A stretch of DNA of 58,558 bases from contig CALVAW010000006.1 in NCBI GenBank assembly GCA_944325655.1, positions 1 to 58,558 of the forward strand, given 5' to 3'. Shown here piece by piece: positions 1-58,558 of this stretch (positions are counted from its first letter, which is position 1; each line of letters begins with the position of its first letter). A program made the translations under genes and the position numbers. The notes under the pieces are model-generated. The model saw nothing but the letters and a program-made list of their open reading frames with translations. It had not been told where the DNA came from and made no database searches. The DNA comes from Candidatus Gastranaerophilales bacterium. Its GTDB lineage: Bacteria > Cyanobacteriota > Vampirovibrionia > Gastranaerophilales > Gastranaerophilaceae.

Positions 1-1
1 A

Positions 2-1183
2 AGAAAAATTGCTAATGATTTATTTTATATCGGTGTAAGCGACAGGAAAATATCGCTTTTTGAAAATGTATATCCTGTTAGTAACGGAATGAGCTATAAT
101 TCATATTTGTTAACCGATGAAAAGACAGTGTTATTTGATACAGTTGATAAAACTTGTTGCGGGCAGTTTTTTGACAATTTGGATTTTGTTCTTAATTCAA
201 AACCTCTTGATTATTTGGTTATTAATCATTTAGAACCTGACCATAGTGCATTAATTAAAGATGTAATACAAAAATATCCGGATATAAAAATTGTTTGCAA
301 CCAAAAAGCGCGTCAAATGCTTTTTCAATTTTTTGAATTTGAAACAGATATAGAAAATAATTTTCATATTGTAAAAGAAGGCGATTGTCTTACTGTCGGA
401 AAACATACATTAAAATTTTATATGGCTCCTATGGTACATTGGCCTGAAACCATGGTTACTTATGATTTATATAATAAAACTTTATTTAGTGCTGATGCGT
501 TTGGTGCTTTTGGAGCAATAAACGGTAATATATTCGACTGCGAAATTGATTTTGAATGCAGAATTAATGAGTACAGACGTTATTATTCAAATATTGTAGG
601 AAAATACGGTCCTCAAGTAAATGCACTTTTAAATAAAGCAAAAACACTTGATATAGAGCTGATTTGTCCTTTGCATGGCCTTATAATCAAGGAAAATATT
701 TCTTTTCTAATGGATAAATATTCTCTTTGGGCCAATTATTTACCTGAGGATGATTCTGTTGTTATTGCTTATGCCAGCGTATACGGAGGTACGCAAAATG
801 CGGTTGAAATTATTGCAAATAAGTTATCTCAAGCAGGAGTGCATAATATAAAAATGTATGATGTTTCTCATACCCACAGCTCTTTTGTAATTTCTGATAT
901 TTTTAAGTCTTCGAAGGTTATTCTTGCTTCGACTACTTATAATAATGCTATTTTTGTTAAGATGGATCACTTAATCAAAGATATTGTAAGTCATAATATT
1001 CAAAATCGTACTTTTGCGATTATTGAAAATGGCAGCTGGGCTTGTTGCTGCGGAGATTTAATTAAAAAAGAACTTTCTAATTTAAAAAATATCGAGTTTA
1101 TTGAAACTAAATTAAATATCAAGTCTTCGCTGAAAAAAGTACAAGAGAGTGAAATTGACGAATTTGTAAAACTTCTAATATAA
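2..1183 (+). CDS. A-type flavodiiron protein (FprA-like), 5' end cut by the window edge
   Basis: Flavodiiron proteins reduce O2 to water or NO to N2O in the cytoplasm of anaerobes. The reading frame is open from the second base and the residues ahead of the first ATG at base 89 (KIANDLFYIGVSDRKISLFE) match the family N terminus, so that ATG is internal and the gene starts outside the window. Diiron ligands are visible in the metallo-beta-lactamase domain: HLEPDH, the His of MVHWPE, the Asp of SADAFGAFG and the His of PLHGL. A flavodoxin-like FMN domain follows (YASVYGGTQNA) and fills the C-terminal third. No rubredoxin or flavin-reductase extension is fused to the C terminus, which makes it the simple class A type. 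It ends in a terminator shared with the convergent ligase gene. Confidence 0.93.
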   Translation, partial: RKIANDLFYIGVSDRKISLFENVYPVSNGMSYNSYLLTDEKTVLFDTVDKTCCGQFFDNLDFVLNSKPLDYLVINHLEPDHSALIKDVIQKYPDIKIVCNQKARQMLFQFFEFETDIENNFHIVKEGDCLTVGKHTLKFYMAPMVHWPETMVTYDLYNKTLFSADAFGAFGAINGNIFDCEIDFECRINEYRRYYSNIVGKYGPQVNALLNKAKTLDIELICPLHGLIIKENISFLMDKYSLWANYLPEDDSVVIAYASVYGGTQNAVEIIANKLSQAGVHNIKMYDVSHTHSSFVISDIFKSSKVILASTTYNNAIFVKMDHLIKDIVSHNIQNRTFAIIENGSWACCCGDLIKKELSNLKNIEFIETKLNIKSSLKKVQESEIDEFVKLLI

Positions 1184-1186
1184 AAT

Positions 1187-1212
1187 AAAAACGGTCATAA
1201 GACCGTTTTTAA
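1187..1212. terminator. Bidirectional intrinsic terminator
   Basis: A 10-bp perfect stem AAAAACGGTC/GACCGTTTTT with an ATAA loop lies between two convergent genes. The stem ends supply T-tracts in both directions. The 3' arm overlaps the stop codon of the minus-strand ligase gene. Confidence 0.85.
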
Positions 1213-2855
1213 GCGTTTTGCATAGCTTTTTTTCTTGAAATTTTCGAAATACCTGTTCTTGGCAGAGGGTCTTTCGTTATAACGATATTATTTGGTCTCT
1301 TGTATGATGATAATTCAAGAGAAAGTTTTTTGACTTCAGTTCTGATTGCTTTTTCAAGTTCGATATCGTCAAATTTTTCTATTGTTTCTTTTGTGGGATG
1401 TATTTTTGCAATAATTTCTTCGGTGCCTTGTTTTGAACCCGTTTTTATGACATCAGAATATACAAGCACTTCTTCAATCAAGGGGCTTTTTATTAAAACA
1501 GCTTCAACTTCTTCCGGAAATACTTTTTTACCCCCTGATAAGACAATCATGTTTTTAATTCTGCCGGTAATGTATACATATCCGTTAGAATCTATCTTTG
1601 CTATATCGCCGGTTTTAAGCCAGCCATCTTCGCAAAATGCCTCACGAGTGAGTTCGGGTTTGTTGTAATAACCTTTCATTATATTTTCGCCCATAATCTG
1701 TAATTCATGGGTTTTTGAATCTATTCTGACTTTTACACCGTATATCGGCCTTCCGACAGAGCCCAGTTTGCGGTGTTTTTCGTTATTCATGGTTATAATA
1801 GGACTTGCTTCTGAAAGACCGTACGCTTCATATATTGTTATACCAATTGTTTCGAAGAATTTTGCAACCGCCATATCAAGCGGGGCACCTCCGGACATGA
1901 AGCCTTTAAACCTGCCGCCAAATTTTTGATTTAGTTCTCTAAATAAGATTTTAGAAAGAGTTTTGTTGTTAGCTATTGCTGCTATTGCATATTTAAAGTC
2001 ATAGAATGCTTTTTTAAATGGTCCATATTGTTTAATCTCAGCTTCTATTGTCGTTTTCATCAGTTTTAAAAATGCGGGAACGGCAACCATAAATGTAATC
2101 TTTTTTTCTCGCATAATTGGGAAGATATCTTTAGGTTTCAGACTGTTTGAATAATATATTGATGCGCCTTTGTTTAAAAATGACATAAAACCGACTGAAA
2201 TTTCAAAAAGATGATTCATAGGAAGGATTGAAAGCATGGCATCGTTCCTGTCGAAACTGAAGCATTTGCCGACTGCAAGAACTTGCTGCAGCATGTTCCT
2301 GTATGTTATTTCAACACCTTTCGGATTACCTGTTGTCCCTGAAGTATATACAATTAATGCTGTTTTGTCGGGATTTCTGTGTCTCCATTTTTTGTCCGGT
2401 AAATCTTCCAATGAGTGAAGATTAACATGCTCCTGATTTGTTCTTTTGCCGTCAATTATAATAATATGTTCTATTGAAGGTACTAATTTTTGTAATTTTA
2501 TTGCATCTTCGTAATGAGTACTTGAAACAAGCATCACTTTAGGTTCGCAGTCGCTAAGTATATGAGTAAGTTCATGTATTGTAAGTTTAACATCCAACGG
2601 GACGCTTGTTGCTCCAGATAATACGGAAGCAAACAGTGTTGCGCCAAGTTCAGGCATAGATTCCGAAAGGATAGCAATTTTATCACCCTTATTTATTCCG
2701 ATATCAATTAAATAGCTTGCTAATTTTCTTGAAAGTATGCTTAAGCCCTTGAATGTAATTTCGCTCCAACCCAAGTTTGATCTAATGCCGAGGGCGACAT
2801 GGTCTTCAAGTTCTTTTGTTCTTTTTTCTATAAAAGTTAATATATTTGTATCCAT
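1209..2855 (-). CDS. AMP-forming acyl-CoA synthetase/ligase
   Basis: This 548-residue protein belongs to the ANL adenylating superfamily, whose members activate a carboxylic acid as acyl-AMP and then form a CoA thioester. The P-loop-like motif YTSGTTGNPKGVE is at residues 170-182. The A5 motif YEAYGLSEASP and the hinge-side motif GWLKTGDIA follow, and the C-terminal domain contains GGKKVFPEEVE and the late catalytic lysine region (PRTGISKISRK). The length and the YGLSE form suit long-chain fatty acyl-CoA ligases, but the substrate cannot be read from sequence. A GGGGAG Shine-Dalgarno lies 12 nt before the ATG. It is monocistronic and convergent with the flavodiiron gene. Confidence 0.88.
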   Translation of the reverse strand: MDTNILTFIEKRTKELEDHVALGIRSNLGWSEITFKGLSILSRKLASYLIDIGINKGDKIAILSESMPELGATLFASVLSGATSVPLDVKLTIHELTHILSDCEPKVMLVSSTHYEDAIKLQKLVPSIEHIIIIDGKRTNQEHVNLHSLEDLPDKKWRHRNPDKTALIVYTSGTTGNPKGVEITYRNMLQQVLAVGKCFSFDRNDAMLSILPMNHLFEISVGFMSFLNKGASIYYSNSLKPKDIFPIMREKKITFMVAVPAFLKLMKTTIEAEIKQYGPFKKAFYDFKYAIAAIANNKTLSKILFRELNQKFGGRFKGFMSGGAPLDMAVAKFFETIGITIYEAYGLSEASPIITMNNEKHRKLGSVGRPIYGVKVRIDSKTHELQIMGENIMKGYYNKPELTREAFCEDGWLKTGDIAKIDSNGYVYITGRIKNMIVLSGGKKVFPEEVEAVLIKSPLIEEVLVYSDVIKTGSKQGTEEIIAKIHPTKETIEKFDDIELEKAIRTEVKKLSLELSSYKRPNNIVITKDPLPRTGISKISRKKAMQNA

Positions 2856-2982
2856 AAATTATTAATGCTCCCCATTTGATATAACATGTATTATATCTTA
2901 TTTTTTAAAAAATAGTCTAATTATTTGTAAATTTATATTTACTTTAATGTTATAATTTCATTTATTAAAAGGAGATTTTTAA

Positions 2983-3495
2983 ATGATAGAAATGAGAGTA
3001 ATGGGCATAGCTCTTGATACCAGAACAGGTTCGCCCATTGTAGTTTTAAATGATATAGACAACAGAAAAGCTCTTCCGATTTGGATTGGTTCTGCCGAGG
3101 CAAGTGCTATTATAAGAAAAATAGAAAGTATTCCTTCTTCTCGACCCATGACACATGATTTGTTTATTGATATAGCAAAACAATCCGAATTTAAAATAAC
3201 AAAAGTTGAAATAAATGATGTTGATGATCAGACATATTTTTCTTGCGTATATATGTATAATGATAAATTACAAAAAGAAATTCAAATAGATTCTCGTCCG
3301 TCGGATGCCATCGCTATCGCACTTAGAGCTGATGTTCCAATTTATGTTACATCAAATGTTTTGGCAGTTGGTGCAATTTCTACCGATGTGGAAAAAGATG
3401 AAGAAGAAGCTAAGGAATTTAAGGATTTTATTAAAGATATAAAACCTTCGGATTTTGAAAAGCTTCTAAAAAAGAATTTTGAGTCTGACCAGTAG
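2983..3495 (+). CDS. Bifunctional nuclease (BFN/DUF151) family protein
   Basis: This 170-residue protein matches the BFN domain family (DUF151), small proteins widespread in bacteria including cyanobacteria and in plants; a few have been shown to have DNase/RNase activity. The sequence shows the diagnostic LPIWIGSAEASAI block near residue 30 and the RPSDAIAIALRADVPIYV block near residue 105, followed by an acidic C-terminal tail. The start is fixed by AAAGGAG eight bases before the ATG, and a TATAAT hexamer sits at 2951-2956, so it probably has its own promoter. The family assignment is firm; the cellular role is not. Confidence 0.87.
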   Translation: MIEMRVMGIALDTRTGSPIVVLNDIDNRKALPIWIGSAEASAIIRKIESIPSSRPMTHDLFIDIAKQSEFKITKVEINDVDDQTYFSCVYMYNDKLQKEIQIDSRPSDAIAIALRADVPIYVTSNVLAVGAISTDVEKDEEEAKEFKDFIKDIKPSDFEKLLKKNFESDQ

Positions 3496-3634
3496 ATTCC
3501 ATCTGGTTCTGTCAAAAGTTAATTGAGATTTAAGATAGTTTTTTCTTAGCTCTTTAAGACCTGTTAAATAAAAAACTGTATTATTTTTATTTTTCATGGT
3601 ATTTTATTAATGAAGATTAAAAAGAAGGCAAGGT

Positions 3635-3847
3635 ATGGATAAAATTACTAAAGAAATGGGTATAATGGATATTGTAACAGCACATCCCGAAACGCTTGAA
3701 GTGTTTGCTAAGTATGGAATGGGCTGTATTGGCTGTGCTGCTGCACATTTTGAAAATCTTGAAGCCGGCGCAAAAGTCCATGGTATTGATCCTGATGAAA
3801 TGGTTGCTGCAATGAATGCAATCATAGAACAAAAAGCTGGACAATAA
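3635..3847 (+). CDS. DUF1858-domain protein
   Basis: This 70-residue protein consists only of a DUF1858 domain (also found at the N terminus of ScdA/YtfE-type iron-centre repair proteins and in hybrid-cluster-protein neighbourhoods). The hallmark is a helix with the phrase YGMGCIGCAAAHFENLE, which holds a CxxC pair at about residues 29-32. The domain is thought to sense or bind redox centres in anaerobes; its exact role is unknown. Shine-Dalgarno AAGGCAAGG precedes the ATG. The opposite-strand frames here are shadows. Confidence 0.85.
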   Translation: MDKITKEMGIMDIVTAHPETLEVFAKYGMGCIGCAAAHFENLEAGAKVHGIDPDEMVAAMNAIIEQKAGQ

Positions 3848-3854
3848 TTTATTT

Positions 3855-3884
3855 TTATTGTATCATTTACTCACATCTTAGAAT
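3855..3884 (+). promoter_or_regulatory. Probable tRNA-Leu promoter
   Basis: A -10 hexamer TAGAAT (3879-3884; 5 of 6 consensus) lies about 9 bases before the mature tRNA 5' end, just after the DUF1858 stop codon. The -35 is weaker: TTATTG with an 18-nt spacer or TTGTAT with a 15-nt spacer. A transcript would start almost at the tRNA itself. Confidence 0.45.
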
Positions 3885-3893
3885 GTCGTGTTT

Positions 3894-3983
3894 GCCCTGG
3901 TGGTGGAATCGGTAGACACGTCGGACTTAAAATCCGATGAGGCTAATAACTTCGTGCCAGTTCAAGTCTGGCCCAGGGCACCA
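3894..3983 (+). tRNA. trnL: tRNA-Leu (anticodon TAA)
   Basis: The acceptor stem GCCCTGG pairs with CCAGGGC, followed by discriminator A and an encoded CCA. The anticodon stem TCGGA/TCCGA closes the loop CTTAAAA, giving anticodon TAA (Leu, UUA codon). There is a long variable arm, as expected for tRNA-Leu, and the T-loop GTTCAAGTC is canonical. There is no intron in the anticodon loop, where many cyanobacteria carry a group I intron in this gene. Confidence 0.97.
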
Positions 3984-3985
3984 TT

Positions 3986-4013
3986 AAACTCTCCAAATAG
4001 GAGAGTTTTTTTG
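3986..4013 (+). terminator. Intrinsic terminator after tRNA-Leu
   Basis: Stem AAACTCTCC/GGAGAGTTT with a five-base loop followed by a T-run, three bases after the CCA end of the tRNA. Confidence 0.88.
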
Positions 4014-4379
4014 TTGGGTTTTCATGTTCAATTTTTTTATAAGCACAAAGATAAAATTTGTTAAATTATATATTAAGAAATGTTAATATTAATTTATACG
4101 TATTTAGCTAATGTTCGCATAATTTACAAAAATAATTATAAAAAAATTAAGTCTAAATCAAATAATGTAAGACAAACACTAAAAAAAATGATAAGATAAC
4201 AAAGCAAGTGTTCGAAATAATATTATACAGATATAAATATGATTTTAAAAAATAAATTTCGTTAAAACAAAATAGTCGTTACATAAGTTAAAGATTAACA
4301 ACTAAGTAGCAAATTTTTTTGCCCAAAATATTTTATTAATATATAGGTAATAGTGTGTGAATGTTATTGGAGGAAATCA
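4014..4379. other. Gene-free AT-rich spacer ahead of the HEAT-repeat gene
   Basis: I see no ORF, RNA gene or clear repeat here. The only regulatory candidate is a weak promoter, TTGCCC (4319-4324), 17 bases, TATAGG (4342-4347), which would give a leader of about 25 nt to the ATG at 4380. The GGAGG ribosome-binding site is at 4369-4373. The long length is unusual for this compact window. Confidence 0.5.
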
Positions 4380-5234
4380 ATGACAATTAGTGTGAACAAT
4401 CGAAAAAAAACAGCGAAGAAATCTTTTGATGAGTTGGTGAAGGATTTAAAAACTTCAAATTCTGAAAAAGTTAGATATAACGCAGCAAGAATCCTTGGCG
4501 AAATGGGTGATTTTTCTGCTGTTGATCCTTTAATCGATGTTCTTAAAAATGATAAAAACGGTTCCGTTCGTTTATATGCCGCTCGTGCTCTTGGCGAATT
4601 GGGCGACACAAATGCAACTGTTCCGTTGATTGAATCATTAAGATTAGACAGAAACGTTGATGTTCGTGTTCGTGCCGCTCGTGCACTCGGACGTCTTGGC
4701 GGTGAGATAGTTGTTGAGCCGTTAGTTGAAGCATTAAACGATGAAAATCCTCAAGTTTGTATTACTGCAACTGAAGCATTAATTGAAATTGGAGATGTTG
4801 CAACTGATGCTCTTATCGAATCTCTTGACCATGAAAAGGTTAATGTAAGATGCGATGCTACTCGTGCGCTTGGTGAAATCGGAAATCCAAAATGTGTTGA
4901 CAAGATTATTAACATGTTAAACGATGAATGGGTTAATGTCCGTATTTATGCCGTTACTTCACTTGGAAAATTAAATGATAAAAAAGCGGTTCCTGCTTTA
5001 ATTGAAGTAATGAAAAACGAAAAAGAAAATGATTTGGTAAGGGCCGGTGCTGCTGCTGCACTTGGTGTATTACGTGACCAAAGAGCTTTGCTTCCTCTTC
5101 GTGAATTGATTATCAATGCTGAAGAACTTGGAGAACTTGAAGATACTGCTTTAAAATCTTTCAAGAAAATTATGGCAGCAAACTGGGAAGCTATGCAAGG
5201 TGCTCAAAGCGTTAAAAAACCAAGCTTTTTCTAA
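4380..5234 (+). CDS. HEAT-repeat (PBS-lyase-like) protein
   Basis: The 284-residue protein is built almost wholly from about seven to eight 31-residue HEAT/PBS-lyase-type repeats, seen as recurring VRYNAARILGEMG, VRLYAARALGELGD, VRVRAARALGRLG and VRCDATRALGEIG units. Such alpha-solenoids act as scaffolds; in cyanobacteria relatives include phycobilin lyases CpcE/F and NblB, but nothing here implies pigments. I chose the ATG nine codons inside the longest frame because GGAGG lies six bases before it. It is monocistronic, ending in a strong terminator. Binding partners are unknown. Confidence 0.9.
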   Translation: MTISVNNRKKTAKKSFDELVKDLKTSNSEKVRYNAARILGEMGDFSAVDPLIDVLKNDKNGSVRLYAARALGELGDTNATVPLIESLRLDRNVDVRVRAARALGRLGGEIVVEPLVEALNDENPQVCITATEALIEIGDVATDALIESLDHEKVNVRCDATRALGEIGNPKCVDKIINMLNDEWVNVRIYAVTSLGKLNDKKAVPALIEVMKNEKENDLVRAGAAAALGVLRDQRALLPLRELIINAEELGELEDTALKSFKKIMAANWEAMQGAQSVKKPSFF

Positions 5235-5254
5235 AAATAATTTTTTATTAATTT

Positions 5255-5283
5255 AAAAGGTTCCTTGAAAGGAACCTTTTTTT
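5255..5283. terminator. Intrinsic terminator
   Basis: Stem AAAGGTTCC/GGAACCTTT with a six-base loop and a T7 tail on the plus strand, between the HEAT-repeat gene and the convergent small membrane-protein gene. Confidence 0.88.
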
Positions 5284-5297
5284 GTATAGTATTTTAA

Positions 5298-5585
5298 TTA
5301 TATTCTATTGTGCCATACACCGCCTTGTCTATCTATTATTGCATCATAGAAAGACCAAAGTCTAAATACTCCTGTTAATCCCAGAACGGCGTGTGTAATA
5401 TTTTTTTCTGCCGATTGTCCGTTTATCGCTTGTCCAATTCCCGGCCATATTAATAAAGAGCATATAGAAGCACCTACACTTCTTCCTGATACATGTCCGT
5501 CTGTACCATGCGTTCCTGCTGCATTTGCAGGATTAAAAAGCATCATTGTCATTAATACAGTCAGTAAAGTGATTGCTTTTTTCAT
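5298..5585 (-). CDS. Small exported/membrane protein, TM2-like
   Basis: This 95-residue protein begins with a Sec-type signal peptide (MKKAITLLTVLMTMMLFNPANA, likely cleaved after ANA). A Gly/Ser-rich linker follows, then a hydrophobic hairpin (SLLIWPGIGQAINGQ...VFRLWSFYDAI) that resembles the GxGQ..G...RLWS/YDAI pattern of TM2-domain-like small membrane proteins. No catalytic residues are recognisable. AGGAGG eight bases before the ATG gives a strong start. Function unknown; export is well supported. Confidence 0.75.
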   Translation of the reverse strand: MKKAITLLTVLMTMMLFNPANAAGTHGTDGHVSGRSVGASICSLLIWPGIGQAINGQSAEKNITHAVLGLTGVFRLWSFYDAIIDRQGGVWHNRI

Positions 5586-5623
5586 CTTTTCATCCTCCTT
5601 TTTGATTCATAATTAATTGCTAA

Positions 5624-7102
5624 TTAAGATAATATATAATTGATTAGACTTCTTATCATAACTCCTGTCGGTCCTGATATTGTTTCTTTGTTTGTTTTTT
5701 CGAGATATGCTGTTCCTGCAATGTCTAAGTGCATCCAGGATTTTGATTTTGTAAAATTAGATAAAAACCAAGCTGCTGTTGATGTTCCTGCGTTTCTGCC
5801 ACCTGTATTTTTAAAATCGGCAATTTCTGATTTTAAATTTTCTTTCAATTCATCTAAAATTGGCATTTGCCAAACATTTTCACAATATCTTGATGCTATG
5901 TCTTTGAATTTATTTATTTGTTTTTGATTATTCCCCATAATTCCTGTTATGTTATTTCCGAGTGCGACAATTACTGCTCCTGTTAATGTTGCAATGTCAA
6001 TTATTTCATCTACACCAAGTTTATCTGCGTAACATAGTGCGTCTGCGAGCGTTATTCTTCCTTCCGCATCGGTATTATCCACTTCAATTGTTTTTCCGTT
6101 CATGGCAGTTAATATATCACCTTGTTTATATGCCGATCCTGATGCCATATTTTCACACAGTGCGCTTATTACATGTAACTCTACATCAGGTTTTAGTTTA
6201 GCCATCGCTTGAATTATCCCCAGCACGCTTGCAGCGCCTGACATGTCTGATTTCATTGTAAGCATTGATGCAGCGGGTTTTATGTTTAGTCCGCCGGCAT
6301 CAAATGTAATACCTTTACCTATGAGAGCTATTTTTTTTCTGGGTTTATTTTTTGGTTTGTATGTCAAATGAATAAAAGCAGGGTCATTTGCGCTGCCTCT
6401 TGATACTGCTAAAAATGCGTTCATTTTCATATTCTTTATTTGACTTTTATTATAAATTTGTGACTCAAGATCGTGTTCTTTTGCAATTTGTTCCGCTAAA
6501 TTTGCTATATATTTTGGTGTTACTATTTGCGCTGATTCATTTATTAAATCTTTTGCAAATTTCATTGCAAATGATGTATATGCTCCAATTTCTGCGCCTT
6601 GTTCTATTTCCGGACTGATTTCTTTACTTAAAAGTTCAATGGTTTCTATTTTTTGTTTTTTATCATGCAGGTATTTATCAAATTCATAAAGTCCTATTCT
6701 TGCGGCACTCAGAGTAATTTGTGCTGCGTCTTGGTCATTAAATTCTAAGTTTGAACAGTTTGATGTATCAATTAGTTCAATTGCAAGCGAACCTTTTTTT
6801 GACATGTTTTTTATTCTTCTTGTTGCGCTTGCTATGCATTGCGACAATTTTTTTCTTGTGAGTTCATTTTTTTTACCAAGTCCGACAATTAATGTTTTTA
6901 AATTTTCATTAATTGAATATTCAAAAGTTTCTTGAAAACTTCCTTTAATGACTTTAAATTTATATATTTGTTCACAAAGAACATTGTTTGAAAGATTGTT
7001 TAAGTATTCAAATACATCACTTCTTTTTTCTTCATTTTCATAGATAAAACAGATTATTATATCTGAGTTTTCTTCTTTAATTTTTTTAGTTAAAAATCTC
7101 AT
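5624..7102 (-). CDS. pepA: Leucyl aminopeptidase (M17)
   Basis: A cytosolic dizinc aminopeptidase that removes N-terminal residues from peptides. The 492-residue length matches PepA. The C-terminal catalytic domain shows GKGITFDAGGLNIKP (metal-binding Lys/Asp), DMSGAASVLG and the family signature NTDAEGRITLADAL, where the Asp and Glu bind metal. The N-terminal regulatory domain is divergent, as usual. The start has AAGGAG five bases upstream and lies two bases after the trmFO stop codon, so the two are surely co-transcribed. In E. coli PepA also binds DNA; whether that applies here cannot be told. Confidence 0.94.
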   Translation of the reverse strand: MRFLTKKIKEENSDIIICFIYENEEKRSDVFEYLNNLSNNVLCEQIYKFKVIKGSFQETFEYSINENLKTLIVGLGKKNELTRKKLSQCIASATRRIKNMSKKGSLAIELIDTSNCSNLEFNDQDAAQITLSAARIGLYEFDKYLHDKKQKIETIELLSKEISPEIEQGAEIGAYTSFAMKFAKDLINESAQIVTPKYIANLAEQIAKEHDLESQIYNKSQIKNMKMNAFLAVSRGSANDPAFIHLTYKPKNKPRKKIALIGKGITFDAGGLNIKPAASMLTMKSDMSGAASVLGIIQAMAKLKPDVELHVISALCENMASGSAYKQGDILTAMNGKTIEVDNTDAEGRITLADALCYADKLGVDEIIDIATLTGAVIVALGNNITGIMGNNQKQINKFKDIASRYCENVWQMPILDELKENLKSEIADFKNTGGRNAGTSTAAWFLSNFTKSKSWMHLDIAGTAYLEKTNKETISGPTGVMIRSLINYILS

Positions 7103-7104
7103 AT

Positions 7105-8436
7105 TTACTCCTTAATATTGTCTTTTAATTTTTGGATTTCTTCTGTTGCTCTTTGTGACCTTAGAGTATTTTTATATTTTTTATCTTTTATTTTTCCCGA
7201 TTCTTCTGAAAGTTCGTTGATTATCCCCCAATTTGAATTGATTGGTTGAAATTTTTTATGTTCGCTGTATGTAATATAGTCTGTTAGCGCACCAAGCATT
7301 GTGTTATTGCTCAAAGTTATCATTTGTTTATTTTTAATGTATAAGTCCATGTTTATTGCAGCAAGGAGACCTGTTGCAATACTTTCGCAATATCCTTCTA
7401 CGCCGGTGAGTTGACCTGCAAAGAAGATATTTTTATATTTTTTTGTTTGCAAATATTTGTTTAAAATTTGAGGTGAATTTATGAATGTATTTGCATGCAT
7501 TACACCATATCTTACTATATTTGCATTTTCAAGCCCCGGTATGCTATGAATTAATTTTTTCTGTTCGCTCCAAAGAAGATTTGTTTGAAAACCGACAAGA
7601 TTATATAAATTTGCCATTTTGTCGTCTTGTCTTAATTGAACAATCGCCCAGAATTGATGTTTTTTAAATTCGGTTTTAATTCTTTTATCAAAAATTCCGA
7701 CTGGTTTCATAGGACCAAAACGCAAGGTGTCTTTGCCTCTGGATGCCATAACTTCAATTGGCATGCAGCCTTCAAAATAATTCGCTTCAAAATCTTTTAA
7801 TTTAGCTCTTTGAGAGTTTATTAATATATTATAAAAATTTTCATATTCGGATTTATCCATGGGGCAATTTATGAAGTCAGCGTCTCCTTTATCCCATCTT
7901 GATGCATAGAAAGCTTTGTCGAAATTAATTGATTTTTTTTCTACTATCGGAGCGACGGCATCAAAAAAATGAAAATTACTTTGTCCGAATTTTGCTTTAA
8001 TTTCGTTGCAAAGTTCATCAGATGTTAACGGACCGGTTGCAATTATAGTTGGGGTAGTGTCGTCAATTTTTTCGTATTTTTCTCTAATAATATTAATATT
8101 TTTATAGTTTTTTATTGTTTTTTCTACTTCATTTGAAAAACCAAATCTATCTACGGATAATGAATTTCCCGAAGGTATTGATGTAGCATTTGCGATTTCA
8201 AAAAGTGCGGAGCCGAGAATTTCCGCTTCTTTTTTTAAAAGTCCCGATGCATTTAAAATATCTGCAGAACCAAGACTGTTTGAACACACTAGTTCCGCAG
8301 GCAATGATGTAGTGTGGGCTTTGGTTGTATATTTGGGACGCATCTCAATTAAATCCACGTTATATCCTTTTTTAGCCAGATATATAGCGGCTTCTGAACC
8401 GGCTAGTCCCGCTCCGATTATTCTGATTTTATACAT
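7105..8436 (-). CDS. trmFO: Methylene-THF-tRNA (uracil-5-)-methyltransferase TrmFO
   Basis: This FAD- and folate-dependent enzyme makes ribothymidine-54 in the tRNA T-loop, the route used by many Gram-positives and cyanobacteria in place of TrmA. The N-terminal FAD motif IGAGLAGSEAA is followed by the signature region PAELVCSNSLGS, and the C-terminal part holds GQLTGVEGYCESIATGLLAA. I prefer the ATG at 8436 over the in-frame GTG at 8445 because AAAGAG is spaced eight bases from it. The product is then 443 residues, normal for the family. It is the upstream gene of a pair with pepA. Confidence 0.93.
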   Translation of the reverse strand: MYKIRIIGAGLAGSEAAIYLAKKGYNVDLIEMRPKYTTKAHTTSLPAELVCSNSLGSADILNASGLLKKEAEILGSALFEIANATSIPSGNSLSVDRFGFSNEVEKTIKNYKNINIIREKYEKIDDTTPTIIATGPLTSDELCNEIKAKFGQSNFHFFDAVAPIVEKKSINFDKAFYASRWDKGDADFINCPMDKSEYENFYNILINSQRAKLKDFEANYFEGCMPIEVMASRGKDTLRFGPMKPVGIFDKRIKTEFKKHQFWAIVQLRQDDKMANLYNLVGFQTNLLWSEQKKLIHSIPGLENANIVRYGVMHANTFINSPQILNKYLQTKKYKNIFFAGQLTGVEGYCESIATGLLAAINMDLYIKNKQMITLSNNTMLGALTDYITYSEHKKFQPINSNWGIINELSEESGKIKDKKYKNTLRSQRATEEIQKLKDNIKE

Positions 8437-8579
8437 CTTGTTCACTCTTTTTTATTATAACCCGCTAAAATTTTTAGTTATTTTATTAATAAAACTTAAT
8501 ATTAATGCCTTATTTGAAAAAAATATTAAAGAAAATTATATTTGCTGCCGAATAAATTATTGTAGCTTACAGGTGTTAT

Positions 8580-8723
8580 ATGTTTAAGACAATAAAGGTT
8601 AATAAGAATTTTTTCAGTTGTAATGAGCTTATTAAAAAAGGTATGCTCAAAAGGCGCAGGCTTGCCATCAGTGCTATTTTTAATATTTGCGATGTTAAAG
8701 AAAGAATCAGATTGGTTAAGTAG
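8580..8723 (+). CDS. Possible small basic protein (47 residues)
   Basis: An ORF of 47 codons on the plus strand in the gap between trmFO and the FtsB-like gene, with AGGTG four bases before the ATG (spacing is short). The product is lysine/arginine-rich, including LKRRRLAISAIFN in its middle and ending KERIRLVK. It ends one base before the convergent FtsB-like gene. No homolog comes to mind. It may be a chance ORF; the evidence is the ribosome-binding site and the otherwise empty interval. Confidence 0.3.
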   Translation: MFKTIKVNKNFFSCNELIKKGMLKRRRLAISAIFNICDVKERIRLVK

Positions 8724-8724
8724 T

Positions 8725-9177
8725 TTATTCGCTAATTTTTTCTGTTGAAATATCTTTATTGAATTTCGATGCAAATGTTTCCATAAATCTGATAAATTTA
8801 TTGTCAGGTAATTTCTTAACTTCTCTTGTTTCTTCCTGAGGTTGATTTATAATAATTAATACTTCGTCTTTTGCTGCCATTTTAAGGTTGTTTCTTGCGA
8901 TTGATTCAACTTTATACATAGAGGAGAAATTTTTGATTTCGTTTTTTAAATTTTTATTTCTTGTTTCAGCTTGTGTTTTAAGTTCTTGAGCTTTTATAAT
9001 TTTTGTTTGATAAACTACAATTTTAGCCAAATTCAAAAGAGCGGAATAGCTAATTTGAAAAACGCACAATAAAAGAACTATTGTCAAAAATGAATGATAA
9101 AATCTGATTTTTCTGATTTTCTTTTTTTGTTGTTTTTGAACTCTTGATTTTAAATTCATGTATTTTGCGTTTGCCAT
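8725..9177 (-). CDS. FtsB/DivIC-like septum formation initiator protein
   Basis: The 150-residue protein has a basic cytoplasmic head, one transmembrane helix at about residues 28-48, a coiled coil rich in K/E/N, and the typical motif ESIARNNLKMAAKDEV near residue 110, which is the conserved end of FtsB/DivIC/FtsL coils. These bitopic proteins form the FtsQLB/DivIB-FtsL-DivIC complex that activates septal peptidoglycan synthesis. The C-terminal tail after the coil is acidic and poorly conserved. It lies 36 bases after the asparaginase-like gene on the same strand. Confidence 0.82.
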   Translation of the reverse strand: MANAKYMNLKSRVQKQQKKKIRKIRFYHSFLTIVLLLCVFQISYSALLNLAKIVVYQTKIIKAQELKTQAETRNKNLKNEIKNFSSMYKVESIARNNLKMAAKDEVLIIINQPQEETREVKKLPDNKFIRFMETFASKFNKDISTEKISE

Positions 9178-9213
9178 ACTTAAATTTTATCCCAAAACAA
9201 AAAAACTTGTTGT

Positions 9214-10149
9214 TTAAAAATTAAATTCGTAACAATATTTTGCAACTTTTTCTTTTTGCTGATTGTATTCATATTCTTTTACATTTACATCAAGCCAGTT
9301 AAGTTTTTTTAATGCACTGTATGCGATTAATTTTCTTATTGGGTTGTTATTTTCCGTCAGTTTAATTAAAAGCGTTTCATTGTTTTTAATGTTATAAATT
9401 AAAATAAAGCCGCCTGCGCCTACTTTCGCAAAAAGTTTTCCTTTGCTTTTTTTGATTATGTCGCTGTCAAGCCTGTCGTATCCTCCGAATATTTCAGGAT
9501 TTTTTAGTATTGAGTTAATAATTATTCGATATTTTTTATCTTGAAACAGATTGTAATATGCCAATACTATCTGTTTAGCGTTAATTCCCCACAAAGGCGT
9601 ACCGCAGCCGTCTTTTGAGAGATATTTACTGGCGTAATTTGTTAATTCTGTTTGCTTTTTATATATAAGTTTTTGAAGAGGGTGTTTATAAGATGTGTAA
9701 TTTTTATAATCAAAACCCATATATTTGCACATTGAAAGCATCATAAGATGTTTTGCACAACAGTTGTTGTGGTATAGTGTTTTATGCCCGTTAAAATTCC
9801 TTTTATCTAAGGGTTCAGCAGCTTTTAGAATAAAATCGGATGATTTTATTTTTAATCTTTTAGCTAAATTTTTAATTACTTTTATATGTTTTGGACTTCC
9901 TGAATGCGAGGCTGAAAATATTGCGATTTCTTCGTTTGTTAGTTTATAGTCTTTAATAATATCGCAGTCTGCAATTATTGCTGTTTGCAACGGTTTTGCA
10001 AGAGAGCGCATAAAAAAAATATTTTCTGGACTATAGCCTTTATAATTTACTATTCTTCCGTTTTTTGCAAAGTATATACTTCCAAAAAAACAGCAGTCAA
10101 TTATTTCATCTCTTTTTAAAGACAATAAAACTTTAGCTGAGTTATTCAT
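9214..10149 (-). CDS. Asparaginase II-family protein (AnsA/ReAV-like)
   Basis: The protein (311 residues) fits the asparaginase II family (PF06089, the Rhizobium etli-type L-asparaginases), which would hydrolyse asparagine to aspartate and ammonia. Seen: SLAKPLQTAIIAD (usually R/S-x-KP, substrate site), FSASHSGSPKHI, HNNCCAKHLMML and KDGCGTPLWGI. In characterised members the Cys and Lys of NCxxKH and the Cys of DGCG sit in the metal/active site; all three remain. The usual NCSGKH is changed to NCCAKH here. The start codon overlaps the stop of the upstream gene by eight bases, implying translational coupling. Confidence 0.82.
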   Translation of the reverse strand: MNNSAKVLLSLKRDEIIDCCFFGSIYFAKNGRIVNYKGYSPENIFFMRSLAKPLQTAIIADCDIIKDYKLTNEEIAIFSASHSGSPKHIKVIKNLAKRLKIKSSDFILKAAEPLDKRNFNGHKTLYHNNCCAKHLMMLSMCKYMGFDYKNYTSYKHPLQKLIYKKQTELTNYASKYLSKDGCGTPLWGINAKQIVLAYYNLFQDKKYRIIINSILKNPEIFGGYDRLDSDIIKKSKGKLFAKVGAGGFILIYNIKNNETLLIKLTENNNPIRKLIAYSALKKLNWLDVNVKEYEYNQQKEKVAKYCYEFNF

Positions 10150-10894
10150 TTATATTTAACATTTTCTTTAATCTTTTTTTCATGATGATATTTTCGTTTT
10201 CAAGTCTCGAAATTTCTCTTTGCATTCTGATGATTTGGTCTTCTTTGTCTTTTGTGTCGTCATATTTTATTGAATTGAAACCAATGCTGAGAGTTAATCT
10301 TTTTTTAGCTTCATCTTTTAGTAAAAGTAAACTGTCTAAACCTTTATCTGTTATAAAACCCATTTTGATGAGTATGCTTGCCATTTTTATGTGTCTGCCT
10401 TCATCGTTTAATTGTTTTTGATAACGTATTGCTTGTTCTAATTGTATTACGGTTATTTTACCTATTCTTTTTAAAAATTCTCCGGTTTTTATTTTGCCGG
10501 CAATAAATTGCGCTATTGCAATATTTTTGTTTGTTTCGAAATCAGGAATTTGAAAATATTCTAATTCCATTAATCTGCAAAAAATTTTTGCCGTATCTGC
10601 AAGAGTCCAATTGTTTTTGATTGTAATTTCAAACATGTTGCATCCGTCTGCTAAATCCTGCAGGAAGATATAATAGCCGTCGCTTAAGTTTAAATTGTGT
10701 TCGTTTAATTCTTGTTTGCCTTTAAAGGTTAATTTTGGACACATGTCTTGAAAAAGATTATCCACTTCAACAAGTTCCGTAAAATCTTCCAGTTTTTTTG
10801 TTAAATCTTCAAGAATTTCTTTTGTAATAACCTGTTTTACCCATATAGGAAGATTTTTAATATTTTGTATAAATAAATCCGAAGTCTTCTGCAT
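10142..10894 (-). CDS. Hypothetical protein with MshEN-like domain and C-terminal coiled coil
   Basis: A 250-residue protein with no enzyme motif. Residues about 130-200 contain a stretch of the form IAGKIKTGEFLKRIGKIT followed by LEQAIRYQKQL and ILIKMGFITDKGLDSLL, which resembles two tandem MshEN/T2SSE-N-type repeats (the small domain in GspE/MshE ATPases that can bind c-di-GMP). The last 30 residues form a coiled coil (IIRMQREISRLENENIIMKKRL). The N-terminal half is acidic and mostly helical with a small cysteine-containing core. It heads an operon with the asparaginase-like gene and is divergent from flaG. A link to c-di-GMP signalling is inference only. Confidence 0.7.
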   Translation of the reverse strand: MQKTSDLFIQNIKNLPIWVKQVITKEILEDLTKKLEDFTELVEVDNLFQDMCPKLTFKGKQELNEHNLNLSDGYYIFLQDLADGCNMFEITIKNNWTLADTAKIFCRLMELEYFQIPDFETNKNIAIAQFIAGKIKTGEFLKRIGKITVIQLEQAIRYQKQLNDEGRHIKMASILIKMGFITDKGLDSLLLLKDEAKKRLTLSIGFNSIKYDDTKDKEDQIIRMQREISRLENENIIMKKRLKKMLNINE

Positions 10895-11007
10895 TTATTA
10901 CATCCTCTATTTTTATTATAATCAAACTGTATTTTTTTATAAATACATTATATAATTTATTAAATAATATGTGAAATAAGTTATAATATTTAACGAAAGA
11001 AGATTAT

Positions 11008-11433
11008 ATGGGTTTAGATGGTATTTCCGTAAATCAGCTTAGAATCACTCAGGAACATAACTCAAACGAGTTAAATAAAGTTCCTAAGTTTTCTCTTGAT
11101 AATTCAAGACCTGTTGACGGACTTTCGCAAGGTCAAAAAATTGATCCGGATAAAGAAAGAGATAAGGAGAAAAGGGAATTAAATAAACAATATAATACTT
11201 CAGATGAGTCTGAAAGCTCTGAAGAAGAAACTCAAGATAACGATGAAGTTGTAAAATATGATTTGTCTCAAAGTGAAAAATATATTCTAAAGGTAGATGA
11301 TGCTACTAATGAAATTTTGATAATTGAGAAAAGCACTAAAAATATTATTCAAAAAATAAGCGCAGATGAGCTTTCAGGTTTTGTAAATTTTTTATCATAT
11401 CCGCAAGGCAGTATTGTTAATAGGAAGTTTTAG
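11008..11433 (+). CDS. flaG: FlaG-family flagellar protein
   Basis: The C-terminal half (KYILKVDDATNEILIIEKST followed by KNIIQKISADELSGFVNFL) matches the FlaG domain, which in other bacteria influences filament length. The N-terminal 85 residues are charged and low complexity. It is the first gene of a three-gene cluster with fliS (the stop and next ATG are adjacent) and a FliT-like gene, which is the common flaG-(fliD)-fliS-fliT arrangement, here without fliD. The start lies 14 bases after a TTATAATATT element; the AGAAG ribosome-binding site is modest. Confidence 0.87.
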   Translation: MGLDGISVNQLRITQEHNSNELNKVPKFSLDNSRPVDGLSQGQKIDPDKERDKEKRELNKQYNTSDESESSEEETQDNDEVVKYDLSQSEKYILKVDDATNEILIIEKSTKNIIQKISADELSGFVNFLSYPQGSIVNRKF

Positions 11434-11919
11434 ATGAACCAGTATGTAAAACAATATCAAAAATCTAGTATAGAGACTGCTTCAAGAGAGCAAATTTTAA
11501 TTATTTTATATGACGGGGCAATACAATTTTTAAATAAAGCTAAAATTGCCATGGCAAATAATGAAATTGAAGCTACGCATAATAATTTAATGGGAGCACA
11601 AAATATAATACAAGAATTTATTAATTCACTTGACAGAGAAGTTGCTCCTCAATTGGCGGAAAACTTAACAAGTTTGTATGAATATTTCATCAGAAGGTTA
11701 ATTCATGCAAATATTAAAAAGCAGGTTGAGCCGATTGATGAAGTTTTAAAATATCTAAAAAGTTTAAAAGCTACATGGGAAAAAGCAATACTCCTAGCTC
11801 AGCAGGAAGCAAAGGAAGAATTTATAAAAGGTTCTGTTTCTGACGATTATTATGATTCCGAAGATGAAGAAGATGAAGAAGATGAAGATGAAGATGAAGA
11901 TGGGGATGATGAAGAATAG
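11434..11919 (+). CDS. fliS: Flagellin chaperone FliS
   Basis: FliS binds the C-terminal helix of flagellin to keep it soluble for export. Diagnostic residues: YVKQYQKSSIETASREQILIILYDGAIQFL at the N terminus, the central helix NNLMGAQNIIQEFINSLD and the AxNLxxLYxYFxRRL motif (LAENLTSLYEYFIRRLIHAN). At 161 residues it is longer than the usual about 125 because of an acidic tail composed almost only of Asp and Glu after residue 135, encoded by a GAA/GAT run. The ATG directly follows the flaG stop. No flagellin gene is present in the window. Confidence 0.93.
   Translation: MNQYVKQYQKSSIETASREQILIILYDGAIQFLNKAKIAMANNEIEATHNNLMGAQNIIQEFINSLDREVAPQLAENLTSLYEYFIRRLIHANIKKQVEPIDEVLKYLKSLKATWEKAILLAQQEAKEEFIKGSVSDDYYDSEDEEDEEDEDEDEDGDDEE
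11860..11901 (+). repeat. GAA/GAT codon run within fliS
   Basis: Fourteen consecutive codons that are only GAA or GAT, including three tandem GAAGAT hexamers at the end. It encodes the acidic tail of FliS. Length change by 3 or 6 bases would preserve the frame and vary tail length. Confidence 0.8.
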
Positions 11920-12296
11920 TGTTAGATATTAATGATATTAATTATATTAAACTTTTATATGAGCAATTTTTAAAAATGAATTATCATTTAAAAAAATTGT
12001 TTGAAAATGGCGATTGGGATGCTGTTGAGACTGCAATCAAAGAAAAAGAAGTTCTTCAAAAAAAGATTTTAACATTTGAAAAGCCTCATATAACAGATAT
12101 AAAGAATAATCCGGAGCTTTTAAAATTCAGAAAAATGCTTATACAGCTTGAGGCGGATAATATTGAGCTTGTTAAGTCTTTAAAACAGTCTATTTTAAAA
12201 GAAATTTCAAATGTAAAATTAGCCAAGAAGATTTTGAATACTTATGAACCCGTATCAAATAAAGTTATTTCCACATTTGAAGTTAAAGAGGGCTAG
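11919..12296 (+). CDS. FliT-like flagellar chaperone/hypothetical helical protein
   Basis: The 125-residue, all-helical, acidic protein follows fliS with a one-base overlap (TAGTG: fliS stop and GTG start), the position occupied by fliT in many bacteria. Length and features suit the FliT/FlgN class: helices with YEQFLKMNYHLKKLFENGDWD and a LEADNIELVKSLKQSILKE segment near residue 75-95. These chaperones bind filament-cap or hook-junction proteins. Sequence similarity alone is weak, so the call rests mainly on context. It ends flush against the convergent permease gene with no spacer. Confidence 0.65.
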   Translation: MLDINDINYIKLLYEQFLKMNYHLKKLFENGDWDAVETAIKEKEVLQKKILTFEKPHITDIKNNPELLKFRKMLIQLEADNIELVKSLKQSILKEISNVKLAKKILNTYEPVSNKVISTFEVKEG

Positions 12297-13799
12297 TTAT
12301 TTTCTTAAATTCTTGTAACTAAAGCTTGCATATATTGCTATTCCTATTATTATCCACGCAAAAAACATAACCACGCTTGATGAAAGCTGTTTGAATGAAT
12401 ATATCATTAAACTCAAGCAACATAATATGCCAAGCATGGGGAATAGCGGAACAAATGGGACTTTAAAAGGTCTGTTGAGGTTCGGTTCTGTTTTTCTCAG
12501 TATAATTACCGAAACGCATATTGCTATAAATGCTGTAAAAGTTCCGTAATTGCATAATTCGGCAGAAATATTTAAGTCCATAAATAAACTGCAAACAATA
12601 ATCACAAGACCAACGCACCATGTCATTATGTGCGGTGTTCTGTATTTTCTGTGTATTGCTCTTAAAACTCTCGGCAGAAATTTATCTCTGCTCATTGCAT
12701 ATAGTATTCTTGTTGAGGCTAAGTGGCAAATTAAAAATACAGATGCTAACGCGCAAACTGCAGCAACTGAGATGAAACCTGCCATGTAATCTTTATTTAT
12801 CGAATGCAGTGCTGCTGCTATGGGAGCTTGAGTGTTTATCGTATCAACAGGGGTGATTCCCGTTAAAACCAAAGCAACCAAAATATATAATATTGTGCAA
12901 AATGATAACGTGCCCAGTATTGCTATCGGCAAATCCCTTTGGGGATTTTTTGTTTCTTCCGCAGCAGTTGATACCGCATCAAAGCCTATGTATGCAAAAA
13001 ATATTATAAAAGCTCCCATTATAACCCCTTCTATTCCATTGGGAGCAAAGGGAGTCCAATTTTCAGGCTTAATATAAAAAGAGCCTGTTATTATGAATGA
13101 AATAATCATTAAAAGATTTAAGCACACCATTATTGTTGCAAATCTTGTAGATTCTTTTATTCCTTTTATTAATATGATAGTTGAAGTAAGGGTTAGTAAT
13201 ATAACAGGTAAATTTATTGCGATGGGGATTGTTCCAAATATAAATGGCATTTTATCATGCGCATCCAAACCGTATTTATCACACATTGAATAAATTGAAC
13301 GAAAATCACTTCTTAGCCATATCGGAAAATTAATTATAAAGGAGGGAAGATGTTGTGAAAAACCTTTTAGGAATTGTGTTAAATATCCGCACCAAGCACT
13401 TCCTACCGTAATATTTCCTATTACGTAGTTCAACATCAACACCCAACCGACAATCCATGAAGCAAATTCTCCGAGAGTTGCGTATGTATATGTGTAGACG
13501 CTTCCTGAAACAGGAATTATTGAAGCAACCTCACTGTAACAAAGTGCTGAAAATACACAAGCAATTGCAGCAAGTATCATTGAAAAGATAATTGCAGGTC
13601 CCGCTCCGATACTTTCAGGGCCTCCTTGGATTGCTGTTCCTATTATTGTTAAAATACCGGTCCCTACGACCGCACCTATCCCTATTATAAATAAATCAAA
13701 GGCATTTAAACTTTTTTTTAATGATCCGGTTTTTGCTCTTTCCATGAGTTCGGATGTTGTTTTTCTGTTAAGTAAGTTGTGCGCTATTCTTTTAAACAT
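12297..13799 (-). CDS. APC-superfamily amino acid permease (second of tandem pair)
   Basis: A 500-residue, 12-13-helix transporter of the APC superfamily, cationic amino acid transporter type (YfnA-like). The N-terminal helix carries the GIGAVVGTGILTIIG motif (the APC helix 1 Gly stretch that binds the substrate carboxylate and amino groups), followed later by AYIGFDAVSTAAEETKNPQRDLP (a CAT-type loop motif). It shares high similarity with the upstream gene and overlaps it by a few bases. The start ATG at 13799 is six bases after GAGG; two upstream in-frame ATG codons are possible. Confidence 0.88.
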   Translation of the reverse strand: MFKRIAHNLLNRKTTSELMERAKTGSLKKSLNAFDLFIIGIGAVVGTGILTIIGTAIQGGPESIGAGPAIIFSMILAAIACVFSALCYSEVASIIPVSGSVYTYTYATLGEFASWIVGWVLMLNYVIGNITVGSAWCGYLTQFLKGFSQHLPSFIINFPIWLRSDFRSIYSMCDKYGLDAHDKMPFIFGTIPIAINLPVILLTLTSTIILIKGIKESTRFATIMVCLNLLMIISFIITGSFYIKPENWTPFAPNGIEGVIMGAFIIFFAYIGFDAVSTAAEETKNPQRDLPIAILGTLSFCTILYILVALVLTGITPVDTINTQAPIAAALHSINKDYMAGFISVAAVCALASVFLICHLASTRILYAMSRDKFLPRVLRAIHRKYRTPHIMTWCVGLVIIVCSLFMDLNISAELCNYGTFTAFIAICVSVIILRKTEPNLNRPFKVPFVPLFPMLGILCCLSLMIYSFKQLSSSVVMFFAWIIIGIAIYASFSYKNLRK

Positions 13800-15390
13800 C
13801 ATTGTCCTCATTGCTTAAATTTTGCGCTTTTCTTTGTTGTTTATAGCTATATGCAAAATAAAATACTATTCCTAATATTACCCAAACAGGAAATAATATT
13901 CTTGATGTTTTTAAGAATTGCATAGAATATATCATTAATCCGCCGCAACATAAAATTCCCATTAAGGGTAAAAACGGTGAAAACGGTACTTTAAAAGGGC
14001 GTGGTCTTTTTGGATCTGTTTTTCTTAAGATTAAAACTGCAACACAAACTATGATAAATGAAGCAAATGTGCCGAAATTACATAGTTCTGCAGCAATTGA
14101 AATATTTAGAAATAGTGAACCTAAAATACATATTATTCCAACCAAAATTGTTAATACATGAGGTGTTTTAAATTTAGAATGCAGAGTTTGTAATATTTTT
14201 GGTAAAAATCCGTCTCTGCTCATTGCATATAGTATTCTTGTGCCTGCTAACATAAGCACAAGAAGAACGGAAGTCAAACCTGTCAGTGCGCCTATTGATA
14301 TTAATCCTGCTACCCAATTTTGTCCTACCATAGCCATTGCGCTTGCAATCGGTGCTTGTACGTCTATTTTGTCAATAGGAACAACCCCTGTTAATACAAG
14401 TGCAACCAGCACATATACAATCGTACAAACTCCAAGTGAGCCTATTATACCTATCGGAAGATTTTTTTGCGGGTTTTTTGTTTCTTCTGCGGCAGTTGCA
14501 ATTGCATCAAAACCGATATATGCAAAAAATATAATAAATGCACCCATAAATATTCCGTTTAAGCCGTTTGGAGCAAACGGAGTCCAGTTTTCAGGCTTTA
14601 TATAAAATAATCCCGTTAATATAAAAAGTCCAACAACTCCTAATTTTATTGCAACCATTAATCCTGCCATTTTGGTTGATTCTTTCATGCCTTTTATCAG
14701 AGTCATAATAATGTAGAGAGTTATACATATTCCGGGAATATTTATGCATATCGGAATGCCCATAAAATGCGGAATCATATTGTCTATATTGTCGCCTAAC
14801 ATATTTTTTACTGTTGAATAATCATGAATTAAGTAAACAGGAGGGTTTACTATGCAGTCCGGTAAGAATTTGGAAAAACCTTTTATAAATTGCATAAAAT
14901 AACCGCTCCAAGCACTAACAACGGCAATATATCCGACTAAATATTCAAGCATTAAGACCCAGCCTATCAACCAAGCCATAAATTCACCCATAGTTGCGTA
15001 TGTGTATAAATATGCGCTACCTGCAGCCGGAATCATTGAAGCAAACTCGGAATAGCAAAGTGCTGAAAACACACAAGCCATTGATGCTAATACCATCGAT
15101 ATGACTAAACCAGGGCCTGCGCCTAAGGATTCAGATGACCCTGCTGCTGCTATTCCTACAACGGTGAATATCCCGCTACCTATTATTGCCCCGACTCCCA
15201 ATATAATTAAATCAAAAGCACCAAGTGATTTTTTAAGACCGCCCGATTGCGCATCTTTTATCATTGTGTCGGGATTTTTTAATGTAAGTAAGTTTTTAAC
15301 AAATTTTGAAATTGCACCGACTTCGCTATTTTTTAGTGAATTAACATGTGCTAATTCGTTTTCCGTTTTGTTATTTACGTTGTTGTTCAT
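13792..15390 (-). CDS. APC-superfamily amino acid permease (first of tandem pair)
   Basis: A 532-residue paralog of the next gene, with matching helices: GVGAIIGSGIFTVVG in helix 1 and AYIGFDAIATAAEETKNPQKNLP in the middle. It has a longer N-terminal cytoplasmic leader rich in Asn and a charged C-terminal tail (QQRKAQNLSNEDNDV). Amino acid substrates cannot be read from sequence. It starts 13 bases after the glyQ stop with AGAGG upstream, so it belongs to the aroF-type/glyQ/permease operon. Its 3' end (GAGGACAATGATG) supplies the ribosome-binding site of the second permease. Confidence 0.88.
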   Translation of the reverse strand: MNNNVNNKTENELAHVNSLKNSEVGAISKFVKNLLTLKNPDTMIKDAQSGGLKKSLGAFDLIILGVGAIIGSGIFTVVGIAAAGSSESLGAGPGLVISMVLASMACVFSALCYSEFASMIPAAGSAYLYTYATMGEFMAWLIGWVLMLEYLVGYIAVVSAWSGYFMQFIKGFSKFLPDCIVNPPVYLIHDYSTVKNMLGDNIDNMIPHFMGIPICINIPGICITLYIIMTLIKGMKESTKMAGLMVAIKLGVVGLFILTGLFYIKPENWTPFAPNGLNGIFMGAFIIFFAYIGFDAIATAAEETKNPQKNLPIGIIGSLGVCTIVYVLVALVLTGVVPIDKIDVQAPIASAMAMVGQNWVAGLISIGALTGLTSVLLVLMLAGTRILYAMSRDGFLPKILQTLHSKFKTPHVLTILVGIICILGSLFLNISIAAELCNFGTFASFIIVCVAVLILRKTDPKRPRPFKVPFSPFLPLMGILCCGGLMIYSMQFLKTSRILFPVWVILGIVFYFAYSYKQQRKAQNLSNEDNDV

Positions 15391-15403
15391 TTGCCTCTTT
15401 CTG

Positions 15404-16279
15404 CTATTTTTTAATTAATGGATAACCCATTTTTTTTCTTTGTTCTACATATAATTCCGCTACTTTTGAAGCAAGATTGCGAACTCTTGCTATGTAATTT
15501 ATTCTTTCATCTTTGCTTATTACTCCTCTTGCATCGAGAAGATTGAATGTGTGCGAGCATTTTAAAACCCAATCGTAGGCCGGTAGTACAATTCCTGCTT
15601 CCATACAGCTGATTGCTTCTTGAGAAGCTAAATCAAATAAATTGAACAATCTTTCTGGAGAAGAATATTCAAAATTATATTTTGATTGTTCAATTTCATT
15701 TTGTAAGTATATATCGCCGTACTTTAATTTTTCATTCCATTTAATGTCAAAAACACTGTCGACATTTTGCAAATACATTGCTATTCTTTCCAGACCATAG
15801 GTTATTTCAAGCACAACGGGCTTTACTTCAATTCCGCCAACTTGTTGAAAATAAGTAAATTGTGTTATCTCCATACCGTCAAGCCAAACTTCCCAACCGA
15901 CTCCGGCAGCGCCAAGCGTAGGAGATTCCCAATTATCTTCAACAAATCTGACATCGTGTTTAGTAAGATCTATTCCCATTGCACTTAGAGAATTTAAGTA
16001 GATGTCTTGAGCATTGTCCGGAGAGGGCTTCATTATTACTTGATATTGAAAGTAATGTCCTAATCTGTTCGGATTTTCGCCATATCTGGCATCTGTCGGT
16101 CTTCTGCATGGCTCTACCATTGCGCAATTAAAAGGCTCCGGACCTAATGCTCTAAGAAAAGTAGCCGGATTCATTGTGCTTGCGCCCTTTTCAATGTCAT
16201 AAGGCTGCTGGATGATGCAACCGCAATCTGACCAATATTTTGATAAATTTAATATTAATTCTTGAAAAGTTAAAGCCAT
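15404..16279 (-). CDS. glyQ: Glycine-tRNA ligase alpha subunit
   Basis: The class II catalytic alpha subunit of the bacterial alpha2beta2 GlyRS. Nearly invariant signatures are visible: [67 protein letters not shown] and the [13 protein letters not shown] block. The 291-residue length is standard. The beta subunit gene (glyS), often adjacent, is not present in the window, so it must be elsewhere. The AGGTACTAAA before the ATG gives the ribosome-binding site; the gene lies eight bases after the DAHP synthase stop. Confidence 0.96.
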
Positions 16280-16287
16280 TTTAGTAC

Positions 16288-17325
16288 CTATTTGTTGTTT
16301 TTATTATCGTAGTCAATTCTGCCTATTACCTTGTTCAAAGCTTTAGCGGTTTCTTTGAATTGTTCAATATTTAAGCTTTGAGCTCCATCGCACATAGCAT
16401 TGTCGGGATCATGATGTACTTCAAACATAAGACCATGTGCCCCTGCTACAAGTGCCGCTTTGCCCATTGGTTCAATAAGATATCTTTTGCCTGTACCGTG
16501 AGACGGATCCACAATTATAGGTAAATGAGAGTATTTTCTAATAATAGGTACTGCAGCAATATCCAGTACGTTTCTTGAAAATTGTGTATCAAATCCTTTT
16601 ACGCCTCTTTCACAAAGAATTACATTAGGATTTCCGTTTGAAACAACATATTCTGCAGCTAGCAAAAATTCTTTAATTGTAGCAGCGGGACCTCTTTTTA
16701 TCATTACAGGTTTTTTTATTCTGCCAAGAGCTTTTAACAACTTGAAATTCTGCATATTTCTTGCACCGACTTGAAGAACATCGGCATATTTACACAAGAG
16801 CGAAATATCCATTGTGTCCATTACTTCTGTTACGACCAATAATCCCGTTTTATCCCTTGCTTGTGCCAGATATTGCAGACCTTTTTCCTCTAAACCTTGA
16901 AAATCATAAGGGCTTGTTCTTGGTTTAAATGCACCGCCTCTTAAAAATTGACAGCCCATTTCTTTTGCGGCTATTGCAACTTGCAACAAACCTTCAAAAT
17001 CTTTTTCAACCGAACAAGGTCCAACCATTAAAACAGGTCTTTCCAATCCGCCAATTTTTACTCCGTTTGGAAACTTAATTATTGTATCATTTGGATGCGC
17101 TATTCTTGATACTAATTTGTATGGTTCTTGGATTTTTTTAACTTCACGTACTCCTTCAAGTGCAGCTATATTTTCGGAATTTAAGTCTTTCTTATCGCCG
17201 ATAACAGCTACAACATTAAGCAGTTCACCGTTATTTACCTGTGCTTTCAGACCTCTGTTTTCTATGTATTTAACGACCCTGTTTAATTGATCGATTGTTG
17301 CGTTATGCTCCATTACTATAATCAT
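16288..17325 (-). CDS. 3-deoxy-7-phosphoheptulonate (DAHP) synthase
   Basis: Catalyses the first step of the shikimate pathway from PEP and erythrose-4-phosphate in the cytosol. This is the AroF/type I-beta form with an N-terminal ferredoxin-like regulatory domain (residues 1-70, [20 protein letters not shown]), as in Thermotoga. The TIM-barrel core shows [49 protein letters not shown] and [12 protein letters not shown] use the ATG at 17325 (345 residues), which has GGAG ten bases upstream; the longer frame's extra 18 residues (MWLNFKCNIF...) are unlike the family. It is the first gene of the operon with glyQ and the permeases. Confidence 0.95.
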
Positions 17326-17436
17326 TTGATATTTTCTCCAATCTAAACAGAAAATGTTGCATTTAAAATTCAACCACAAATATGGTTTTATGTATAGGTG
17401 TTATTAAGAAATGTTGTTTTGTGATATTATGAATTT

Positions 17437-17925
17437 ATGTTTAAGCCTCAGGTAACTATATATACAGACGGCGCATGTTCGCAAAATCCCGGTCGTGGCG
17501 GTTATGGAGCAATACTTTTTTTTGAAGATAAAAACAATACTCTTCATAAAAAGATACTTTCTAAGGGTTTTAAATTAACAACTAATAACAGAATGGAGCT
17601 GTTAGCTGTTATTGATGCTCTACAGCTTCTAAAGACCTCCTGTAATGTTAAACTGTATTCGGATTCAAAATACGTGATTGATGCAATTAATAATAAATGG
17701 TTAGACGGTTGGGTTTCAAAAAATTGGAGGCTGGGTTCTTCTAATCCGGTTAAAAATATAGATTTGTGGAAAAAATTTATTGATGTTGCTAAAAAACATG
17801 AAATTGATTTTATTTGGGTAAAAGGTCACAGTTCTAACGAATATAATGCTCTGTGTGACAAAATGGCCGTAGAAGCAAGACTATCTAAAGACTTATTTGA
17901 TGATGAAGGCTTTATTTCTCAGTAG
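17437..17925 (+). CDS. rnhA: Ribonuclease HI
   Basis: Degrades RNA in RNA:DNA hybrids in replication and R-loop clearance. Catalytic residues are in standard context: IYTDGACSQNPGRGG (Asp), NNRMELLAVIDAL (Glu), LYSDSKYVID (Asp), and the final Asp in NALCDKMA. The hybrid-handle region KWLDGWVSKNWRLGSSNPVKN is present, as in E. coli. Length 162 residues is normal. It has its own leader divergent from the DAHP synthase gene; no strong ribosome-binding site is visible. It overlaps a small minus-strand ORF by seven bases. Confidence 0.95.
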   Translation: MFKPQVTIYTDGACSQNPGRGGYGAILFFEDKNNTLHKKILSKGFKLTTNNRMELLAVIDALQLLKTSCNVKLYSDSKYVIDAINNKWLDGWVSKNWRLGSSNPVKNIDLWKKFIDVAKKHEIDFIWVKGHSSNEYNALCDKMAVEARLSKDLFDDEGFISQ

Positions 17926-18128
17926 AGCATTCTTCTGGCATCAGAACATGGAATGGCAGTAGTATGAATTATAAAGTCATTTAACGGTTGCAAATATTTA
18001 ACCATAAAATCTTTGTTTTTTATTTTTTCATAGCAAATTGTCGAGTCAAACTCTTGAGAAAAATACTCCGTCAACTCTTTTTGCAGGGAATTTTTAGCAT
18101 AATCTTTCAGAATTTTTACAATTTCCAT
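17919..18128 (-). CDS. Small hypothetical protein
   Basis: A 69-residue ORF with mixed charged and hydrophobic composition and no low-complexity bias (for example YLQPLNDFIIHTTAIPCSDARRMLY at the end), which looks more protein-like than its antisense frames. It sits between rnhA (convergent overlap of seven bases) and rmuC. A hairpin ATCCTCTA/TAGAGGAT lies at 18142-18159, just upstream, and the AGAGG in that stem is 15 bases from the ATG, too far for a normal ribosome-binding site. I do not recognise it. Confidence 0.4.
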   Translation of the reverse strand: MEIVKILKDYAKNSLQKELTEYFSQEFDSTICYEKIKNKDFMVKYLQPLNDFIIHTTAIPCSDARRMLY

Positions 18129-18191
18129 TATATTTATATTAATCCTCTATTTAGAGGATATCATCGCAAAATAAATAAAATTTTACATATC

Positions 18192-19160
18192 TTAATCTAA
18201 AAATTCTGAATTGATTTTGATTTCACTAAGTTTTTTACCGGTTCTTTTGTCCTGTGTTTGTATGCCGTAATTGCGAAGTTTTTCCGCTGTTTTAAACAGC
18301 TTATTTTCTTTTGAAATTTTGTCAAATTCTTTATTAAACAGATTGGTTTGTTCATTTAATATGACTTTTATTTTTGTCAGTTCTTGAGAGTGTTTTGCTA
18401 TTTCTTGATATAACGTTTCTGCGGTATTTATAATATTTAGAATATTTTTATTTTGTTTTTCCTGCGCCCAAAGTAATTTTATTAATCTTATTGCCGTTAA
18501 AACCGAAGAATTGCCTACTATAATAACGTTTTTTTCGTTTGCATTTTTTATCACTTGAATATAGTCGTTATCCGTGTATATTTCGCTTATTATAGGTTCA
18601 AGCGGAATGTACATAAGTATGAAGTCCGGTTGGTTTATCTCTTGTGCTGTTTCATATTTTTTATTTGAGAGGTTATTAATGGTTGTGTTTAAATCTTTAA
18701 TAAAGTCATTTTTGCTTCCTATATTTTCTTTATAGTTTATATATTTCTCCAGATTTAGTTTACAATCTATGAGAATTGATTTTTCATTCGGAAGTTTTAC
18801 AAGAAAATCAGGCTTAATTGTTTTATTATCTTCATTTTGCGTTTCAAATTGTTTTATGTAATCTGAATTTTCATTTGGAAAACAAATTTTTAAAATGTTT
18901 TCCAAACAATTTTCACCGAATTGCCCTTTTAGATTTTGGTTTGTTGTTAAAATTTTAGCCAATTTGGCAGTTTCTTTAACTGTGCCCATAAGCTCATTAG
19001 AATTTATTGATTGCTGCATTCTGTATTCTTCGATTGTTTTTCTCAGTTCACTTAAAGCACTGTACAGTGTATTTTGTGTTGTTTTATTTTTATAGATTAT
19101 AAAAGCCAATATAAATCCGCATAAAAAAATTATAACGCCTGTAATTATGTAATTTATCAT
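18192..19160 (-). CDS. rmuC: RmuC-family DNA recombination protein
   Basis: RmuC proteins suppress DNA inversions and have a restriction-endonuclease-like (PD-D/ExK) fold. The N terminus is a single transmembrane helix (residues 3-23), followed by a coiled coil, then the characteristic LKGQFGENCLENIL and the nuclease core KPDFLVKLPNEKSILIDCKLNL (D-x-K). The YIPLEPIISEIY block near residue 190 is also typical. Length is shorter than E. coli RmuC (475) because of a shorter coiled coil. The gene is monocistronic; the next gene on this strand is the small ORF after it. Confidence 0.88.
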   Translation of the reverse strand: MINYIITGVIIFLCGFILAFIIYKNKTTQNTLYSALSELRKTIEEYRMQQSINSNELMGTVKETAKLAKILTTNQNLKGQFGENCLENILKICFPNENSDYIKQFETQNEDNKTIKPDFLVKLPNEKSILIDCKLNLEKYINYKENIGSKNDFIKDLNTTINNLSNKKYETAQEINQPDFILMYIPLEPIISEIYTDNDYIQVIKNANEKNVIIVGNSSVLTAIRLIKLLWAQEKQNKNILNIINTAETLYQEIAKHSQELTKIKVILNEQTNLFNKEFDKISKENKLFKTAEKLRNYGIQTQDKRTGKKLSEIKINSEFLD

Positions 19161-19262
19161 AGATACCTCTTTAATTTGGTTAGAATTATAACTTTTTTTA
19201 AATTATTTTGCAATTTTATTTTGTCGCAATACAATGTTGTATATAACATTAAGGAGTTTTTT

Positions 19263-19667
19263 TTGAAAAGATTTATTTTTATTTTAACTTTTATACTTAC
19301 ATTTTCTAATTCGGTTTTTGCAATTGATTGGCTGGAATTAACAACGCCTCTCGGCAAATCTGTTGCGCTTGACAAAGATAGTATTGTTGAAAAAGACGGG
19401 TACTATTTTTATAATATAAAATATAAAAATTCAAATAATTCCTATTATACCGTTGTAACCATTCAATCAGGCATTGTCCATCCTTTTTCCGCACGCATTA
19501 AATTTTATCCGCTTTCCGAGTATGAAAGTTTAAACGGTGATTATTCAAATATTACGGTAAATAAAACAAAAAAACTTGAAGCGGTTACTTATGATTCCGT
19601 TGTAAATACGTGTTATCGCGAAGTAAAAAAGATTAAAAAACCCTTACCTTCCGTTACATTGAATTAG
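19263..19667 (+). CDS. Small secreted hypothetical protein
   Basis: The longest frame starts upstream, but a TTG at 19263 with AAGGAG six bases ahead gives a clean signal peptide (MKRFIFILTFILTFSNSVFA), so I take that start. The mature part is about 114 residues, begins IDWLELTTPLGKSVALDKDS and has beta-strand-like alternation (YYFYNIKYKN), two cysteines missing except one near the C terminus (NTCYREVKKI). I do not recognise the family; similar short periplasmic proteins occur in cyanobacteria-related genomes. It is immediately followed by the FAD oxidoreductase gene (one-base gap). Confidence 0.68.
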   Translation: MKRFIFILTFILTFSNSVFAIDWLELTTPLGKSVALDKDSIVEKDGYYFYNIKYKNSNNSYYTVVTIQSGIVHPFSARIKFYPLSEYESLNGDYSNITVNKTKKLEAVTYDSVVNTCYREVKKIKKPLPSVTLN

Positions 19668-19668
19668 T

Positions 19669-21162
19669 ATGACAAGAGATAATAAAACAGTAGTAATAAT
19701 AGGTGCCGGTCCTTCGGGATTGGCGTTAGCGTATGAACTAATTAAAAAAAAATCAAATTATGTTCCGATAATAATTGAAAAATTGGACTGCCCCGGCGGT
19801 TTGTCAAGAACGGTATATGATGGTGAATTAGGTGTGGATATTGGCGGTCACAGGCTTTTTACAAAAAATCAATATATACAATCAATTTGGAACGAGTTTT
19901 TAACTGTTCAAAACGCACCTTCAATTGATGATATCTATTGCGAAAGAAATATAAAATATCCGATTTTAGGTAAAGATCCAAATAAATATGATGATGTCAT
20001 GTTAATTAGAAAAAGGTATTCGAGTATAATTCATAACAATATGTCTTTTCAGTATCCTATTAAATTAAACCTTGATACATTTTCAAACCTTGGATATAAA
20101 ACTTCTTTTTTGGCCGTTTTAAGCTATGTAAAAGCATTATTTTTTAAAAGAAAAGAAAAAAATCTTGAAGACTTTATGATAAACAGATTTGGTAAAGTGC
20201 TTTATGATGTTTTTTTCAAAAGCTATACCAAAAAAGTATGGGGAGTTGATGCTTCGGTCTTATCAAGCGAATGGGGACATCAGAGAATTCGCAAACTTTC
20301 TCTTTTTAAAACAGTAATAAATGCCTTTTTATCTTGTTTTAAATTTTTAAAATTCCAAAAAGAAACTTCTCTTATTGATGAATTTTATTATCCTAAATAC
20401 GGATGTTCTGCTTTGTGGAACAAGATGGCGGATTATATTGTCCAAAACGGCGGTCAAATCATATATAACAGCGAATTTTTAGAATTTTCACATAATCAAA
20501 ATAATATCTTAAGTATTAAATATAAAAAATCAGGTAAAACGGAAGAAATTTTTGCAAATTATTTTGTTTCTTCAATTCCGATTTCAGACTTAATAAAAGG
20601 GGTTGATGCTCCTTATGATATTAAGCAAATTGCGCTTACCTTGCCATATCGTGATTATATTTTGGTTAGTTTTTATACAAATGACTTTTACTTGAAAAAT
20701 AAAACAGAATTTAAAACAGTCAATAACATTACGCCTGAATGTTGGATATATTTGCAAGAGAAAGATGCAATAGCTTCAAGAATTCAAATTATGAATAACT
20801 GGTCTCCATATTTGGTTGGTGATTTTCGAAAATACTACCTTGTGTCTCTTGAATATTTCGCAAATGAACACGACGAGCTATGGGATATGTCTGATGATAA
20901 AATAAAAAAATTAGCCGCTAATGAATGTCAAAAATATAATTTATTTTCTCCCGCCAATATTATTAAAAGTTCGGTAATACGTGAAAAGAAGGCATATCCA
21001 TCATATTTTGGCAGTTATTTTAATATTAAATATGTTTTTGAGTATTTAAAAAAATATAAAAATTTATTTCTTATTGGCAGAAACGGAACTCATCAATATA
21101 ATAATATGGATGAAGCCATGGTTTGTGGTATAAATATTGCTAGAGAAATTATGAATAGGTAA
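19669..21162 (+). CDS. FAD-dependent oxidoreductase (UDP-galactopyranose mutase/protoporphyrinogen oxidase-like)
   Basis: The 497-residue protein opens with a Rossmann FAD motif VVIIGAGPSGLALAYEL, then EKLDCPGGLSRTVYDGELGVDIGGHRLFTKN, the amine-oxidase/mutase-like glycine-rich pattern. It ends with LFLIGRNGTHQYNNMDEAM, the typical FAD-pyrophosphate-proximal motif of this superfamily. It is longer than Glf (about 370) and lacks the Glf-specific sugar site, so UDP-galactopyranose mutase is not proven; related proteins occur in glycan and carotenoid-like clusters. It sits between a secreted protein and a zinc-ribbon membrane protein in one operon. Substrate unknown. Confidence 0.75.
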   Translation: MTRDNKTVVIIGAGPSGLALAYELIKKKSNYVPIIIEKLDCPGGLSRTVYDGELGVDIGGHRLFTKNQYIQSIWNEFLTVQNAPSIDDIYCERNIKYPILGKDPNKYDDVMLIRKRYSSIIHNNMSFQYPIKLNLDTFSNLGYKTSFLAVLSYVKALFFKRKEKNLEDFMINRFGKVLYDVFFKSYTKKVWGVDASVLSSEWGHQRIRKLSLFKTVINAFLSCFKFLKFQKETSLIDEFYYPKYGCSALWNKMADYIVQNGGQIIYNSEFLEFSHNQNNILSIKYKKSGKTEEIFANYFVSSIPISDLIKGVDAPYDIKQIALTLPYRDYILVSFYTNDFYLKNKTEFKTVNNITPECWIYLQEKDAIASRIQIMNNWSPYLVGDFRKYYLVSLEYFANEHDELWDMSDDKIKKLAANECQKYNLFSPANIIKSSVIREKKAYPSYFGSYFNIKYVFEYLKKYKNLFLIGRNGTHQYNNMDEAMVCGINIAREIMNR

Positions 21163-21165
21163 AAA

Positions 21166-23118
21166 ATGAATAATAAATGTCCTAAGTGTGGTTTTGAATA
21201 TGGTGAATTTGATTTATACTGCGCTCGCTGCGGTTATAAATTAGATGGCAGTGAAAAAATTGTAAATGAGATATCTGAACCTGATTTAAGTTTGAATTTT
21301 GATAAACACAACAATTCTAAACAGGAGTTTTTTAATTCAAATATTAAATTTTTTACTAATTCGCCGGCATTTTTCTTTGTGGTTAGCTTATTAGTTGTTT
21401 CTTTAATTTTTGTTGGAGTTATGTTTTTTATAACAAAAAAGCATAATATGCATAAAACTGAACTGTATTATAAAAATTTAATGTCAAATCCCGCTGCAAT
21501 ACCCGAACTTAAAGAACCGAGAGATTACGGTGAACTTGTACAAAATCTTAGCGATGTTGAAAATTTTCTTTTGGTTTATCTTAAATATTCAAGCGATTCC
21601 GATGACAAAAAAGAACGTATTTTTACAGCCTTTTTGACTGAAATAGATAAATTACCCCATATTACAAATGAAAATATGACAAAAGATGAAAATAGTGTAT
21701 GTTATGCGGTTAATACCACATCGAAAGCAAAAGCTTGCGCAAATAAGTTAACTCATGATTTTAAGCAAATCGGAGTTGCTGCATTTTCTGAATATAATAC
21801 CGTATATTTATATCCGGATTATGTTTTCATCAAGAATAAATATTCAAAGTATTTATCAAAATCTTTAAAAGAATATGTTAATCTCAAAGCTAAGTATAAT
21901 ATTCCTGTAGGGATTGGTTTGGATTTATATATTAAACCTTCAAGATTGGCAGATAAAATATATGAATTTGAAAAACTCTATAATTCTACACAAGATGTTT
22001 TTGTAAAAGAGCAGACAGAACAAATATTATATGAAGATTTTAGAAAATTTATTTTTACGCCCTCTATATATGCCACAACCACTCAAGAGATGAAAAAGGA
22101 GTTTAAAAAGGCATATCTTTCGTATATAAAAACTCGAAAAGATTCTTCACTTCGTCCTGTTGTTATGAGCTATTATGATAAAAAGCGCTCTTATGATGAG
22201 GAAAACTTTAAAAACGATTATCCTTATAAGGTATTTGAGGACACTTTTGATGATAATATCGAAAATAATGCATTTTCTGATATTTTTGCTCAGTTAAGAA
22301 AGAGCCTTTTTTCAAAAAATAGTGAACTTATGTTTGCTTATGTATATAGCATGAAAAAAAGATATTGGTTAAAATATAATCCTCAAGTAAAACTGGAACA
22401 GGATGAATTTGTTATATCCGAGCCTGATGAGAATAATAACGTGCTTATATATAACAGTACGTTTTCGCTTCTTCAGGAGATAAATGTTTCAAAATATGGA
22501 AAAGTATTTTTGGTAAACGGCGGATTATATGTATTTAATTGCGATAAATTATCTGTTTCAAGATTAATGTTTAACGGTAAACAATTTAATTTGCAAAATT
22601 TGTCTGCTCAAGACGTGACTTCGGTTTTTCCGGGAGTTGAAGTTATTAATATTGACTCATATTCAAACTACAATATTTATCTTACAAAAGATAACAAAAA
22701 AGCAACATATATTATTCTATCAAGGTATTCGCAAGGTTATGAAAATTACAAACTAAGTGCTCTTAGAGGTAATATTTCGCCGTCTGCGCTTCCTAATATG
22801 TTTGTTGTTAATTCCGTTGATGATGTACTTGTTGCTTTTCATGGTGTTGAAATCAATCCTGATGAAACTTCAGAATCATCTCCGACATATAAATTTGTTA
22901 TAAGAACTCGTGGAGAATCTTACTCAAAAAGCAGTGAAGCGGATTTTGCCGTTTACGATAGCAAAACAGAAGAAGAGGAATCTTATGATAATCAAAAACA
23001 TATTCCTCAAATAATGCCTAAAATTCCTTCCAATTCGGATGTTGAAAAGGAGCTTACAAAAGATGCTCTTTTAGCTCCCCCCTCACAAAATATTGAACCG
23101 CCGTCAGATAATGATTAA
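21166..23118 (+). CDS. Zinc-ribbon, single-pass membrane protein of unknown function
   Basis: A 650-residue protein. Residues 5-22 form a zinc ribbon (CPKCGFEYGEFDLYCARC, four cysteines), a low-complexity linker follows, and a transmembrane helix spans about residues 68-90. The remaining roughly 550 residues are extracytoplasmic, with mixed alpha/beta sequence and no recognised domain; the C terminus is Pro/Ser-rich (PPSQNIEPPSDND). Such zinc-ribbon plus TM architecture is common in membrane-associated proteins of uncertain function. The start lies three bases after the oxidoreductase stop, and the gene ends in a strong terminator, so this is the last gene of a three-gene transcript. Confidence 0.72.
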   Translation: MNNKCPKCGFEYGEFDLYCARCGYKLDGSEKIVNEISEPDLSLNFDKHNNSKQEFFNSNIKFFTNSPAFFFVVSLLVVSLIFVGVMFFITKKHNMHKTELYYKNLMSNPAAIPELKEPRDYGELVQNLSDVENFLLVYLKYSSDSDDKKERIFTAFLTEIDKLPHITNENMTKDENSVCYAVNTTSKAKACANKLTHDFKQIGVAAFSEYNTVYLYPDYVFIKNKYSKYLSKSLKEYVNLKAKYNIPVGIGLDLYIKPSRLADKIYEFEKLYNSTQDVFVKEQTEQILYEDFRKFIFTPSIYATTTQEMKKEFKKAYLSYIKTRKDSSLRPVVMSYYDKKRSYDEENFKNDYPYKVFEDTFDDNIENNAFSDIFAQLRKSLFSKNSELMFAYVYSMKKRYWLKYNPQVKLEQDEFVISEPDENNNVLIYNSTFSLLQEINVSKYGKVFLVNGGLYVFNCDKLSVSRLMFNGKQFNLQNLSAQDVTSVFPGVEVINIDSYSNYNIYLTKDNKKATYIILSRYSQGYENYKLSALRGNISPSALPNMFVVNSVDDVLVAFHGVEINPDETSESSPTYKFVIRTRGESYSKSSEADFAVYDSKTEEEESYDNQKHIPQIMPKIPSNSDVEKELTKDALLAPPSQNIEPPSDND

Positions 23119-23125
23119 TAGTCAT

Positions 23126-23153
23126 AAAAAAGGCTTCAAATGAAGCCTTTTTT
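23126..23153. terminator. Bidirectional terminator
   Basis: Stem AAAAGGCTTC/GAAGCCTTTT with a short AAAT loop and T-rich tail on each strand, between convergent genes (zinc-ribbon protein and ftsH). Confidence 0.88.
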
Positions 23154-23154
23154 A

Positions 23155-25062
23155 TTAAGAATGTTCTCTTCTTTCTTTAACTTTTTCAATTATAGCATCA
23201 AATTCTTCTGCGTTAATTGTTTCATGTTCTAAAAGTGACATTGCGAGCTCATTTAAAATATCTCTGTTTTCTGTTAATATTTTTTTTGCGAGCATATATT
23301 TTTCATCAATTATTCTTTTAACTTCTAAATCGAGTTCGTATGCAATTTGGTCGGAGTAATCTTTGGTTTGCCCGAAATCCCTGCCCATAAATACATGTTC
23401 ATGGGGCTCTCCATAGGTCATATTACCCATTTTTTCACTCATTCCCCATTGCATTACCATATTTCTGGCCAGTTTTGTTGCTCTTTGCATATCATTCGAG
23501 GCACCTGTAGAAATATTGTCTCCATATACGAGTTCTTCTGCTACTCTTCCTCCGAGCAAGTCGGTAATGTGGGCTAACAATTTGCGTTTTGTTTGGTGTT
23601 TAGAGTCGTCTTTTGGTGTATACCAAGTTAAACCTAAAGCTCTTCCTCTTGGTATTATTGAAATTTTTTGGACTTCTTCACAATCTTCAAGCATTTTTAA
23701 GATTACTGCGTGTCCTGCTTCGTGGTAACTTGTTCTTTCTTTGTCTTCTTGAGTCAGTACGGTTGATTTCTTTTCAATTCCGGCTATGACTCTATCTATT
23801 GATTTATCTATATCATTCATAGAAATATTATCTTCATCGTTCCTTGCTGCTAAAAGAGCGGCTTCATTAAGTAAATTTTTAAGATCTGCTCCGGTAAACC
23901 CCGGAACCCTTTTAGCAAGGGCCTTTAAATCCACATTCTGAGCTAATTTTTTGTTTTTAGCATGGACTTTTAATATTTCTTCTCTTCCCTTTACGTCGGG
24001 TTCATTGACATATATTTGTCTGTCGAATCGTCCAGGGCGAAGAAGTGCACTATCAAGTATATCAGGTCTGTTTGTAGCTGCAATTACAATTATATTAGTA
24101 TTTTCGTCAAATCCGTCCATCTCAACAAGCAGTTGATTAAGTGTTTGTTCACGCTCATCGTGTCCTCCGCCCATGCCGGCACCTCTCTGTCTGCCGACTG
24201 CATCTATTTCGTCTATAAATATCATACAAGGCTGATGTTTTTTTGCTTGTTCAAACAAGTCGCGCACTCTGCTTGCACCGACACCAACGAACATCTCAAC
24301 AAAATCTGATCCTGATATTGAAAAGAATGGTACGCCCGCTTCACCTGCAACAGCTTTAGCCATTAGAGTTTTACCTGTACCCGGTGCTCCGACAAGCAAT
24401 ACGCCTTTTGGAATTTTTGCACCAAGTTTTGTATATTTTTCGCTGTTTTTTAAGAAATCAACTATTTCTTCAAGCTCTTGTCGTTCTTCGTCAATTCCTG
24501 CAACGTCTTTAAAAGTTATTTTAATTTTATCGTCGGCCAGCATCTTGGCTTTAGATTTTCCAAAATTAAGAGCTGATGAACCGGTTTGCTGTATTCCTTT
24601 TAGGATTAGTATTATCATAATGGCAATAAAGATTATCGGAATAATGACCGAGCCTACAATGCTCATCCAAGAACCGTCTTGCGGTTTTGATATATTTATT
24701 TCAACATTTTTTTCTTTTAAAATATCATATAAATCCTCGTCGTTATATGGTATTTGTACTTTATATTGTTGTTTGGGAACTTTTGGTTGTATTTTATTGT
24801 TGAGTGCCAGAGGGTTTTCTGTTGATGTTTTTTTTGCTTTTGTCTCAACGTTTGTTTTTTGCTTTTCTTCCTTTGGGGTTGCAATTAAAATGTCTTTTGA
24901 TATCGTAACGCTTTCTATTTGTTCCAGTTGTACTTTATTCAAAAATTGACTGTACGATATTTCGCTTGTTGTAGTAGCGGGGCCTTCAAAAGCTATCGAT
25001 AATAGTGCAATTAATATGATAGCAACTATTATAATTATCCCGGTAGATTGATTTTTATTCAT
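23155..25062 (-). CDS. ftsH: ATP-dependent zinc metalloprotease FtsH
   Basis: Membrane-anchored AAA+ protease that degrades misfolded and regulatory membrane and cytosolic proteins. Two N-terminal transmembrane helices (about residues 8-25 and 136-157) flank a periplasmic domain that here carries a longer Lys/Thr-rich insert than E. coli's. The AAA+ core has GAPGTGKT (Walker A), [14 protein letters not shown] (Walker B) and the SRH region ([19 protein letters not shown]). The zinc motif HEAGH and the third ligand in the C-terminal domain are intact. Length 635 is standard. AGAGGAG precedes the ATG. Confidence 0.97.
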
Positions 25063-25151
25063 AAACTCCTCTTTATAGCTGATATAAATATATTGATATT
25101 ATAACAAAAGAATTATAAAATGTTAATTATGTTAATAGGATATATAATTTA

Positions 25152-25667
25152 ATGGCACGTGTTTTTCTTTCTTTAGGTTCGAACATAGGCGACAGATTGG
25201 CAAATATACAGCAAGCGGTTAGCATGCTTTCTATGTCTGATGATGTAAGTATTGTAAAATCCTCGTCTTTTTATGAAACAGAACCTTGGGGAAATGTTAA
25301 TCAAAATTGGTTTGTTAATGCTGCCGTTGCTTTGGATACTAACTTAGCTCCGTTAGAATTTTTAAAGTTATGTCAAAGTGTTGAAAAACAATTAGGAAGA
25401 ATTAGAACAGAAAATAAAAAATGGCTTGAAAGAACTATCGATATTGATATTTTAATGTACGATAATTTGGTTTTATCCATAGATACTACATTGAATATTC
25501 CCCATCCTTATATGCATAAACGTGCTTTTGTTCTAGTCCCAATGCTTGAAGTTAAATCTGACTTGGTTCATCCTGTGTTTAATAAAACTATCTCCGAGTT
25601 ATATGACGAACTTGAATATCCTGAGGACGTTTTTTTGTATGGAACAATTTTACCTAAACAAGAATAA
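25152..25667 (+). CDS. folK: 2-amino-4-hydroxy-6-hydroxymethyldihydropteridine diphosphokinase
   Basis: HPPK transfers pyrophosphate to the pterin in tetrahydrofolate synthesis. Seen: LSLGSNIGDRLANIQQAV at the N terminus, SSFYETEPWG, FVNAAV, and the signature ERTIDIDILMYDN with the two catalytic Asp, then IPHPYMHKRAFVLVPM. Length 171 is normal. It overlaps the following flavoprotein gene by 29 bases in another frame. The start ATG has only a weak ribosome-binding site (AGGATAT). FolP, the next pathway enzyme, is encoded separately at about 53.3 kb. Confidence 0.95.
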   Translation: MARVFLSLGSNIGDRLANIQQAVSMLSMSDDVSIVKSSSFYETEPWGNVNQNWFVNAAVALDTNLAPLEFLKLCQSVEKQLGRIRTENKKWLERTIDIDILMYDNLVLSIDTTLNIPHPYMHKRAFVLVPMLEVKSDLVHPVFNKTISELYDELEYPEDVFLYGTILPKQE

Positions 25668-26760
25668 AATTGCTATTTTAGGAGGCGGACCCGCCGGAAT
25701 TTATTGTGCTTTGAATATCCTTTTTTTGTTTTACAGTCAAAATTTTTTTGATTTTTCTATTGATATTTTTGATAAAGGTGAAATTTTAAGAACCTTAATT
25801 CCTACAGGTAACGGAAGATGTAATATTTCAAATTCTATATCAGATATTAAAGATTTTGTTCTTAACTATCCCAGAGGAGATAAATTTCTATACTCGGTTT
25901 TTTCCAGACATTTTAATTATGATTCTTTGGATTTTTTTAATTCTTTGGGTATTAAAACATATACTGAAGCAGACGGAAGAATTTTTCCCGTTTCACAAAG
26001 CTCAAAGGACGTTAGAAATAAAATGTTAAAAAAATTATTTTCTTACAAGAATGTAAGGTTTATAAATAAAAAAATTATTTCTCAAAATGATTTGACTGAT
26101 TATAATAAAATCGTTGTCGCTGCGGGTTCCAGAGGCGTTGAAAATCTTATTGTTTCTTTCGGTCATAAATACATTAAATTTGAAAAATCGTTATGCGCTC
26201 TCAATATTTTAAATAATATTTATCCTAAAGGTGTAAGCGTTAAAACATTGGATGGTGATTTTGTATTTACGGATAAGGGTATTTCGGGACCTTTAGCTTT
26301 TAAAATTTCTTCTATAAATGCTTTTTCTGATTTTCCCTATGATATAAAAATTAAATTATTTAATGAAGAAAAATTATTTCAACTTGCAGAACTTTATCCT
26401 AAAAAATCGGCAGGTTCTATTGTTGCTTCTTTAATTCCTCGTTCATTAGCAAAAGTTATAGTAAAAGATTATTATAAAAATATTTGCGAAATTTCCAAAT
26501 CTGAATTGAAACAGTATTCAATATTACAATTAACGGTTGTTTCAAAAGCAAATGTCGGAGAAATCGTAAATGCAGGCGGTATTAATTTGGATGATGTTGA
26601 TAAAAATTGTAAATCAAAAATCTGTCATAACTTATGGTTTTGCGGCGAAATTTTGAATATTGACGGCTTTTGTGGCGGTTTTAATTTGCAAAATTGCTGG
26701 TCAACGGGTTATGTAGTTGCAAAAGATTTAGTAAGTTCTATAATGAAAGATATGGTTTGA
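25639..26760 (+). CDS. HI0933/BaiN-type flavoprotein
   Basis: A 373-residue FAD/NAD(P)-binding protein. After the true start (ATG in the folK tail; GAGG 12 bases upstream) it has IAILGGGPAGIYCAL, then PTGNGRCNISNS, the family signature T-G-x-G-R-C-N-[IL]-[ST]N, and ends with WFCGEILNIDGFCGGFNLQNCWSTG, the second hallmark. These features define the HI0933/YhiN/BaiN family. Some members, such as BaiN in bile acid 7-alpha-dehydroxylating bacteria, reduce steroids; for most the substrate is unknown, so no specific reaction is claimed. It is translationally coupled to folK and followed by lpd with a nine-base gap. Confidence 0.86.
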   Translation: MEQFYLNKNKIAILGGGPAGIYCALNILFLFYSQNFFDFSIDIFDKGEILRTLIPTGNGRCNISNSISDIKDFVLNYPRGDKFLYSVFSRHFNYDSLDFFNSLGIKTYTEADGRIFPVSQSSKDVRNKMLKKLFSYKNVRFINKKIISQNDLTDYNKIVVAAGSRGVENLIVSFGHKYIKFEKSLCALNILNNIYPKGVSVKTLDGDFVFTDKGISGPLAFKISSINAFSDFPYDIKIKLFNEEKLFQLAELYPKKSAGSIVASLIPRSLAKVIVKDYYKNICEISKSELKQYSILQLTVVSKANVGEIVNAGGINLDDVDKNCKSKICHNLWFCGEILNIDGFCGGFNLQNCWSTGYVVAKDLVSSIMKDMV

Positions 26761-26769
26761 GGTGAATTT

Positions 26770-28080
26770 ATGTTTGATTTAGCTGTAATCGGACTTGGAC
26801 CTGCTGGATTAGAGGCGGTTAATTATGCTTTAAAAAAAGGTTTAAAAGTTGTTGCTTTTGAGTGTGCAAATATTGGCGGAACTTGTTTGAATTTAGGTTG
26901 TATTCCTACAAAATCAATACTTCATGATACCTCTTTTTTTTATAAATTAAAAAATAATCTCGATATAAACAATTTTGATTTTAAAATTGATAATGTTTTA
27001 AATTGGAACGAAATAATACACAGAAAAGACGATATTGTTGCAAAATTCAAAAAGGCTATAAATTCTTCACTTGAGAAAAATATAACATTAATTAACGGCT
27101 ACGCTGACTTATGGTTAGATGAGAACAAGATTGTAATTTCCTGCAATGATAATATTTATAACGCAAAGAATATTATTATTGCCACAGGTTCTTATCCGCA
27201 GGAATTACCTGATATAAAATTTGATCATAAATTTATTTTATCTTCGGATGATATGTATTCTTTGAAATCTTTGCCAAAACAGGTCACAATTATCGGAAGC
27301 GGAGCGGTTGGCTTAGAATGGTCGCAAATATTGTCTAATATGGGTGTAGAAGTTAATATAATTGAAAAAGAATCTTGTCTTGCGCCTTCTTTTGATTTAG
27401 ATATTCAAAAAAGAGTTGAACGCATTTTAAAATCTTTAAAAATAAAATATTTTAAGAATGACTATGTTGTTTCGTTAAATAATAATGAAATTTCTCTGAA
27501 TTCATCAGTTAAGCTTAAATCGGATGTAATTTTATGTGCAGTCGGCAGAGTCAAAAATCTACCTGAAATAAAAATTTTGGGTTGCAGTGAATCATTTAGG
27601 ATTGATGTAATTGACGGTTATAAAACTGAGTTTGACAATTTATATATTTCAGGAGATGCTACGGGAATTTCTATGCTTGCACACAGCGCAGGATATCAAT
27701 CGAGATGTATTATTGATAAAATATTATATAATATTGAACCTAAAAAAACTAATATACCTTCTGTTATATATTTGACTCCCGAAATAGCTTCAATCGGCTG
27801 CAGAGAGCAAGATATAGATAATTCATATACTGTTTCCAAAGTTTTGTTGTCATCAATTGCAAAATCTTGGTGCGACGGTTCTGTTGATGGTTTTATTAAA
27901 TTGATTGTTAAAGACAGAAAAATAAAAGGTGCCCATTTGGTGTGTCCAAATGCTTCTGATATAATTTCTTTTCTTTCTTTATGTATTGAAAAGGAGATTT
28001 CTATTGATGAAATTTCAAATATGATTTTTGCGCATCCTTCTTACAGTGAAATTATTCAGGAGGCTGCAAGAAATGTCTGA
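26770..28080 (+). CDS. lpd: Dihydrolipoyl dehydrogenase
   Basis: The E3 flavoprotein that reoxidises dihydrolipoyl groups of 2-oxoacid dehydrogenase or glycine cleavage complexes. The redox-active disulfide is in ANIGGTCLNLGCIPTKS, the NAD-binding motif is VTIIGSGAVGLEW, the second FAD motif is LYISGDATGISMLAHSA, and the C-terminal base is in AHPSYSEI, which carries the usual His and Glu. Length 436 is on the short side (typically 460-470). It overlaps lipA, the lipoate-synthesis gene, so lipoylation and use are transcriptionally linked. AGGTG precedes the ATG. Confidence 0.93.
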   Translation: MFDLAVIGLGPAGLEAVNYALKKGLKVVAFECANIGGTCLNLGCIPTKSILHDTSFFYKLKNNLDINNFDFKIDNVLNWNEIIHRKDDIVAKFKKAINSSLEKNITLINGYADLWLDENKIVISCNDNIYNAKNIIIATGSYPQELPDIKFDHKFILSSDDMYSLKSLPKQVTIIGSGAVGLEWSQILSNMGVEVNIIEKESCLAPSFDLDIQKRVERILKSLKIKYFKNDYVVSLNNNEISLNSSVKLKSDVILCAVGRVKNLPEIKILGCSESFRIDVIDGYKTEFDNLYISGDATGISMLAHSAGYQSRCIIDKILYNIEPKKTNIPSVIYLTPEIASIGCREQDIDNSYTVSKVLLSSIAKSWCDGSVDGFIKLIVKDRKIKGAHLVCPNASDIISFLSLCIEKEISIDEISNMIFAHPSYSEIIQEAARNV

Positions 28081-28942
28081 TGTTACCAGATTGCCTGATT
28101 TTTTAAAGACCTCTATTGCATCATTGGATAACGAAAAATATAAATTTGTAAAAAGAGTGTTAAAAAATAATAATTTGAATACCGTATGCGATGGCGCAAG
28201 ATGTCCTAATAAATGTGAATGCTATAGTTGCGGAACTGCGACTTTTCTAATTTTAGGTAATGTTTGCAGCAGAAATTGTGCTTTTTGTAATATTGCTAAG
28301 GGTAAGCCGCAAAAAGTCGATGAGAACGAGGCTTTACACGTTGCTCTTGCGGTTAAAGAGTTAAATTTAAAATATTGCGTTATTACTTCTGTTACGAGAG
28401 ATGATTTAATTCAAAATCATGATTATGGTTCAATTCATTATGTTAATACAATTAATTCAATCAAAAAAATCACGCCCAATGTCAAAATTGAAATTCTTAC
28501 TCCTGATTTCAAAGGAGATAAAGTTGCACTAAACAGGATTATCGATGCTCAACCTGATGTTTTTAATCATAATATCGAAACAATTAAAAGATTATACCCT
28601 ATAGCACGTCAAATGGCTGATTATGACTGTTCTTTAGAGGTCTTAAGATATATGAAAAGTAAGAAATTAATAACAAAATCAGGTTTTATGCTGGGTTTGG
28701 GTGAAAATTTTGAAGAAATTAAAAAACTGATTTTAGATTTGGATTCGGTTAATTTGGATATATTAACCGTAGGTCAATACATCCAGCCTTCAAAGGCGCA
28801 TTTAAAAGTCCAAAAATATTATGCCCTTGACGAATATAAAAGCATTGAGGATTTTATAAAAAATAATACTAAAATCTTTCCGATTGTTGCTCCGCTTGCA
28901 AGGAGTTCATACAGAGCTTTCGAGGCATACAATTCTATTTAG
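28073..28942 (+). CDS. lipA: Lipoyl synthase
   Basis: Radical SAM enzyme that inserts two sulfurs into a protein-bound octanoyl chain. The auxiliary 4Fe-4S motif is CDGARCPNKCEC (C-x4-C-x5-C) and the radical SAM motif is CSRNCAFCNI (C-x3-C-x2-C). The C-terminal RSSYRAFE region carries the Arg-Ser-Ser-Tyr element that binds the auxiliary cluster. The longest frame extends into lpd, but ATG at 28073 is preceded by AGGAGG and gives a 289-residue protein that begins MSDVTRLPDFLK. It overlaps lpd by eight bases; LipB/LplA is not in the window. Confidence 0.94.
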   Translation: MSDVTRLPDFLKTSIASLDNEKYKFVKRVLKNNNLNTVCDGARCPNKCECYSCGTATFLILGNVCSRNCAFCNIAKGKPQKVDENEALHVALAVKELNLKYCVITSVTRDDLIQNHDYGSIHYVNTINSIKKITPNVKIEILTPDFKGDKVALNRIIDAQPDVFNHNIETIKRLYPIARQMADYDCSLEVLRYMKSKKLITKSGFMLGLGENFEEIKKLILDLDSVNLDILTVGQYIQPSKAHLKVQKYYALDEYKSIEDFIKNNTKIFPIVAPLARSSYRAFEAYNSI

Positions 28943-29339
28943 TTGTTTGAGATTTTCGTCCTCTTTTTGATGTTTTTTCTATATTATTTTTTTGAGCATT
29001 TGTATCTATATTTGCAAGTTTTGCAATTTTATCAATATATTCTATGTAATTTTTAGGCTGTATTTTTTGTTCTTCAAGTAATTTTAATATTATTTTTACA
29101 CCTGAAAGGTTCAGAGCTAAATTTCTCGTTAAAAATAAAACAAGCTTAGCCCTTTCAAGATCGTCGAGACTGTAGTTTCTTCTGTTTTTATCGGTTCTTT
29201 GAGGGGATAGTATTCCCTCTTTATCGTATATTCTTAATGTTCTTTGATGTACATTAAGAGCTTGTGCAATAGAACTTATCGGAAGTATTGCAAGAGACAT
29301 ATTTATTGGTTGGTTGTTAATATTTTTATCTTTATCCAT
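28935..29339 (-). CDS. MerR-family regulator, HspR-like
   Basis: A 134-residue DNA-binding protein with the MerR winged helix-turn-helix: SIAQALNVHQRTLRIYDKEG, then NRRNYSLDDLERAKLVLFLTR. The VHQRTLRxYE pattern with NLALNLSGVKIIL is the HspR type (heat-shock operon repressor), but no dnaK or groE lies nearby, so the target is unknown. The C-terminal tail (NIEKTSKRGRKSQTTK) is strongly basic. I choose the ATG at 29339 because AGGA lies six bases upstream; the TTG seven codons earlier has no such site. Its end overlaps lipA by eight bases. Confidence 0.85.
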   Translation of the reverse strand: MDKDKNINNQPINMSLAILPISSIAQALNVHQRTLRIYDKEGILSPQRTDKNRRNYSLDDLERAKLVLFLTRNLALNLSGVKIILKLLEEQKIQPKNYIEYIDKIAKLANIDTNAQKNNIEKTSKRGRKSQTTK

Positions 29340-29384
29340 ATTAATTCCTAGAACAGACAAACGCTATACAAATTTATAATTTAA

Positions 29385-30689
29385 TTATACCACTCCATAC
29401 ATATCATAGCATGTTGCGTTTGTAATTTTTACATTTACTATGTCGCCCGGTGTCAGATAGTCATCACTTTTGATATACACTAATCCATCCACTTCAGGTG
29501 CGTCTTTGTAGCTTCTTGCTATAATAGTATTATTTGAATGTATTTCTTCTATTATACATTGAATATGTTTTCCTGTGTAACTCTTATTAATTTTTAACGA
29601 AATATTTTTTTGCAGCTCCATTAATATTTTTTTTCTTTTATTTTTCACAGATTGTTTTATTTGAGGTTTTAGGGAATATGCGTATGTATTTTTTTCCCTT
29701 GAATATGTAAAAATACCTACTCTGTCAAATTCCATGTCTTTTATGAAATTATATAAATCTTCAAATTCTTCTTCGGTTTCTTGAGGATATCCGACTATAA
29801 AAGTAGTTCTTATCGCTACATTTTTAATATTTTTTCTGATTTTATTTATGAATTTGCGATAATCAACAGCAGGTCTTTTCATTCTTTTTAAAACGTCAAT
29901 ATTTGAGTGCTGGAGCGGTATATCGATGTATTTGACTACTTTATCAAGTTTATTTATAGTTTTCATCAGTTTTTCATCGAAATTAGTCGGGTATGCGTAC
30001 ATAATTCTAATCCAATTAAGATTTTTAATTTCGTTAAGTTTTTCTAATAGCTCAGCAAGCATTGGTTTATTATATAAATCAATGCCGTAACTTGTGGTAT
30101 CTTGTGCGATAAGAATAACTTCGCTTACGCCTTTATTTGCAAGCTCTTTTGCTTCTTGAACTATGTTTTCTATTTTTCTTGATTTATATTTTCCTCTTAA
30201 GTTCGGTATAACGCAGTATCCGCAGTTATAAAAGCAACCTTCGGATATTTTTATGTAGCTTGATGAACCTACGGTGATTTGTTCTCTGGATATATCTTCC
30301 CGATAGTTGTAATTTGGTATTTCAGAGATTTTAACATAATTTTTGTTTTCAATTGCTTCAATTATTTTGTCGTAGTCACAGGTTCCTATGAAGTTTTTTA
30401 CTTCAGGTAAAAGTTTTTGCAGTTCATCTTTATATTTTTGTACTAAACAGCCAGTGAGAATAATTCTTTTACCTTTTTGTATCATATTCAAAATTGCTCT
30501 GATGCTTTCTTTTTCTGCATCGTAGATAAATGAACACGTATTAATGATAACGGTTTTAATCGTATTGTCATCGGGGTTTAAGCTGTATTTATATCCGTTT
30601 TTTGTAAGCAATCCAAGCATCAGCTCCATATCGATTAAATTTTTGGCGCATCCGAATTGCATTATACCTATTGTTTCTTTATGTTTCAT
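29385..30689 (-). CDS. rimO: Ribosomal protein S12 methylthiotransferase
   Basis: RimO methylthiolates Asp-89 of ribosomal protein S12 using radical SAM and a second 4Fe-4S cluster. The N-terminal UPF0004 domain has three cysteines (QFGCAKNLID, INTCSFIYDAEKES, LTGCLVQKY). The radical SAM motif is CFYNCGYCVIPNLRGKYKSR, and the C-terminal TRAM domain includes KAYTGKHIQCIIEE-like and DGLVYIKSDDYLTPGD segments. The usual GC-P/S-KN element reads GCAKN, consistent with RimO rather than MiaB. Length 434 fits. It starts inside the end of the upstream GT-C gene (11-base overlap). Confidence 0.93.
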   Translation of the reverse strand: MKHKETIGIMQFGCAKNLIDMELMLGLLTKNGYKYSLNPDDNTIKTVIINTCSFIYDAEKESIRAILNMIQKGKRIILTGCLVQKYKDELQKLLPEVKNFIGTCDYDKIIEAIENKNYVKISEIPNYNYREDISREQITVGSSSYIKISEGCFYNCGYCVIPNLRGKYKSRKIENIVQEAKELANKGVSEVILIAQDTTSYGIDLYNKPMLAELLEKLNEIKNLNWIRIMYAYPTNFDEKLMKTINKLDKVVKYIDIPLQHSNIDVLKRMKRPAVDYRKFINKIRKNIKNVAIRTTFIVGYPQETEEEFEDLYNFIKDMEFDRVGIFTYSREKNTYAYSLKPQIKQSVKNKRKKILMELQKNISLKINKSYTGKHIQCIIEEIHSNNTIIARSYKDAPEVDGLVYIKSDDYLTPGDIVNVKITNATCYDMYGVV

Positions 30690-32262
30690 TGTTAATTTTA
30701 AATATCAATACTTTATAGTCTTCTTCTATTATAGCTGTTCTTTTATAATTATCCATAATATATGTACAAAAATTTACTCCATAATCATAACAAATTGTTG
30801 CAAATCCGTATTCTTTTGTATTTCTTGGATAGAAAATAATATAGTCTGTTTTATTTTTTTTAAGTTTTTCTATCAAATATTTTTCTCCGAATGTCTCAAA
30901 ATCGAGCGGCGTAAAAGTTGAATTGTAAAAATTCCAGCTTTTTTTATTTATCAGATTAAATATTTGTCCTTCCGGCACTACAATAATTTGTTCATTTTTT
31001 TTAATGTTTTTTTGAATATATTCGTTGGTTTTTTTGAATAGAATTGCATCCTTTTTGTTAAAATATAATTTTTGATTATCATATTTTAAGCTGAATTTAG
31101 GTTGAATTAAAAAGTATTTATAATTTGAAATTGCAGTTAATACTGTAAATATAATAAAAATATTTCTTACCCATTTTTTATCAAGAATTTTTGTTAATTG
31201 GTAATAAATTGTAAGTATTATAAAAATGTACCCGAAATTCGAATAGCCGAGCGGTGAAATTTTAAATAAAGATTTATAACACAATAAAAGGCTAAATATG
31301 GAGATAATTACATCTTCTTTTGTAATTAATTTTTTATATTTTAAAAATGCAAGCAAGGTTACTATAAAAAAAGCTGACAAGTTAAAAATATTGTTTAAAT
31401 TAAAGAAAAGAAGGGCAGCTATGAAAATAGCATAACCTGTGAATTTATAGTTTTTTTTATATAAAATGTATGAAATTGTTAATATTAAGAATAATAACAA
31501 GAATATAAATGCGTTTAGTATTATATACTCTTTTTGAAAGCAGCCGCCCATAGATTTATATAGATTATAGACGGATTGTGTTGATATCATTTTTTTTATA
31601 AACACAATATTATCTATTAATGATTTTACGGGTATTTTTTGAATAAATAAAATAACAATTGTAATTGCGGGAAAAATTAATACATATAGAAAATTTTTTA
31701 TTTGATTGAATTTTTTTTCATATAAATAGATTGCACTAAAAAATATGAATAAAAGTATAAAAAGTTCTATTCTGTTTATTGCAATAAAACCAAGGGTTGC
31801 ATATAGATTTTTTGTTTTTTGATTTATATAGAAATAATATGCAAGATAACAGCCTAAGTATGCCCATAATGTTGAATAAGAGTATGGTACAACAAATGAA
31901 AAGGTCGAATTCGAAAACACAGATACGCAAATAAAAAGTATGCTCAAAATAAGCGAATCTTTTTCTTTTAAATAGTGTTTTGAAATAATATAAAATATAA
32001 TTGTGCAAATATATCCTATAATATGACTCAATATAAGCAATAGATTGATATTTACAGATACTTTGTATAACAAATAATTTATAAAATATCCGAATGGACC
32101 GTAGATTAAGAAAATATCTTTAATAATTTTTTCGCCTTGAAGCATTTGGTATGGGATATAAGCTTCTCTTGAAAAATCAACTAAAAAATTGCCTGTCTTG
32201 GCATAATATATCACACTAAAAAAGATATAAATAAGCGTTAAAATCAAGAGATTTTTTTTCAT
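30679..32262 (-). CDS. GT-C-type multipass membrane glycosyltransferase-like protein
   Basis: A 527-residue protein with about 12 hydrophobic helices. The first periplasmic loop contains DFSREAYIPYQMLQGEKIIKD followed by IFLIYGPFGYFI, which matches the first-loop acidic/aromatic pattern of PMT/ArnT-like GT-C enzymes that use polyprenyl-linked sugars. The C-terminal about 120 residues form a soluble domain (IKKNEQIIVVPEGQ...DYIIFYPRNTKEYG). Substrate and acceptor are unknown. It overlaps rimO by 11 bases, which points to a single transcript but not a shared function. High Phe/Ile/Lys content follows from AT bias. Confidence 0.75.
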   Translation of the reverse strand: MKKNLLILTLIYIFFSVIYYAKTGNFLVDFSREAYIPYQMLQGEKIIKDIFLIYGPFGYFINYLLYKVSVNINLLLILSHIIGYICTIIFYIISKHYLKEKDSLILSILFICVSVFSNSTFSFVVPYSYSTLWAYLGCYLAYYFYINQKTKNLYATLGFIAINRIELFILLFIFFSAIYLYEKKFNQIKNFLYVLIFPAITIVILFIQKIPVKSLIDNIVFIKKMISTQSVYNLYKSMGGCFQKEYIILNAFIFLLLFLILTISYILYKKNYKFTGYAIFIAALLFFNLNNIFNLSAFFIVTLLAFLKYKKLITKEDVIISIFSLLLCYKSLFKISPLGYSNFGYIFIILTIYYQLTKILDKKWVRNIFIIFTVLTAISNYKYFLIQPKFSLKYDNQKLYFNKKDAILFKKTNEYIQKNIKKNEQIIVVPEGQIFNLINKKSWNFYNSTFTPLDFETFGEKYLIEKLKKNKTDYIIFYPRNTKEYGFATICYDYGVNFCTYIMDNYKRTAIIEEDYKVLIFKINNET

Positions 32263-32327
32263 TTATTTTTTATATCAAAAAAAATATGTGTTAGCAATTT
32301 TTTTTAGTAAAAAAACTTTATTAAATT

Positions 32328-32789
32328 ATGAATGTTAAAAATAATTATGTACATGAAAATATTGCCGATATCGGCGGACACAAAATTTTGGGGATGAGCG
32401 GTTCTCTAACCGGATATATCCGTACCGGAAATCCTTATGATGCACAATATTATAGAAAAGATGAATATATAAATTCAAATAAGCAAAATAAGAATAAAAA
32501 TAATAATTCTTTTTTAAAGACAATATTACAAGCTGCAACTATAGCAGGCGGTGCGGTCGCAGGTTATAAGTTGTTTAAATCAGGCAAATTATCTGATATC
32601 AAAAAATACTTTAAAAAGTTTAAATCAGGTTTTAAAAAATTAACCACGCAAAAATCAAATCAAAAGACAAATTTAGATATTACTGTGGCAACAAACGAAA
32701 CAAAAAAGGCCGTCAGCGGATTAAAAACCTTTTTAACTAATTTAAAAAAACGCGTTGAAAATATACATTTAAAATTTAAGAAGGATTAA
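32328..32789 (+). CDS. Hypothetical protein, Lys/Asn-rich
   Basis: A 153-residue protein of unknown function. The N-terminal 45 residues are polar, with an apparently ordered DIGGHKILGMSGSLTGYI stretch; a short hydrophobic amphipathic segment (ILQAATIAGGAVAGYKLF, residues about 66-84) could be a membrane-associated helix; the rest is basic and helical with many Lys (KKYFKKFKSGFKKL). No ribosome-binding site is visible, so expression is less certain. It is convergent with the CpxP-like gene, with a 14-base overlap. Confidence 0.55.
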   Translation: MNVKNNYVHENIADIGGHKILGMSGSLTGYIRTGNPYDAQYYRKDEYINSNKQNKNKNNNSFLKTILQAATIAGGAVAGYKLFKSGKLSDIKKYFKKFKSGFKKLTTQKSNQKTNLDITVATNETKKAVSGLKTFLTNLKKRVENIHLKFKKD

Positions 32790-33255
32790 TCCTTCTTCTT
32801 TTAGAATTAATGTTTTTCTTGCAGTGAAATTCATGTTTTATTTTTTCAAATTCGGCTTTTTGAACTGAATTAAGGTTTTTTTCAAAATTTCTCTTACTTT
32901 TTTTTCTAATATTTTGTGCTTTTTGTTTTAGCATTACCAATTCAATTTTTAACGGCGCAGACTTTATATTTGCTTCAGTTTTTGAAATATTTGATTGATA
33001 TATCTTTTTTATTTCATTTTTTACATATTCCATCCTTTTTATTGTTTTTTGCATTTCTTCTTTATATTGTTTTCGATTATTTGCAAGGTTTTCTTTTTGT
33101 TTTTCGCTTAAATTCAACCTTTTATACAACATGTTATCGATTTCCTGTTGTTTTGAATTATGTTTTAATGCGTGATTTTCTTCAGTATTTGCGGATACGG
33201 AATTAATTAAAAAAAACATTGAAATAATAAGTAAACATAATAAATTTTTTTTCAT
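32776..33255 (-). CDS. CpxP/Spy-like (LTXXQ) periplasmic protein
   Basis: The 159-residue protein has a signal peptide (MKKNLLCLLIISMFFLINSVSA) and an all-helical mature part with the repeated LTXXQ-like motifs of the Spy/CpxP/CnrX class: RLNLSEKQKENLAN and LNSVQKAEFEKIK. Potential metal ligands are His28 and His32 (four apart) near the N terminus and HEFHC near the C terminus (His141, His144, Cys145). In metal sensors such as CnrX the arrangement is comparable. It overlaps the sigma-factor stop codon by one base (TAATG), and is thus part of the sigma cassette. Periplasmic sensing is inferred. Confidence 0.75.
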   Translation of the reverse strand: MKKNLLCLLIISMFFLINSVSANTEENHALKHNSKQQEIDNMLYKRLNLSEKQKENLANNRKQYKEEMQKTIKRMEYVKNEIKKIYQSNISKTEANIKSAPLKIELVMLKQKAQNIRKKSKRNFEKNLNSVQKAEFEKIKHEFHCKKNINSKRRRINPS

Positions 33256-33755
33256 TAGTTTTTATCCTTTATTAAGAATTCAAGCTTTTCTGCTAAAATT
33301 TTTCTTGCGGAATTCATTCTTGATTTAACCGTGCCTATCGGAATATTTAGTTTTGATGAAATTTTTTCGTAAGAGTAATCTTCAAATTCATATAATACAA
33401 CAATTTCTTTCATTTTTTTTGGTAATGAATTTACTGCTTTTAAAATTATTTTTTGTCTTTCTTTTGTGCTATATTGTGTTTCAGGCGTAGATTTATAACT
33501 TAGATTATTTATAGCATCTTCGTTTAAATCTGTTATTTGTTTGTTTTTAAAATATGAACTTCTGAGATAATCTCGGCAAAGATTTGCGGCGATTGTGCAA
33601 ATCCATTGTGTGAATTTATTTTGTTCAATGTATTTATTCAGATTTTTGTACGTTCTTATATAGACCTCTTGTTCAAGGTCCTCATTATATTCTCCTGTAT
33701 AGTTTTTGATAATTTGCTTTATTTTGTAGCAGTTTTTGTTTATTATTTCTTTCAA
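33255..33755 (-). CDS. ECF-type RNA polymerase sigma factor
   Basis: A 166-residue sigma factor with the two expected domains only: sigma2 (DLEQEVYIRTYKNL, with WICTIAANLCRDYLRSSYF) and sigma4 (IVVLYEFEDYSYEKISSKLNIPIGTVKSRMNSARKIL, a helix-turn-helix). No sigma3 region, so it is group 4 (ECF). The start codon is TTG, two bases after the stop of the upstream small membrane gene, with AGGA further up. It is flanked by a membrane peptide upstream and by a CpxP-like periplasmic protein downstream, the organisation of a metal- or envelope-stress-responsive ECF module. Confidence 0.88.
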   Translation of the reverse strand: MKEIINKNCYKIKQIIKNYTGEYNEDLEQEVYIRTYKNLNKYIEQNKFTQWICTIAANLCRDYLRSSYFKNKQITDLNEDAINNLSYKSTPETQYSTKERQKIILKAVNSLPKKMKEIVVLYEFEDYSYEKISSKLNIPIGTVKSRMNSARKILAEKLEFLIKDKN

Positions 33756-33757
33756 AA

Positions 33758-33979
33758 TTAAAGTCCTAAAATATAATCGTTTTCGAGCAATTCGGTTTGC
33801 AGATTATTTTGTTCCAATGCAAAATATATGTTATCACCTTGTATGTATAATTGTGTCAAGGAGCTGAATAACATAACCGGAACAGTTATCGAAAAGACTA
33901 ATTTTGCTATAGTTTTTTGTCTTTTTCTTCTTTTATATAACGGTTTTGCTTCTTGGAGCAGGTTAGTGAGTTCGTCCAT
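33758..33979 (-). CDS. Small single-pass membrane protein, candidate anti-sigma factor
   Basis: A 73-residue protein with an amphipathic N-terminal cytosolic segment (MDELTNLLQEAKPLYKRRKRQK), one transmembrane helix (about residues 26-46) and a short periplasmic tail (GDNIYFALEQNNLQTELLENDYILGL). Position directly upstream of an ECF sigma gene with no intergenic space, small size and topology match CnrY-type anti-sigma peptides; no zinc-binding anti-sigma motif is seen. The assignment is contextual. It may instead be a small unrelated membrane protein. Confidence 0.55.
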   Translation of the reverse strand: MDELTNLLQEAKPLYKRRKRQKTIAKLVFSITVPVMLFSSLTQLYIQGDNIYFALEQNNLQTELLENDYILGL

Positions 33980-34004
33980 AATAATTTATCCTTTACATTT
34001 ATTA

Positions 34005-34029
34005 TAACGATAAAATTGATTTTTGGTTC
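34005..34029 (-). promoter_or_regulatory. Candidate ECF-type promoter of the sigma cassette
   Basis: On the minus strand the sequence reads TGAACC, 15 bases, CGTTAT, resembling the GAAC...CGT spacing of ECF-recognised promoters, 25-50 bases upstream of the membrane-peptide ATG. It overlaps a TATAAT hexamer (6/6) with no good -35, so a housekeeping promoter is the alternative. Confidence 0.35.
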
Positions 34030-34193
34030 ATTTTTATTCTTAATATTTCTTAATATGAAAAAATAAAGCTATAGTTGCGGTTTCGGGTTTTTATAATTTG
34101 TATATAAAAATTATTTAATAAAAAAAGCAATTTTATATTAAAAAAATACTTTATTTATATATAAACGAGATAAATTCAAGAGAGAGATTTAAA

Positions 34194-34451
34194 ATGAATT
34201 TAGAGTTAAAAAATGAGTTATTAAATGAGACATTTAATCCTTTTGAAACTCCGATAAGCAAAGAAGAGTTATTGGGAAATTTGAATGAAATTGATAGCTC
34301 AAGCATCAGAGCAAAGTTTAAAAATGCACAAGACCCTATAAATCTTGCATTTGATGCTATTGAAAAAACTTCACTAAAAACACTTGCACGAGACTTTGTT
34401 AAAGAAGGATTTTATGACATAGTTTCGTTTGTAACAGATATATGTAAATAA
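34194..34451 (+). CDS. Small hypothetical protein
   Basis: An 85-residue acidic protein of unknown family, with an AGAGAGAG ribosome-binding site before the ATG. N-terminal part (LNETFNPFETPISKEELLGNL) looks flexible, the C-terminal half is helical (LKTLARDFVKEGFYDIVSFVTDIC). It lies 57 bases before a strong terminator, so it is probably transcribed alone. It is unlike neighbours in function; a shared NPFE[ST] motif with the 108-residue protein at 55 kb is noted but may be chance. Confidence 0.6.
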   Translation: MNLELKNELLNETFNPFETPISKEELLGNLNEIDSSSIRAKFKNAQDPINLAFDAIEKTSLKTLARDFVKEGFYDIVSFVTDICK

Positions 34452-34507
34452 TTATTAATATAATTATTTATCTGGAATGGGGGATTATAGGTAGGTTTAT
34501 GAAATTT

Positions 34508-34530
34508 GCGCCTAAATGGCGCTTTTTTTT
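34508..34530 (+). terminator. Intrinsic terminator
   Basis: GCGCC/GGCGC stem with a TAAAT loop and T8 tail, after the 85-residue gene and before the 370-residue gene. A 28-codon ORF starting at 34499 reads through the hairpin and is not credible as a gene. Confidence 0.88.
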
Positions 34531-34587
34531 GCGCAATAAAATATATTCTGTTGTTTTATTATATTGTCCGATTAGCCTGGAGTAACT

Positions 34588-35700
34588 ATGATTAACAACA
34601 TTAATTCAACCTATGGAAGCAATATTAGCAGCAGTGTTAAAAACAGTACAATTTATGATAAAAAATCAGTGAAAAACGATATTTCAAAATGTTCTTCTCA
34701 AAAAGTCGGTTTTGATAAGGATTTTTTCTCTAAAAATATTTATAATAATGCTTCTTATATTTCTTTTTGCGGAAGATTTGATAATATGCGTGCAAAATCT
34801 TATGCTAAAAATTTTGATAGAACAATGTCTTTATATGATGCTGTTTTGAATTTTAGAAATTCTATTGAGCAAATTGCTCAAGAAAGAGATAATTCTACAG
34901 AAGATTATTTTTATTTTGCAAAAAGATTTTATGATTATAGAGATTATTTGAGAAATAACAACCCTTTTTACAGGCAAAATCCTTTAAAATATGCTAATGC
35001 CGATGATATATTTGGTCATAATTCAAGGGTATATTTTACACAAAAGGAAATTACGCTACCCTTCGATAATAGACATACTTTAGTTAATATTCCCTCTGGT
35101 GTTGCAATTGATTATAGCAGTGATGGTTTGGGTAATGTATCAACTGCCAGAGAAATATACGATTTCACTAATAATGGGCTTTTGGGAACTCCTGTAAAAA
35201 ATTCTGATGGTAGTATTTCTGTCCCGCAAGTAAACATTTTTAATCCTGACGAGTGTAACATTCCTTATGTTGCCTTTTTAAAGGCAATGGGTACTCCGGC
35301 AACTATTAATAATGTTACTGCACTTCCTAATGGAAATTTTAGAGCAGATTCATTGGTTTTATATAATTTTGATTCTCAAAATAATTTGGTCAGTTCTACT
35401 ACCTATATACAACCTGAGGTTTATTACGGCAAATCAGATAAAAAAAAGCACGGGCTTTACTTTTCTTTGGTAGCAAAATGCAGCTATGAGACAGTTTATG
35501 ATAAAAAAAGCAAACTTAAAAATACATTTATGTATCGTCCTGCTTTAACCTATGCTAACGGAAAAGCGATTACAAATGCGCAAGATACTATAATTGATTT
35601 GGGGAAAAATTTAAGTTTATATTATGGTGATTACTCAGAAACCAGAAATAGCTTATATTATGGATATAAACAGGTAGTTGATATAAGTAAAGTAAAGTAA
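34588..35700 (+). CDS. Hypothetical protein, 370 residues
   Basis: No recognised domain. The first 60 residues are low complexity, Ser/Asn/Lys-rich, ending with SYISFCGRFDN, then a helical region of charged residues (residues 65-120), and a C-terminal beta-rich region with repeated Tyr-rich and hydrophobic strands (VLYNFDSQNNLVSSTTYIQPEVYYG). CTGGAG five bases before the ATG supports the start. There is no signal peptide. Composition suggests a surface or secreted protein, but no export signal is visible; unknown. The stop codon lies within a pentanucleotide repeat. Confidence 0.62.
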   Translation: MINNINSTYGSNISSSVKNSTIYDKKSVKNDISKCSSQKVGFDKDFFSKNIYNNASYISFCGRFDNMRAKSYAKNFDRTMSLYDAVLNFRNSIEQIAQERDNSTEDYFYFAKRFYDYRDYLRNNNPFYRQNPLKYANADDIFGHNSRVYFTQKEITLPFDNRHTLVNIPSGVAIDYSSDGLGNVSTAREIYDFTNNGLLGTPVKNSDGSISVPQVNIFNPDECNIPYVAFLKAMGTPATINNVTALPNGNFRADSLVLYNFDSQNNLVSSTTYIQPEVYYGKSDKKKHGLYFSLVAKCSYETVYDKKSKLKNTFMYRPALTYANGKAITNAQDTIIDLGKNLSLYYGDYSETRNSLYYGYKQVVDISKVK

Positions 35701-35717
35701 AGTAAAGTAAAATAAAA
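35688..35717 (+). repeat. Pentanucleotide repeat overlapping a stop codon
   Basis: Four perfect TAAAG units followed by two TAAAA units. The run covers the last codons and the stop of the 370-residue gene. In every phase the repeat contains TAA within 15 bases, so unit gain or loss would not extend the protein. Confidence 0.9.
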
Positions 35718-35740
35718 TAATTTAATTAATTAGCTAAAAT

Positions 35741-35778
35741 AAAATTCAAGCTTCGTGAATATACGAAGCTTGAATTTT
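35741..35778. terminator. Bidirectional intrinsic terminator
   Basis: A 15-bp perfect stem AAAATTCAAGCTTCG/CGAAGCTTGAATTTT (16 with the next T-A pair) with a small loop between the 370-residue gene and convergent fusA. The flanking A/T ends provide tracts in both directions. Confidence 0.88.
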
Positions 35779-35809
35779 GATTAATTTTATTATGTGTTAT
35801 GAACTTATT

Positions 35810-37897
35810 TTAAGCTCCTGCTGCAGATTTTGAAACAATTTCTTTTTCAATATTTGCAGGAACTTGTTCATATTTACAAAATTCCATTGAGAAGGTACCT
35901 CTTCCTTGCGTATTTGAACGCAAGTCAGTAGCATATCCGAACATATTTGCAAGCGGAACAATACCTCTTACAATAACGTTGCCGGTATTACCCAGAGGTT
36001 CTTGTCCTTCTATGCGACCACGACGACGTGAAATATCACCGATGATTGTACCTGTAAATTCATCAGGAATTTCGATTTCTACTTTCATCATAGGCTCAAG
36101 TATGCAAGGTTGAGCTTTTTTGCATCCTTCTTTCATTGCCATTGAGCCGGCAATTTTAAACGCCATTTCAGATGAGTCAACTTCGTGGAAAGAGCCGTCA
36201 TATAATTCAACCTTAACATCTATTACAGGATATCCTGCTAAAATTCCGCCTTCTAACGCTTCTTCCATACCTTTTCTTGCAGGTTCAATATATTCTTTAG
36301 GAATTGCACCGCCGACAATTTTGTTTTCAAATACAAAACCTTCATTTTCGCCTGCGGGGGATATTTTAACTTTAACGTGACCATATTGACCTTTACCGCC
36401 TGATTGACGTATGAATTTTGAATCTTGATCAGCAGTGCCTCTTATTGTTTCACGATATGCAACTTGAGGTTTACCAATGTTTGCTTCTACCTTAAACTCT
36501 CTCAACATACGGTCTACAATGATATCCAAGTGTAATTCACCCATACCTGATATAATTGTTTGTCCTGTTTCTGCATCAGATTTAACTCTGAATGAAGGAT
36601 CTTCTTCTGCTAGTTTTTGAAGAGCAACACCCATTTTATCTTGGTCAGCTTTTGTTTTTGGTTCGATTGCAACTGAAATAACCGGTTCAGGGAAGCTCAT
36701 TTTTTCAAGTATTATAGGCGCATTTTCGTCACATAGGGTATCGCCCGTTGTTGTATCTTTCAAACCAACTGCAGCGCAAATATCACCTGCGTAAACTTCT
36801 TGTTCTTCAAGTCTTTGATCGGCATACATTCTGACTAATCTTGAAATACGCTCTTTTTTTCCGTTTGTTGAGTTAAGAACATAAGAACCTGAGGTTATAA
36901 CGCCTGAATATACTCTTAAAAATGTTAAACGACCTACAAAAGGATCTGTCATAACCTTGAACGCAAGCGCAGAAAAAGGTTCAGTATCAGATGAATGACG
37001 TTGAGTTTTTGTTCCGTCTTCCAATTCTCCTTCAATAGCTTTAACATCAACAGGAGAAGGCATATAATCCACGACATTATTTAATAATAATTGCACCCCT
37101 TTGTTTTTAAATGCAGTACCGCAGCAAACAGGAACAATTTTATTATCACAAACAGCTTTTCTGAGAGCTGCTTTAAGCTCATCGACTGTAATTGTAGACG
37201 GGTCTTCAAAGAATTTTTCCATCAATGTATCATCTTCGGCTGAAATTGCTTCTACCATTTCATCTCTGTACTGTTGAGCTTTTTCCTTAAGTTCCTCGGG
37301 TATATCAACTTCTTGAATGTCTGTACCTAAATCATTTGTGTAGATTTCTGCTTTCATTGTCATTAAATCTACCAAACCGGTAAATTGGTCTTCTGCGCCA
37401 ATAGGTAATTGAATAGGTACCGCATTTGCGCCTAATCTGTTTTTAATTTGATCCACTACACGATAAAAATCTGCGCCGGTTCTGTCCATTTTGTTTACAA
37501 AAACCATTCTGGGGACTTCATATCTGTTTGCTTGTCTCCAAACTGTTTCCGATTGAGATTGAACGCCGCCTACCGCACAAAATACTGCAACTACACCATC
37601 TAATACACGCAGTGAACGTTCAACTTCAATTGTGAAGTCAACGTGACCCGGGGTATCAATAATATTAATTTGATGACCTTTCCATTCAGCAGTAACTGCT
37701 GCGGATTGAATGGTAATACCACGTTCTTTTTCTTGTTCCATAAAATCCGTTACAGCTGCACCGTCATGAGTTTCACCGATTTTATGAGTTTTTCCTGTAT
37801 AGAATAAAATACGTTCGGTTGTAGTTGTTTTACCTGCATCAATATGAGCAGCTATACCGATATTTCGGATTTTATCCAGTGCTGTTTTTCTTGGCAT
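35810..37897 (-). CDS. fusA: Elongation factor G
   Basis: GTPase that drives ribosomal translocation. The 695-residue protein has all marks of [21 protein letters not shown] (P-loop), [11 protein letters not shown] (switch I), [17 protein letters not shown] (DxxG), [13 protein letters not shown] (NKxD), and domain IV/V segments ([20 protein letters not shown]). It stands alone here, without rpsL, rpsG or tuf next to it, unlike the classic str operon. The start is preceded by AAAAGGAAAT. The gene is flanked by convergent and divergent genes, so it is monocistronic. Confidence 0.97.
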
Positions 37898-38064
37898 ATT
37901 TGATTTCCTTTTCTATAATAATATATTTTTATATTTTAATTTTCGCATAAACAAGTATCTTGACAAGTATTACAAAAATTAAAATCAAAATTCATTCATA
38001 TATTGGTTTTACTTTTTATTAATTTTCATTAATATATCTTTAGTATTATTGTGAGGTAATAATT

Positions 38065-38601
38065 ATGGCAAAATTAATCGGAAGCAGCCTTTTTACAGGT
38101 GCTATTTCAAATTTAAATGCAAATTATCTTTTGATGTTAAACGGAAATAAAGGTTTAACGCTTGATAATATTTTAAATCCATCTTCTGACAATGTTAAAT
38201 ATACAGTAAACCAGAATTTTAGAAGTTATATGATGACTAATTTTAATCAAATTGATGTGGATGGTGACGGTACGATTTCTGAGGATGATTTAAGTAATTA
38301 TGCGACAAAATTACAAACCCAAGGAATGACTTATAATGAATTATCGCAACTTTGCGCAAATGGGGGGTCTTCAATGTCCAGTTTATTGGATACTGTTTTA
38401 TCAAACTTTAATGAAATCGATACAAACCATGATGGCAGAGTTACTCAAAATGAAATTAATGCATATCGTATTAATGAGGAAATTAAGGATGTCAAAGAAA
38501 AATATCCGAGAATAGATCCTACAAAAATGTCTATGTTTTATGAGACTGATACGTCAAATGATACTTCAAATAAAGATGACGATGACAAAGTTTTTAATTA
38601 A
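38065..38601 (+). CDS. EF-hand calcium-binding-domain protein
   Basis: A 178-residue protein with two canonical EF-hand loops: DVDGDGTISEDD (ligand positions 1, 3, 5, 7, 9, 12 all suitable) and DTNHDGRVTQNE (position 7 Arg uses the backbone; 12 is Glu). They are separated by about 40 residues, a paired-EF-hand layout. The N-terminal 45 residues include SLFTGAISNLNANYLLMLNGNKGLT, which is not a clear signal peptide. A C-terminal acidic tail ends in DDDDKVFN. GAGGTAATAATT precedes the ATG. Calcium binding is predicted; role and localisation unknown. Confidence 0.82.
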   Translation: MAKLIGSSLFTGAISNLNANYLLMLNGNKGLTLDNILNPSSDNVKYTVNQNFRSYMMTNFNQIDVDGDGTISEDDLSNYATKLQTQGMTYNELSQLCANGGSSMSSLLDTVLSNFNEIDTNHDGRVTQNEINAYRINEEIKDVKEKYPRIDPTKMSMFYETDTSNDTSNKDDDDKVFN

Positions 38602-38603
38602 AA

Positions 38604-38622
38604 AGGCGGGTAATACCCGCCT
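38604..38622. terminator. Stem-loop, probable terminator
   Basis: AGGCGGGT/ACCCGCCT perfect 8-bp stem with a three-base loop, four bases after the EF-hand stop codon. The T-tract after it is short and interrupted (AAATTTT), so termination may be partial. The minus strand has a TTTTT run beyond the stem (complement of AAAA upstream). Confidence 0.6.
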
Positions 38623-38660
38623 AAATTTTACACGTTTATATTAAAGAGAGTCGAGATTTA

Positions 38661-39527
38661 TTAAGCTAATTTAATTGTTGAGTTTTGTATTTCAGAGCTT
38701 ACCGCTTCGCTTACTGCTTGCATTTCTTGGCTTACCGCTTCCATTTGTGATTCAACATCGGTTTTTTCAAGTTCAAGCATTGTTTCTTGGTCGTTTACTT
38801 CTTCTTCAAGCATTGCAAGCTCATCTTCGTAATATGTTTTTTCATAATTTAAATCTTCTGTATAATTTGTTTGTGCGTCTTGTCTTTCTATTTGAATATT
38901 TGAAAGCTCGCTGTTAATTGTTGTTTCTAAAGTTCCTATATTGTTTTCATCAATATTATCTAAACTTGGCAGACTTAATTCATCGATTATGCTGCTAAAA
39001 TCATACACATCAAATCTTGTAATAGTATCAATCGGTATGCCGGTATTTGTTCCCCATGATGATGTACCGGGATAATAGACTTGCATTCCGTCAGCTGTTG
39101 TTTTTAAGTCTTTGTATTCTACAAATTGAATATTTCCGTTTGCGTCTTGTGTGCTGCAAATTGGACTACCGGTTGCATTAGAGGAAGTTTTTACGTATTT
39201 TCCATTAGTTGTATCAACGAGTACTTCTTTTGGGTTGCTTGGATTAACCGTAATATCGTTTGATTGGTTATCGGCAATTTCTCTTGCTATTCTTAAATAT
39301 TTGTTTAAAGTATTTCTTTTTTCATCCAGTTTTTCTACAGCTTCATTATAGCTTGTTTTCAAAGGCTGAAGTGCTTTTTGTTGATCATTTTGAATAACAG
39401 ATGTTTCATGCTGTTTTCTTCTTGCAAGTTGCCTTTCTTCTCTGGATATTTGCAGGTCACGAATTTGATAATAAGCATGCGACTGCTTCAATTCTCTCTT
39501 TCTTAATGTAAGTGTTACCCACCCCAT
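38661..39527 (-). CDS. WVTLTLRK-type coiled-coil protein 1 (long form, 288 residues)
   Basis: No recognised domain. The N terminus MGWVTLTLRKRELKQSHAYY and the following 40 residues are nearly identical to protein 2 (188 residues), then comes a charged coil. Residues about 90-190 form a non-coiled insert absent from the paralogs, Asn/Ser/Thr-rich with strand-like stretches (VVYYPGTSSWGTNTGIP). The C-terminal 50 residues (LEEEVNDQETMLELEKT and MEAVSQEMQAVSEAVSSEI) are conserved again. There is no signal peptide. It is monocistronic with AAAGAGGTATTACT before the ATG. Its upstream region carries the shared box at 39568. Possible surface, filament or scaffold protein; function unknown. Confidence 0.7.
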   Translation of the reverse strand: MGWVTLTLRKRELKQSHAYYQIRDLQISREERQLARRKQHETSVIQNDQQKALQPLKTSYNEAVEKLDEKRNTLNKYLRIAREIADNQSNDITVNPSNPKEVLVDTTNGKYVKTSSNATGSPICSTQDANGNIQFVEYKDLKTTADGMQVYYPGTSSWGTNTGIPIDTITRFDVYDFSSIIDELSLPSLDNIDENNIGTLETTINSELSNIQIERQDAQTNYTEDLNYEKTYYEDELAMLEEEVNDQETMLELEKTDVESQMEAVSQEMQAVSEAVSSEIQNSTIKLA

Positions 39528-39567
39528 AGTAATACCTCTTTCTCTTTTAAAACGTGTTTAATATAAT

Positions 39568-39578
39568 ATCCCTACATT
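39568..39578 (-). promoter_or_regulatory. Shared upstream box, copy 1
   Basis: Minus strand AATGTAGGGAT followed by ATTATAT, 41 bases before the ATG of coiled-coil protein 1. Exact 11-mer found again upstream of coiled-coil proteins 2 and 4. The TATTAT inside the flank could be a -10. Promoter or operator is inferred. Confidence 0.5.
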
Positions 39579-39624
39579 AAGATAAAGTTTTTTTGTGATA
39601 GAAAATTGTCTTTTTTAGTAATGT

Positions 39625-40161
39625 TTAGTTTACAAAAGTTAACATTTCAAGTCTAACTCTGCCGTATTTCTTTATTTTAAATGTTTTTAGCATTAAATTA
39701 TTTCGAGCAATTATCTTGTATGTATCAATTTGATTTGATACATCATATTCCATTATAATTATTCCTTTTGTATTAAGAAGTTTAGCGGCTTTGCATAAAA
39801 TAGGCTCATAATCGCTGTTCCATGGCGGATCTATATATATTACATCAAACTTTTCATTTGTTTTATAGAATAGCGCATTTGTAATAATTAAATCCGGTTT
39901 TTGTTTGATTTTTGCATAGTTTTTTTTAATTAATTCAGCGCTTTTGGGATTTATTTCAATTTCTTTGACCTTATATCCCCTCGAAAGAGCTTCTAATCCC
40001 ATTATTGCGCTTCCTGCAAACATATCAAGAAATTTAGAGTCTATTTTATAAAATGGCATTAAAATATTAAATACGCTTTCCCTGACTTTTGATAAAGTAG
40101 GTTTTGCGCTTTTAGGTACTTCTATTTTATTCCCTTTGTATTGCCCGCCTGTCAGATACAT
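39625..40161 (-). CDS. rsmD: 16S rRNA (guanine(966)-N2)-methyltransferase
   Basis: RsmD methylates G966 of 16S rRNA on 30S subunits with SAM. The 178-residue protein has the family start MYLTGGQYKGNKIEVPK, RPTxxKVRESVFNIL variant (KPTLSKVRESVFNIL), the SAM motif FLDMFAGSAIMGLEALSRG, and catalytic IYIDPPWNSD (the DPPW/Y motif). The C terminus after KKYGRVRLEMLTFVN is standard. It is divergent from the NADH oxidase-like gene. Its final codons (antisense of ACAAAAGTTAACATT) have an echo in the 42.3 kb intergenic region. Confidence 0.93.
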   Translation of the reverse strand: MYLTGGQYKGNKIEVPKSAKPTLSKVRESVFNILMPFYKIDSKFLDMFAGSAIMGLEALSRGYKVKEIEINPKSAELIKKNYAKIKQKPDLIITNALFYKTNEKFDVIYIDPPWNSDYEPILCKAAKLLNTKGIIIMEYDVSNQIDTYKIIARNNLMLKTFKIKKYGRVRLEMLTFVN

Positions 40162-40193
40162 TTATTTATATCCTTATTTATCATAAATTTATC

Positions 40194-41558
40194 ATGAAAA
40201 AAATTGTTATAATAGGCGGTGGTGCTGCGGGAGCAAAAGCTGCTTCAAAAGCCAAGAGATTAAATCCTGACAATCATGTTGAACTTTATACGGAAGAAGA
40301 ACATATTGCTGTATCATTATGCGGTTTGCCATATTATATTGAAGGTTCAGTGGATGATATAAATAAATTAATAATAAGAACTCCGGATGATTTTTTAAAT
40401 ATGGGTATTCCGGTCTTTTTAAAGCATAACTTAGAAGAAATTTATCCGGAGCAAAATTGTGTATTAATCAACGGTAATCATATTTTTTACGATGAGCTAA
40501 TACTTGCACTTGGGGCTAAAGTTAATATTCCAAATATTGATAACATTAATGCGAATAATATTTTTACTTTGCGCAGTATTGAGTCCGGAATTAAAATAAG
40601 AGAAAAAATGCTTTCATCGAAATCTGTTATTTTGCTTGGAGCAGGATATATTGCAATCGAGCTAAGCGAAGCTTTTATCAAAAACGGACTTAATGTAATA
40701 TTAATAGAAGCAAAGGATAGAATAGCTTCGGATTTTGATGAGGATTTTTCGAAATTAATTCAAGATATAATTGCGTCAAAGTGCGACAATAAAATCAGCA
40801 CTTTTTACAACAAAAAAGTAGTTAAAGTAACCGTTGACGAAAATAATAATTTTAGAAGCATTATAACTGAAACAGGAGAAGAATATTTTGCAGATTTTTG
40901 TGTTTTATGCACAGGAGCTTCACCTAATGTTAATATTGCTAAAAGCGCAGGTATAAAGCTCGGCATTACAGGAGCTATACAAGTTGACAACAGAATGCGA
41001 ACCAATATTGCAAATATTTTTGCCTGCGGCGATTGTACGCAAAAGTTTGATATTGTCACAAGAGAGCCTATTTATTTAGGTCTCGGTACAATTGCAAATA
41101 AAGAGGGCAGAGTTGCTGCAATTAATGCAACTTGCAGAAAAGATTATGAAATTTTTGACGGTGTGTTAGGTTCATTAATTACAAGATTTTTTGATTACAC
41201 AATTTCAAAAACCGGTTTAAGCTTAAATAAAGCGCTTGAATATTCAAGAAAAGTTAACCTTGAGCCCATAAGCGCAACTATTACAAAAAAAGATAAAGCA
41301 AGCTATATGCCTTTTGCAAATGAAATGACACTAAAATTAGTTGCCGATAAAAGAAGCGGAGAGATTTTGGGTGCGCAGGGAGTCGGGTGTGTAGGAAATG
41401 TAGCACAGAGAATTAATACAATTACTTCTGCACTGAAAGCAAGATTGACTGTAGATGATTTACTTCATTTGGATTTACCTTACGCACCACCTTATTCCAG
41501 TTCTGTTGACCCCATTTTAACTGCAGCTTATAAATTAAAAGAGCAAATAAAAAAATAA
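40194..41558 (+). CDS. NADH oxidase/CoA-disulfide reductase-family flavoprotein
   Basis: A 454-residue single-cysteine flavoprotein of the Nox/Cdr group: KKIVIIGGGAAGAKAASKAK (FAD), SLCGLPYYIEG with the active Cys at residue 43, SVILLGAGYIAIELSEAF (NADH), NIFACGDCTQKFD (second FAD) and the C-terminal DLPYAPPYSSSVDPI of this family. Members reduce O2 to water or H2O2, or CoA disulfide, or polysulfide; the sequence does not decide which. It contributes to oxygen defence. The gene is monocistronic, ending in a strong terminator; the start has no obvious ribosome-binding site. Confidence 0.87.
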   Translation: MKKIVIIGGGAAGAKAASKAKRLNPDNHVELYTEEEHIAVSLCGLPYYIEGSVDDINKLIIRTPDDFLNMGIPVFLKHNLEEIYPEQNCVLINGNHIFYDELILALGAKVNIPNIDNINANNIFTLRSIESGIKIREKMLSSKSVILLGAGYIAIELSEAFIKNGLNVILIEAKDRIASDFDEDFSKLIQDIIASKCDNKISTFYNKKVVKVTVDENNNFRSIITETGEEYFADFCVLCTGASPNVNIAKSAGIKLGITGAIQVDNRMRTNIANIFACGDCTQKFDIVTREPIYLGLGTIANKEGRVAAINATCRKDYEIFDGVLGSLITRFFDYTISKTGLSLNKALEYSRKVNLEPISATITKKDKASYMPFANEMTLKLVADKRSGEILGAQGVGCVGNVAQRINTITSALKARLTVDDLLHLDLPYAPPYSSSVDPILTAAYKLKEQIKK

Positions 41559-41582
41559 AATGCCGATTTTTCGGCATTTTTA
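41557..41582. terminator. Intrinsic terminator
   Basis: AAAATGCCGA/TCGGCATTTT with a TTTT loop, 10-bp perfect stem. It overlaps the stop of the NADH oxidase-like gene and serves the convergent coiled-coil gene 2 too. Confidence 0.88.
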
Positions 41583-41618
41583 ATTACACTATTTTGGTTT
41601 TACTATTTCTTACTTATA

Positions 41619-42185
41619 TTAAGCTAATTTTATTGTTGAATTTTGTATTTCTGTGCTTACTGCTTCGCTTACTGCTTGCATTTCTTGGCTAATTGCTTCC
41701 ATTTGAGCTTCTACTTCAGTTTGTTCCATATCAAGTTGTGTTTCTTTATCGGAAGCTTCTTCTTCAAGCATCGCAAGTTCACTTTCATAAATCGTTTTTT
41801 CAAAATTATTTTGATCGCTGTAATCTACCTGTGCGTCTGATAAAAGTGCATTTAAATCAGATATTGTCATTTCTTGACCGTCATAGTTAATAGTTTCAGT
41901 ATTGACATCAAGTTTATCTTCTCCATCAGATAAATTTGCGTTCTTTTCTTTTGTATTTGTTCTTATTTCGCTTATAGCGTCTCTGATTCCATCTTTTTTT
42001 GTATTGTATTCTTCTTTTAGTCCGGCAATTGCTTCTTGCTGCTCGTTTTGAATAACTGCAGTTTCATATTGTTTGCTTCTTGCCAGTTGTCTTTTTTCAC
42101 GCGAAATCTGTAAATCTCGTAATTGATAATAAGCGTGCTCTTGTTTTAATTCTCTCTTCCTTAGTGTAAGCGTGACCCATCCCAT
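41619..42185 (-). CDS. WVTLTLRK-type coiled-coil protein 2 (188 residues)
   Basis: Closest relative of protein 1. Identity over the first about 54 residues is very high (only a few changes: SH to EH, RRKQH to RSKQY, and so on), and the C-terminal stretch from AMLEEE to the end is nearly the same, ending in QNSTIKLA. The middle differs and lacks the long insert of protein 1. Most of the chain is predicted coiled coil with few Pro and no Cys. There is no signal peptide or membrane helix. AAAAGAGGTTTTACT precedes the ATG, as in protein 1. The box lies 73 bases upstream. Function unknown. Confidence 0.75.
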   Translation of the reverse strand: MGWVTLTLRKRELKQEHAYYQLRDLQISREKRQLARSKQYETAVIQNEQQEAIAGLKEEYNTKKDGIRDAISEIRTNTKEKNANLSDGEDKLDVNTETINYDGQEMTISDLNALLSDAQVDYSDQNNFEKTIYESELAMLEEEASDKETQLDMEQTEVEAQMEAISQEMQAVSEAVSTEIQNSTIKLA

Positions 42186-42257
42186 AGTAAAACCTCTTTT
42201 CTCTCGTGTCCCCTAGTGTAAATAATGTAACGTGTCTATAATTTATTGTGTGTAAAA

Positions 42258-42268
42258 ATCCCTACATT
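42258..42268 (-). promoter_or_regulatory. Shared upstream box, copy 2
   Basis: Minus strand AATGTAGGGAT 73 bases before coiled-coil gene 2. The surrounding sequence also aligns with copy 1 (AAAATTG-CTTTTTAG and TTACAAAA-TTAACATT stretches upstream), so the two upstream regions look like a duplication. Confidence 0.5.
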
Positions 42269-42407
42269 CTAATAAACAATTTTTGGTTACAAAAATTGCT
42301 TTTTAGAATTATTACAGTGTTACAAAACTTAACATTATCGTCTGAAATGCAATAGACACGACAATTTAAGTTTTACTATTTATATAGTAAATATTTATTT
42401 TAAGAAT

Positions 42408-42659
42408 TTAGCATAACTGAATTTTTAGATTTTTATTTTCGGACAAAATTCTAAAATCGAAAAGCACTTCTTCTTTATACAGGCTCATTTCATTTTCAAA
42501 ATAAGCTGTATTGTCGGAATTATCAGAATTTTTTTCCAATAATTCATTTAAAAGTAAAAATTTTCTAAATTCTCTTGACGATGCAAATTCAAATAGCTTT
42601 GCACCAAGCCTTTTTTCGCAGAGCTTACGCTTGCGCAGCTCATTTTTTTGCATTCCCAT
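42408..42659 (-). CDS. Short WVTLTLRK-type paralog (degenerate, 83 residues)
   Basis: The longest frame starts at 42677, but the second in-frame ATG (42659) yields MGMQKNELRKRKLCE, which aligns to MGWVTLTLRKRELKQ at M, G, L, R, K, R and L. The upstream leader GGAGAATGGTATTCT also aligns with the GAGGTATTACT leaders of paralogs 1 and 2. The rest (LLLNELLEKNSDNSD...EVLFDFRILSENKNLK) is short and lacks the conserved C-terminal coil, so it is a shortened or decaying member. It carries copy 3 of the box upstream. The remaining function is unclear. Confidence 0.5.
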   Translation of the reverse strand: MGMQKNELRKRKLCEKRLGAKLFEFASSREFRKFLLLNELLEKNSDNSDNTAYFENEMSLYKEEVLFDFRILSENKNLKIQLC

Positions 42660-42694
42660 AGAATACCATTCTCCCATAAATTGTGTGTGACATA

Positions 42695-42705
42695 ATCCCT
42701 ACATT
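42695..42705 (-). promoter_or_regulatory. Shared upstream box, copy 3
   Basis: Minus strand AATGTAGGGAT 35 bases before the chosen start of the short paralog. The upstream flank again has AACTTTATTG and AAGCAATTTT stretches as in the other copies. Confidence 0.45.
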
Positions 42706-42770
42706 TCAATAAAGTTTTTTTAATTAATAAAATTGCTTCGATATTTAATTAATCGTTAATATTTCTTCAC

Positions 42771-42798
42771 AAAAAATATGTTATATAACATATTTTTT
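42771..42798. repeat. Perfect 28-bp palindrome
   Basis: AAAAAATATGTTAT joined to ATAACATATTTTTT reads the same on both strands over 28 bases. It lies between the divergent short paralog and the kinase gene, 17 bases before the kinase ATG. Could be an operator or a hairpin with T-tail; AT-richness makes a chance origin possible. Confidence 0.85.
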
Positions 42799-42814
42799 GT
42801 TTTATAATACGTTT

Positions 42815-43339
42815 ATGAAGCATATTATAGTTATTTCGGGAAAACAATATAGCGGCAAAGATACCCTTGCCGGAATTTTAATCAATAAATTGCCCGATTA
42901 TAAAAGAATTGGGTTAGGTGATGCAATAAAGATAGAATTTGCTAAAAAAAACAATATTACAATTGATGAAATTTTAAAAAACAAACATTTGTACAGAAAC
43001 GGTTTAATTGAACTCGGCAATTGGGGTAGAGACCAAGATGAAGATTATTGGATTAAAAACCTTGTTGCTTATGATAAAATCATTGTGCCTGATGTCAGAG
43101 TGCAACATGAAGCTGATTTTTTTAAGAATGTCGGAGCTTTCTTAGTCAGGGTCGAATCTGATTACGAAAATCGCTCCAAGCGTGGTGTTATTGTTAATAA
43201 TGATGATGCTACCGAAATTGCTCTTGATAATTATTCGGGCTTTGATTTAGTTGTCTATAATAACTCTTCTTATGAAGATCTTGTTTTATCTGCAGATAAA
43301 GTTATAAGTGCTTATAATAATTTTTTATCGGTACACTAA
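42815..43339 (+). CDS. P-loop nucleotide/phosphate kinase-like protein
   Basis: A 174-residue P-loop protein with the Walker A motif ISGKQYSGKDTLAGIL near the start, followed by LGNWGRDQDEDYWIKNL and IIVPDVRVQHEADFFKN, the second a typical lid/nucleotide contact pattern of deoxynucleoside monophosphate kinase and phosphomevalonate-kinase-like proteins. The substrate is unknown; the sequence resembles phage T4 gp1-type dNMP kinases in the DxR-x(4)-E arrangement. The ATG at 42815 is preferred over the upstream TTG; no clear ribosome-binding site is seen since the palindrome lies just upstream. It is convergent with coiled-coil protein 3. Confidence 0.68.
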   Translation: MKHIIVISGKQYSGKDTLAGILINKLPDYKRIGLGDAIKIEFAKKNNITIDEILKNKHLYRNGLIELGNWGRDQDEDYWIKNLVAYDKIIVPDVRVQHEADFFKNVGAFLVRVESDYENRSKRGVIVNNDDATEIALDNYSGFDLVVYNNSSYEDLVLSADKVISAYNNFLSVH

Positions 43340-43340
43340 A

Positions 43341-43808
43341 TTATTTCAGATTTAGTTTCGAACTTTCGATATCTGAGCTTATTTGTTCGTTAACTGTTTC
43401 AAGTTCGCCTCTCATTGCTTCTAATTGAGCTTCAACAGTTGTTTGCTCTTCTTGCATTCTTGTTTCTTCATCTGTTGCCGCTTCTTCAAGCTCGCTCAAT
43501 ATGTCGTCATAATAATCATTTATGTCTTGTTTCTGCGCTTCATAATCTTCTCTTGCCGCAGAATAATCAAGTTGCCAATCTGCATATTCTTCTGAATCTG
43601 TTTCCGGTCTGTTATCACGTATTTCAAGGTAACTTGATTTAGCATCGGCTAATTCGTGTTTTTTGCTATTATTGAATACGGATTGTTCATAAGACAAATT
43701 ACGCTGAATGCTGCGAATTTGACGTGACATTTGAATATCACGCAATTCCAAGCTGTTGATTTCAGCTCGCAAGGTTAATTTTCTTAAAGTTAGCGTTACC
43801 CAGCTCAT
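43341..43808 (-). CDS. WVTLTLRK-type coiled-coil protein 3 (155 residues)
   Basis: A more divergent paralog: MSWVTLTLRKLTLRAEINSL at the N terminus, LRDIQMSRQIRSIQR in place of LRDLQISREERQLAR, and a conserved C-terminal coil with AATDEETRMQEEQTTVEAQL through to SSDIESSKLNLK. The middle is acidic and tyrosine-rich (DYSAAREDYEAQKQDINDYYDD). No Cys, signal peptide or membrane helix. AAGGTAG before the ATG is the ribosome-binding site. The upstream region lacks the AATGTAGGGAT box, so its regulation seems different from that of paralogs 1, 2 and 4. Confidence 0.72.
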   Translation of the reverse strand: MSWVTLTLRKLTLRAEINSLELRDIQMSRQIRSIQRNLSYEQSVFNNSKKHELADAKSSYLEIRDNRPETDSEEYADWQLDYSAAREDYEAQKQDINDYYDDILSELEEAATDEETRMQEEQTTVEAQLEAMRGELETVNEQISSDIESSKLNLK

Positions 43809-43954
43809 AATTTCTACCTTGTTTTGTAATTAACTCATGAACATTCGACCTTTTTTTGTTCACATATATATAAAGTATATATTTTGTTAATAATTTCAAT
43901 ATATACAAAAAAATTTACAAAACTTTACAAAATTTTTTTTAAAAAAATTAAGAT

Positions 43955-44821
43955 TTATTCTTCATAAAAATTATTTGTAACTAAATTTATATATTCAACC
44001 ATGTGTGCAAAATAATCTAAATCGCATTCCCCGTTAATTACGATATCACACTTGTTTTTATTTGGTATTAGATATTTTTTTCCTGCATATACAATGTAGT
44101 CCCAGTGTTTAAGCGCATTTAATTCATCTTGATTTCTGCTAGCGGCTCTGTTTAAAAAACGCTTTTTTCTTTCATCGTTATCTAAGTCTATATAAACTTT
44201 TATATCAAAAATATCACTTACTTTATCGTAAATTGAGCACATACCTTCAACAATAATTATTTTTCTTGATTTAACCGGTATTGATTTTGGTTTGGATTTA
44301 CCTGTGCCGTTAACTAAATATTCAGGTGATAAAATATCAAAACCTTTTTGCAGTTGAATAATATCTGCTTTCAATAAATCTAAATCAAAGTTATCAGGAG
44401 AATCTAGGTCATAGCCTGCGTCTCTAAGCAAATCAAAATTACCGTATTTTTCGATTAAATGGGAAATATCTTTAAAATAATTATCTGCAGAAACTATTGT
44501 AATTGGCAGATTTAATTTTTCTATACATTCGGATATCTTTTTGCAAATCGTTGATTTACCGCTTGCAGACTCGCCTGACAGCGCAATTAATATTTTATTT
44601 TCGGGATAGTTTATTAATCTGTCCGTAAAATTATCTAAAAAATCTTTTTTATAACTGATTATTAATTGTTTTTCGGATTTTTTATCATGGTTGATAATTT
44701 GTTTAAATTTTGTTTGAAGATAAAACGCAAGTAAAGAACGCCCCGAACGAGTCTGACAGTTAGGTTTTTGAATTTTGTCTTTTGTTTGATTTTCTAGCAA
44801 ATTTTTTACGAGTGCATTCAT
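43955..44821 (-). CDS. Uridine kinase/phosphoribulokinase-family P-loop protein
   Basis: A 288-residue protein with an 80-residue N-terminal extension, then the P-loop ALSGESASGKSTICKKI (residues 80-96) and Udk-family motifs SADNYFKD, SPDNFDLDLL and IIIVEGMCSIYD (the VEG... lid). The C-terminal LNRAASRNQDELNALKHWDYIV is family-typical. Uridine kinase phosphorylates uridine and cytidine; whether this divergent member has that substrate or another (for example phosphoribulose-like or pantothenate) cannot be told. It follows rnpA on the same strand with a 19-base spacing and may be co-transcribed. A near-copy of the box is in the rnpA end. Confidence 0.75.
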   Translation of the reverse strand: MNALVKNLLENQTKDKIQKPNCQTRSGRSLLAFYLQTKFKQIINHDKKSEKQLIISYKKDFLDNFTDRLINYPENKILIALSGESASGKSTICKKISECIEKLNLPITIVSADNYFKDISHLIEKYGNFDLLRDAGYDLDSPDNFDLDLLKADIIQLQKGFDILSPEYLVNGTGKSKPKSIPVKSRKIIIVEGMCSIYDKVSDIFDIKVYIDLDNDERKKRFLNRAASRNQDELNALKHWDYIVYAGKKYLIPNKNKCDIVINGECDLDYFAHMVEYINLVTNNFYEE

Positions 44822-44836
44822 TGTATTTTATATAAT

Positions 44837-44847
44837 ATCCCTAAATT
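44837..44847 (-). promoter_or_regulatory. Box-like element upstream of the uridine kinase-like gene
   Basis: Minus strand AATTTAGGGAT, one mismatch to the AATGTAGGGAT box; it then continues ATTATAT, giving a 14-base identity (TAGGGATATTATAT) to copy 1. It overlaps the last codons and stop of rnpA. It may provide an internal promoter for the kinase gene. Confidence 0.4.
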
Positions 44848-45209
44848 TTTTTGTTTGCTATTTTGTTTAGTAATATTAAAATTGATTTTCTGATTTCAAT
44901 CAAATCCTTATCAATTATTTCGTTTTTTGCCGTGAATATGAGACTTTGATATAAATTAATGTTATTGCATAAGTTGTTTTTTAAAATAAGCCGAATATTT
45001 TCCCGCATTAAACGTTTAATTCTATTTCTTACAACTGCTCTTTTATGAATTTTTTTAGAAACAACAAAACCTACCCTGGTGGGGCAGTTTTCGTCTTCCT
45101 TTAACTTGCCAACATACAAAATCATTAAGTCATTTGAAAAAACGTTCTTGTTATTGTATGTTGCTTTGAAAGCAGTTTTTGCTTTCAGTCTGTTTTTTCT
45201 TTTAAGCAC
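44841..45209 (-). CDS. rnpA: Ribonuclease P protein component
   Basis: The protein subunit of RNase P, which trims the 5' leader of pre-tRNAs. The N terminus [16 protein letters not shown] and the central RNR motif region [27 protein letters not shown] are diagnostic. Length 122 is normal. It starts with GTG inside the 3' end of rpmH (eight-base overlap), as in most bacteria, so translation is coupled. It is followed by the uridine kinase-like gene and not by yidD/yidC. Confidence 0.93.
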
Positions 45210-45354
45210 GATTCTTTGCTGTGATTGCTACTTTATGACGACCTTTTGCTCTTCTGGCATTTATTACTCGTCTGCCGTTTTTTGTAGCCATTCTTGCTCT
45301 AAAACCGCTGACATTTTGTCTTTTTCTTTTTGTACCTTCTAAAGTACGACGCAT
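45202..45354 (-). CDS. rpmH: 50S ribosomal protein L34
   Basis: A 50-residue protein ([20 protein letters not shown] then [20 protein letters not shown] and [10 protein letters not shown]) with the signature of L34: the T-[KR]-R-x-G-F-x-R-M-T-x-G-R core here as [24 protein letters not shown]. It is slightly longer than the usual 44-46 residues. AAGGAG sits seven bases before the ATG. It is too short for a simple ORF length cutoff. It is the first gene of the rpmH-rnpA-kinase transcript, from the strong promoter just upstream. Confidence 0.95.
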
Positions 45355-45414
45355 TTTATATCTCCTTGTGAAATTAATAATTATCTTGACATAGGGACGA
45401 TGTCGGTATTAACT

Positions 45415-45443
45415 ATATTATATTGGACAAAATGAGGTGTCAA
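45415..45443 (-). promoter_or_regulatory. Strong sigma-70-type promoter of rpmH-rnpA
   Basis: On the minus strand TTGACA (45443-45438), a 17-base spacer and TAATAT (45420-45415): a near-consensus pair. It lies between rpmH and divergent proC, with the -35 only five bases from the proC ATG, inside proC's ribosome-binding site. The +1 would be about 45408, giving a leader of about 55 nt. Confidence 0.72.
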
Positions 45444-45447
45444 GATT

Positions 45448-46251
45448 ATGGATATAAATGTTAAGCTGGGTGTAATAGGTTGCGGAAATATGGGTGCTTC
45501 TATATTATCATCCGTTCATAAAAACAATTTTATTAATTCCGATAATGTATTTATATATGACCTAAACAGTCAAACTGCAATGGCTTTGAATAAAAAGTTT
45601 AATTTTAGAGTTTTGAATTCGATTGAAGAAGTTGTTAAAAAAAGCGATATTCTTTTGGTTGCTGTCAAACCTTTTGTATTTGATGATGTTTTTCAAGAAA
45701 TTAAAAAATATTATGATAATAATTTAATATTATCGATTTTAGCGGGAGTTAAAATAGAAAAATATGTTAAATTAATTCCAAATATTAAAGTCATAAGAAT
45801 TATGCCCAATACTCCTGCATTGGTTTTGGAAGGCATGAGTGCAATTTGTTATAACGATAAAGTAAACTCTTGCGATGTTGATTTTGCATATAGTTTAATG
45901 CAAAATTGTGGCAAAGTTGTAAAAACCGATGAAGATAAAATGGATATAATAACGGCTTTATCGGGTTCCGGCCCTGCTTTTTATTTTAAAATTATTAATG
46001 ATTTTGCTTTATCTGCGTCAAAATTGGGATTGAATTATTCAGATGCGTTGCTTTTGTCTGCACAAACTGCACTCGGCAGTGCTAAATTAATTTTGAACAG
46101 TGATAAAGACATAAAAACATTAATTAAAAACGTGACTACCCCAAAAGGTTGTACTGAGGTTGGAAATTTGGTATTAGAAAATTCCGATATTAGCGAAGTT
46201 TTAGATAAAGTAATAAATGATACAGCAAAAAGAGCTCATGAATTAGGATAA
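45448..46251 (+). CDS. proC: Pyrroline-5-carboxylate reductase
   Basis: Makes proline from P5C with NAD(P)H. Seen: LGVIGCGNMGASILSS (Rossmann), LLVAVKPFVFDDV, ILAGVKIEKY, IRIMPNTPALVLEGMSAI and the C-terminal signature ALSGSGPAFYFKII...SAQTALGSAKLI...TTPKGCTEVGNLVLE. Length 267 is standard. The ribosome-binding site GAGGTG overlaps the -35 of the divergent rpmH promoter, so the two promoters must overlap or proC's lie further upstream. The gene is followed by uvrB on the same strand with a 35-base gap. Confidence 0.96.
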   Translation: MDINVKLGVIGCGNMGASILSSVHKNNFINSDNVFIYDLNSQTAMALNKKFNFRVLNSIEEVVKKSDILLVAVKPFVFDDVFQEIKKYYDNNLILSILAGVKIEKYVKLIPNIKVIRIMPNTPALVLEGMSAICYNDKVNSCDVDFAYSLMQNCGKVVKTDEDKMDIITALSGSGPAFYFKIINDFALSASKLGLNYSDALLLSAQTALGSAKLILNSDKDIKTLIKNVTTPKGCTEVGNLVLENSDISEVLDKVINDTAKRAHELG

Positions 46252-46286
46252 TTGTTTTATTTATTCTATTGAGCTAGTATTAAATC

Positions 46287-48272
46287 ATGAAGTACAATAA
46301 ATTTGAGCTAGTTTCAGACTACAAACCATCAGGAGATCAACCAAAAGCAATTAATGCCTTGAGTGAAGGAATTTATAAAGACTGTCCTTCTCAAACATTA
46401 TTGGGAGTTACGGGCTCGGGAAAGACTTTTACAATTGCAAATGTAATCCAAAAAGTTCAAAAACCCACATTGGTTATTGCCCATAATAAAACTTTAGCTG
46501 CTCAATTATACAATGAATTTAAAGAATTGTTTCCGAATAATGCGGTTGAATATTTCATTTCTTATTATGATTATTATCAACCTGAAGCATATATTCCAAG
46601 AACTGATACATATATTGAAAAATCTGCTTCAATTAATGATGAAATTGACAGATTAAGACACAATACGACAAGAAGTTTATATGAAAGAAATGATGTAATT
46701 GTTGTTGCTTCGGTAAGTTGCATATACGGACTGGGTTTACCTGATAATTATTTTAAAGGCACAATTACTCTTTGTGTTGGACAAGAAGTTTCAAGAAAAG
46801 ATCTTTTAACATATCTTGTCGGTGTCAGATATGAAAGAAATGATGTCGAACTTTCACGTTCTAATTTTAGAGTTAGAGGTGATATTGTCGAAATAATGCC
46901 AAGTTATGAAAAAATTATCAACAGAATCTCTTTTTTTGGTGATGAAATAGAAAAAATAACAAGAATAGATGCTATTACAGGTGAAATAATAGACAGACCA
47001 TCAGAAATAGTCATCTATCCGGCTGTGCACTACTTATCTTATGATGAAAATGTCGATGAAACCATAAAACTTATAAAAGATGAATTAAATGAAAGATTGG
47101 CAGAATTAAAAAATGAAAATAAAATTGTAGAAGCTCAAAGACTTTCGCAAAGAGTAAATTATGATTGTGAAATGATTAAAGAAATGGGTTATTGCTCGGG
47201 AATAGAAAATTATTCCAGAATTATAGAAAGACGCCCTAAAGGCAGTCCGCCCGCAACATTATTGGATTATTTCGGTGATGATTTTCTTGTTGTTATAGAT
47301 GAATCTCATGTAACCATTCCGCAGTTAAAAGGAATGTATTTTGGTGACAGAGCCAGAAAAAATGTTTTGGTTGACTATGGGTTCAGACTTCCTTGCGCCA
47401 AGGATAACAGACCTCTTACATTTGATGAGTTTTATTCAAAAATACATCAAAAAATATTTATATCTGCAACGCCTGCCGAATTTGAAAAAAAAGAGAGTGC
47501 TCAAATTGTTGAACAAATCATTCGTCCCACAGGATTGCTGGATCCTGAAATAGACGTTAGATCAACCATTTCGCAAGTTAATGATTTAATAAAAGAAATT
47601 AATAAAACTGTTAAAAATGGCGATAGGGTCCTTGTTACTACTTTGACTAAAAAAATGGCGGAAGAGCTCACTAACTATCTTCAAAACCATGGATTAAAAG
47701 TCAGATATTTGCACAGCGAAGTAAAATCGCTTGAGAGAGTAGAAATTTTAAGAGATTTGAGGCTGGGTGAATTTGATATACTTGTCGGAGTTAATTTATT
47801 AAGAGAAGGTTTGGATATACCCGAAGTATCTTTAGTTGCTATAATGGATGCAGACAAAGAGGGATTTTTAAGGTGTGAAACATCCTTAATTCAAACTATC
47901 GGCAGAAGCGCCAGAAATGCAAACGGCAGAGTCATTATGTATGCAGATAAGATTACGGATTCTATGCACGTTGCAATTGAAGAAACAAAAAGAAGACGTG
48001 AAATTCAGTTGAAATATAATAAAGAGAATAATATTACACCAAAAACCATTAAAAAATCTATCGAAAACAATCTTTTGCAATTAGTACAAAGCTATAGAAG
48101 CGTTGAGGATATTGTTGCCGAACAAATGGTTGAATTAAATGTTGATACTAAAGATTTACCCAAACTTTTGGATAAATTGGAAAAAGATATGCACAAAGCT
48201 GCTAAATTGCTTGATTTCGAAAGAGCTATTCAAATTAGAGATGAAATCAAGAAAATAAAGAGTTTGTTATAA
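46287..48272 (+). CDS. uvrB: UvrABC system protein B
   Basis: Damage-verification helicase of nucleotide excision repair. The 661-residue protein has the helicase motifs ([32 protein letters not shown]), the beta-hairpin [40 protein letters not shown] region, and the conserved [16 protein letters not shown]...[24 protein letters not shown]. The C-terminal UVR domain ([31 protein letters not shown]) that binds UvrC is present. Length is normal. It follows proC by 35 bases. UvrC is about 4 kb away on the opposite strand. Confidence 0.97.
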
Positions 48273-48273
48273 T

Positions 48274-49248
48274 TTAAGCAATCCCGTTTTTCAATAAATC
48301 GTGTATATGCAGAACTCCTATCGGAATTTTATCTTCTGTTGCAAAAATGTTTGTAATTTTTTTCTCATTTAAAATTTTTATAGCTTCTGTTGCAAAAACG
48401 TCTTTTTGAATTGTAATGGGATTTTTTGTCATAATGTCAAAAGCTTTAACATTTTTTAAGTTTTTATCTATACAACGTCTTAAATCACCATCTGTAAACA
48501 TACCTGTAAGCTCGCCTTTGTCGTTTATAAAACCGACACAACCAAGCCTTTTTGATGTCATTTCAAGAATAATTTCGTTTATTCCGGCATTTTCTTTTAA
48601 AATCGGCATTTCGTCGCCTGTGTGCATAATGTCTTTAACTTTTTGTAAAATAGAACCAAGCTTACCGCCCGGATGTCTTTCGTTGAATTGCGATTTTGAA
48701 AATCCGCGTCTTTCTATCATACCCGTTGTTAAAATGTCACCTAAAACCAGTGTTGCGGTAGTAGATGAAGTAGGCGCAAGCCCGAGCGGGCAAGCTTCCT
48801 TAGAATTCGGTAGTTGTAAAATTATATCCCCTGCCTTACCCAGCGAGCTTTCCGGGTTTTTAGTTATTGCAATTAATTTAATACCAAACCTTTTTGAATA
48901 GTTTAATATATCAATTAATTCTCTGCTTTCGCCGCTGTTTGAAATTGCAATAATAACATCATCAGTTGTTACCATACCAAGGTCGCCATGGCTTGCTTCT
49001 GCGGGATGAAGAAAAAAGGACGGGGTGCCGGTAGAAGCAAGAGAAGCTGCAATTTTTTTAGCAATATGACCCGATTTTCCCATTCCGGAAAGAATTATTC
49101 TTCCTTTTGCATTTTCAATTAAATCAAGAGCTTTTGTCAGATTATCATCTAAAAGTTCTTTTAATTGATTTATTGCTTCTATTTCGCAATCTATTGTTTT
49201 AATAGCATTTAAAATATCAGAATTTTGTAATCGGTTTATCATTTGCAT
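48274..49248 (-). CDS. Arabinose-5-phosphate isomerase (KdsD/KpsF/GutQ)
   Basis: Converts ribulose-5-phosphate to arabinose-5-phosphate, the first step to KDO in lipopolysaccharide. The N-terminal SIS domain holds GRIILSGMGKSGHIAKKIAASLASTGTPSFFLHPAEASHGDLGM and NSGESRELIDIL; two CBS domains follow (MHTGDEMPILKEN, MTKNPITIQKDVFATEAIKIL). Length 324 fits. It points to a diderm cell envelope with LPS-like molecules. GGAG six bases before the ATG at 49248 supports the start. It is convergent with uvrB with one base between the stop codons. Confidence 0.93.
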   Translation of the reverse strand: MQMINRLQNSDILNAIKTIDCEIEAINQLKELLDDNLTKALDLIENAKGRIILSGMGKSGHIAKKIAASLASTGTPSFFLHPAEASHGDLGMVTTDDVIIAISNSGESRELIDILNYSKRFGIKLIAITKNPESSLGKAGDIILQLPNSKEACPLGLAPTSSTTATLVLGDILTTGMIERRGFSKSQFNERHPGGKLGSILQKVKDIMHTGDEMPILKENAGINEIILEMTSKRLGCVGFINDKGELTGMFTDGDLRRCIDKNLKNVKAFDIMTKNPITIQKDVFATEAIKILNEKKITNIFATEDKIPIGVLHIHDLLKNGIA

Positions 49249-49364
49249 ATATTGCTCCTTTTGATTTAATTGTATATTAAATAAGCAATTTTTGTTAATA
49301 TTATGTTAAAAAATATCAATTTTTTTTATTTTTTCTTTTTATTAATTATATAGGAAGGTTTGTA

Positions 49365-50765
49365 ATGATTCAAAGCGTTAGTGGTAACAATATATATTAT
49401 AACCATGTTTTGCAAAACAAAAATACCGCATCAAATGCTGTGCTTCAAAAACCTGTCCTGACTAAAAAAAATAAATTTTCCCTTCCTAATACCACAAATC
49501 CTTTGATTATTTTTACTTCCCTTTCTTCTAATGACAAAGAAAAGTTTTTGTATTTACTTAATTTTATGAGAAACTTTCCAATTAGTGTCAATTCGGAAGG
49601 AATGTCAGTATCTAAGCAGCTTGAGTATTTACTAAGAAATGGCAAGTTGTTATCACATTCCAAACATGATAATTCAACTACGTTAGATAATTTGTATTCT
49701 ATTGCAATTAAACCAAGAGCTTATAATCTTGATCAAAGACATCTTATTTCAAATGTTCTTGATGTCTTGGTTAATCCAAGAACCGTAACGCAAACTTTTG
49801 GTGATATTCCAGAACATGAAAAACCCACTATTCTTGCAAGTTTAAAAAGCGATGATCCTATCAAAAAAGACCCTTCTTTAATGGATGTTAACGCATCAGG
49901 TACATGTGCCGCTGCTTCTAATGAAGTTAATTTAGCGGATAATTACCCTGCTGAATATGCGCGCTGGGTGAGTGAGCTTTCAAGTGCCGAAAAAACCTTG
50001 TATCTCGATATTAATTTGTCATCAATTTCGAAGAATCCGCTTGAAGCAATTCAAATTATAAACTTATTGGAAGCTAAAAAAACGGATATTAACTTTCAAA
50101 AAGCAAGAATAAAAGTCACTGCGGATGATAATGCATACATAAGAGCTCAAATTCAAAACAGATATTGGGATAAAGGTGAACGTAATGTTGCAGATGTTTT
50201 AATACAGAGCGCAATTATGCAGCTTGGTTCGCAAAATACCTATAATTCATTGTCAGATACAAGATCAGGTAAATTTAATTCAAATTCTCAAGGTTTGATT
50301 GAGATTGAAAAAACTTTTGTAGAGTCATTAATAAAAAATAAAGAAATTACTTCACTTGTTTATCAAAAAATTGATGATGAACAAAATTTATTAGGCTATA
50401 ATTGTTCTTTTGAAAAGATGAAAAAACATATTAAAGATACAATTGACGCCGGAGACGATGTAATAATCGGTTATGTTTTGACAAATGAAACTTCAGGAAG
50501 AACAGCATCTCAATATTATAATCCTAAGGTAGACGGTAAACCGAATAAAATTATTAACGGACATGAAATTACAATAGTAAATTATAAATTCGATAAAAAC
50601 GGCAATATGATATTTATATGCGTTGATACTGATGATGATAATAATAATTTTGTTGAATATTCTGCGGATTGGTTGCTGCCAAAAATCCATCATGCCGGCT
50701 ATCCTGCTTATATTGTAGAAGCAGATGAAGAAGAAATAATGCGAAATTCGGAATTAATTGCATAA
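49365..50765 (+). CDS. Hypothetical protein with papain-like Cys-His-Asp arrangement
   Basis: A 466-residue protein without a recognised family. The N-terminal 60 residues are low complexity (Asn/Ser/Lys). Residues 173-190 contain MDVNASGTCAAASNEVNLAD, with Cys181 in a G-T-C-A-A-A-S turn like a cysteine-protease nucleophile. Much later DAGDDVIIGYVL, then NGHEITIVNYKFDKNGN (His400) and FICVDTDDDNN (Asp421/423) resemble the strand-His-strand-Asp end of papain/C39-type folds. The pattern is suggestive, not proof. AGGAAGG precedes the ATG. No signal peptide. It overlaps the terminator side of the tRNA-Cys gene. Confidence 0.6.
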   Translation: MIQSVSGNNIYYNHVLQNKNTASNAVLQKPVLTKKNKFSLPNTTNPLIIFTSLSSNDKEKFLYLLNFMRNFPISVNSEGMSVSKQLEYLLRNGKLLSHSKHDNSTTLDNLYSIAIKPRAYNLDQRHLISNVLDVLVNPRTVTQTFGDIPEHEKPTILASLKSDDPIKKDPSLMDVNASGTCAAASNEVNLADNYPAEYARWVSELSSAEKTLYLDINLSSISKNPLEAIQIINLLEAKKTDINFQKARIKVTADDNAYIRAQIQNRYWDKGERNVADVLIQSAIMQLGSQNTYNSLSDTRSGKFNSNSQGLIEIEKTFVESLIKNKEITSLVYQKIDDEQNLLGYNCSFEKMKKHIKDTIDAGDDVIIGYVLTNETSGRTASQYYNPKVDGKPNKIINGHEITIVNYKFDKNGNMIFICVDTDDDNNNFVEYSADWLLPKIHHAGYPAYIVEADEEEIMRNSELIA

Positions 50766-50769
50766 AAAA

Positions 50770-50840
50770 AGGCGACACCCAGATTCGAACTGGGGATAAG
50801 AGCTTTGCAGGCTCCTGCCTTACCACTTGGCCATGTCGCC
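50770..50840 (-). tRNA. trnC: tRNA-Cys (anticodon GCA)
   Basis: On the minus strand the 7-bp acceptor GGCGACA pairs with TGTCGCC. The anticodon arm GGAGC/GCTCT holds loop CTGCAAA, anticodon GCA. Discriminator is U73, the main tRNA-Cys identity base. CCA is not encoded; a T-run follows and serves as terminator. The T-loop GTTCGAATC is canonical. Confidence 0.96.
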
Positions 50841-50854
50841 GAACGCTTTTTTTA

Positions 50855-50883
50855 ATGTTATTAAATAAATAAATTGTTGTCAA
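50855..50883 (-). promoter_or_regulatory. tRNA-Cys promoter
   Basis: Minus strand TTGACA (50883-50878), a 17-base spacer, TAACAT (50860-50855; 4 of 6). The predicted start lies a few bases upstream of the tRNA 5' end. It is located in the short gap after uvrC. Confidence 0.6.
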
Positions 50884-50915
50884 GGGTTAAGTATTTATAT
50901 TTATAATATTATAGA

Positions 50916-52598
50916 CTATTCCAGCATTGATTTGCTTCTTTGTTGTCTGTGAAACGTTATCGCAAATCTGTGCGCTTCATCTCTTATTCTTTGAAATAAA
51001 TGCAAAGCCGGAGAATTTGCCGCAAAAATTACGGGTTTGGATTGTTTCGGCAGAAACACTTCTTCTTCTCTTTTTGCAAGTGAAACAATGTCAATATCGA
51101 GATTAAATTCTTCCATAATATCAACCACTCCCGATAGTTGGCCTTTACCGCCGTCAATAATTATTAAATCGGGAGAAGCAATTTCTTTGTTTTTGATTTT
51201 TTTAAATCTCCTTGAGAGAATTTCGCGAAGTGATTTAAAATCGTCAACTTCTCCTTTTTTGATAGTTTTGAGTTTATATTTTCTATAGTTTGATTTTTTT
51301 GGTAGTCCGTTTTCAAAAAATACCCCGGATGCAACCGTATTCGTGCCTTGGATATGCGAAATATCGTAACATTCAATTGTATGCGGAAATTTTGATAATT
51401 TGAGTTTTTCTTGAATATAGGAACCTATTTCATTATAATCATTTTGAATATCAGTAAGTTCTTTTAGTTTGAGTTTTTCTATATTGAACTGCGCATTTTT
51501 TTTAGCTAATAATAAAATTTCTTTATCTTTTTTTGACGAAGCTTTTATTATATTTACATCTTTTTTCAATCTGAGCGAGAGCCATTTTTTATAGGTTTCA
51601 TAATTTTCAAATGAATCTTCAAGAATAATCTTAAAAGGTAATTCTTCGTCATTCAGCATAATATAATAATCTCTCAGAGCGCTTTCAATTACTTCGTCGG
51701 GATTGAAATTATCTGTGGCAAATTGCGTATATGAAAAATCCTTTTTATTGATAAGTCTGCCTTGTCTGATTTGAAGCACGCTTAATGAAATCAAATTAGA
51801 TGTATGTGCAAATGCAAAGTAATCATAATTTGCATTTGTTGAATTGAATACAACATTTTGTCGCTCCATTGTTTTTTCAATATCTTGAATGCTGTTTCTG
51901 AATAACAATGCTTTTTCAAATTCACAAGCAGCACTTGCCTGCTGCATTTCATCTTTTAGTTTTTTAATTAATTCTTTTCGTTTTCCGGAAAGAAAAAGTT
52001 CAACATTTTTAATTATTTTTTTATATTCATCCGGAGATATTTTATTTTGACAAGGTGCGCTGCATTGTCCAATATCATAATAAAGACAAGGTCTTGACTT
52101 GTATTTTGGAGTTTTGCATTTTTTTAGCGGAAATATTTTGTTTATTACTTCTAATGTGGCATGCATTGCCTTTGAATCTGTGTATGGCCCGAAATATTTG
52201 CCGTTTAGTGCGTTTTTGTTTGCTTTTCTAACAATTGTAATTCTGGGATAATCTTCTTTTGTGATTAAAAAATATGGAAATTTCTTATCATCCTTCAGCA
52301 ATACATTATATTTGGGCTTATGTTTTTTTATTAATTCATTTTCAAGTATTAAAGCTTCTATTTCGGAATTTACCACTATGCATTCAATTTTTTTAATTTG
52401 AGGCACCATTACTTGCAATTTTGGAGAATCTTTTTTACCGACAAAATAACTGTTTACACGGTTGTATAAATTTTTTGCTTTACCGATATATATAATTTCA
52501 CCGGTTTTATCGAAATATTGATAGCAGCCCGGCAATTTGGGCATAAGTTTTATTTGTTCAATGATTTCTTTGTCATAATTTTTTTTGCCGTAAGTCAT
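50916..52598 (-). CDS. uvrC: UvrABC system protein C, without the C-terminal HhH domain
   Basis: Dual-incision nuclease of nucleotide excision repair. The N-terminal GIY-YIG domain (LPKLPGCYQYFDKTGEIIYIGKAKNLYNRV), the Cys-rich segment, UVR motif (KKLKDEMQQASAACEFEKALLFRNSIQDIE), and the RNase H-like C-terminal nuclease core (IECYDISHIQGTNTVAS, PDLIIIDGGKGQLSG, REEEVFLPKQS) are present. It ends at RDEAHRFAITFHRQQRSKSMLE, whereas E. coli UvrC continues into IPGIGPKRRKALLKHFG and (HhH)2. At 560 residues it lacks about 50. The next bases in any frame show no HhH remnant. Confidence 0.93.
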   Translation of the reverse strand: MTYGKKNYDKEIIEQIKLMPKLPGCYQYFDKTGEIIYIGKAKNLYNRVNSYFVGKKDSPKLQVMVPQIKKIECIVVNSEIEALILENELIKKHKPKYNVLLKDDKKFPYFLITKEDYPRITIVRKANKNALNGKYFGPYTDSKAMHATLEVINKIFPLKKCKTPKYKSRPCLYYDIGQCSAPCQNKISPDEYKKIIKNVELFLSGKRKELIKKLKDEMQQASAACEFEKALLFRNSIQDIEKTMERQNVVFNSTNANYDYFAFAHTSNLISLSVLQIRQGRLINKKDFSYTQFATDNFNPDEVIESALRDYYIMLNDEELPFKIILEDSFENYETYKKWLSLRLKKDVNIIKASSKKDKEILLLAKKNAQFNIEKLKLKELTDIQNDYNEIGSYIQEKLKLSKFPHTIECYDISHIQGTNTVASGVFFENGLPKKSNYRKYKLKTIKKGEVDDFKSLREILSRRFKKIKNKEIASPDLIIIDGGKGQLSGVVDIMEEFNLDIDIVSLAKREEEVFLPKQSKPVIFAANSPALHLFQRIRDEAHRFAITFHRQQRSKSMLE

Positions 52599-52703
52599 AT
52601 ATCAATAGTATCACATTTTTCAACTGTTATAAATTCTTGTTTTGTGGAATGGTATTACTAAAGTAGCATACCGGTATGAATGTCATGGAAAGACAGGTGG
52701 AAT

Positions 52704-52994
52704 ATGATTCTTGAATTTAAAGTAGATGAACTTTCGGTCCAAGGTGCGTGGTTAAAGACTTTGTATGATTTAATAGATGAATTAAATTGCAAATGTCAAA
52801 CATTTATGGAAGAAAAATATAACACGAACAGAAACTGTTTTGCTCCCGTTCGTGTTGTAAAAATCTTTGGTTCCAATGCAATTTTAAGTTGGTTAAAGTT
52901 AAGAATGGAACGATACAATCATTTTATAGACTCGCTTAATTCTCAGGATGTATTTTCTGCATCATTTTTAGATGAAGAAGAAAATAACTCATAA
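52704..52994 (+). CDS. Small hypothetical protein
   Basis: The ATG at 52704 with AGGTGG just upstream (spacing only three bases) is preferred to the one eight codons earlier, which has no ribosome-binding site. The 96-residue product, beginning MILEFKVDELSVQGAWLKTL, is hydrophobic/charged and helical with two cysteines in LNCKCQTF and an acidic C-terminal tail. No family recognised. It is convergent with rplY. Confidence 0.55.
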   Translation: MILEFKVDELSVQGAWLKTLYDLIDELNCKCQTFMEEKYNTNRNCFAPVRVVKIFGSNAILSWLKLRMERYNHFIDSLNSQDVFSASFLDEEENNS

Positions 52995-52995
52995 A

Positions 52996-53274
52996 TTAAA
53001 CAGCCATAAACTCAACGTTTAAATATTCATTTGTTGCATAGTTTACTTGTAATTCTTGAATTTTAGCAGTGAATTTTTCTTTGTTTAAGTTTAATTCCCA
53101 AACATTGTCTTTGTTTTGTCTGTATGCCATTTCAAATTCATGAGTATTAATTTGAATATTCTTTGCATCAAATCCTTTTCCATACAGAGAAGCAGGTAAA
53201 ATTCCCGCACTTCTCAATTGACGAGGGTTTTTGCCTTCTTCACGAAGTTCAACTTTTAATTTAGTGTTTGCCAT
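52996..53274 (-). CDS. rplY: 50S ribosomal protein L25 (short form)
   Basis: A 92-residue L25 with the typical KLKVELREEGKNPRQLRSAGILPASLYGKG N-terminal block (5S rRNA-binding) and the beta-strand part (VWELNLNKEKFTAKIQELQVN). It lacks the CTC C-terminal domain, so it is the short form found in Gammaproteobacteria and some other groups. GGAG precedes the ATG (AAGGAGAATAAAATG). It is convergent with a small hypothetical protein, one base apart. Confidence 0.88.
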   Translation of the reverse strand: MANTKLKVELREEGKNPRQLRSAGILPASLYGKGFDAKNIQINTHEFEMAYRQNKDNVWELNLNKEKFTAKIQELQVNYATNEYLNVEFMAV

Positions 53275-53348
53275 TTTATTCTCCTTGACTTAATGTTATT
53301 CTTAATTTATTAATATAAGTATTCTAATTATATTTGTTGAACAAAAAA

Positions 53349-54500
53349 ATGCAATTTTTATCGAAAACAGTTTTAAGAAAATTTATAAATCAAGAAATTT
53401 CATCTGTGGGCTTTGACGAGGGTTATATCGAGCATGCTATCAAAAAGCATATTTTTTTATCATTAAAAATATTTGATGTTACGCCTTCACAAGCATCAAT
53501 TATTAAACAGACAGCTCTTTCATGTGATTGTGATTGTGCAGTAAACAGAGGAGTTATTGATTGCTCGGTGAGTTTTTCCGATTGCATACTATCAGGTACT
53601 GTTGCGCAATTAAGCCAAGTTGCTAAAAAGCTGTCTTCGCAGCCATTTTCTTTGTCAAAACTTTCGGATATTATTTTAGAAAAGCTTGAAATTGAACTTA
53701 AACCTAAAAGCAAGACTAAAATAATGGGTGTTTTAAATTTGACACCGGATTCTTTTTCTGATGGCGGGGAGTTTGTTGAAATAGATAAAGCAATTAATCA
53801 TGCAATTGATATGATTGAAGCGGGTGCAGATATAATCGATATAGGAGCACAATCTACTCGTCCTTATTCTGATTTGGTGTCTGTTGTATATGAAATTGAA
53901 AAGGTTACCCCCATAGTTACCGCACTAAAAACTGCTTTTCCGCATATAGAGATTAGTGTTGATACTATGACATTAGCTTGTGCAAAAGCGGCAATAGAAG
54001 CTGGTGCAGACATTATTAATGATGTCAGTTTTTTATCAAATGAAGAATTTGTTAATATATGTGCTTCAGAAAATAAAAAACTTGTTATTATGCACTCTCG
54101 CGGCGATTCAAAATCAATGGACAGCTTAACAAATTATGAAAATATTGTTGATGAAATTTACACGGAAATTTTTGAAAAAACTCAATTTGCTTTGCAAAAC
54201 GGGCTTAGTAAAGAAAATATAATAATAGATGTGGGCTTTGGCTTTGCAAAAACAATAGAACAAAATTTTGAATTATTAAAAAGAATTAATGAGTTTAAAT
54301 CTATGGGATATCCTATTTTGGCAGGACTTTCGCGCAAAAGATGTATGCAAGATGTTATAAACACTAAAGAACCGAAAGATGCGGATTATGTTTCTGCATT
54401 TGCGGGATTTTACTTAATGCTTAATGATATTGACTATATACGAGTGCATAATGTGGAATTAACTTCCCAAGCTTTGAAATTAAAAGAGAGACTATATTAG
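53349..54500 (+). CDS. folP: Dihydropteroate synthase with N-terminal extension
   Basis: Couples the pterin pyrophosphate with pABA. The TIM-barrel core starts at about residue 120: KIMGVLNLTPDSFSDGG, AGADIIDIGAQSTRPYSD, DTMTLACAKAAIEAGADIINDVS, and the RGDSKSM and IIDVGFGFAK segments. The start is uncertain: an in-frame TTG at 53334 or ATG at 53349, without clear ribosome-binding site. The first about 115 residues form a domain of their own with many Cys and Ser (CDCDCAVNRGVIDCSVSFSDC), unlike the E. coli form. Length 384 against the usual about 280. Confidence 0.9.
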   Translation: MQFLSKTVLRKFINQEISSVGFDEGYIEHAIKKHIFLSLKIFDVTPSQASIIKQTALSCDCDCAVNRGVIDCSVSFSDCILSGTVAQLSQVAKKLSSQPFSLSKLSDIILEKLEIELKPKSKTKIMGVLNLTPDSFSDGGEFVEIDKAINHAIDMIEAGADIIDIGAQSTRPYSDLVSVVYEIEKVTPIVTALKTAFPHIEISVDTMTLACAKAAIEAGADIINDVSFLSNEEFVNICASENKKLVIMHSRGDSKSMDSLTNYENIVDEIYTEIFEKTQFALQNGLSKENIIIDVGFGFAKTIEQNFELLKRINEFKSMGYPILAGLSRKRCMQDVINTKEPKDADYVSAFAGFYLMLNDIDYIRVHNVELTSQALKLKERLY

Positions 54501-54967
54501 CTTAAATCTTTTTTGAATTTTTTAATATCTTTTTTTGATTTTTTTGAAATTTTTTCTAAAATTTCACTGAATTTTTCAATGGGTTCAAAATAGTATCCGC
54601 AATTGTCTTTTAAACATGCTCCCATTTTAAAAATTTCTTCGGACGGATAGTTTCTGCAAATTGTAGGACGATTTTTGTGTATTGTGCATATTTTTTTAGA
54701 TTTATCAAATTTGTTGCATTTAAAAATTAAGCCAAAGTCATCGCTGTCGATTGGAGTGATGTATTGATAAAAGTCATAGTCATCCTGTTTTTTTATTTCA
54801 TTAAATTCATCCTCTGTTTTAATTATTTTATTTTCGTGTCTTACGTATATATTTTCACAACAACAACCACACATGGCACAACTGCCATATCTGTAATACC
54901 TGTGTTTTAGAATTTTCAAATGATAGTATTTCTTAACGGTATTATATATTTTTTTAAGCGATATCAT
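54497..54967 (-). CDS. YkgJ-family cysteine cluster protein
   Basis: A 156-residue protein with the zinc/iron-chelating cluster CAMCGCCCENI at the N terminus, then CNKFDKSKKICTIHKNRPTICRNYP and a later CGYYFEP. The pattern C-x2-C-x-C-C...C...C-x(4-5)-R-P-x-x-C-R-x-Y-P defines the YkgJ family (putative Fe-S or zinc binding, function unknown). It overlaps the upstream 108-residue gene by 14 bases (start inside its end) and ends four bases into the folP stop. Highly Lys-rich C-terminus. Probably translated with the gene above. Confidence 0.85.
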   Translation of the reverse strand: MISLKKIYNTVKKYYHLKILKHRYYRYGSCAMCGCCCENIYVRHENKIIKTEDEFNEIKKQDDYDFYQYITPIDSDDFGLIFKCNKFDKSKKICTIHKNRPTICRNYPSEEIFKMGACLKDNCGYYFEPIEKFSEILEKISKKSKKDIKKFKKDLS

Positions 54968-55280
54968 TTAAAAAGTCTTCGTTGTTCAATAATTCGGATA
55001 AAAATTCATCATTTTCAATTGATAATGAACCTTCAAAAGCTTGTTGCATTACCAATTCATCAGCAGCCTTTTGATCAGTTTCCTTTAAGATTTCAGAAAA
55101 TTTCTTAACATCGACTTCTCTTTGATATTTTTGCAATGCTGCAGATGAGATGTCAGATTCATCGACGAAATATCCGTTTTCTACACTCTCAAAAGGATTG
55201 GTTGCAACTTCTTTAATTCTATCCAAACTTTGACTTTGTGTAATAGATTCTGAATTATTATTTGTAATTTTATCCAGCAT
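54954..55280 (-). CDS. Small hypothetical acidic protein
   Basis: A 108-residue acidic protein with no recognised domain. The N-terminal 40 residues are flexible (NNSESITQSQSLDR, VATNPFESVENGYF), and the rest predicts helices (ALQKYQREVDVKKFSEILKE, FLSELLNNEDFLND). AGGGA four bases before the ATG gives the start. Upstream is a 14-bp perfect palindrome TACTATTAATAGTA. It is the first gene of a pair with the YkgJ-like protein; function unknown. Confidence 0.6.
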   Translation of the reverse strand: MLDKITNNNSESITQSQSLDRIKEVATNPFESVENGYFVDESDISSAALQKYQREVDVKKFSEILKETDQKAADELVMQQAFEGSLSIENDEFLSELLNNEDFLNDIA

Positions 55281-55301
55281 ATATTCCCTAAGTCTTATCC
55301 T

Positions 55302-55315
55302 TACTATTAATAGTA
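55302..55315. promoter_or_regulatory. Palindrome upstream of the acidic protein gene
   Basis: Perfect 14-bp palindrome TACTATTAATAGTA, 22 bases before the ATG, on AT-rich background. Could be an operator for the 108-residue/YkgJ pair. Confidence 0.35.
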
Positions 55316-55398
55316 TGTATCAAATTAATTTTTTTGTAATTAATCTAAAGATTAGTCTTATTCAAATTATAGCTGTATTTATAAAATATGGCAAATTT

Positions 55399-55998
55399 TT
55401 ATTTTTTTAAATTAATTTTTTTATTTAAATAATCTTTATCTTCAAAAGTATAATTTAATATATAATCAATGGCTTCTTGAGGAGAATACGCTATATAATA
55501 AATCGAAGATGTAATTTTTGGTGCGAAATTTTTTTCAATAATTGAATTAAAGAAATTAATTAGATTTTCATAATAGTTATTTGTGTTAAGTATAACAATC
55601 GGTTTGTTATTATATCCCAATTGCTTTTGTACAATAATTTCAGAGAGTTCTTCCAATGTCCCGAATCCTCCGGGCAGTGCAATTACTGCATCTGATAATT
55701 CATCCATTTTTGATTTTCTTTCTCGCATACCTTTGGTTAGAATAAATTTAGTGCATTCTCCGGGGTCAATGCCAAAATTATATAACTTTTCGGGCATAAC
55801 TCCGATTATTTCGCTTCCTCTGGTTCTTGCAGCAGAAGTAACTTCTCCCATTAAACCAAGATTAGAACCGCCATATACAATATTGCAGCCTATATTTGCA
55901 ATTGCTATTCCCATTTTATAAGCTTCAATATAAAAATTGTTGTCTATTTCCATGGAAGAACTTGCAAAAATGCAGATATTTTTTATTTTTTTACTCAT
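55399..55998 (-). CDS. LOG-family (TIGR00730) protein
   Basis: A 199-residue Rossmann-fold protein with GGSNLGLMGEVTSAARTRGSEIIGVMP and the signature PGGFGTLEELSEII. The LOG family includes cytokinin-riboside 5'-monophosphate phosphoribohydrolases and AMP/pyrimidine nucleosidase-like enzymes; the PGGxGTxxE motif is the catalytic site. In bacteria, its physiological substrate is mostly unresolved, so I give no gene name. It overlaps the upstream GT2 gene by four bases (ATGA), so the two are co-translated. Confidence 0.87.
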   Translation of the reverse strand: MSKKIKNICIFASSSMEIDNNFYIEAYKMGIAIANIGCNIVYGGSNLGLMGEVTSAARTRGSEIIGVMPEKLYNFGIDPGECTKFILTKGMRERKSKMDELSDAVIALPGGFGTLEELSEIIVQKQLGYNNKPIVILNTNNYYENLINFFNSIIEKNFAPKITSSIYYIAYSPQEAIDYILNYTFEDKDYLNKKINLKK

Positions 55999-56942
55999 GT
56001 AAACCTCTTTTTATTATGTAATAATTTTTTTATGCAGTACATTTTAATTTTATCTTTAATTGAAATATTTTTACTTTTAAAAAAAGAGTCTGTATTATAG
56101 GTGTTGAAAATATCGGAAATTTTTTTTAAAAAAATTTTTTTATATTTTTTATCTATTCTATTATAATTCCATAAGTATGCTTTTAGTTCAAATAAAAGCT
56201 TATAAGCTTCCATTTCTTCATTTTTATCAATAAAAATATTATTTATAACCTCAAATTCATTTATAATTTTAAAAGCTTTGTTTTTTGAATTTACACTTGA
56301 ATTTGGATTATCGATTCTGTAATTATATAAAATGTCATCAAGTACTTTTATATTTTTAGCAAAGTAAATACATTTAAATTGAAAAGAAGTGTCCTGGAAA
56401 CTTGCTCCTTGTGTTTGATTGAAAAATATTTGATTGTTCAATAAGAATTTTTTATTGTATAGAAATGACCATACGCTGGGTTTTAAACAAAAAAGCTCCG
56501 GATACATTGAAGAATTTATTGTTTTATATAATATTTTTTTATTGTAATTTTTTGAGGAGATTTTTTTATTGTTTTTAATATAGCAAAAATTTGATTTGAC
56601 TAGATCCAAATTGTATGTTTTTGCTTGTTTATAGAGAATTTCAAGCATATTCAATTCTGCATAATCATCAGATTCTATAATGGAAATGTGTTCTGCAGAT
56701 GCATGTTGTAATCCGATATTTAAGCTTGCCCCGTATCCTATATTGATTTTATTGTTGATTACAGAAATTCTACTATCGATATTTTTGTATTTATTTATTA
56801 TGTCCCATGATGAATCTTTCGAACCGTCATTTATTATAATTATTTCAATATCTTTGAGGGTTTGGTTTAAAACACTGTTTAAACAATTATCTAAAAAGTC
56901 AACACTGTTATATACGGGAATTAAAACGCTGATTTTTGACAT
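55995..56942 (-). CDS. Family 2 glycosyltransferase
   Basis: A 315-residue GT-A protein with SKISVLIPVYNSVDFLDNCLNSVLNQTLKDIEIIIINDGSKDSSWDII, the sugar-nucleotide-binding IESDD motif (the DxD equivalent), and a C-terminal half of unknown acceptor specificity. No transmembrane helix, so cytoplasmic or peripheral. It is likely involved in LPS or capsule synthesis. Its upstream region is AT-rich and divergent from rfbC. It overlaps the LOG gene by four bases, a context that does not explain either role. Confidence 0.88.
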   Translation of the reverse strand: MSKISVLIPVYNSVDFLDNCLNSVLNQTLKDIEIIIINDGSKDSSWDIINKYKNIDSRISVINNKINIGYGASLNIGLQHASAEHISIIESDDYAELNMLEILYKQAKTYNLDLVKSNFCYIKNNKKISSKNYNKKILYKTINSSMYPELFCLKPSVWSFLYNKKFLLNNQIFFNQTQGASFQDTSFQFKCIYFAKNIKVLDDILYNYRIDNPNSSVNSKNKAFKIINEFEVINNIFIDKNEEMEAYKLLFELKAYLWNYNRIDKKYKKIFLKKISDIFNTYNTDSFFKSKNISIKDKIKMYCIKKLLHNKKRFT

Positions 56943-57034
56943 TATATAATTTTAGTTTTTTTTGATGATTTTTTCAAATATTTTACATAATATTAAATTT
57001 GTTGTAAATTTTATATTATGCCTTGGAGATTACG

Positions 57035-57586
57035 ATGAGTTTTGAATTTATAGAACAAAGTATGGATGGAGTATTTTTAATCAAATCCAATAAAAATTGT
57101 GACAATAGGGGATTTTTAGTAGAAACATATAAAAAAGAAATTTTTATTGAAAATGGTTTAAATATTGATTTCGTGCAAGAAAATTTTTCGTTTTCTGAAT
57201 ATAAGACATTAAGAGGACTGCATTTTCAGAAAAATAAATTTTCACAAGATAAGCTTATCACTGTTAATTATGGAAGTATTTTGGATGTGATTGTTGATTT
57301 AAGAAGAGAGTCTAAAACTTTCGGAAAATATTTGAAATTTGAACTTGATTCTGATATTTCTACGATGTTGTTTGTTCCCAAAGGTTTTGCTCACGGCTTT
57401 TTAACTTTATCTGACTTTGCTTGTGTTTCATACAAATTAAGCAACTATTACAATCCCGATGAGCAAGGGGGCATTATATGGAACGATAAGTGCTTAAACA
57501 TAGATTGGAATATTAATTTTGAACCTTTAATAAGCGAAAAAGATAAGAAATTGAGCACCTTTAAGCAGGTTATCGAAAAAATTTAA
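57035..57586 (+). CDS. rfbC: dTDP-4-dehydrorhamnose 3,5-epimerase (RfbC-like)
   Basis: Cupin-fold epimerase of the dTDP-L-rhamnose pathway. Seen: DNRGFLVETYKKE, VQENFSFSEYKTLRGLHFQK (catalytic His in RGLHFQ), VNYGSILDVIVDLRRESKTFGKY and the second histidine in PKGFAHGFLTLSD, then IIWNDKCLNIDW. Length 183 is normal. ATG at 57035 is six bases after GGAG; the TTG four codons earlier is less likely. The rest of rfbABD is not in the window, so the rhamnose pathway or a related dTDP-sugar pathway is presumed elsewhere. Confidence 0.88.
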   Translation: MSFEFIEQSMDGVFLIKSNKNCDNRGFLVETYKKEIFIENGLNIDFVQENFSFSEYKTLRGLHFQKNKFSQDKLITVNYGSILDVIVDLRRESKTFGKYLKFELDSDISTMLFVPKGFAHGFLTLSDFACVSYKLSNYYNPDEQGGIIWNDKCLNIDWNINFEPLISEKDKKLSTFKQVIEKI

Positions 57587-57654
57587 TTTATTACTTATTT
57601 TTTTGTAAATATGATAACAAATTTTAGATTAGTTTATCACAAGATGTAGCTATC

Positions 57655-58151
57655 CTAAAGCACATATCTTTTTAATATATTTTTTGAATTTGAATAAATA
57701 TATCTATGTGCCATATCTAGAATGGTTTTATTGTATATATCTATATCTTTTTCTTTTATTATACTAATATTATTTGTTGTATAACAAGTTTTATCTGTTA
57801 CTAGTATAGAAAGTTTAGGTGATAAAGGAAATAGAAATTCTATTTCACGCTCTTGCAAAAATCTATCTTTTATAAATGAAGAATAAATATTAATACAAGG
57901 GTAATCAGAGGTGATAAAACCGACATTTGTTTCATTTTTTAATAATATGAATTTAAAAGCTGTATCGTTATAAAATAGTTTTTCTGTGAATAAAAGTAAT
58001 AGCGAAATCATAGACAGGAATGAAAAATTTTCATTATTTATATTTATATATTGTTATTTGTCTTGTCTAATTTCCATATCCTATTATCTACATCGCAAAA
58101 CTTTTTTAAATAAAATCTGGGAACGTAATGATTTTTCTTTGTATTGTTCAT
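57655..58151 (-). pseudogene. Degraded DUF4238 gene
   Basis: Two fragments of a DUF4238 protein lie in different frames. The N-terminal fragment (ATG at 58151, 35 codons, stop ending at 58044) begins MNNTKKNHYVPRFYLKKFCD, the family's opening block. The C-terminal fragment (open from 58053; first ATG at 58011) has VGFITSDYPCIN, matching FxTSDxP, and EFLFPLSPKLSILV. The middle helical region, about 100 residues in the full family, is missing. So this is a frameshifted, internally deleted remnant, next to a tRNA. The 118-residue ORF alone should not be read as an intact gene. Confidence 0.75.
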
Positions 58152-58249
58152 ATAAATATCATATATTAAAAATTTATTCTGAGTCGTATTTACAATTTCA
58201 CTGATAATAATTGCAGGGAATATGAATTTTTAAATAAAAAATCATGGGG

Positions 58250-58278
58250 TTGATTTTTCATATTTAGCATTTGATAAT
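58250..58278 (+). promoter_or_regulatory. tRNA-fMet promoter
   Basis: TTGATT (58250-58255), a 17-base spacer, GATAAT (58273-58278; 5 of 6). It lies 41 bases upstream of the mature tRNA 5' end. Confidence 0.65.
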
Positions 58279-58283
58279 ATAGT

Positions 58284-58305
58284 TGTTGAGCGTGTTCGCT
58301 CGACA
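58284..58305 (+). other. Stem-loop in the tRNA-fMet leader
   Basis: TGTTGAGCG and CGCTCGACA form a 9-bp stem (one G-U wobble) with a TGTT loop, just at or after the predicted transcription start and before the tRNA. It could stabilise or process the precursor. Confidence 0.45.
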
Positions 58306-58319
58306 TGAAAATTAAATAT

Positions 58320-58396
<77 letters not shown>

Positions 58397-58401
58397 ATTT
58401 C

Positions 58402-58462
58402 AAGGATGTGTTTCAAAAATATGTGTCATATATGTGACGTTTAAGATATGAAGCACATCCTT
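58402..58462 (+). terminator. Stem-loop downstream of tRNA-fMet, likely terminator
   Basis: Arms AAGGATGTGTTTC and GAAGCACATCCTT form a 13-bp stem (one G-U wobble) around a 35-base loop that contains a small GTCA/TGAC inner repeat. A T-rich tail (TTTATTTATG) follows. Starts six bases after the tRNA CCA. Confidence 0.5.
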
Positions 58463-58558
58463 TATTTATGAATAAAATTCTATTAGTATGCACTAAAAAG
58501 CTGTATTTATTGTAATTTAACGACCGGTTTTATTTGTACGAATACTTTGATTATTTTG

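What the first reader, a model, noticed from the sequence alone, without database searches (positions are those of the whole stretch)
38661..43808. Family of coiled-coil proteins with shared WVTLTLRK N termini, four copies in 5.2 kb
Proteins at 38661-39527, 41619-42185 and 43341-43808 (all minus) share M[GS]WVTLTLRK at the N terminus, LRD[LI]Q[IM]SR about 20 residues later, and a matching C-terminal coil that ends QNSTIKLA or SSKLNLK. A shortened copy with MGMQKNELRKRKL is at 42408-42659. Unrelated genes lie between them, so they are not a simple tandem array. They have no signal peptide, membrane helix or Cys-rich motif. I know of no characterised protein with this start. Conserved helical ends around a variable middle suggest a self-assembling or secreted polymer, or a cytoskeletal scaffold, but function is unknown.
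Basis: partly seen in the sequence, partly recalled or inferred. Interest (0 to 1): 0.8.

Follow-up and report, generated by a model that had tools for sequence, protein, structure and literature searches.

The report
Probable exported coiled-coil protein family
A gut-dwelling relative of cyanobacteria carries a co-regulated family of coiled-coil proteins with fixed ends and a variable middle, which are probably late cargo of a second, flagellum-derived secretion machine that earlier studies appear to have counted as a partly lost flagellum.

Summary
Three minus-strand genes (38661-39527, 41619-42185, 43341-43808) encode paralogues with conserved N and C termini; N45/middle/C80 identity between orthologues is 91/39/78% for the first. 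They have no Pfam, NCBIfam or PDB relative. The family occurs in all 28 genomes examined of one Gastranaerophilales genus. Two of the genes and the short gene at 42408-42659 share a private promoter (CTTTAT-N5-TGTAGGG); in 2.84 Mb of fetched DNA the strict motif occurs 20 times, only at this family (15) and at the short gene (5).

The C-terminal coil is homologous to a larger family, 'LTARK' (hhalign 93.6%; controls at most 11%). LTARK genes are in all 57 Gastranaerophilales genomes tested and track one FlhA clade of a second, flagellar-type type III export machine (T3SS2), which persists in genomes without flagellins. About a third of LTARK genes carry sigma-28-type promoters, as do some T3SS2 rod operons; a FliA-like sigma gene sits beside flhB2 in several genera.

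Best reading: LTARK proteins, and the window family as a derived branch, are exported through T3SS2 and assemble by their terminal helices. Export is inferred, and the step from LTARK to the window family is the weakest. They are not rod or hook homologues.

The parts
38661..39527 (-). family member 1 (288 aa, MGWVTLTLRK...QNSTIKLA), long variable middle
39570..39610 (-). family promoter of member 1 (GACAATT-N16-CTTTAT-N5-TGTAGGG)
41619..42185 (-). family member 2 (188 aa)
42260..42300 (-). family promoter of member 2 (1 mismatch)
42408..42659 (-). short co-regulated gene (83 aa from ATG 42659; ORF open from 42677); protein homology to the family unproven
42697..42737 (-). family promoter of the short gene
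43341..43808 (-). family member 3 (155 aa), predicted two-helix hairpin (helices 3-65 and 74-154, mean pLDDT 90)
43858..43875 (-). variant of the family promoter (CTTTAT-N5-TGTGAAC) upstream of member 3
38065..38601 (+). EF-hand protein divergent from member 1; the same gene flanks the family in many related genomes; membership in the same system unproven

Best explanation
The three proteins are a genus-specific, co-regulated branch of a class-wide family (LTARK plus WVTLTLRK). I propose that this family supplies late, exported subunits of a second flagellum-derived type III export machine (T3SS2). Shown: the family, the shared promoter, C-terminal homology to LTARK, co-occurrence of LTARK with T3SS2, and sigma-28-type promoters on part of the LTARK genes. 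Inferred: export without a Sec signal; packing of the N- and C-terminal helices into a filament or coat with the variable middle exposed (flagellin-like logic, no detectable homology to axial proteins); and that the window proteins use the same machine as LTARK.
For: Family in 28/28 genomes of the genus plus one other genus, 2-7 matches each. C-terminal coil homologous to LTARK: hhalign 93.6%, against at most 3.4% in 60 heptad-preserving shuffles and 8-11% reversed. T3SS2 is a full export set: FliE, FliF, FliH, FlhA2; FliM/N-type, FliO, FliQ, FliR, FliN, FliL and a T3SS-type ATPase; FliP2; FlhB2; rod proteins; mostly one operon in several families. It persists in genomes without flagellin and FlhA1. 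LTARK in 57/57 Gastranaerophilales genomes; class-wide, all 116 LTARK-positive genomes have FHIPEP and all genomes without FHIPEP lack LTARK. The T3SS2 FlhA sampled from f1, f6, f7, f9, f15 is one clade, 100/100, apart from the FlhA of f10-f12, which lack LTARK. LTARK gene close to flhB2 in the window's genome and relatives. Sigma-28-type sites (score 13 or more of 16) at 26/73 LTARK genes against 25/1689 others, including flagella-less G033 and G047; also at the first rod gene of the T3SS2 operon. FliA/WhiG-like sigma gene beside flhB2.
Against: No export or assembly data. The window genes lie in a housekeeping region and have their own promoter, not the sigma-28 type. N-terminal homology to LTARK is weak (32.5%). 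Co-occurrence at class level may reflect one ancestral gain, and LTARK-flhB2 adjacency holds in one genus only. One genome (G141) has 10 LTARK matches but no full-length FHIPEP. Promoter counts include orthologues and are not independent. AlphaFold2 gives only a generic coiled-coil hairpin.
Confidence: 0.48

Rival explanations
1. They are secreted through T3SS2 but act as separate effectors or adhesins (variable middle = active part), not as a polymer; the conserved ends are export and chaperone signals.
For: High copy number of LTARK (up to 19 matches in one genome) and very variable middles.
Against: Conservation of a long C-terminal coil is unusual for effectors (general knowledge); no convincing enzymatic or binding domain in 30 LTARK proteins.
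Confidence: 0.2
2. They are cytoplasmic coiled-coil proteins (scaffold, or accessory of the export apparatus like FliJ/SctO or a chaperone) and are not exported.
For: Predicted helical hairpin; YscO appears among weak Foldseek hits (TM 0.62, E 0.57); no Sec signal seen.
Against: T3SS2 already has a separate FliJ-like gene in its operon (by position and sequence look only, no Pfam match); a variable middle of 200-300 residues in LTARK does not fit a stalk; multiple paralogues.
Confidence: 0.22
3. The window family has nothing to do with T3SS2; the C-terminal similarity to LTARK is coiled-coil convergence and the co-occurrence is phylogeny.
For: Different promoter class; genomic neighbours are housekeeping genes; family limited to one genus plus one other genome.
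Against: Shuffled and reversed profile controls argue against convergence; the alignment runs in the same register to the C terminus.
Confidence: 0.1

Closest known systems
Flagellin and flagellar axial proteins (rod/hook)
   Same: Exported without Sec signal through a flagellar-type T3SS (proposed here, not shown); conserved terminal helices with variable middle; sigma-28 promoters on part of LTARK
   Different: No detectable homology to rod/hook (hhalign below 1%, positive control 97%) and no Pfam flagellin or rod match
FliJ / SctO (YscO) export stalk
   Same: Predicted two-helix hairpin of about 150 residues in member 3
   Different: Not in the fliI-fliJ position, many paralogues, long variable middle in most members; T3SS2 operons carry another FliJ-like gene
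'Incomplete flagella' of Gastranaerophilales (PMC3787301, PMC4040986)
   Same: Genes of the same kinds (flgC, flgG, fliF, fliH, flhA, fliI, fliPQR, flhB) are listed there
   Different: They were read as a partly lost flagellum; here a second paralogous set is seen that also coexists with flagellar genes

Membership tests
LTARK superfamily | C-terminal coil of about 60-75 residues running to the C terminus | tested here: met
   hhalign 93.6%, P 2e-7; shuffles at most 3.4%, reversed 8-11%
LTARK superfamily | N-terminal MGxAASQARxLxLTARK motif | tested here: inconclusive
   32.5%, in register, reversed control 1.5%
LTARK superfamily | sigma-28-type promoter | tested here: not met
   0/73 window-family genes score 13 or more (LTARK 26/73); own promoter instead
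Flagellar axial (rod/hook) family | Flg_bb_rod / Flg_bbr_C termini | tested here: not met
   no Pfam match; hhalign below 1% for both ends, positive control 97%
T3SS needle / inner rod (SctF, SctI) | Pfam needle or basal-body rod domain | tested here: not met
   no such match at E up to 1
FliJ/SctO | two-helix hairpin fold matching FliJ/SctO | tested here: inconclusive
   AlphaFold2 hairpin; fold hits generic
FliJ/SctO | gene beside fliI in an export operon | tested here: not met
   window genes lie among housekeeping genes; operons carry another FliJ-like gene
Flagellar-type T3SS (for T3SS2) | FlhA, FlhB, FliP, FliQ, FliR, FliF, FliH, ATPase present | tested here: met
Injectisome (non-flagellar T3SS, for T3SS2) | secretin SctC and needle in place of flagellar rod | tested here: inconclusive
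   flagellar-type rod genes are present; secretin and needle were not searched genome-wide
Flagellum (for T3SS2) | flagellin and motor | tested here: inconclusive
   no flagellin hit in 7 of the 8 genomes that carry only the T3SS2 FlhA, FlhB and FliP (G010, G028-G030, G033, G034, G047; one hit in G027); motor proteins MotA/B not searched

The most novel reading that the evidence does not exclude
Gastranaerophilales and sister lineages carry an ancient second flagellum-derived organelle, complete up to the rod but without flagellin, whose external part is built from LTARK/WVTLTLRK proteins: a filament or coat subunit family unrelated to flagellin, diversified in each genome and, in the window's genus, extended with a separately controlled branch.
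Probability: 0.3. Interest if true: 0.88.

Novelty: new variant of a known kind. Interest (0 to 1): 0.72.

Why it matters
These bacteria are common gut residents and sister to photosynthetic cyanobacteria. Their 'partial flagella' have been read as motility loss. If a conserved second export machine with its own cargo exists, non-motile gut members may secrete or display proteins towards host or neighbours. It would also give a new case of a flagellum turned into another organelle, with named candidate subunits that can be tested.

Tried and rejected
Pfam, NCBIfam, PHROGs and PDB sequence searches of the family and of LTARK: nothing above chance. Rod/hook homology: rejected by hhalign with positive control. 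Fold search of the hairpin: only generic coiled coils, with YscO, IpaB and CT398 among non-significant hits, so no inference drawn. Structure of the EF-hand neighbour without alignment: useless (pLDDT 41). Sigma-28 promoters upstream of the window genes: not found. No paper in the held library mentions the WVTLTLRK sequence, holds Gastranaerophilales together with type III secretion in a relevant way, or holds all of 'type III secretion', 'non-flagellar' and Melainabacteria.

Full report
What is in the window. The three minus-strand genes are real and paralogous. The window is part of a 1.69 Mb, 58-contig genome, and closely related contigs carry the title Candidatus Gastranaerophilales. A profile of the three finds 2-7 matches in each of 28 genomes of the same genus and in one genome of another genus of the family; one distant paralogue lies elsewhere in the own genome (C32, 189 aa). 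Hits in other genera turned out to be the C-terminal coil of a second family, described below. Between orthologues the first 45 and last 80 residues are far better conserved than the middle (91, 78 and 39% for member 1). AlphaFold2 on member 3 with 28 sequences gives a two-helix hairpin, mean pLDDT 90. No library knows the family.

A private promoter. Upstream of members 1 and 2 and of the short gene at 42408 lies CTTTAT (or GTTTAT)-N5-TGTAGGG with a CAATT box 16 bases further up: three sites in the window, expected 0 to 0.01. Member 3 has a variant, CTTTAT-N5-TGTGAAC. In 2.84 Mb of fetched loci a slightly looser form of the motif (N3-8) occurs 20 times, 15 at family genes and 5 at the short gene, nowhere else; about 0.7 expected in base-shuffled sequence. 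This is enrichment within a locus set centred on these genes and on T3SS2 genes, not a whole-genome scan. It shows that the short gene is controlled like the family even though its protein similarity is not significant.

The sister family. LTARK proteins (MGxAASQARxLxLTARK..., C-terminal coil ...TEMESVxKVIxxNIExTFKxF; alignments A2, A5) are present in 57/57 Gastranaerophilales genomes, 3-19 matches each. Profile-profile comparison of the C-terminal 75 residues gives 93.6%, P 2e-7, aligned in the same register to the C terminus; 60 heptad-preserving column shuffles reach at most 3.4%, reversed profiles 8-11%. N termini give 32.5% against 1.5% reversed. I take C-terminal homology as shown, N-terminal as likely.

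A second flagellar-type export machine. All 57 Gastranaerophilales genomes have FlhA and FlhB; most have two sets. In eight genomes only the second set is left (G010, G027-G030, G033, G034, G047); seven of them have no flagellin hit and one has a single hit. FliP was counted in 15 genomes: those eight have one copy, six of the other seven have two. In the own genome the second set is spread over contigs: SLT-FliE-FliF-X-FliH-FlhA2 on C7, FlhB2 on C4, rod genes on C29, FliN/FliL/FliJ-like/rod-like on C16, FliM/N-type, FliO, FliP, FliQ, FliR on C26. In G035, G037 and G040 most of it is one operon with an ATPase of the T3SS type. X, at the FliG position, has no Pfam match. Earlier papers reported incomplete flagellar gene sets in some of these bacteria and inferred loss of flagella (PMC3787301, PMC4040986); the coexistence of two sets argues for a separate machine, here called T3SS2. 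MotA/B, FliD, FlgD and secretin were not searched.

Linking the two. Class-wide, on 194 genomes, FHIPEP is found in 140 and LTARK in 116; every LTARK-positive genome is FHIPEP-positive, the 24 FHIPEP-positive genomes without LTARK are all in families f10, f11, f12, and no genome without FHIPEP has LTARK. In the FlhA tree the second FlhA of f1, f6, f7, f9 and f15 is one clade (100/100) distinct from that of f10-f12 (the tree tool warns that long branches meet elsewhere; f14 was represented only by its flagellar copy). Phylogeny could explain this by one event. Adjacency: an LTARK gene lies one gene away from flhB2 in the window's genome and several relatives, but not in the other genera looked at. 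Regulation: best-site scores against the sigma-28 consensus TAAAGTTT/GCCGATAA reach 13 or more at 26/73 LTARK genes, 25/1689 other genes (p 1e-24, not corrected for shared ancestry) and 1/146 shuffled upstreams. The same kind of site precedes the first rod gene of the T3SS2 operon in three genomes and a flagellin gene. In flagella-less G033 and G047 LTARK genes have 15- and 16-of-16 sites, and a FliA/WhiG-like sigma gene, below the model's cut-off, sits beside flhB2 in those genomes. In such genomes this promoter class has no flagellum to serve.

Interpretation. The simplest reading is that LTARK proteins are late T3SS2 cargo, as flagellin is for the flagellum, and that the window family is a derived branch with its own promoter. 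The step from LTARK to the window family rests on C-terminal homology. Whether the exported proteins polymerise or act singly is open; the strongly conserved terminal coils around a variable middle favour assembly. The families are not detectably rod or hook proteins.

Noticed in passing
G000:C58:171-1622 (L063), and most Gastranaerophilales genomes: A 483-aa soluble protein made of a new N-terminal part plus the cytoplasmic domain of FlhA, without the membrane part; a third FHIPEP match (positions about 321-656) seen across the order. Possible decoy or adaptor for export cargo.
   Followed up: partly
L061:13630-14583 (own C7) and L300:9147-10103: Protein X of about 317 aa at the FliG position of the T3SS2 operon, without convincing Pfam match in either copy tested.
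   Followed up: partly
L191:7021-7683, L199:6764-7429, L320:8750-9430, L322:5971-6627: Divergent FliA/WhiG-like sigma factor gene next to flhB2 in several genera.
   Followed up: partly
window 38065-38601 and orthologues beside the family: EF-hand protein divergently transcribed from member 1 in many genomes; weak sub-threshold match to XopAW, a calcium-binding type III effector.
   Followed up: partly
L045 1282-1782 and 3951-4451; L048 1689-2243 and 4318-4872: Same-length family copies with the same start in tandem in single contigs: recent duplication or assembly artefact.
   Followed up: no
L195:8965-11394 and relatives: Large gene directly upstream of flhB2 in the window's genus; a relative matches the PcrA/UvrD tudor domain.
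   Followed up: no
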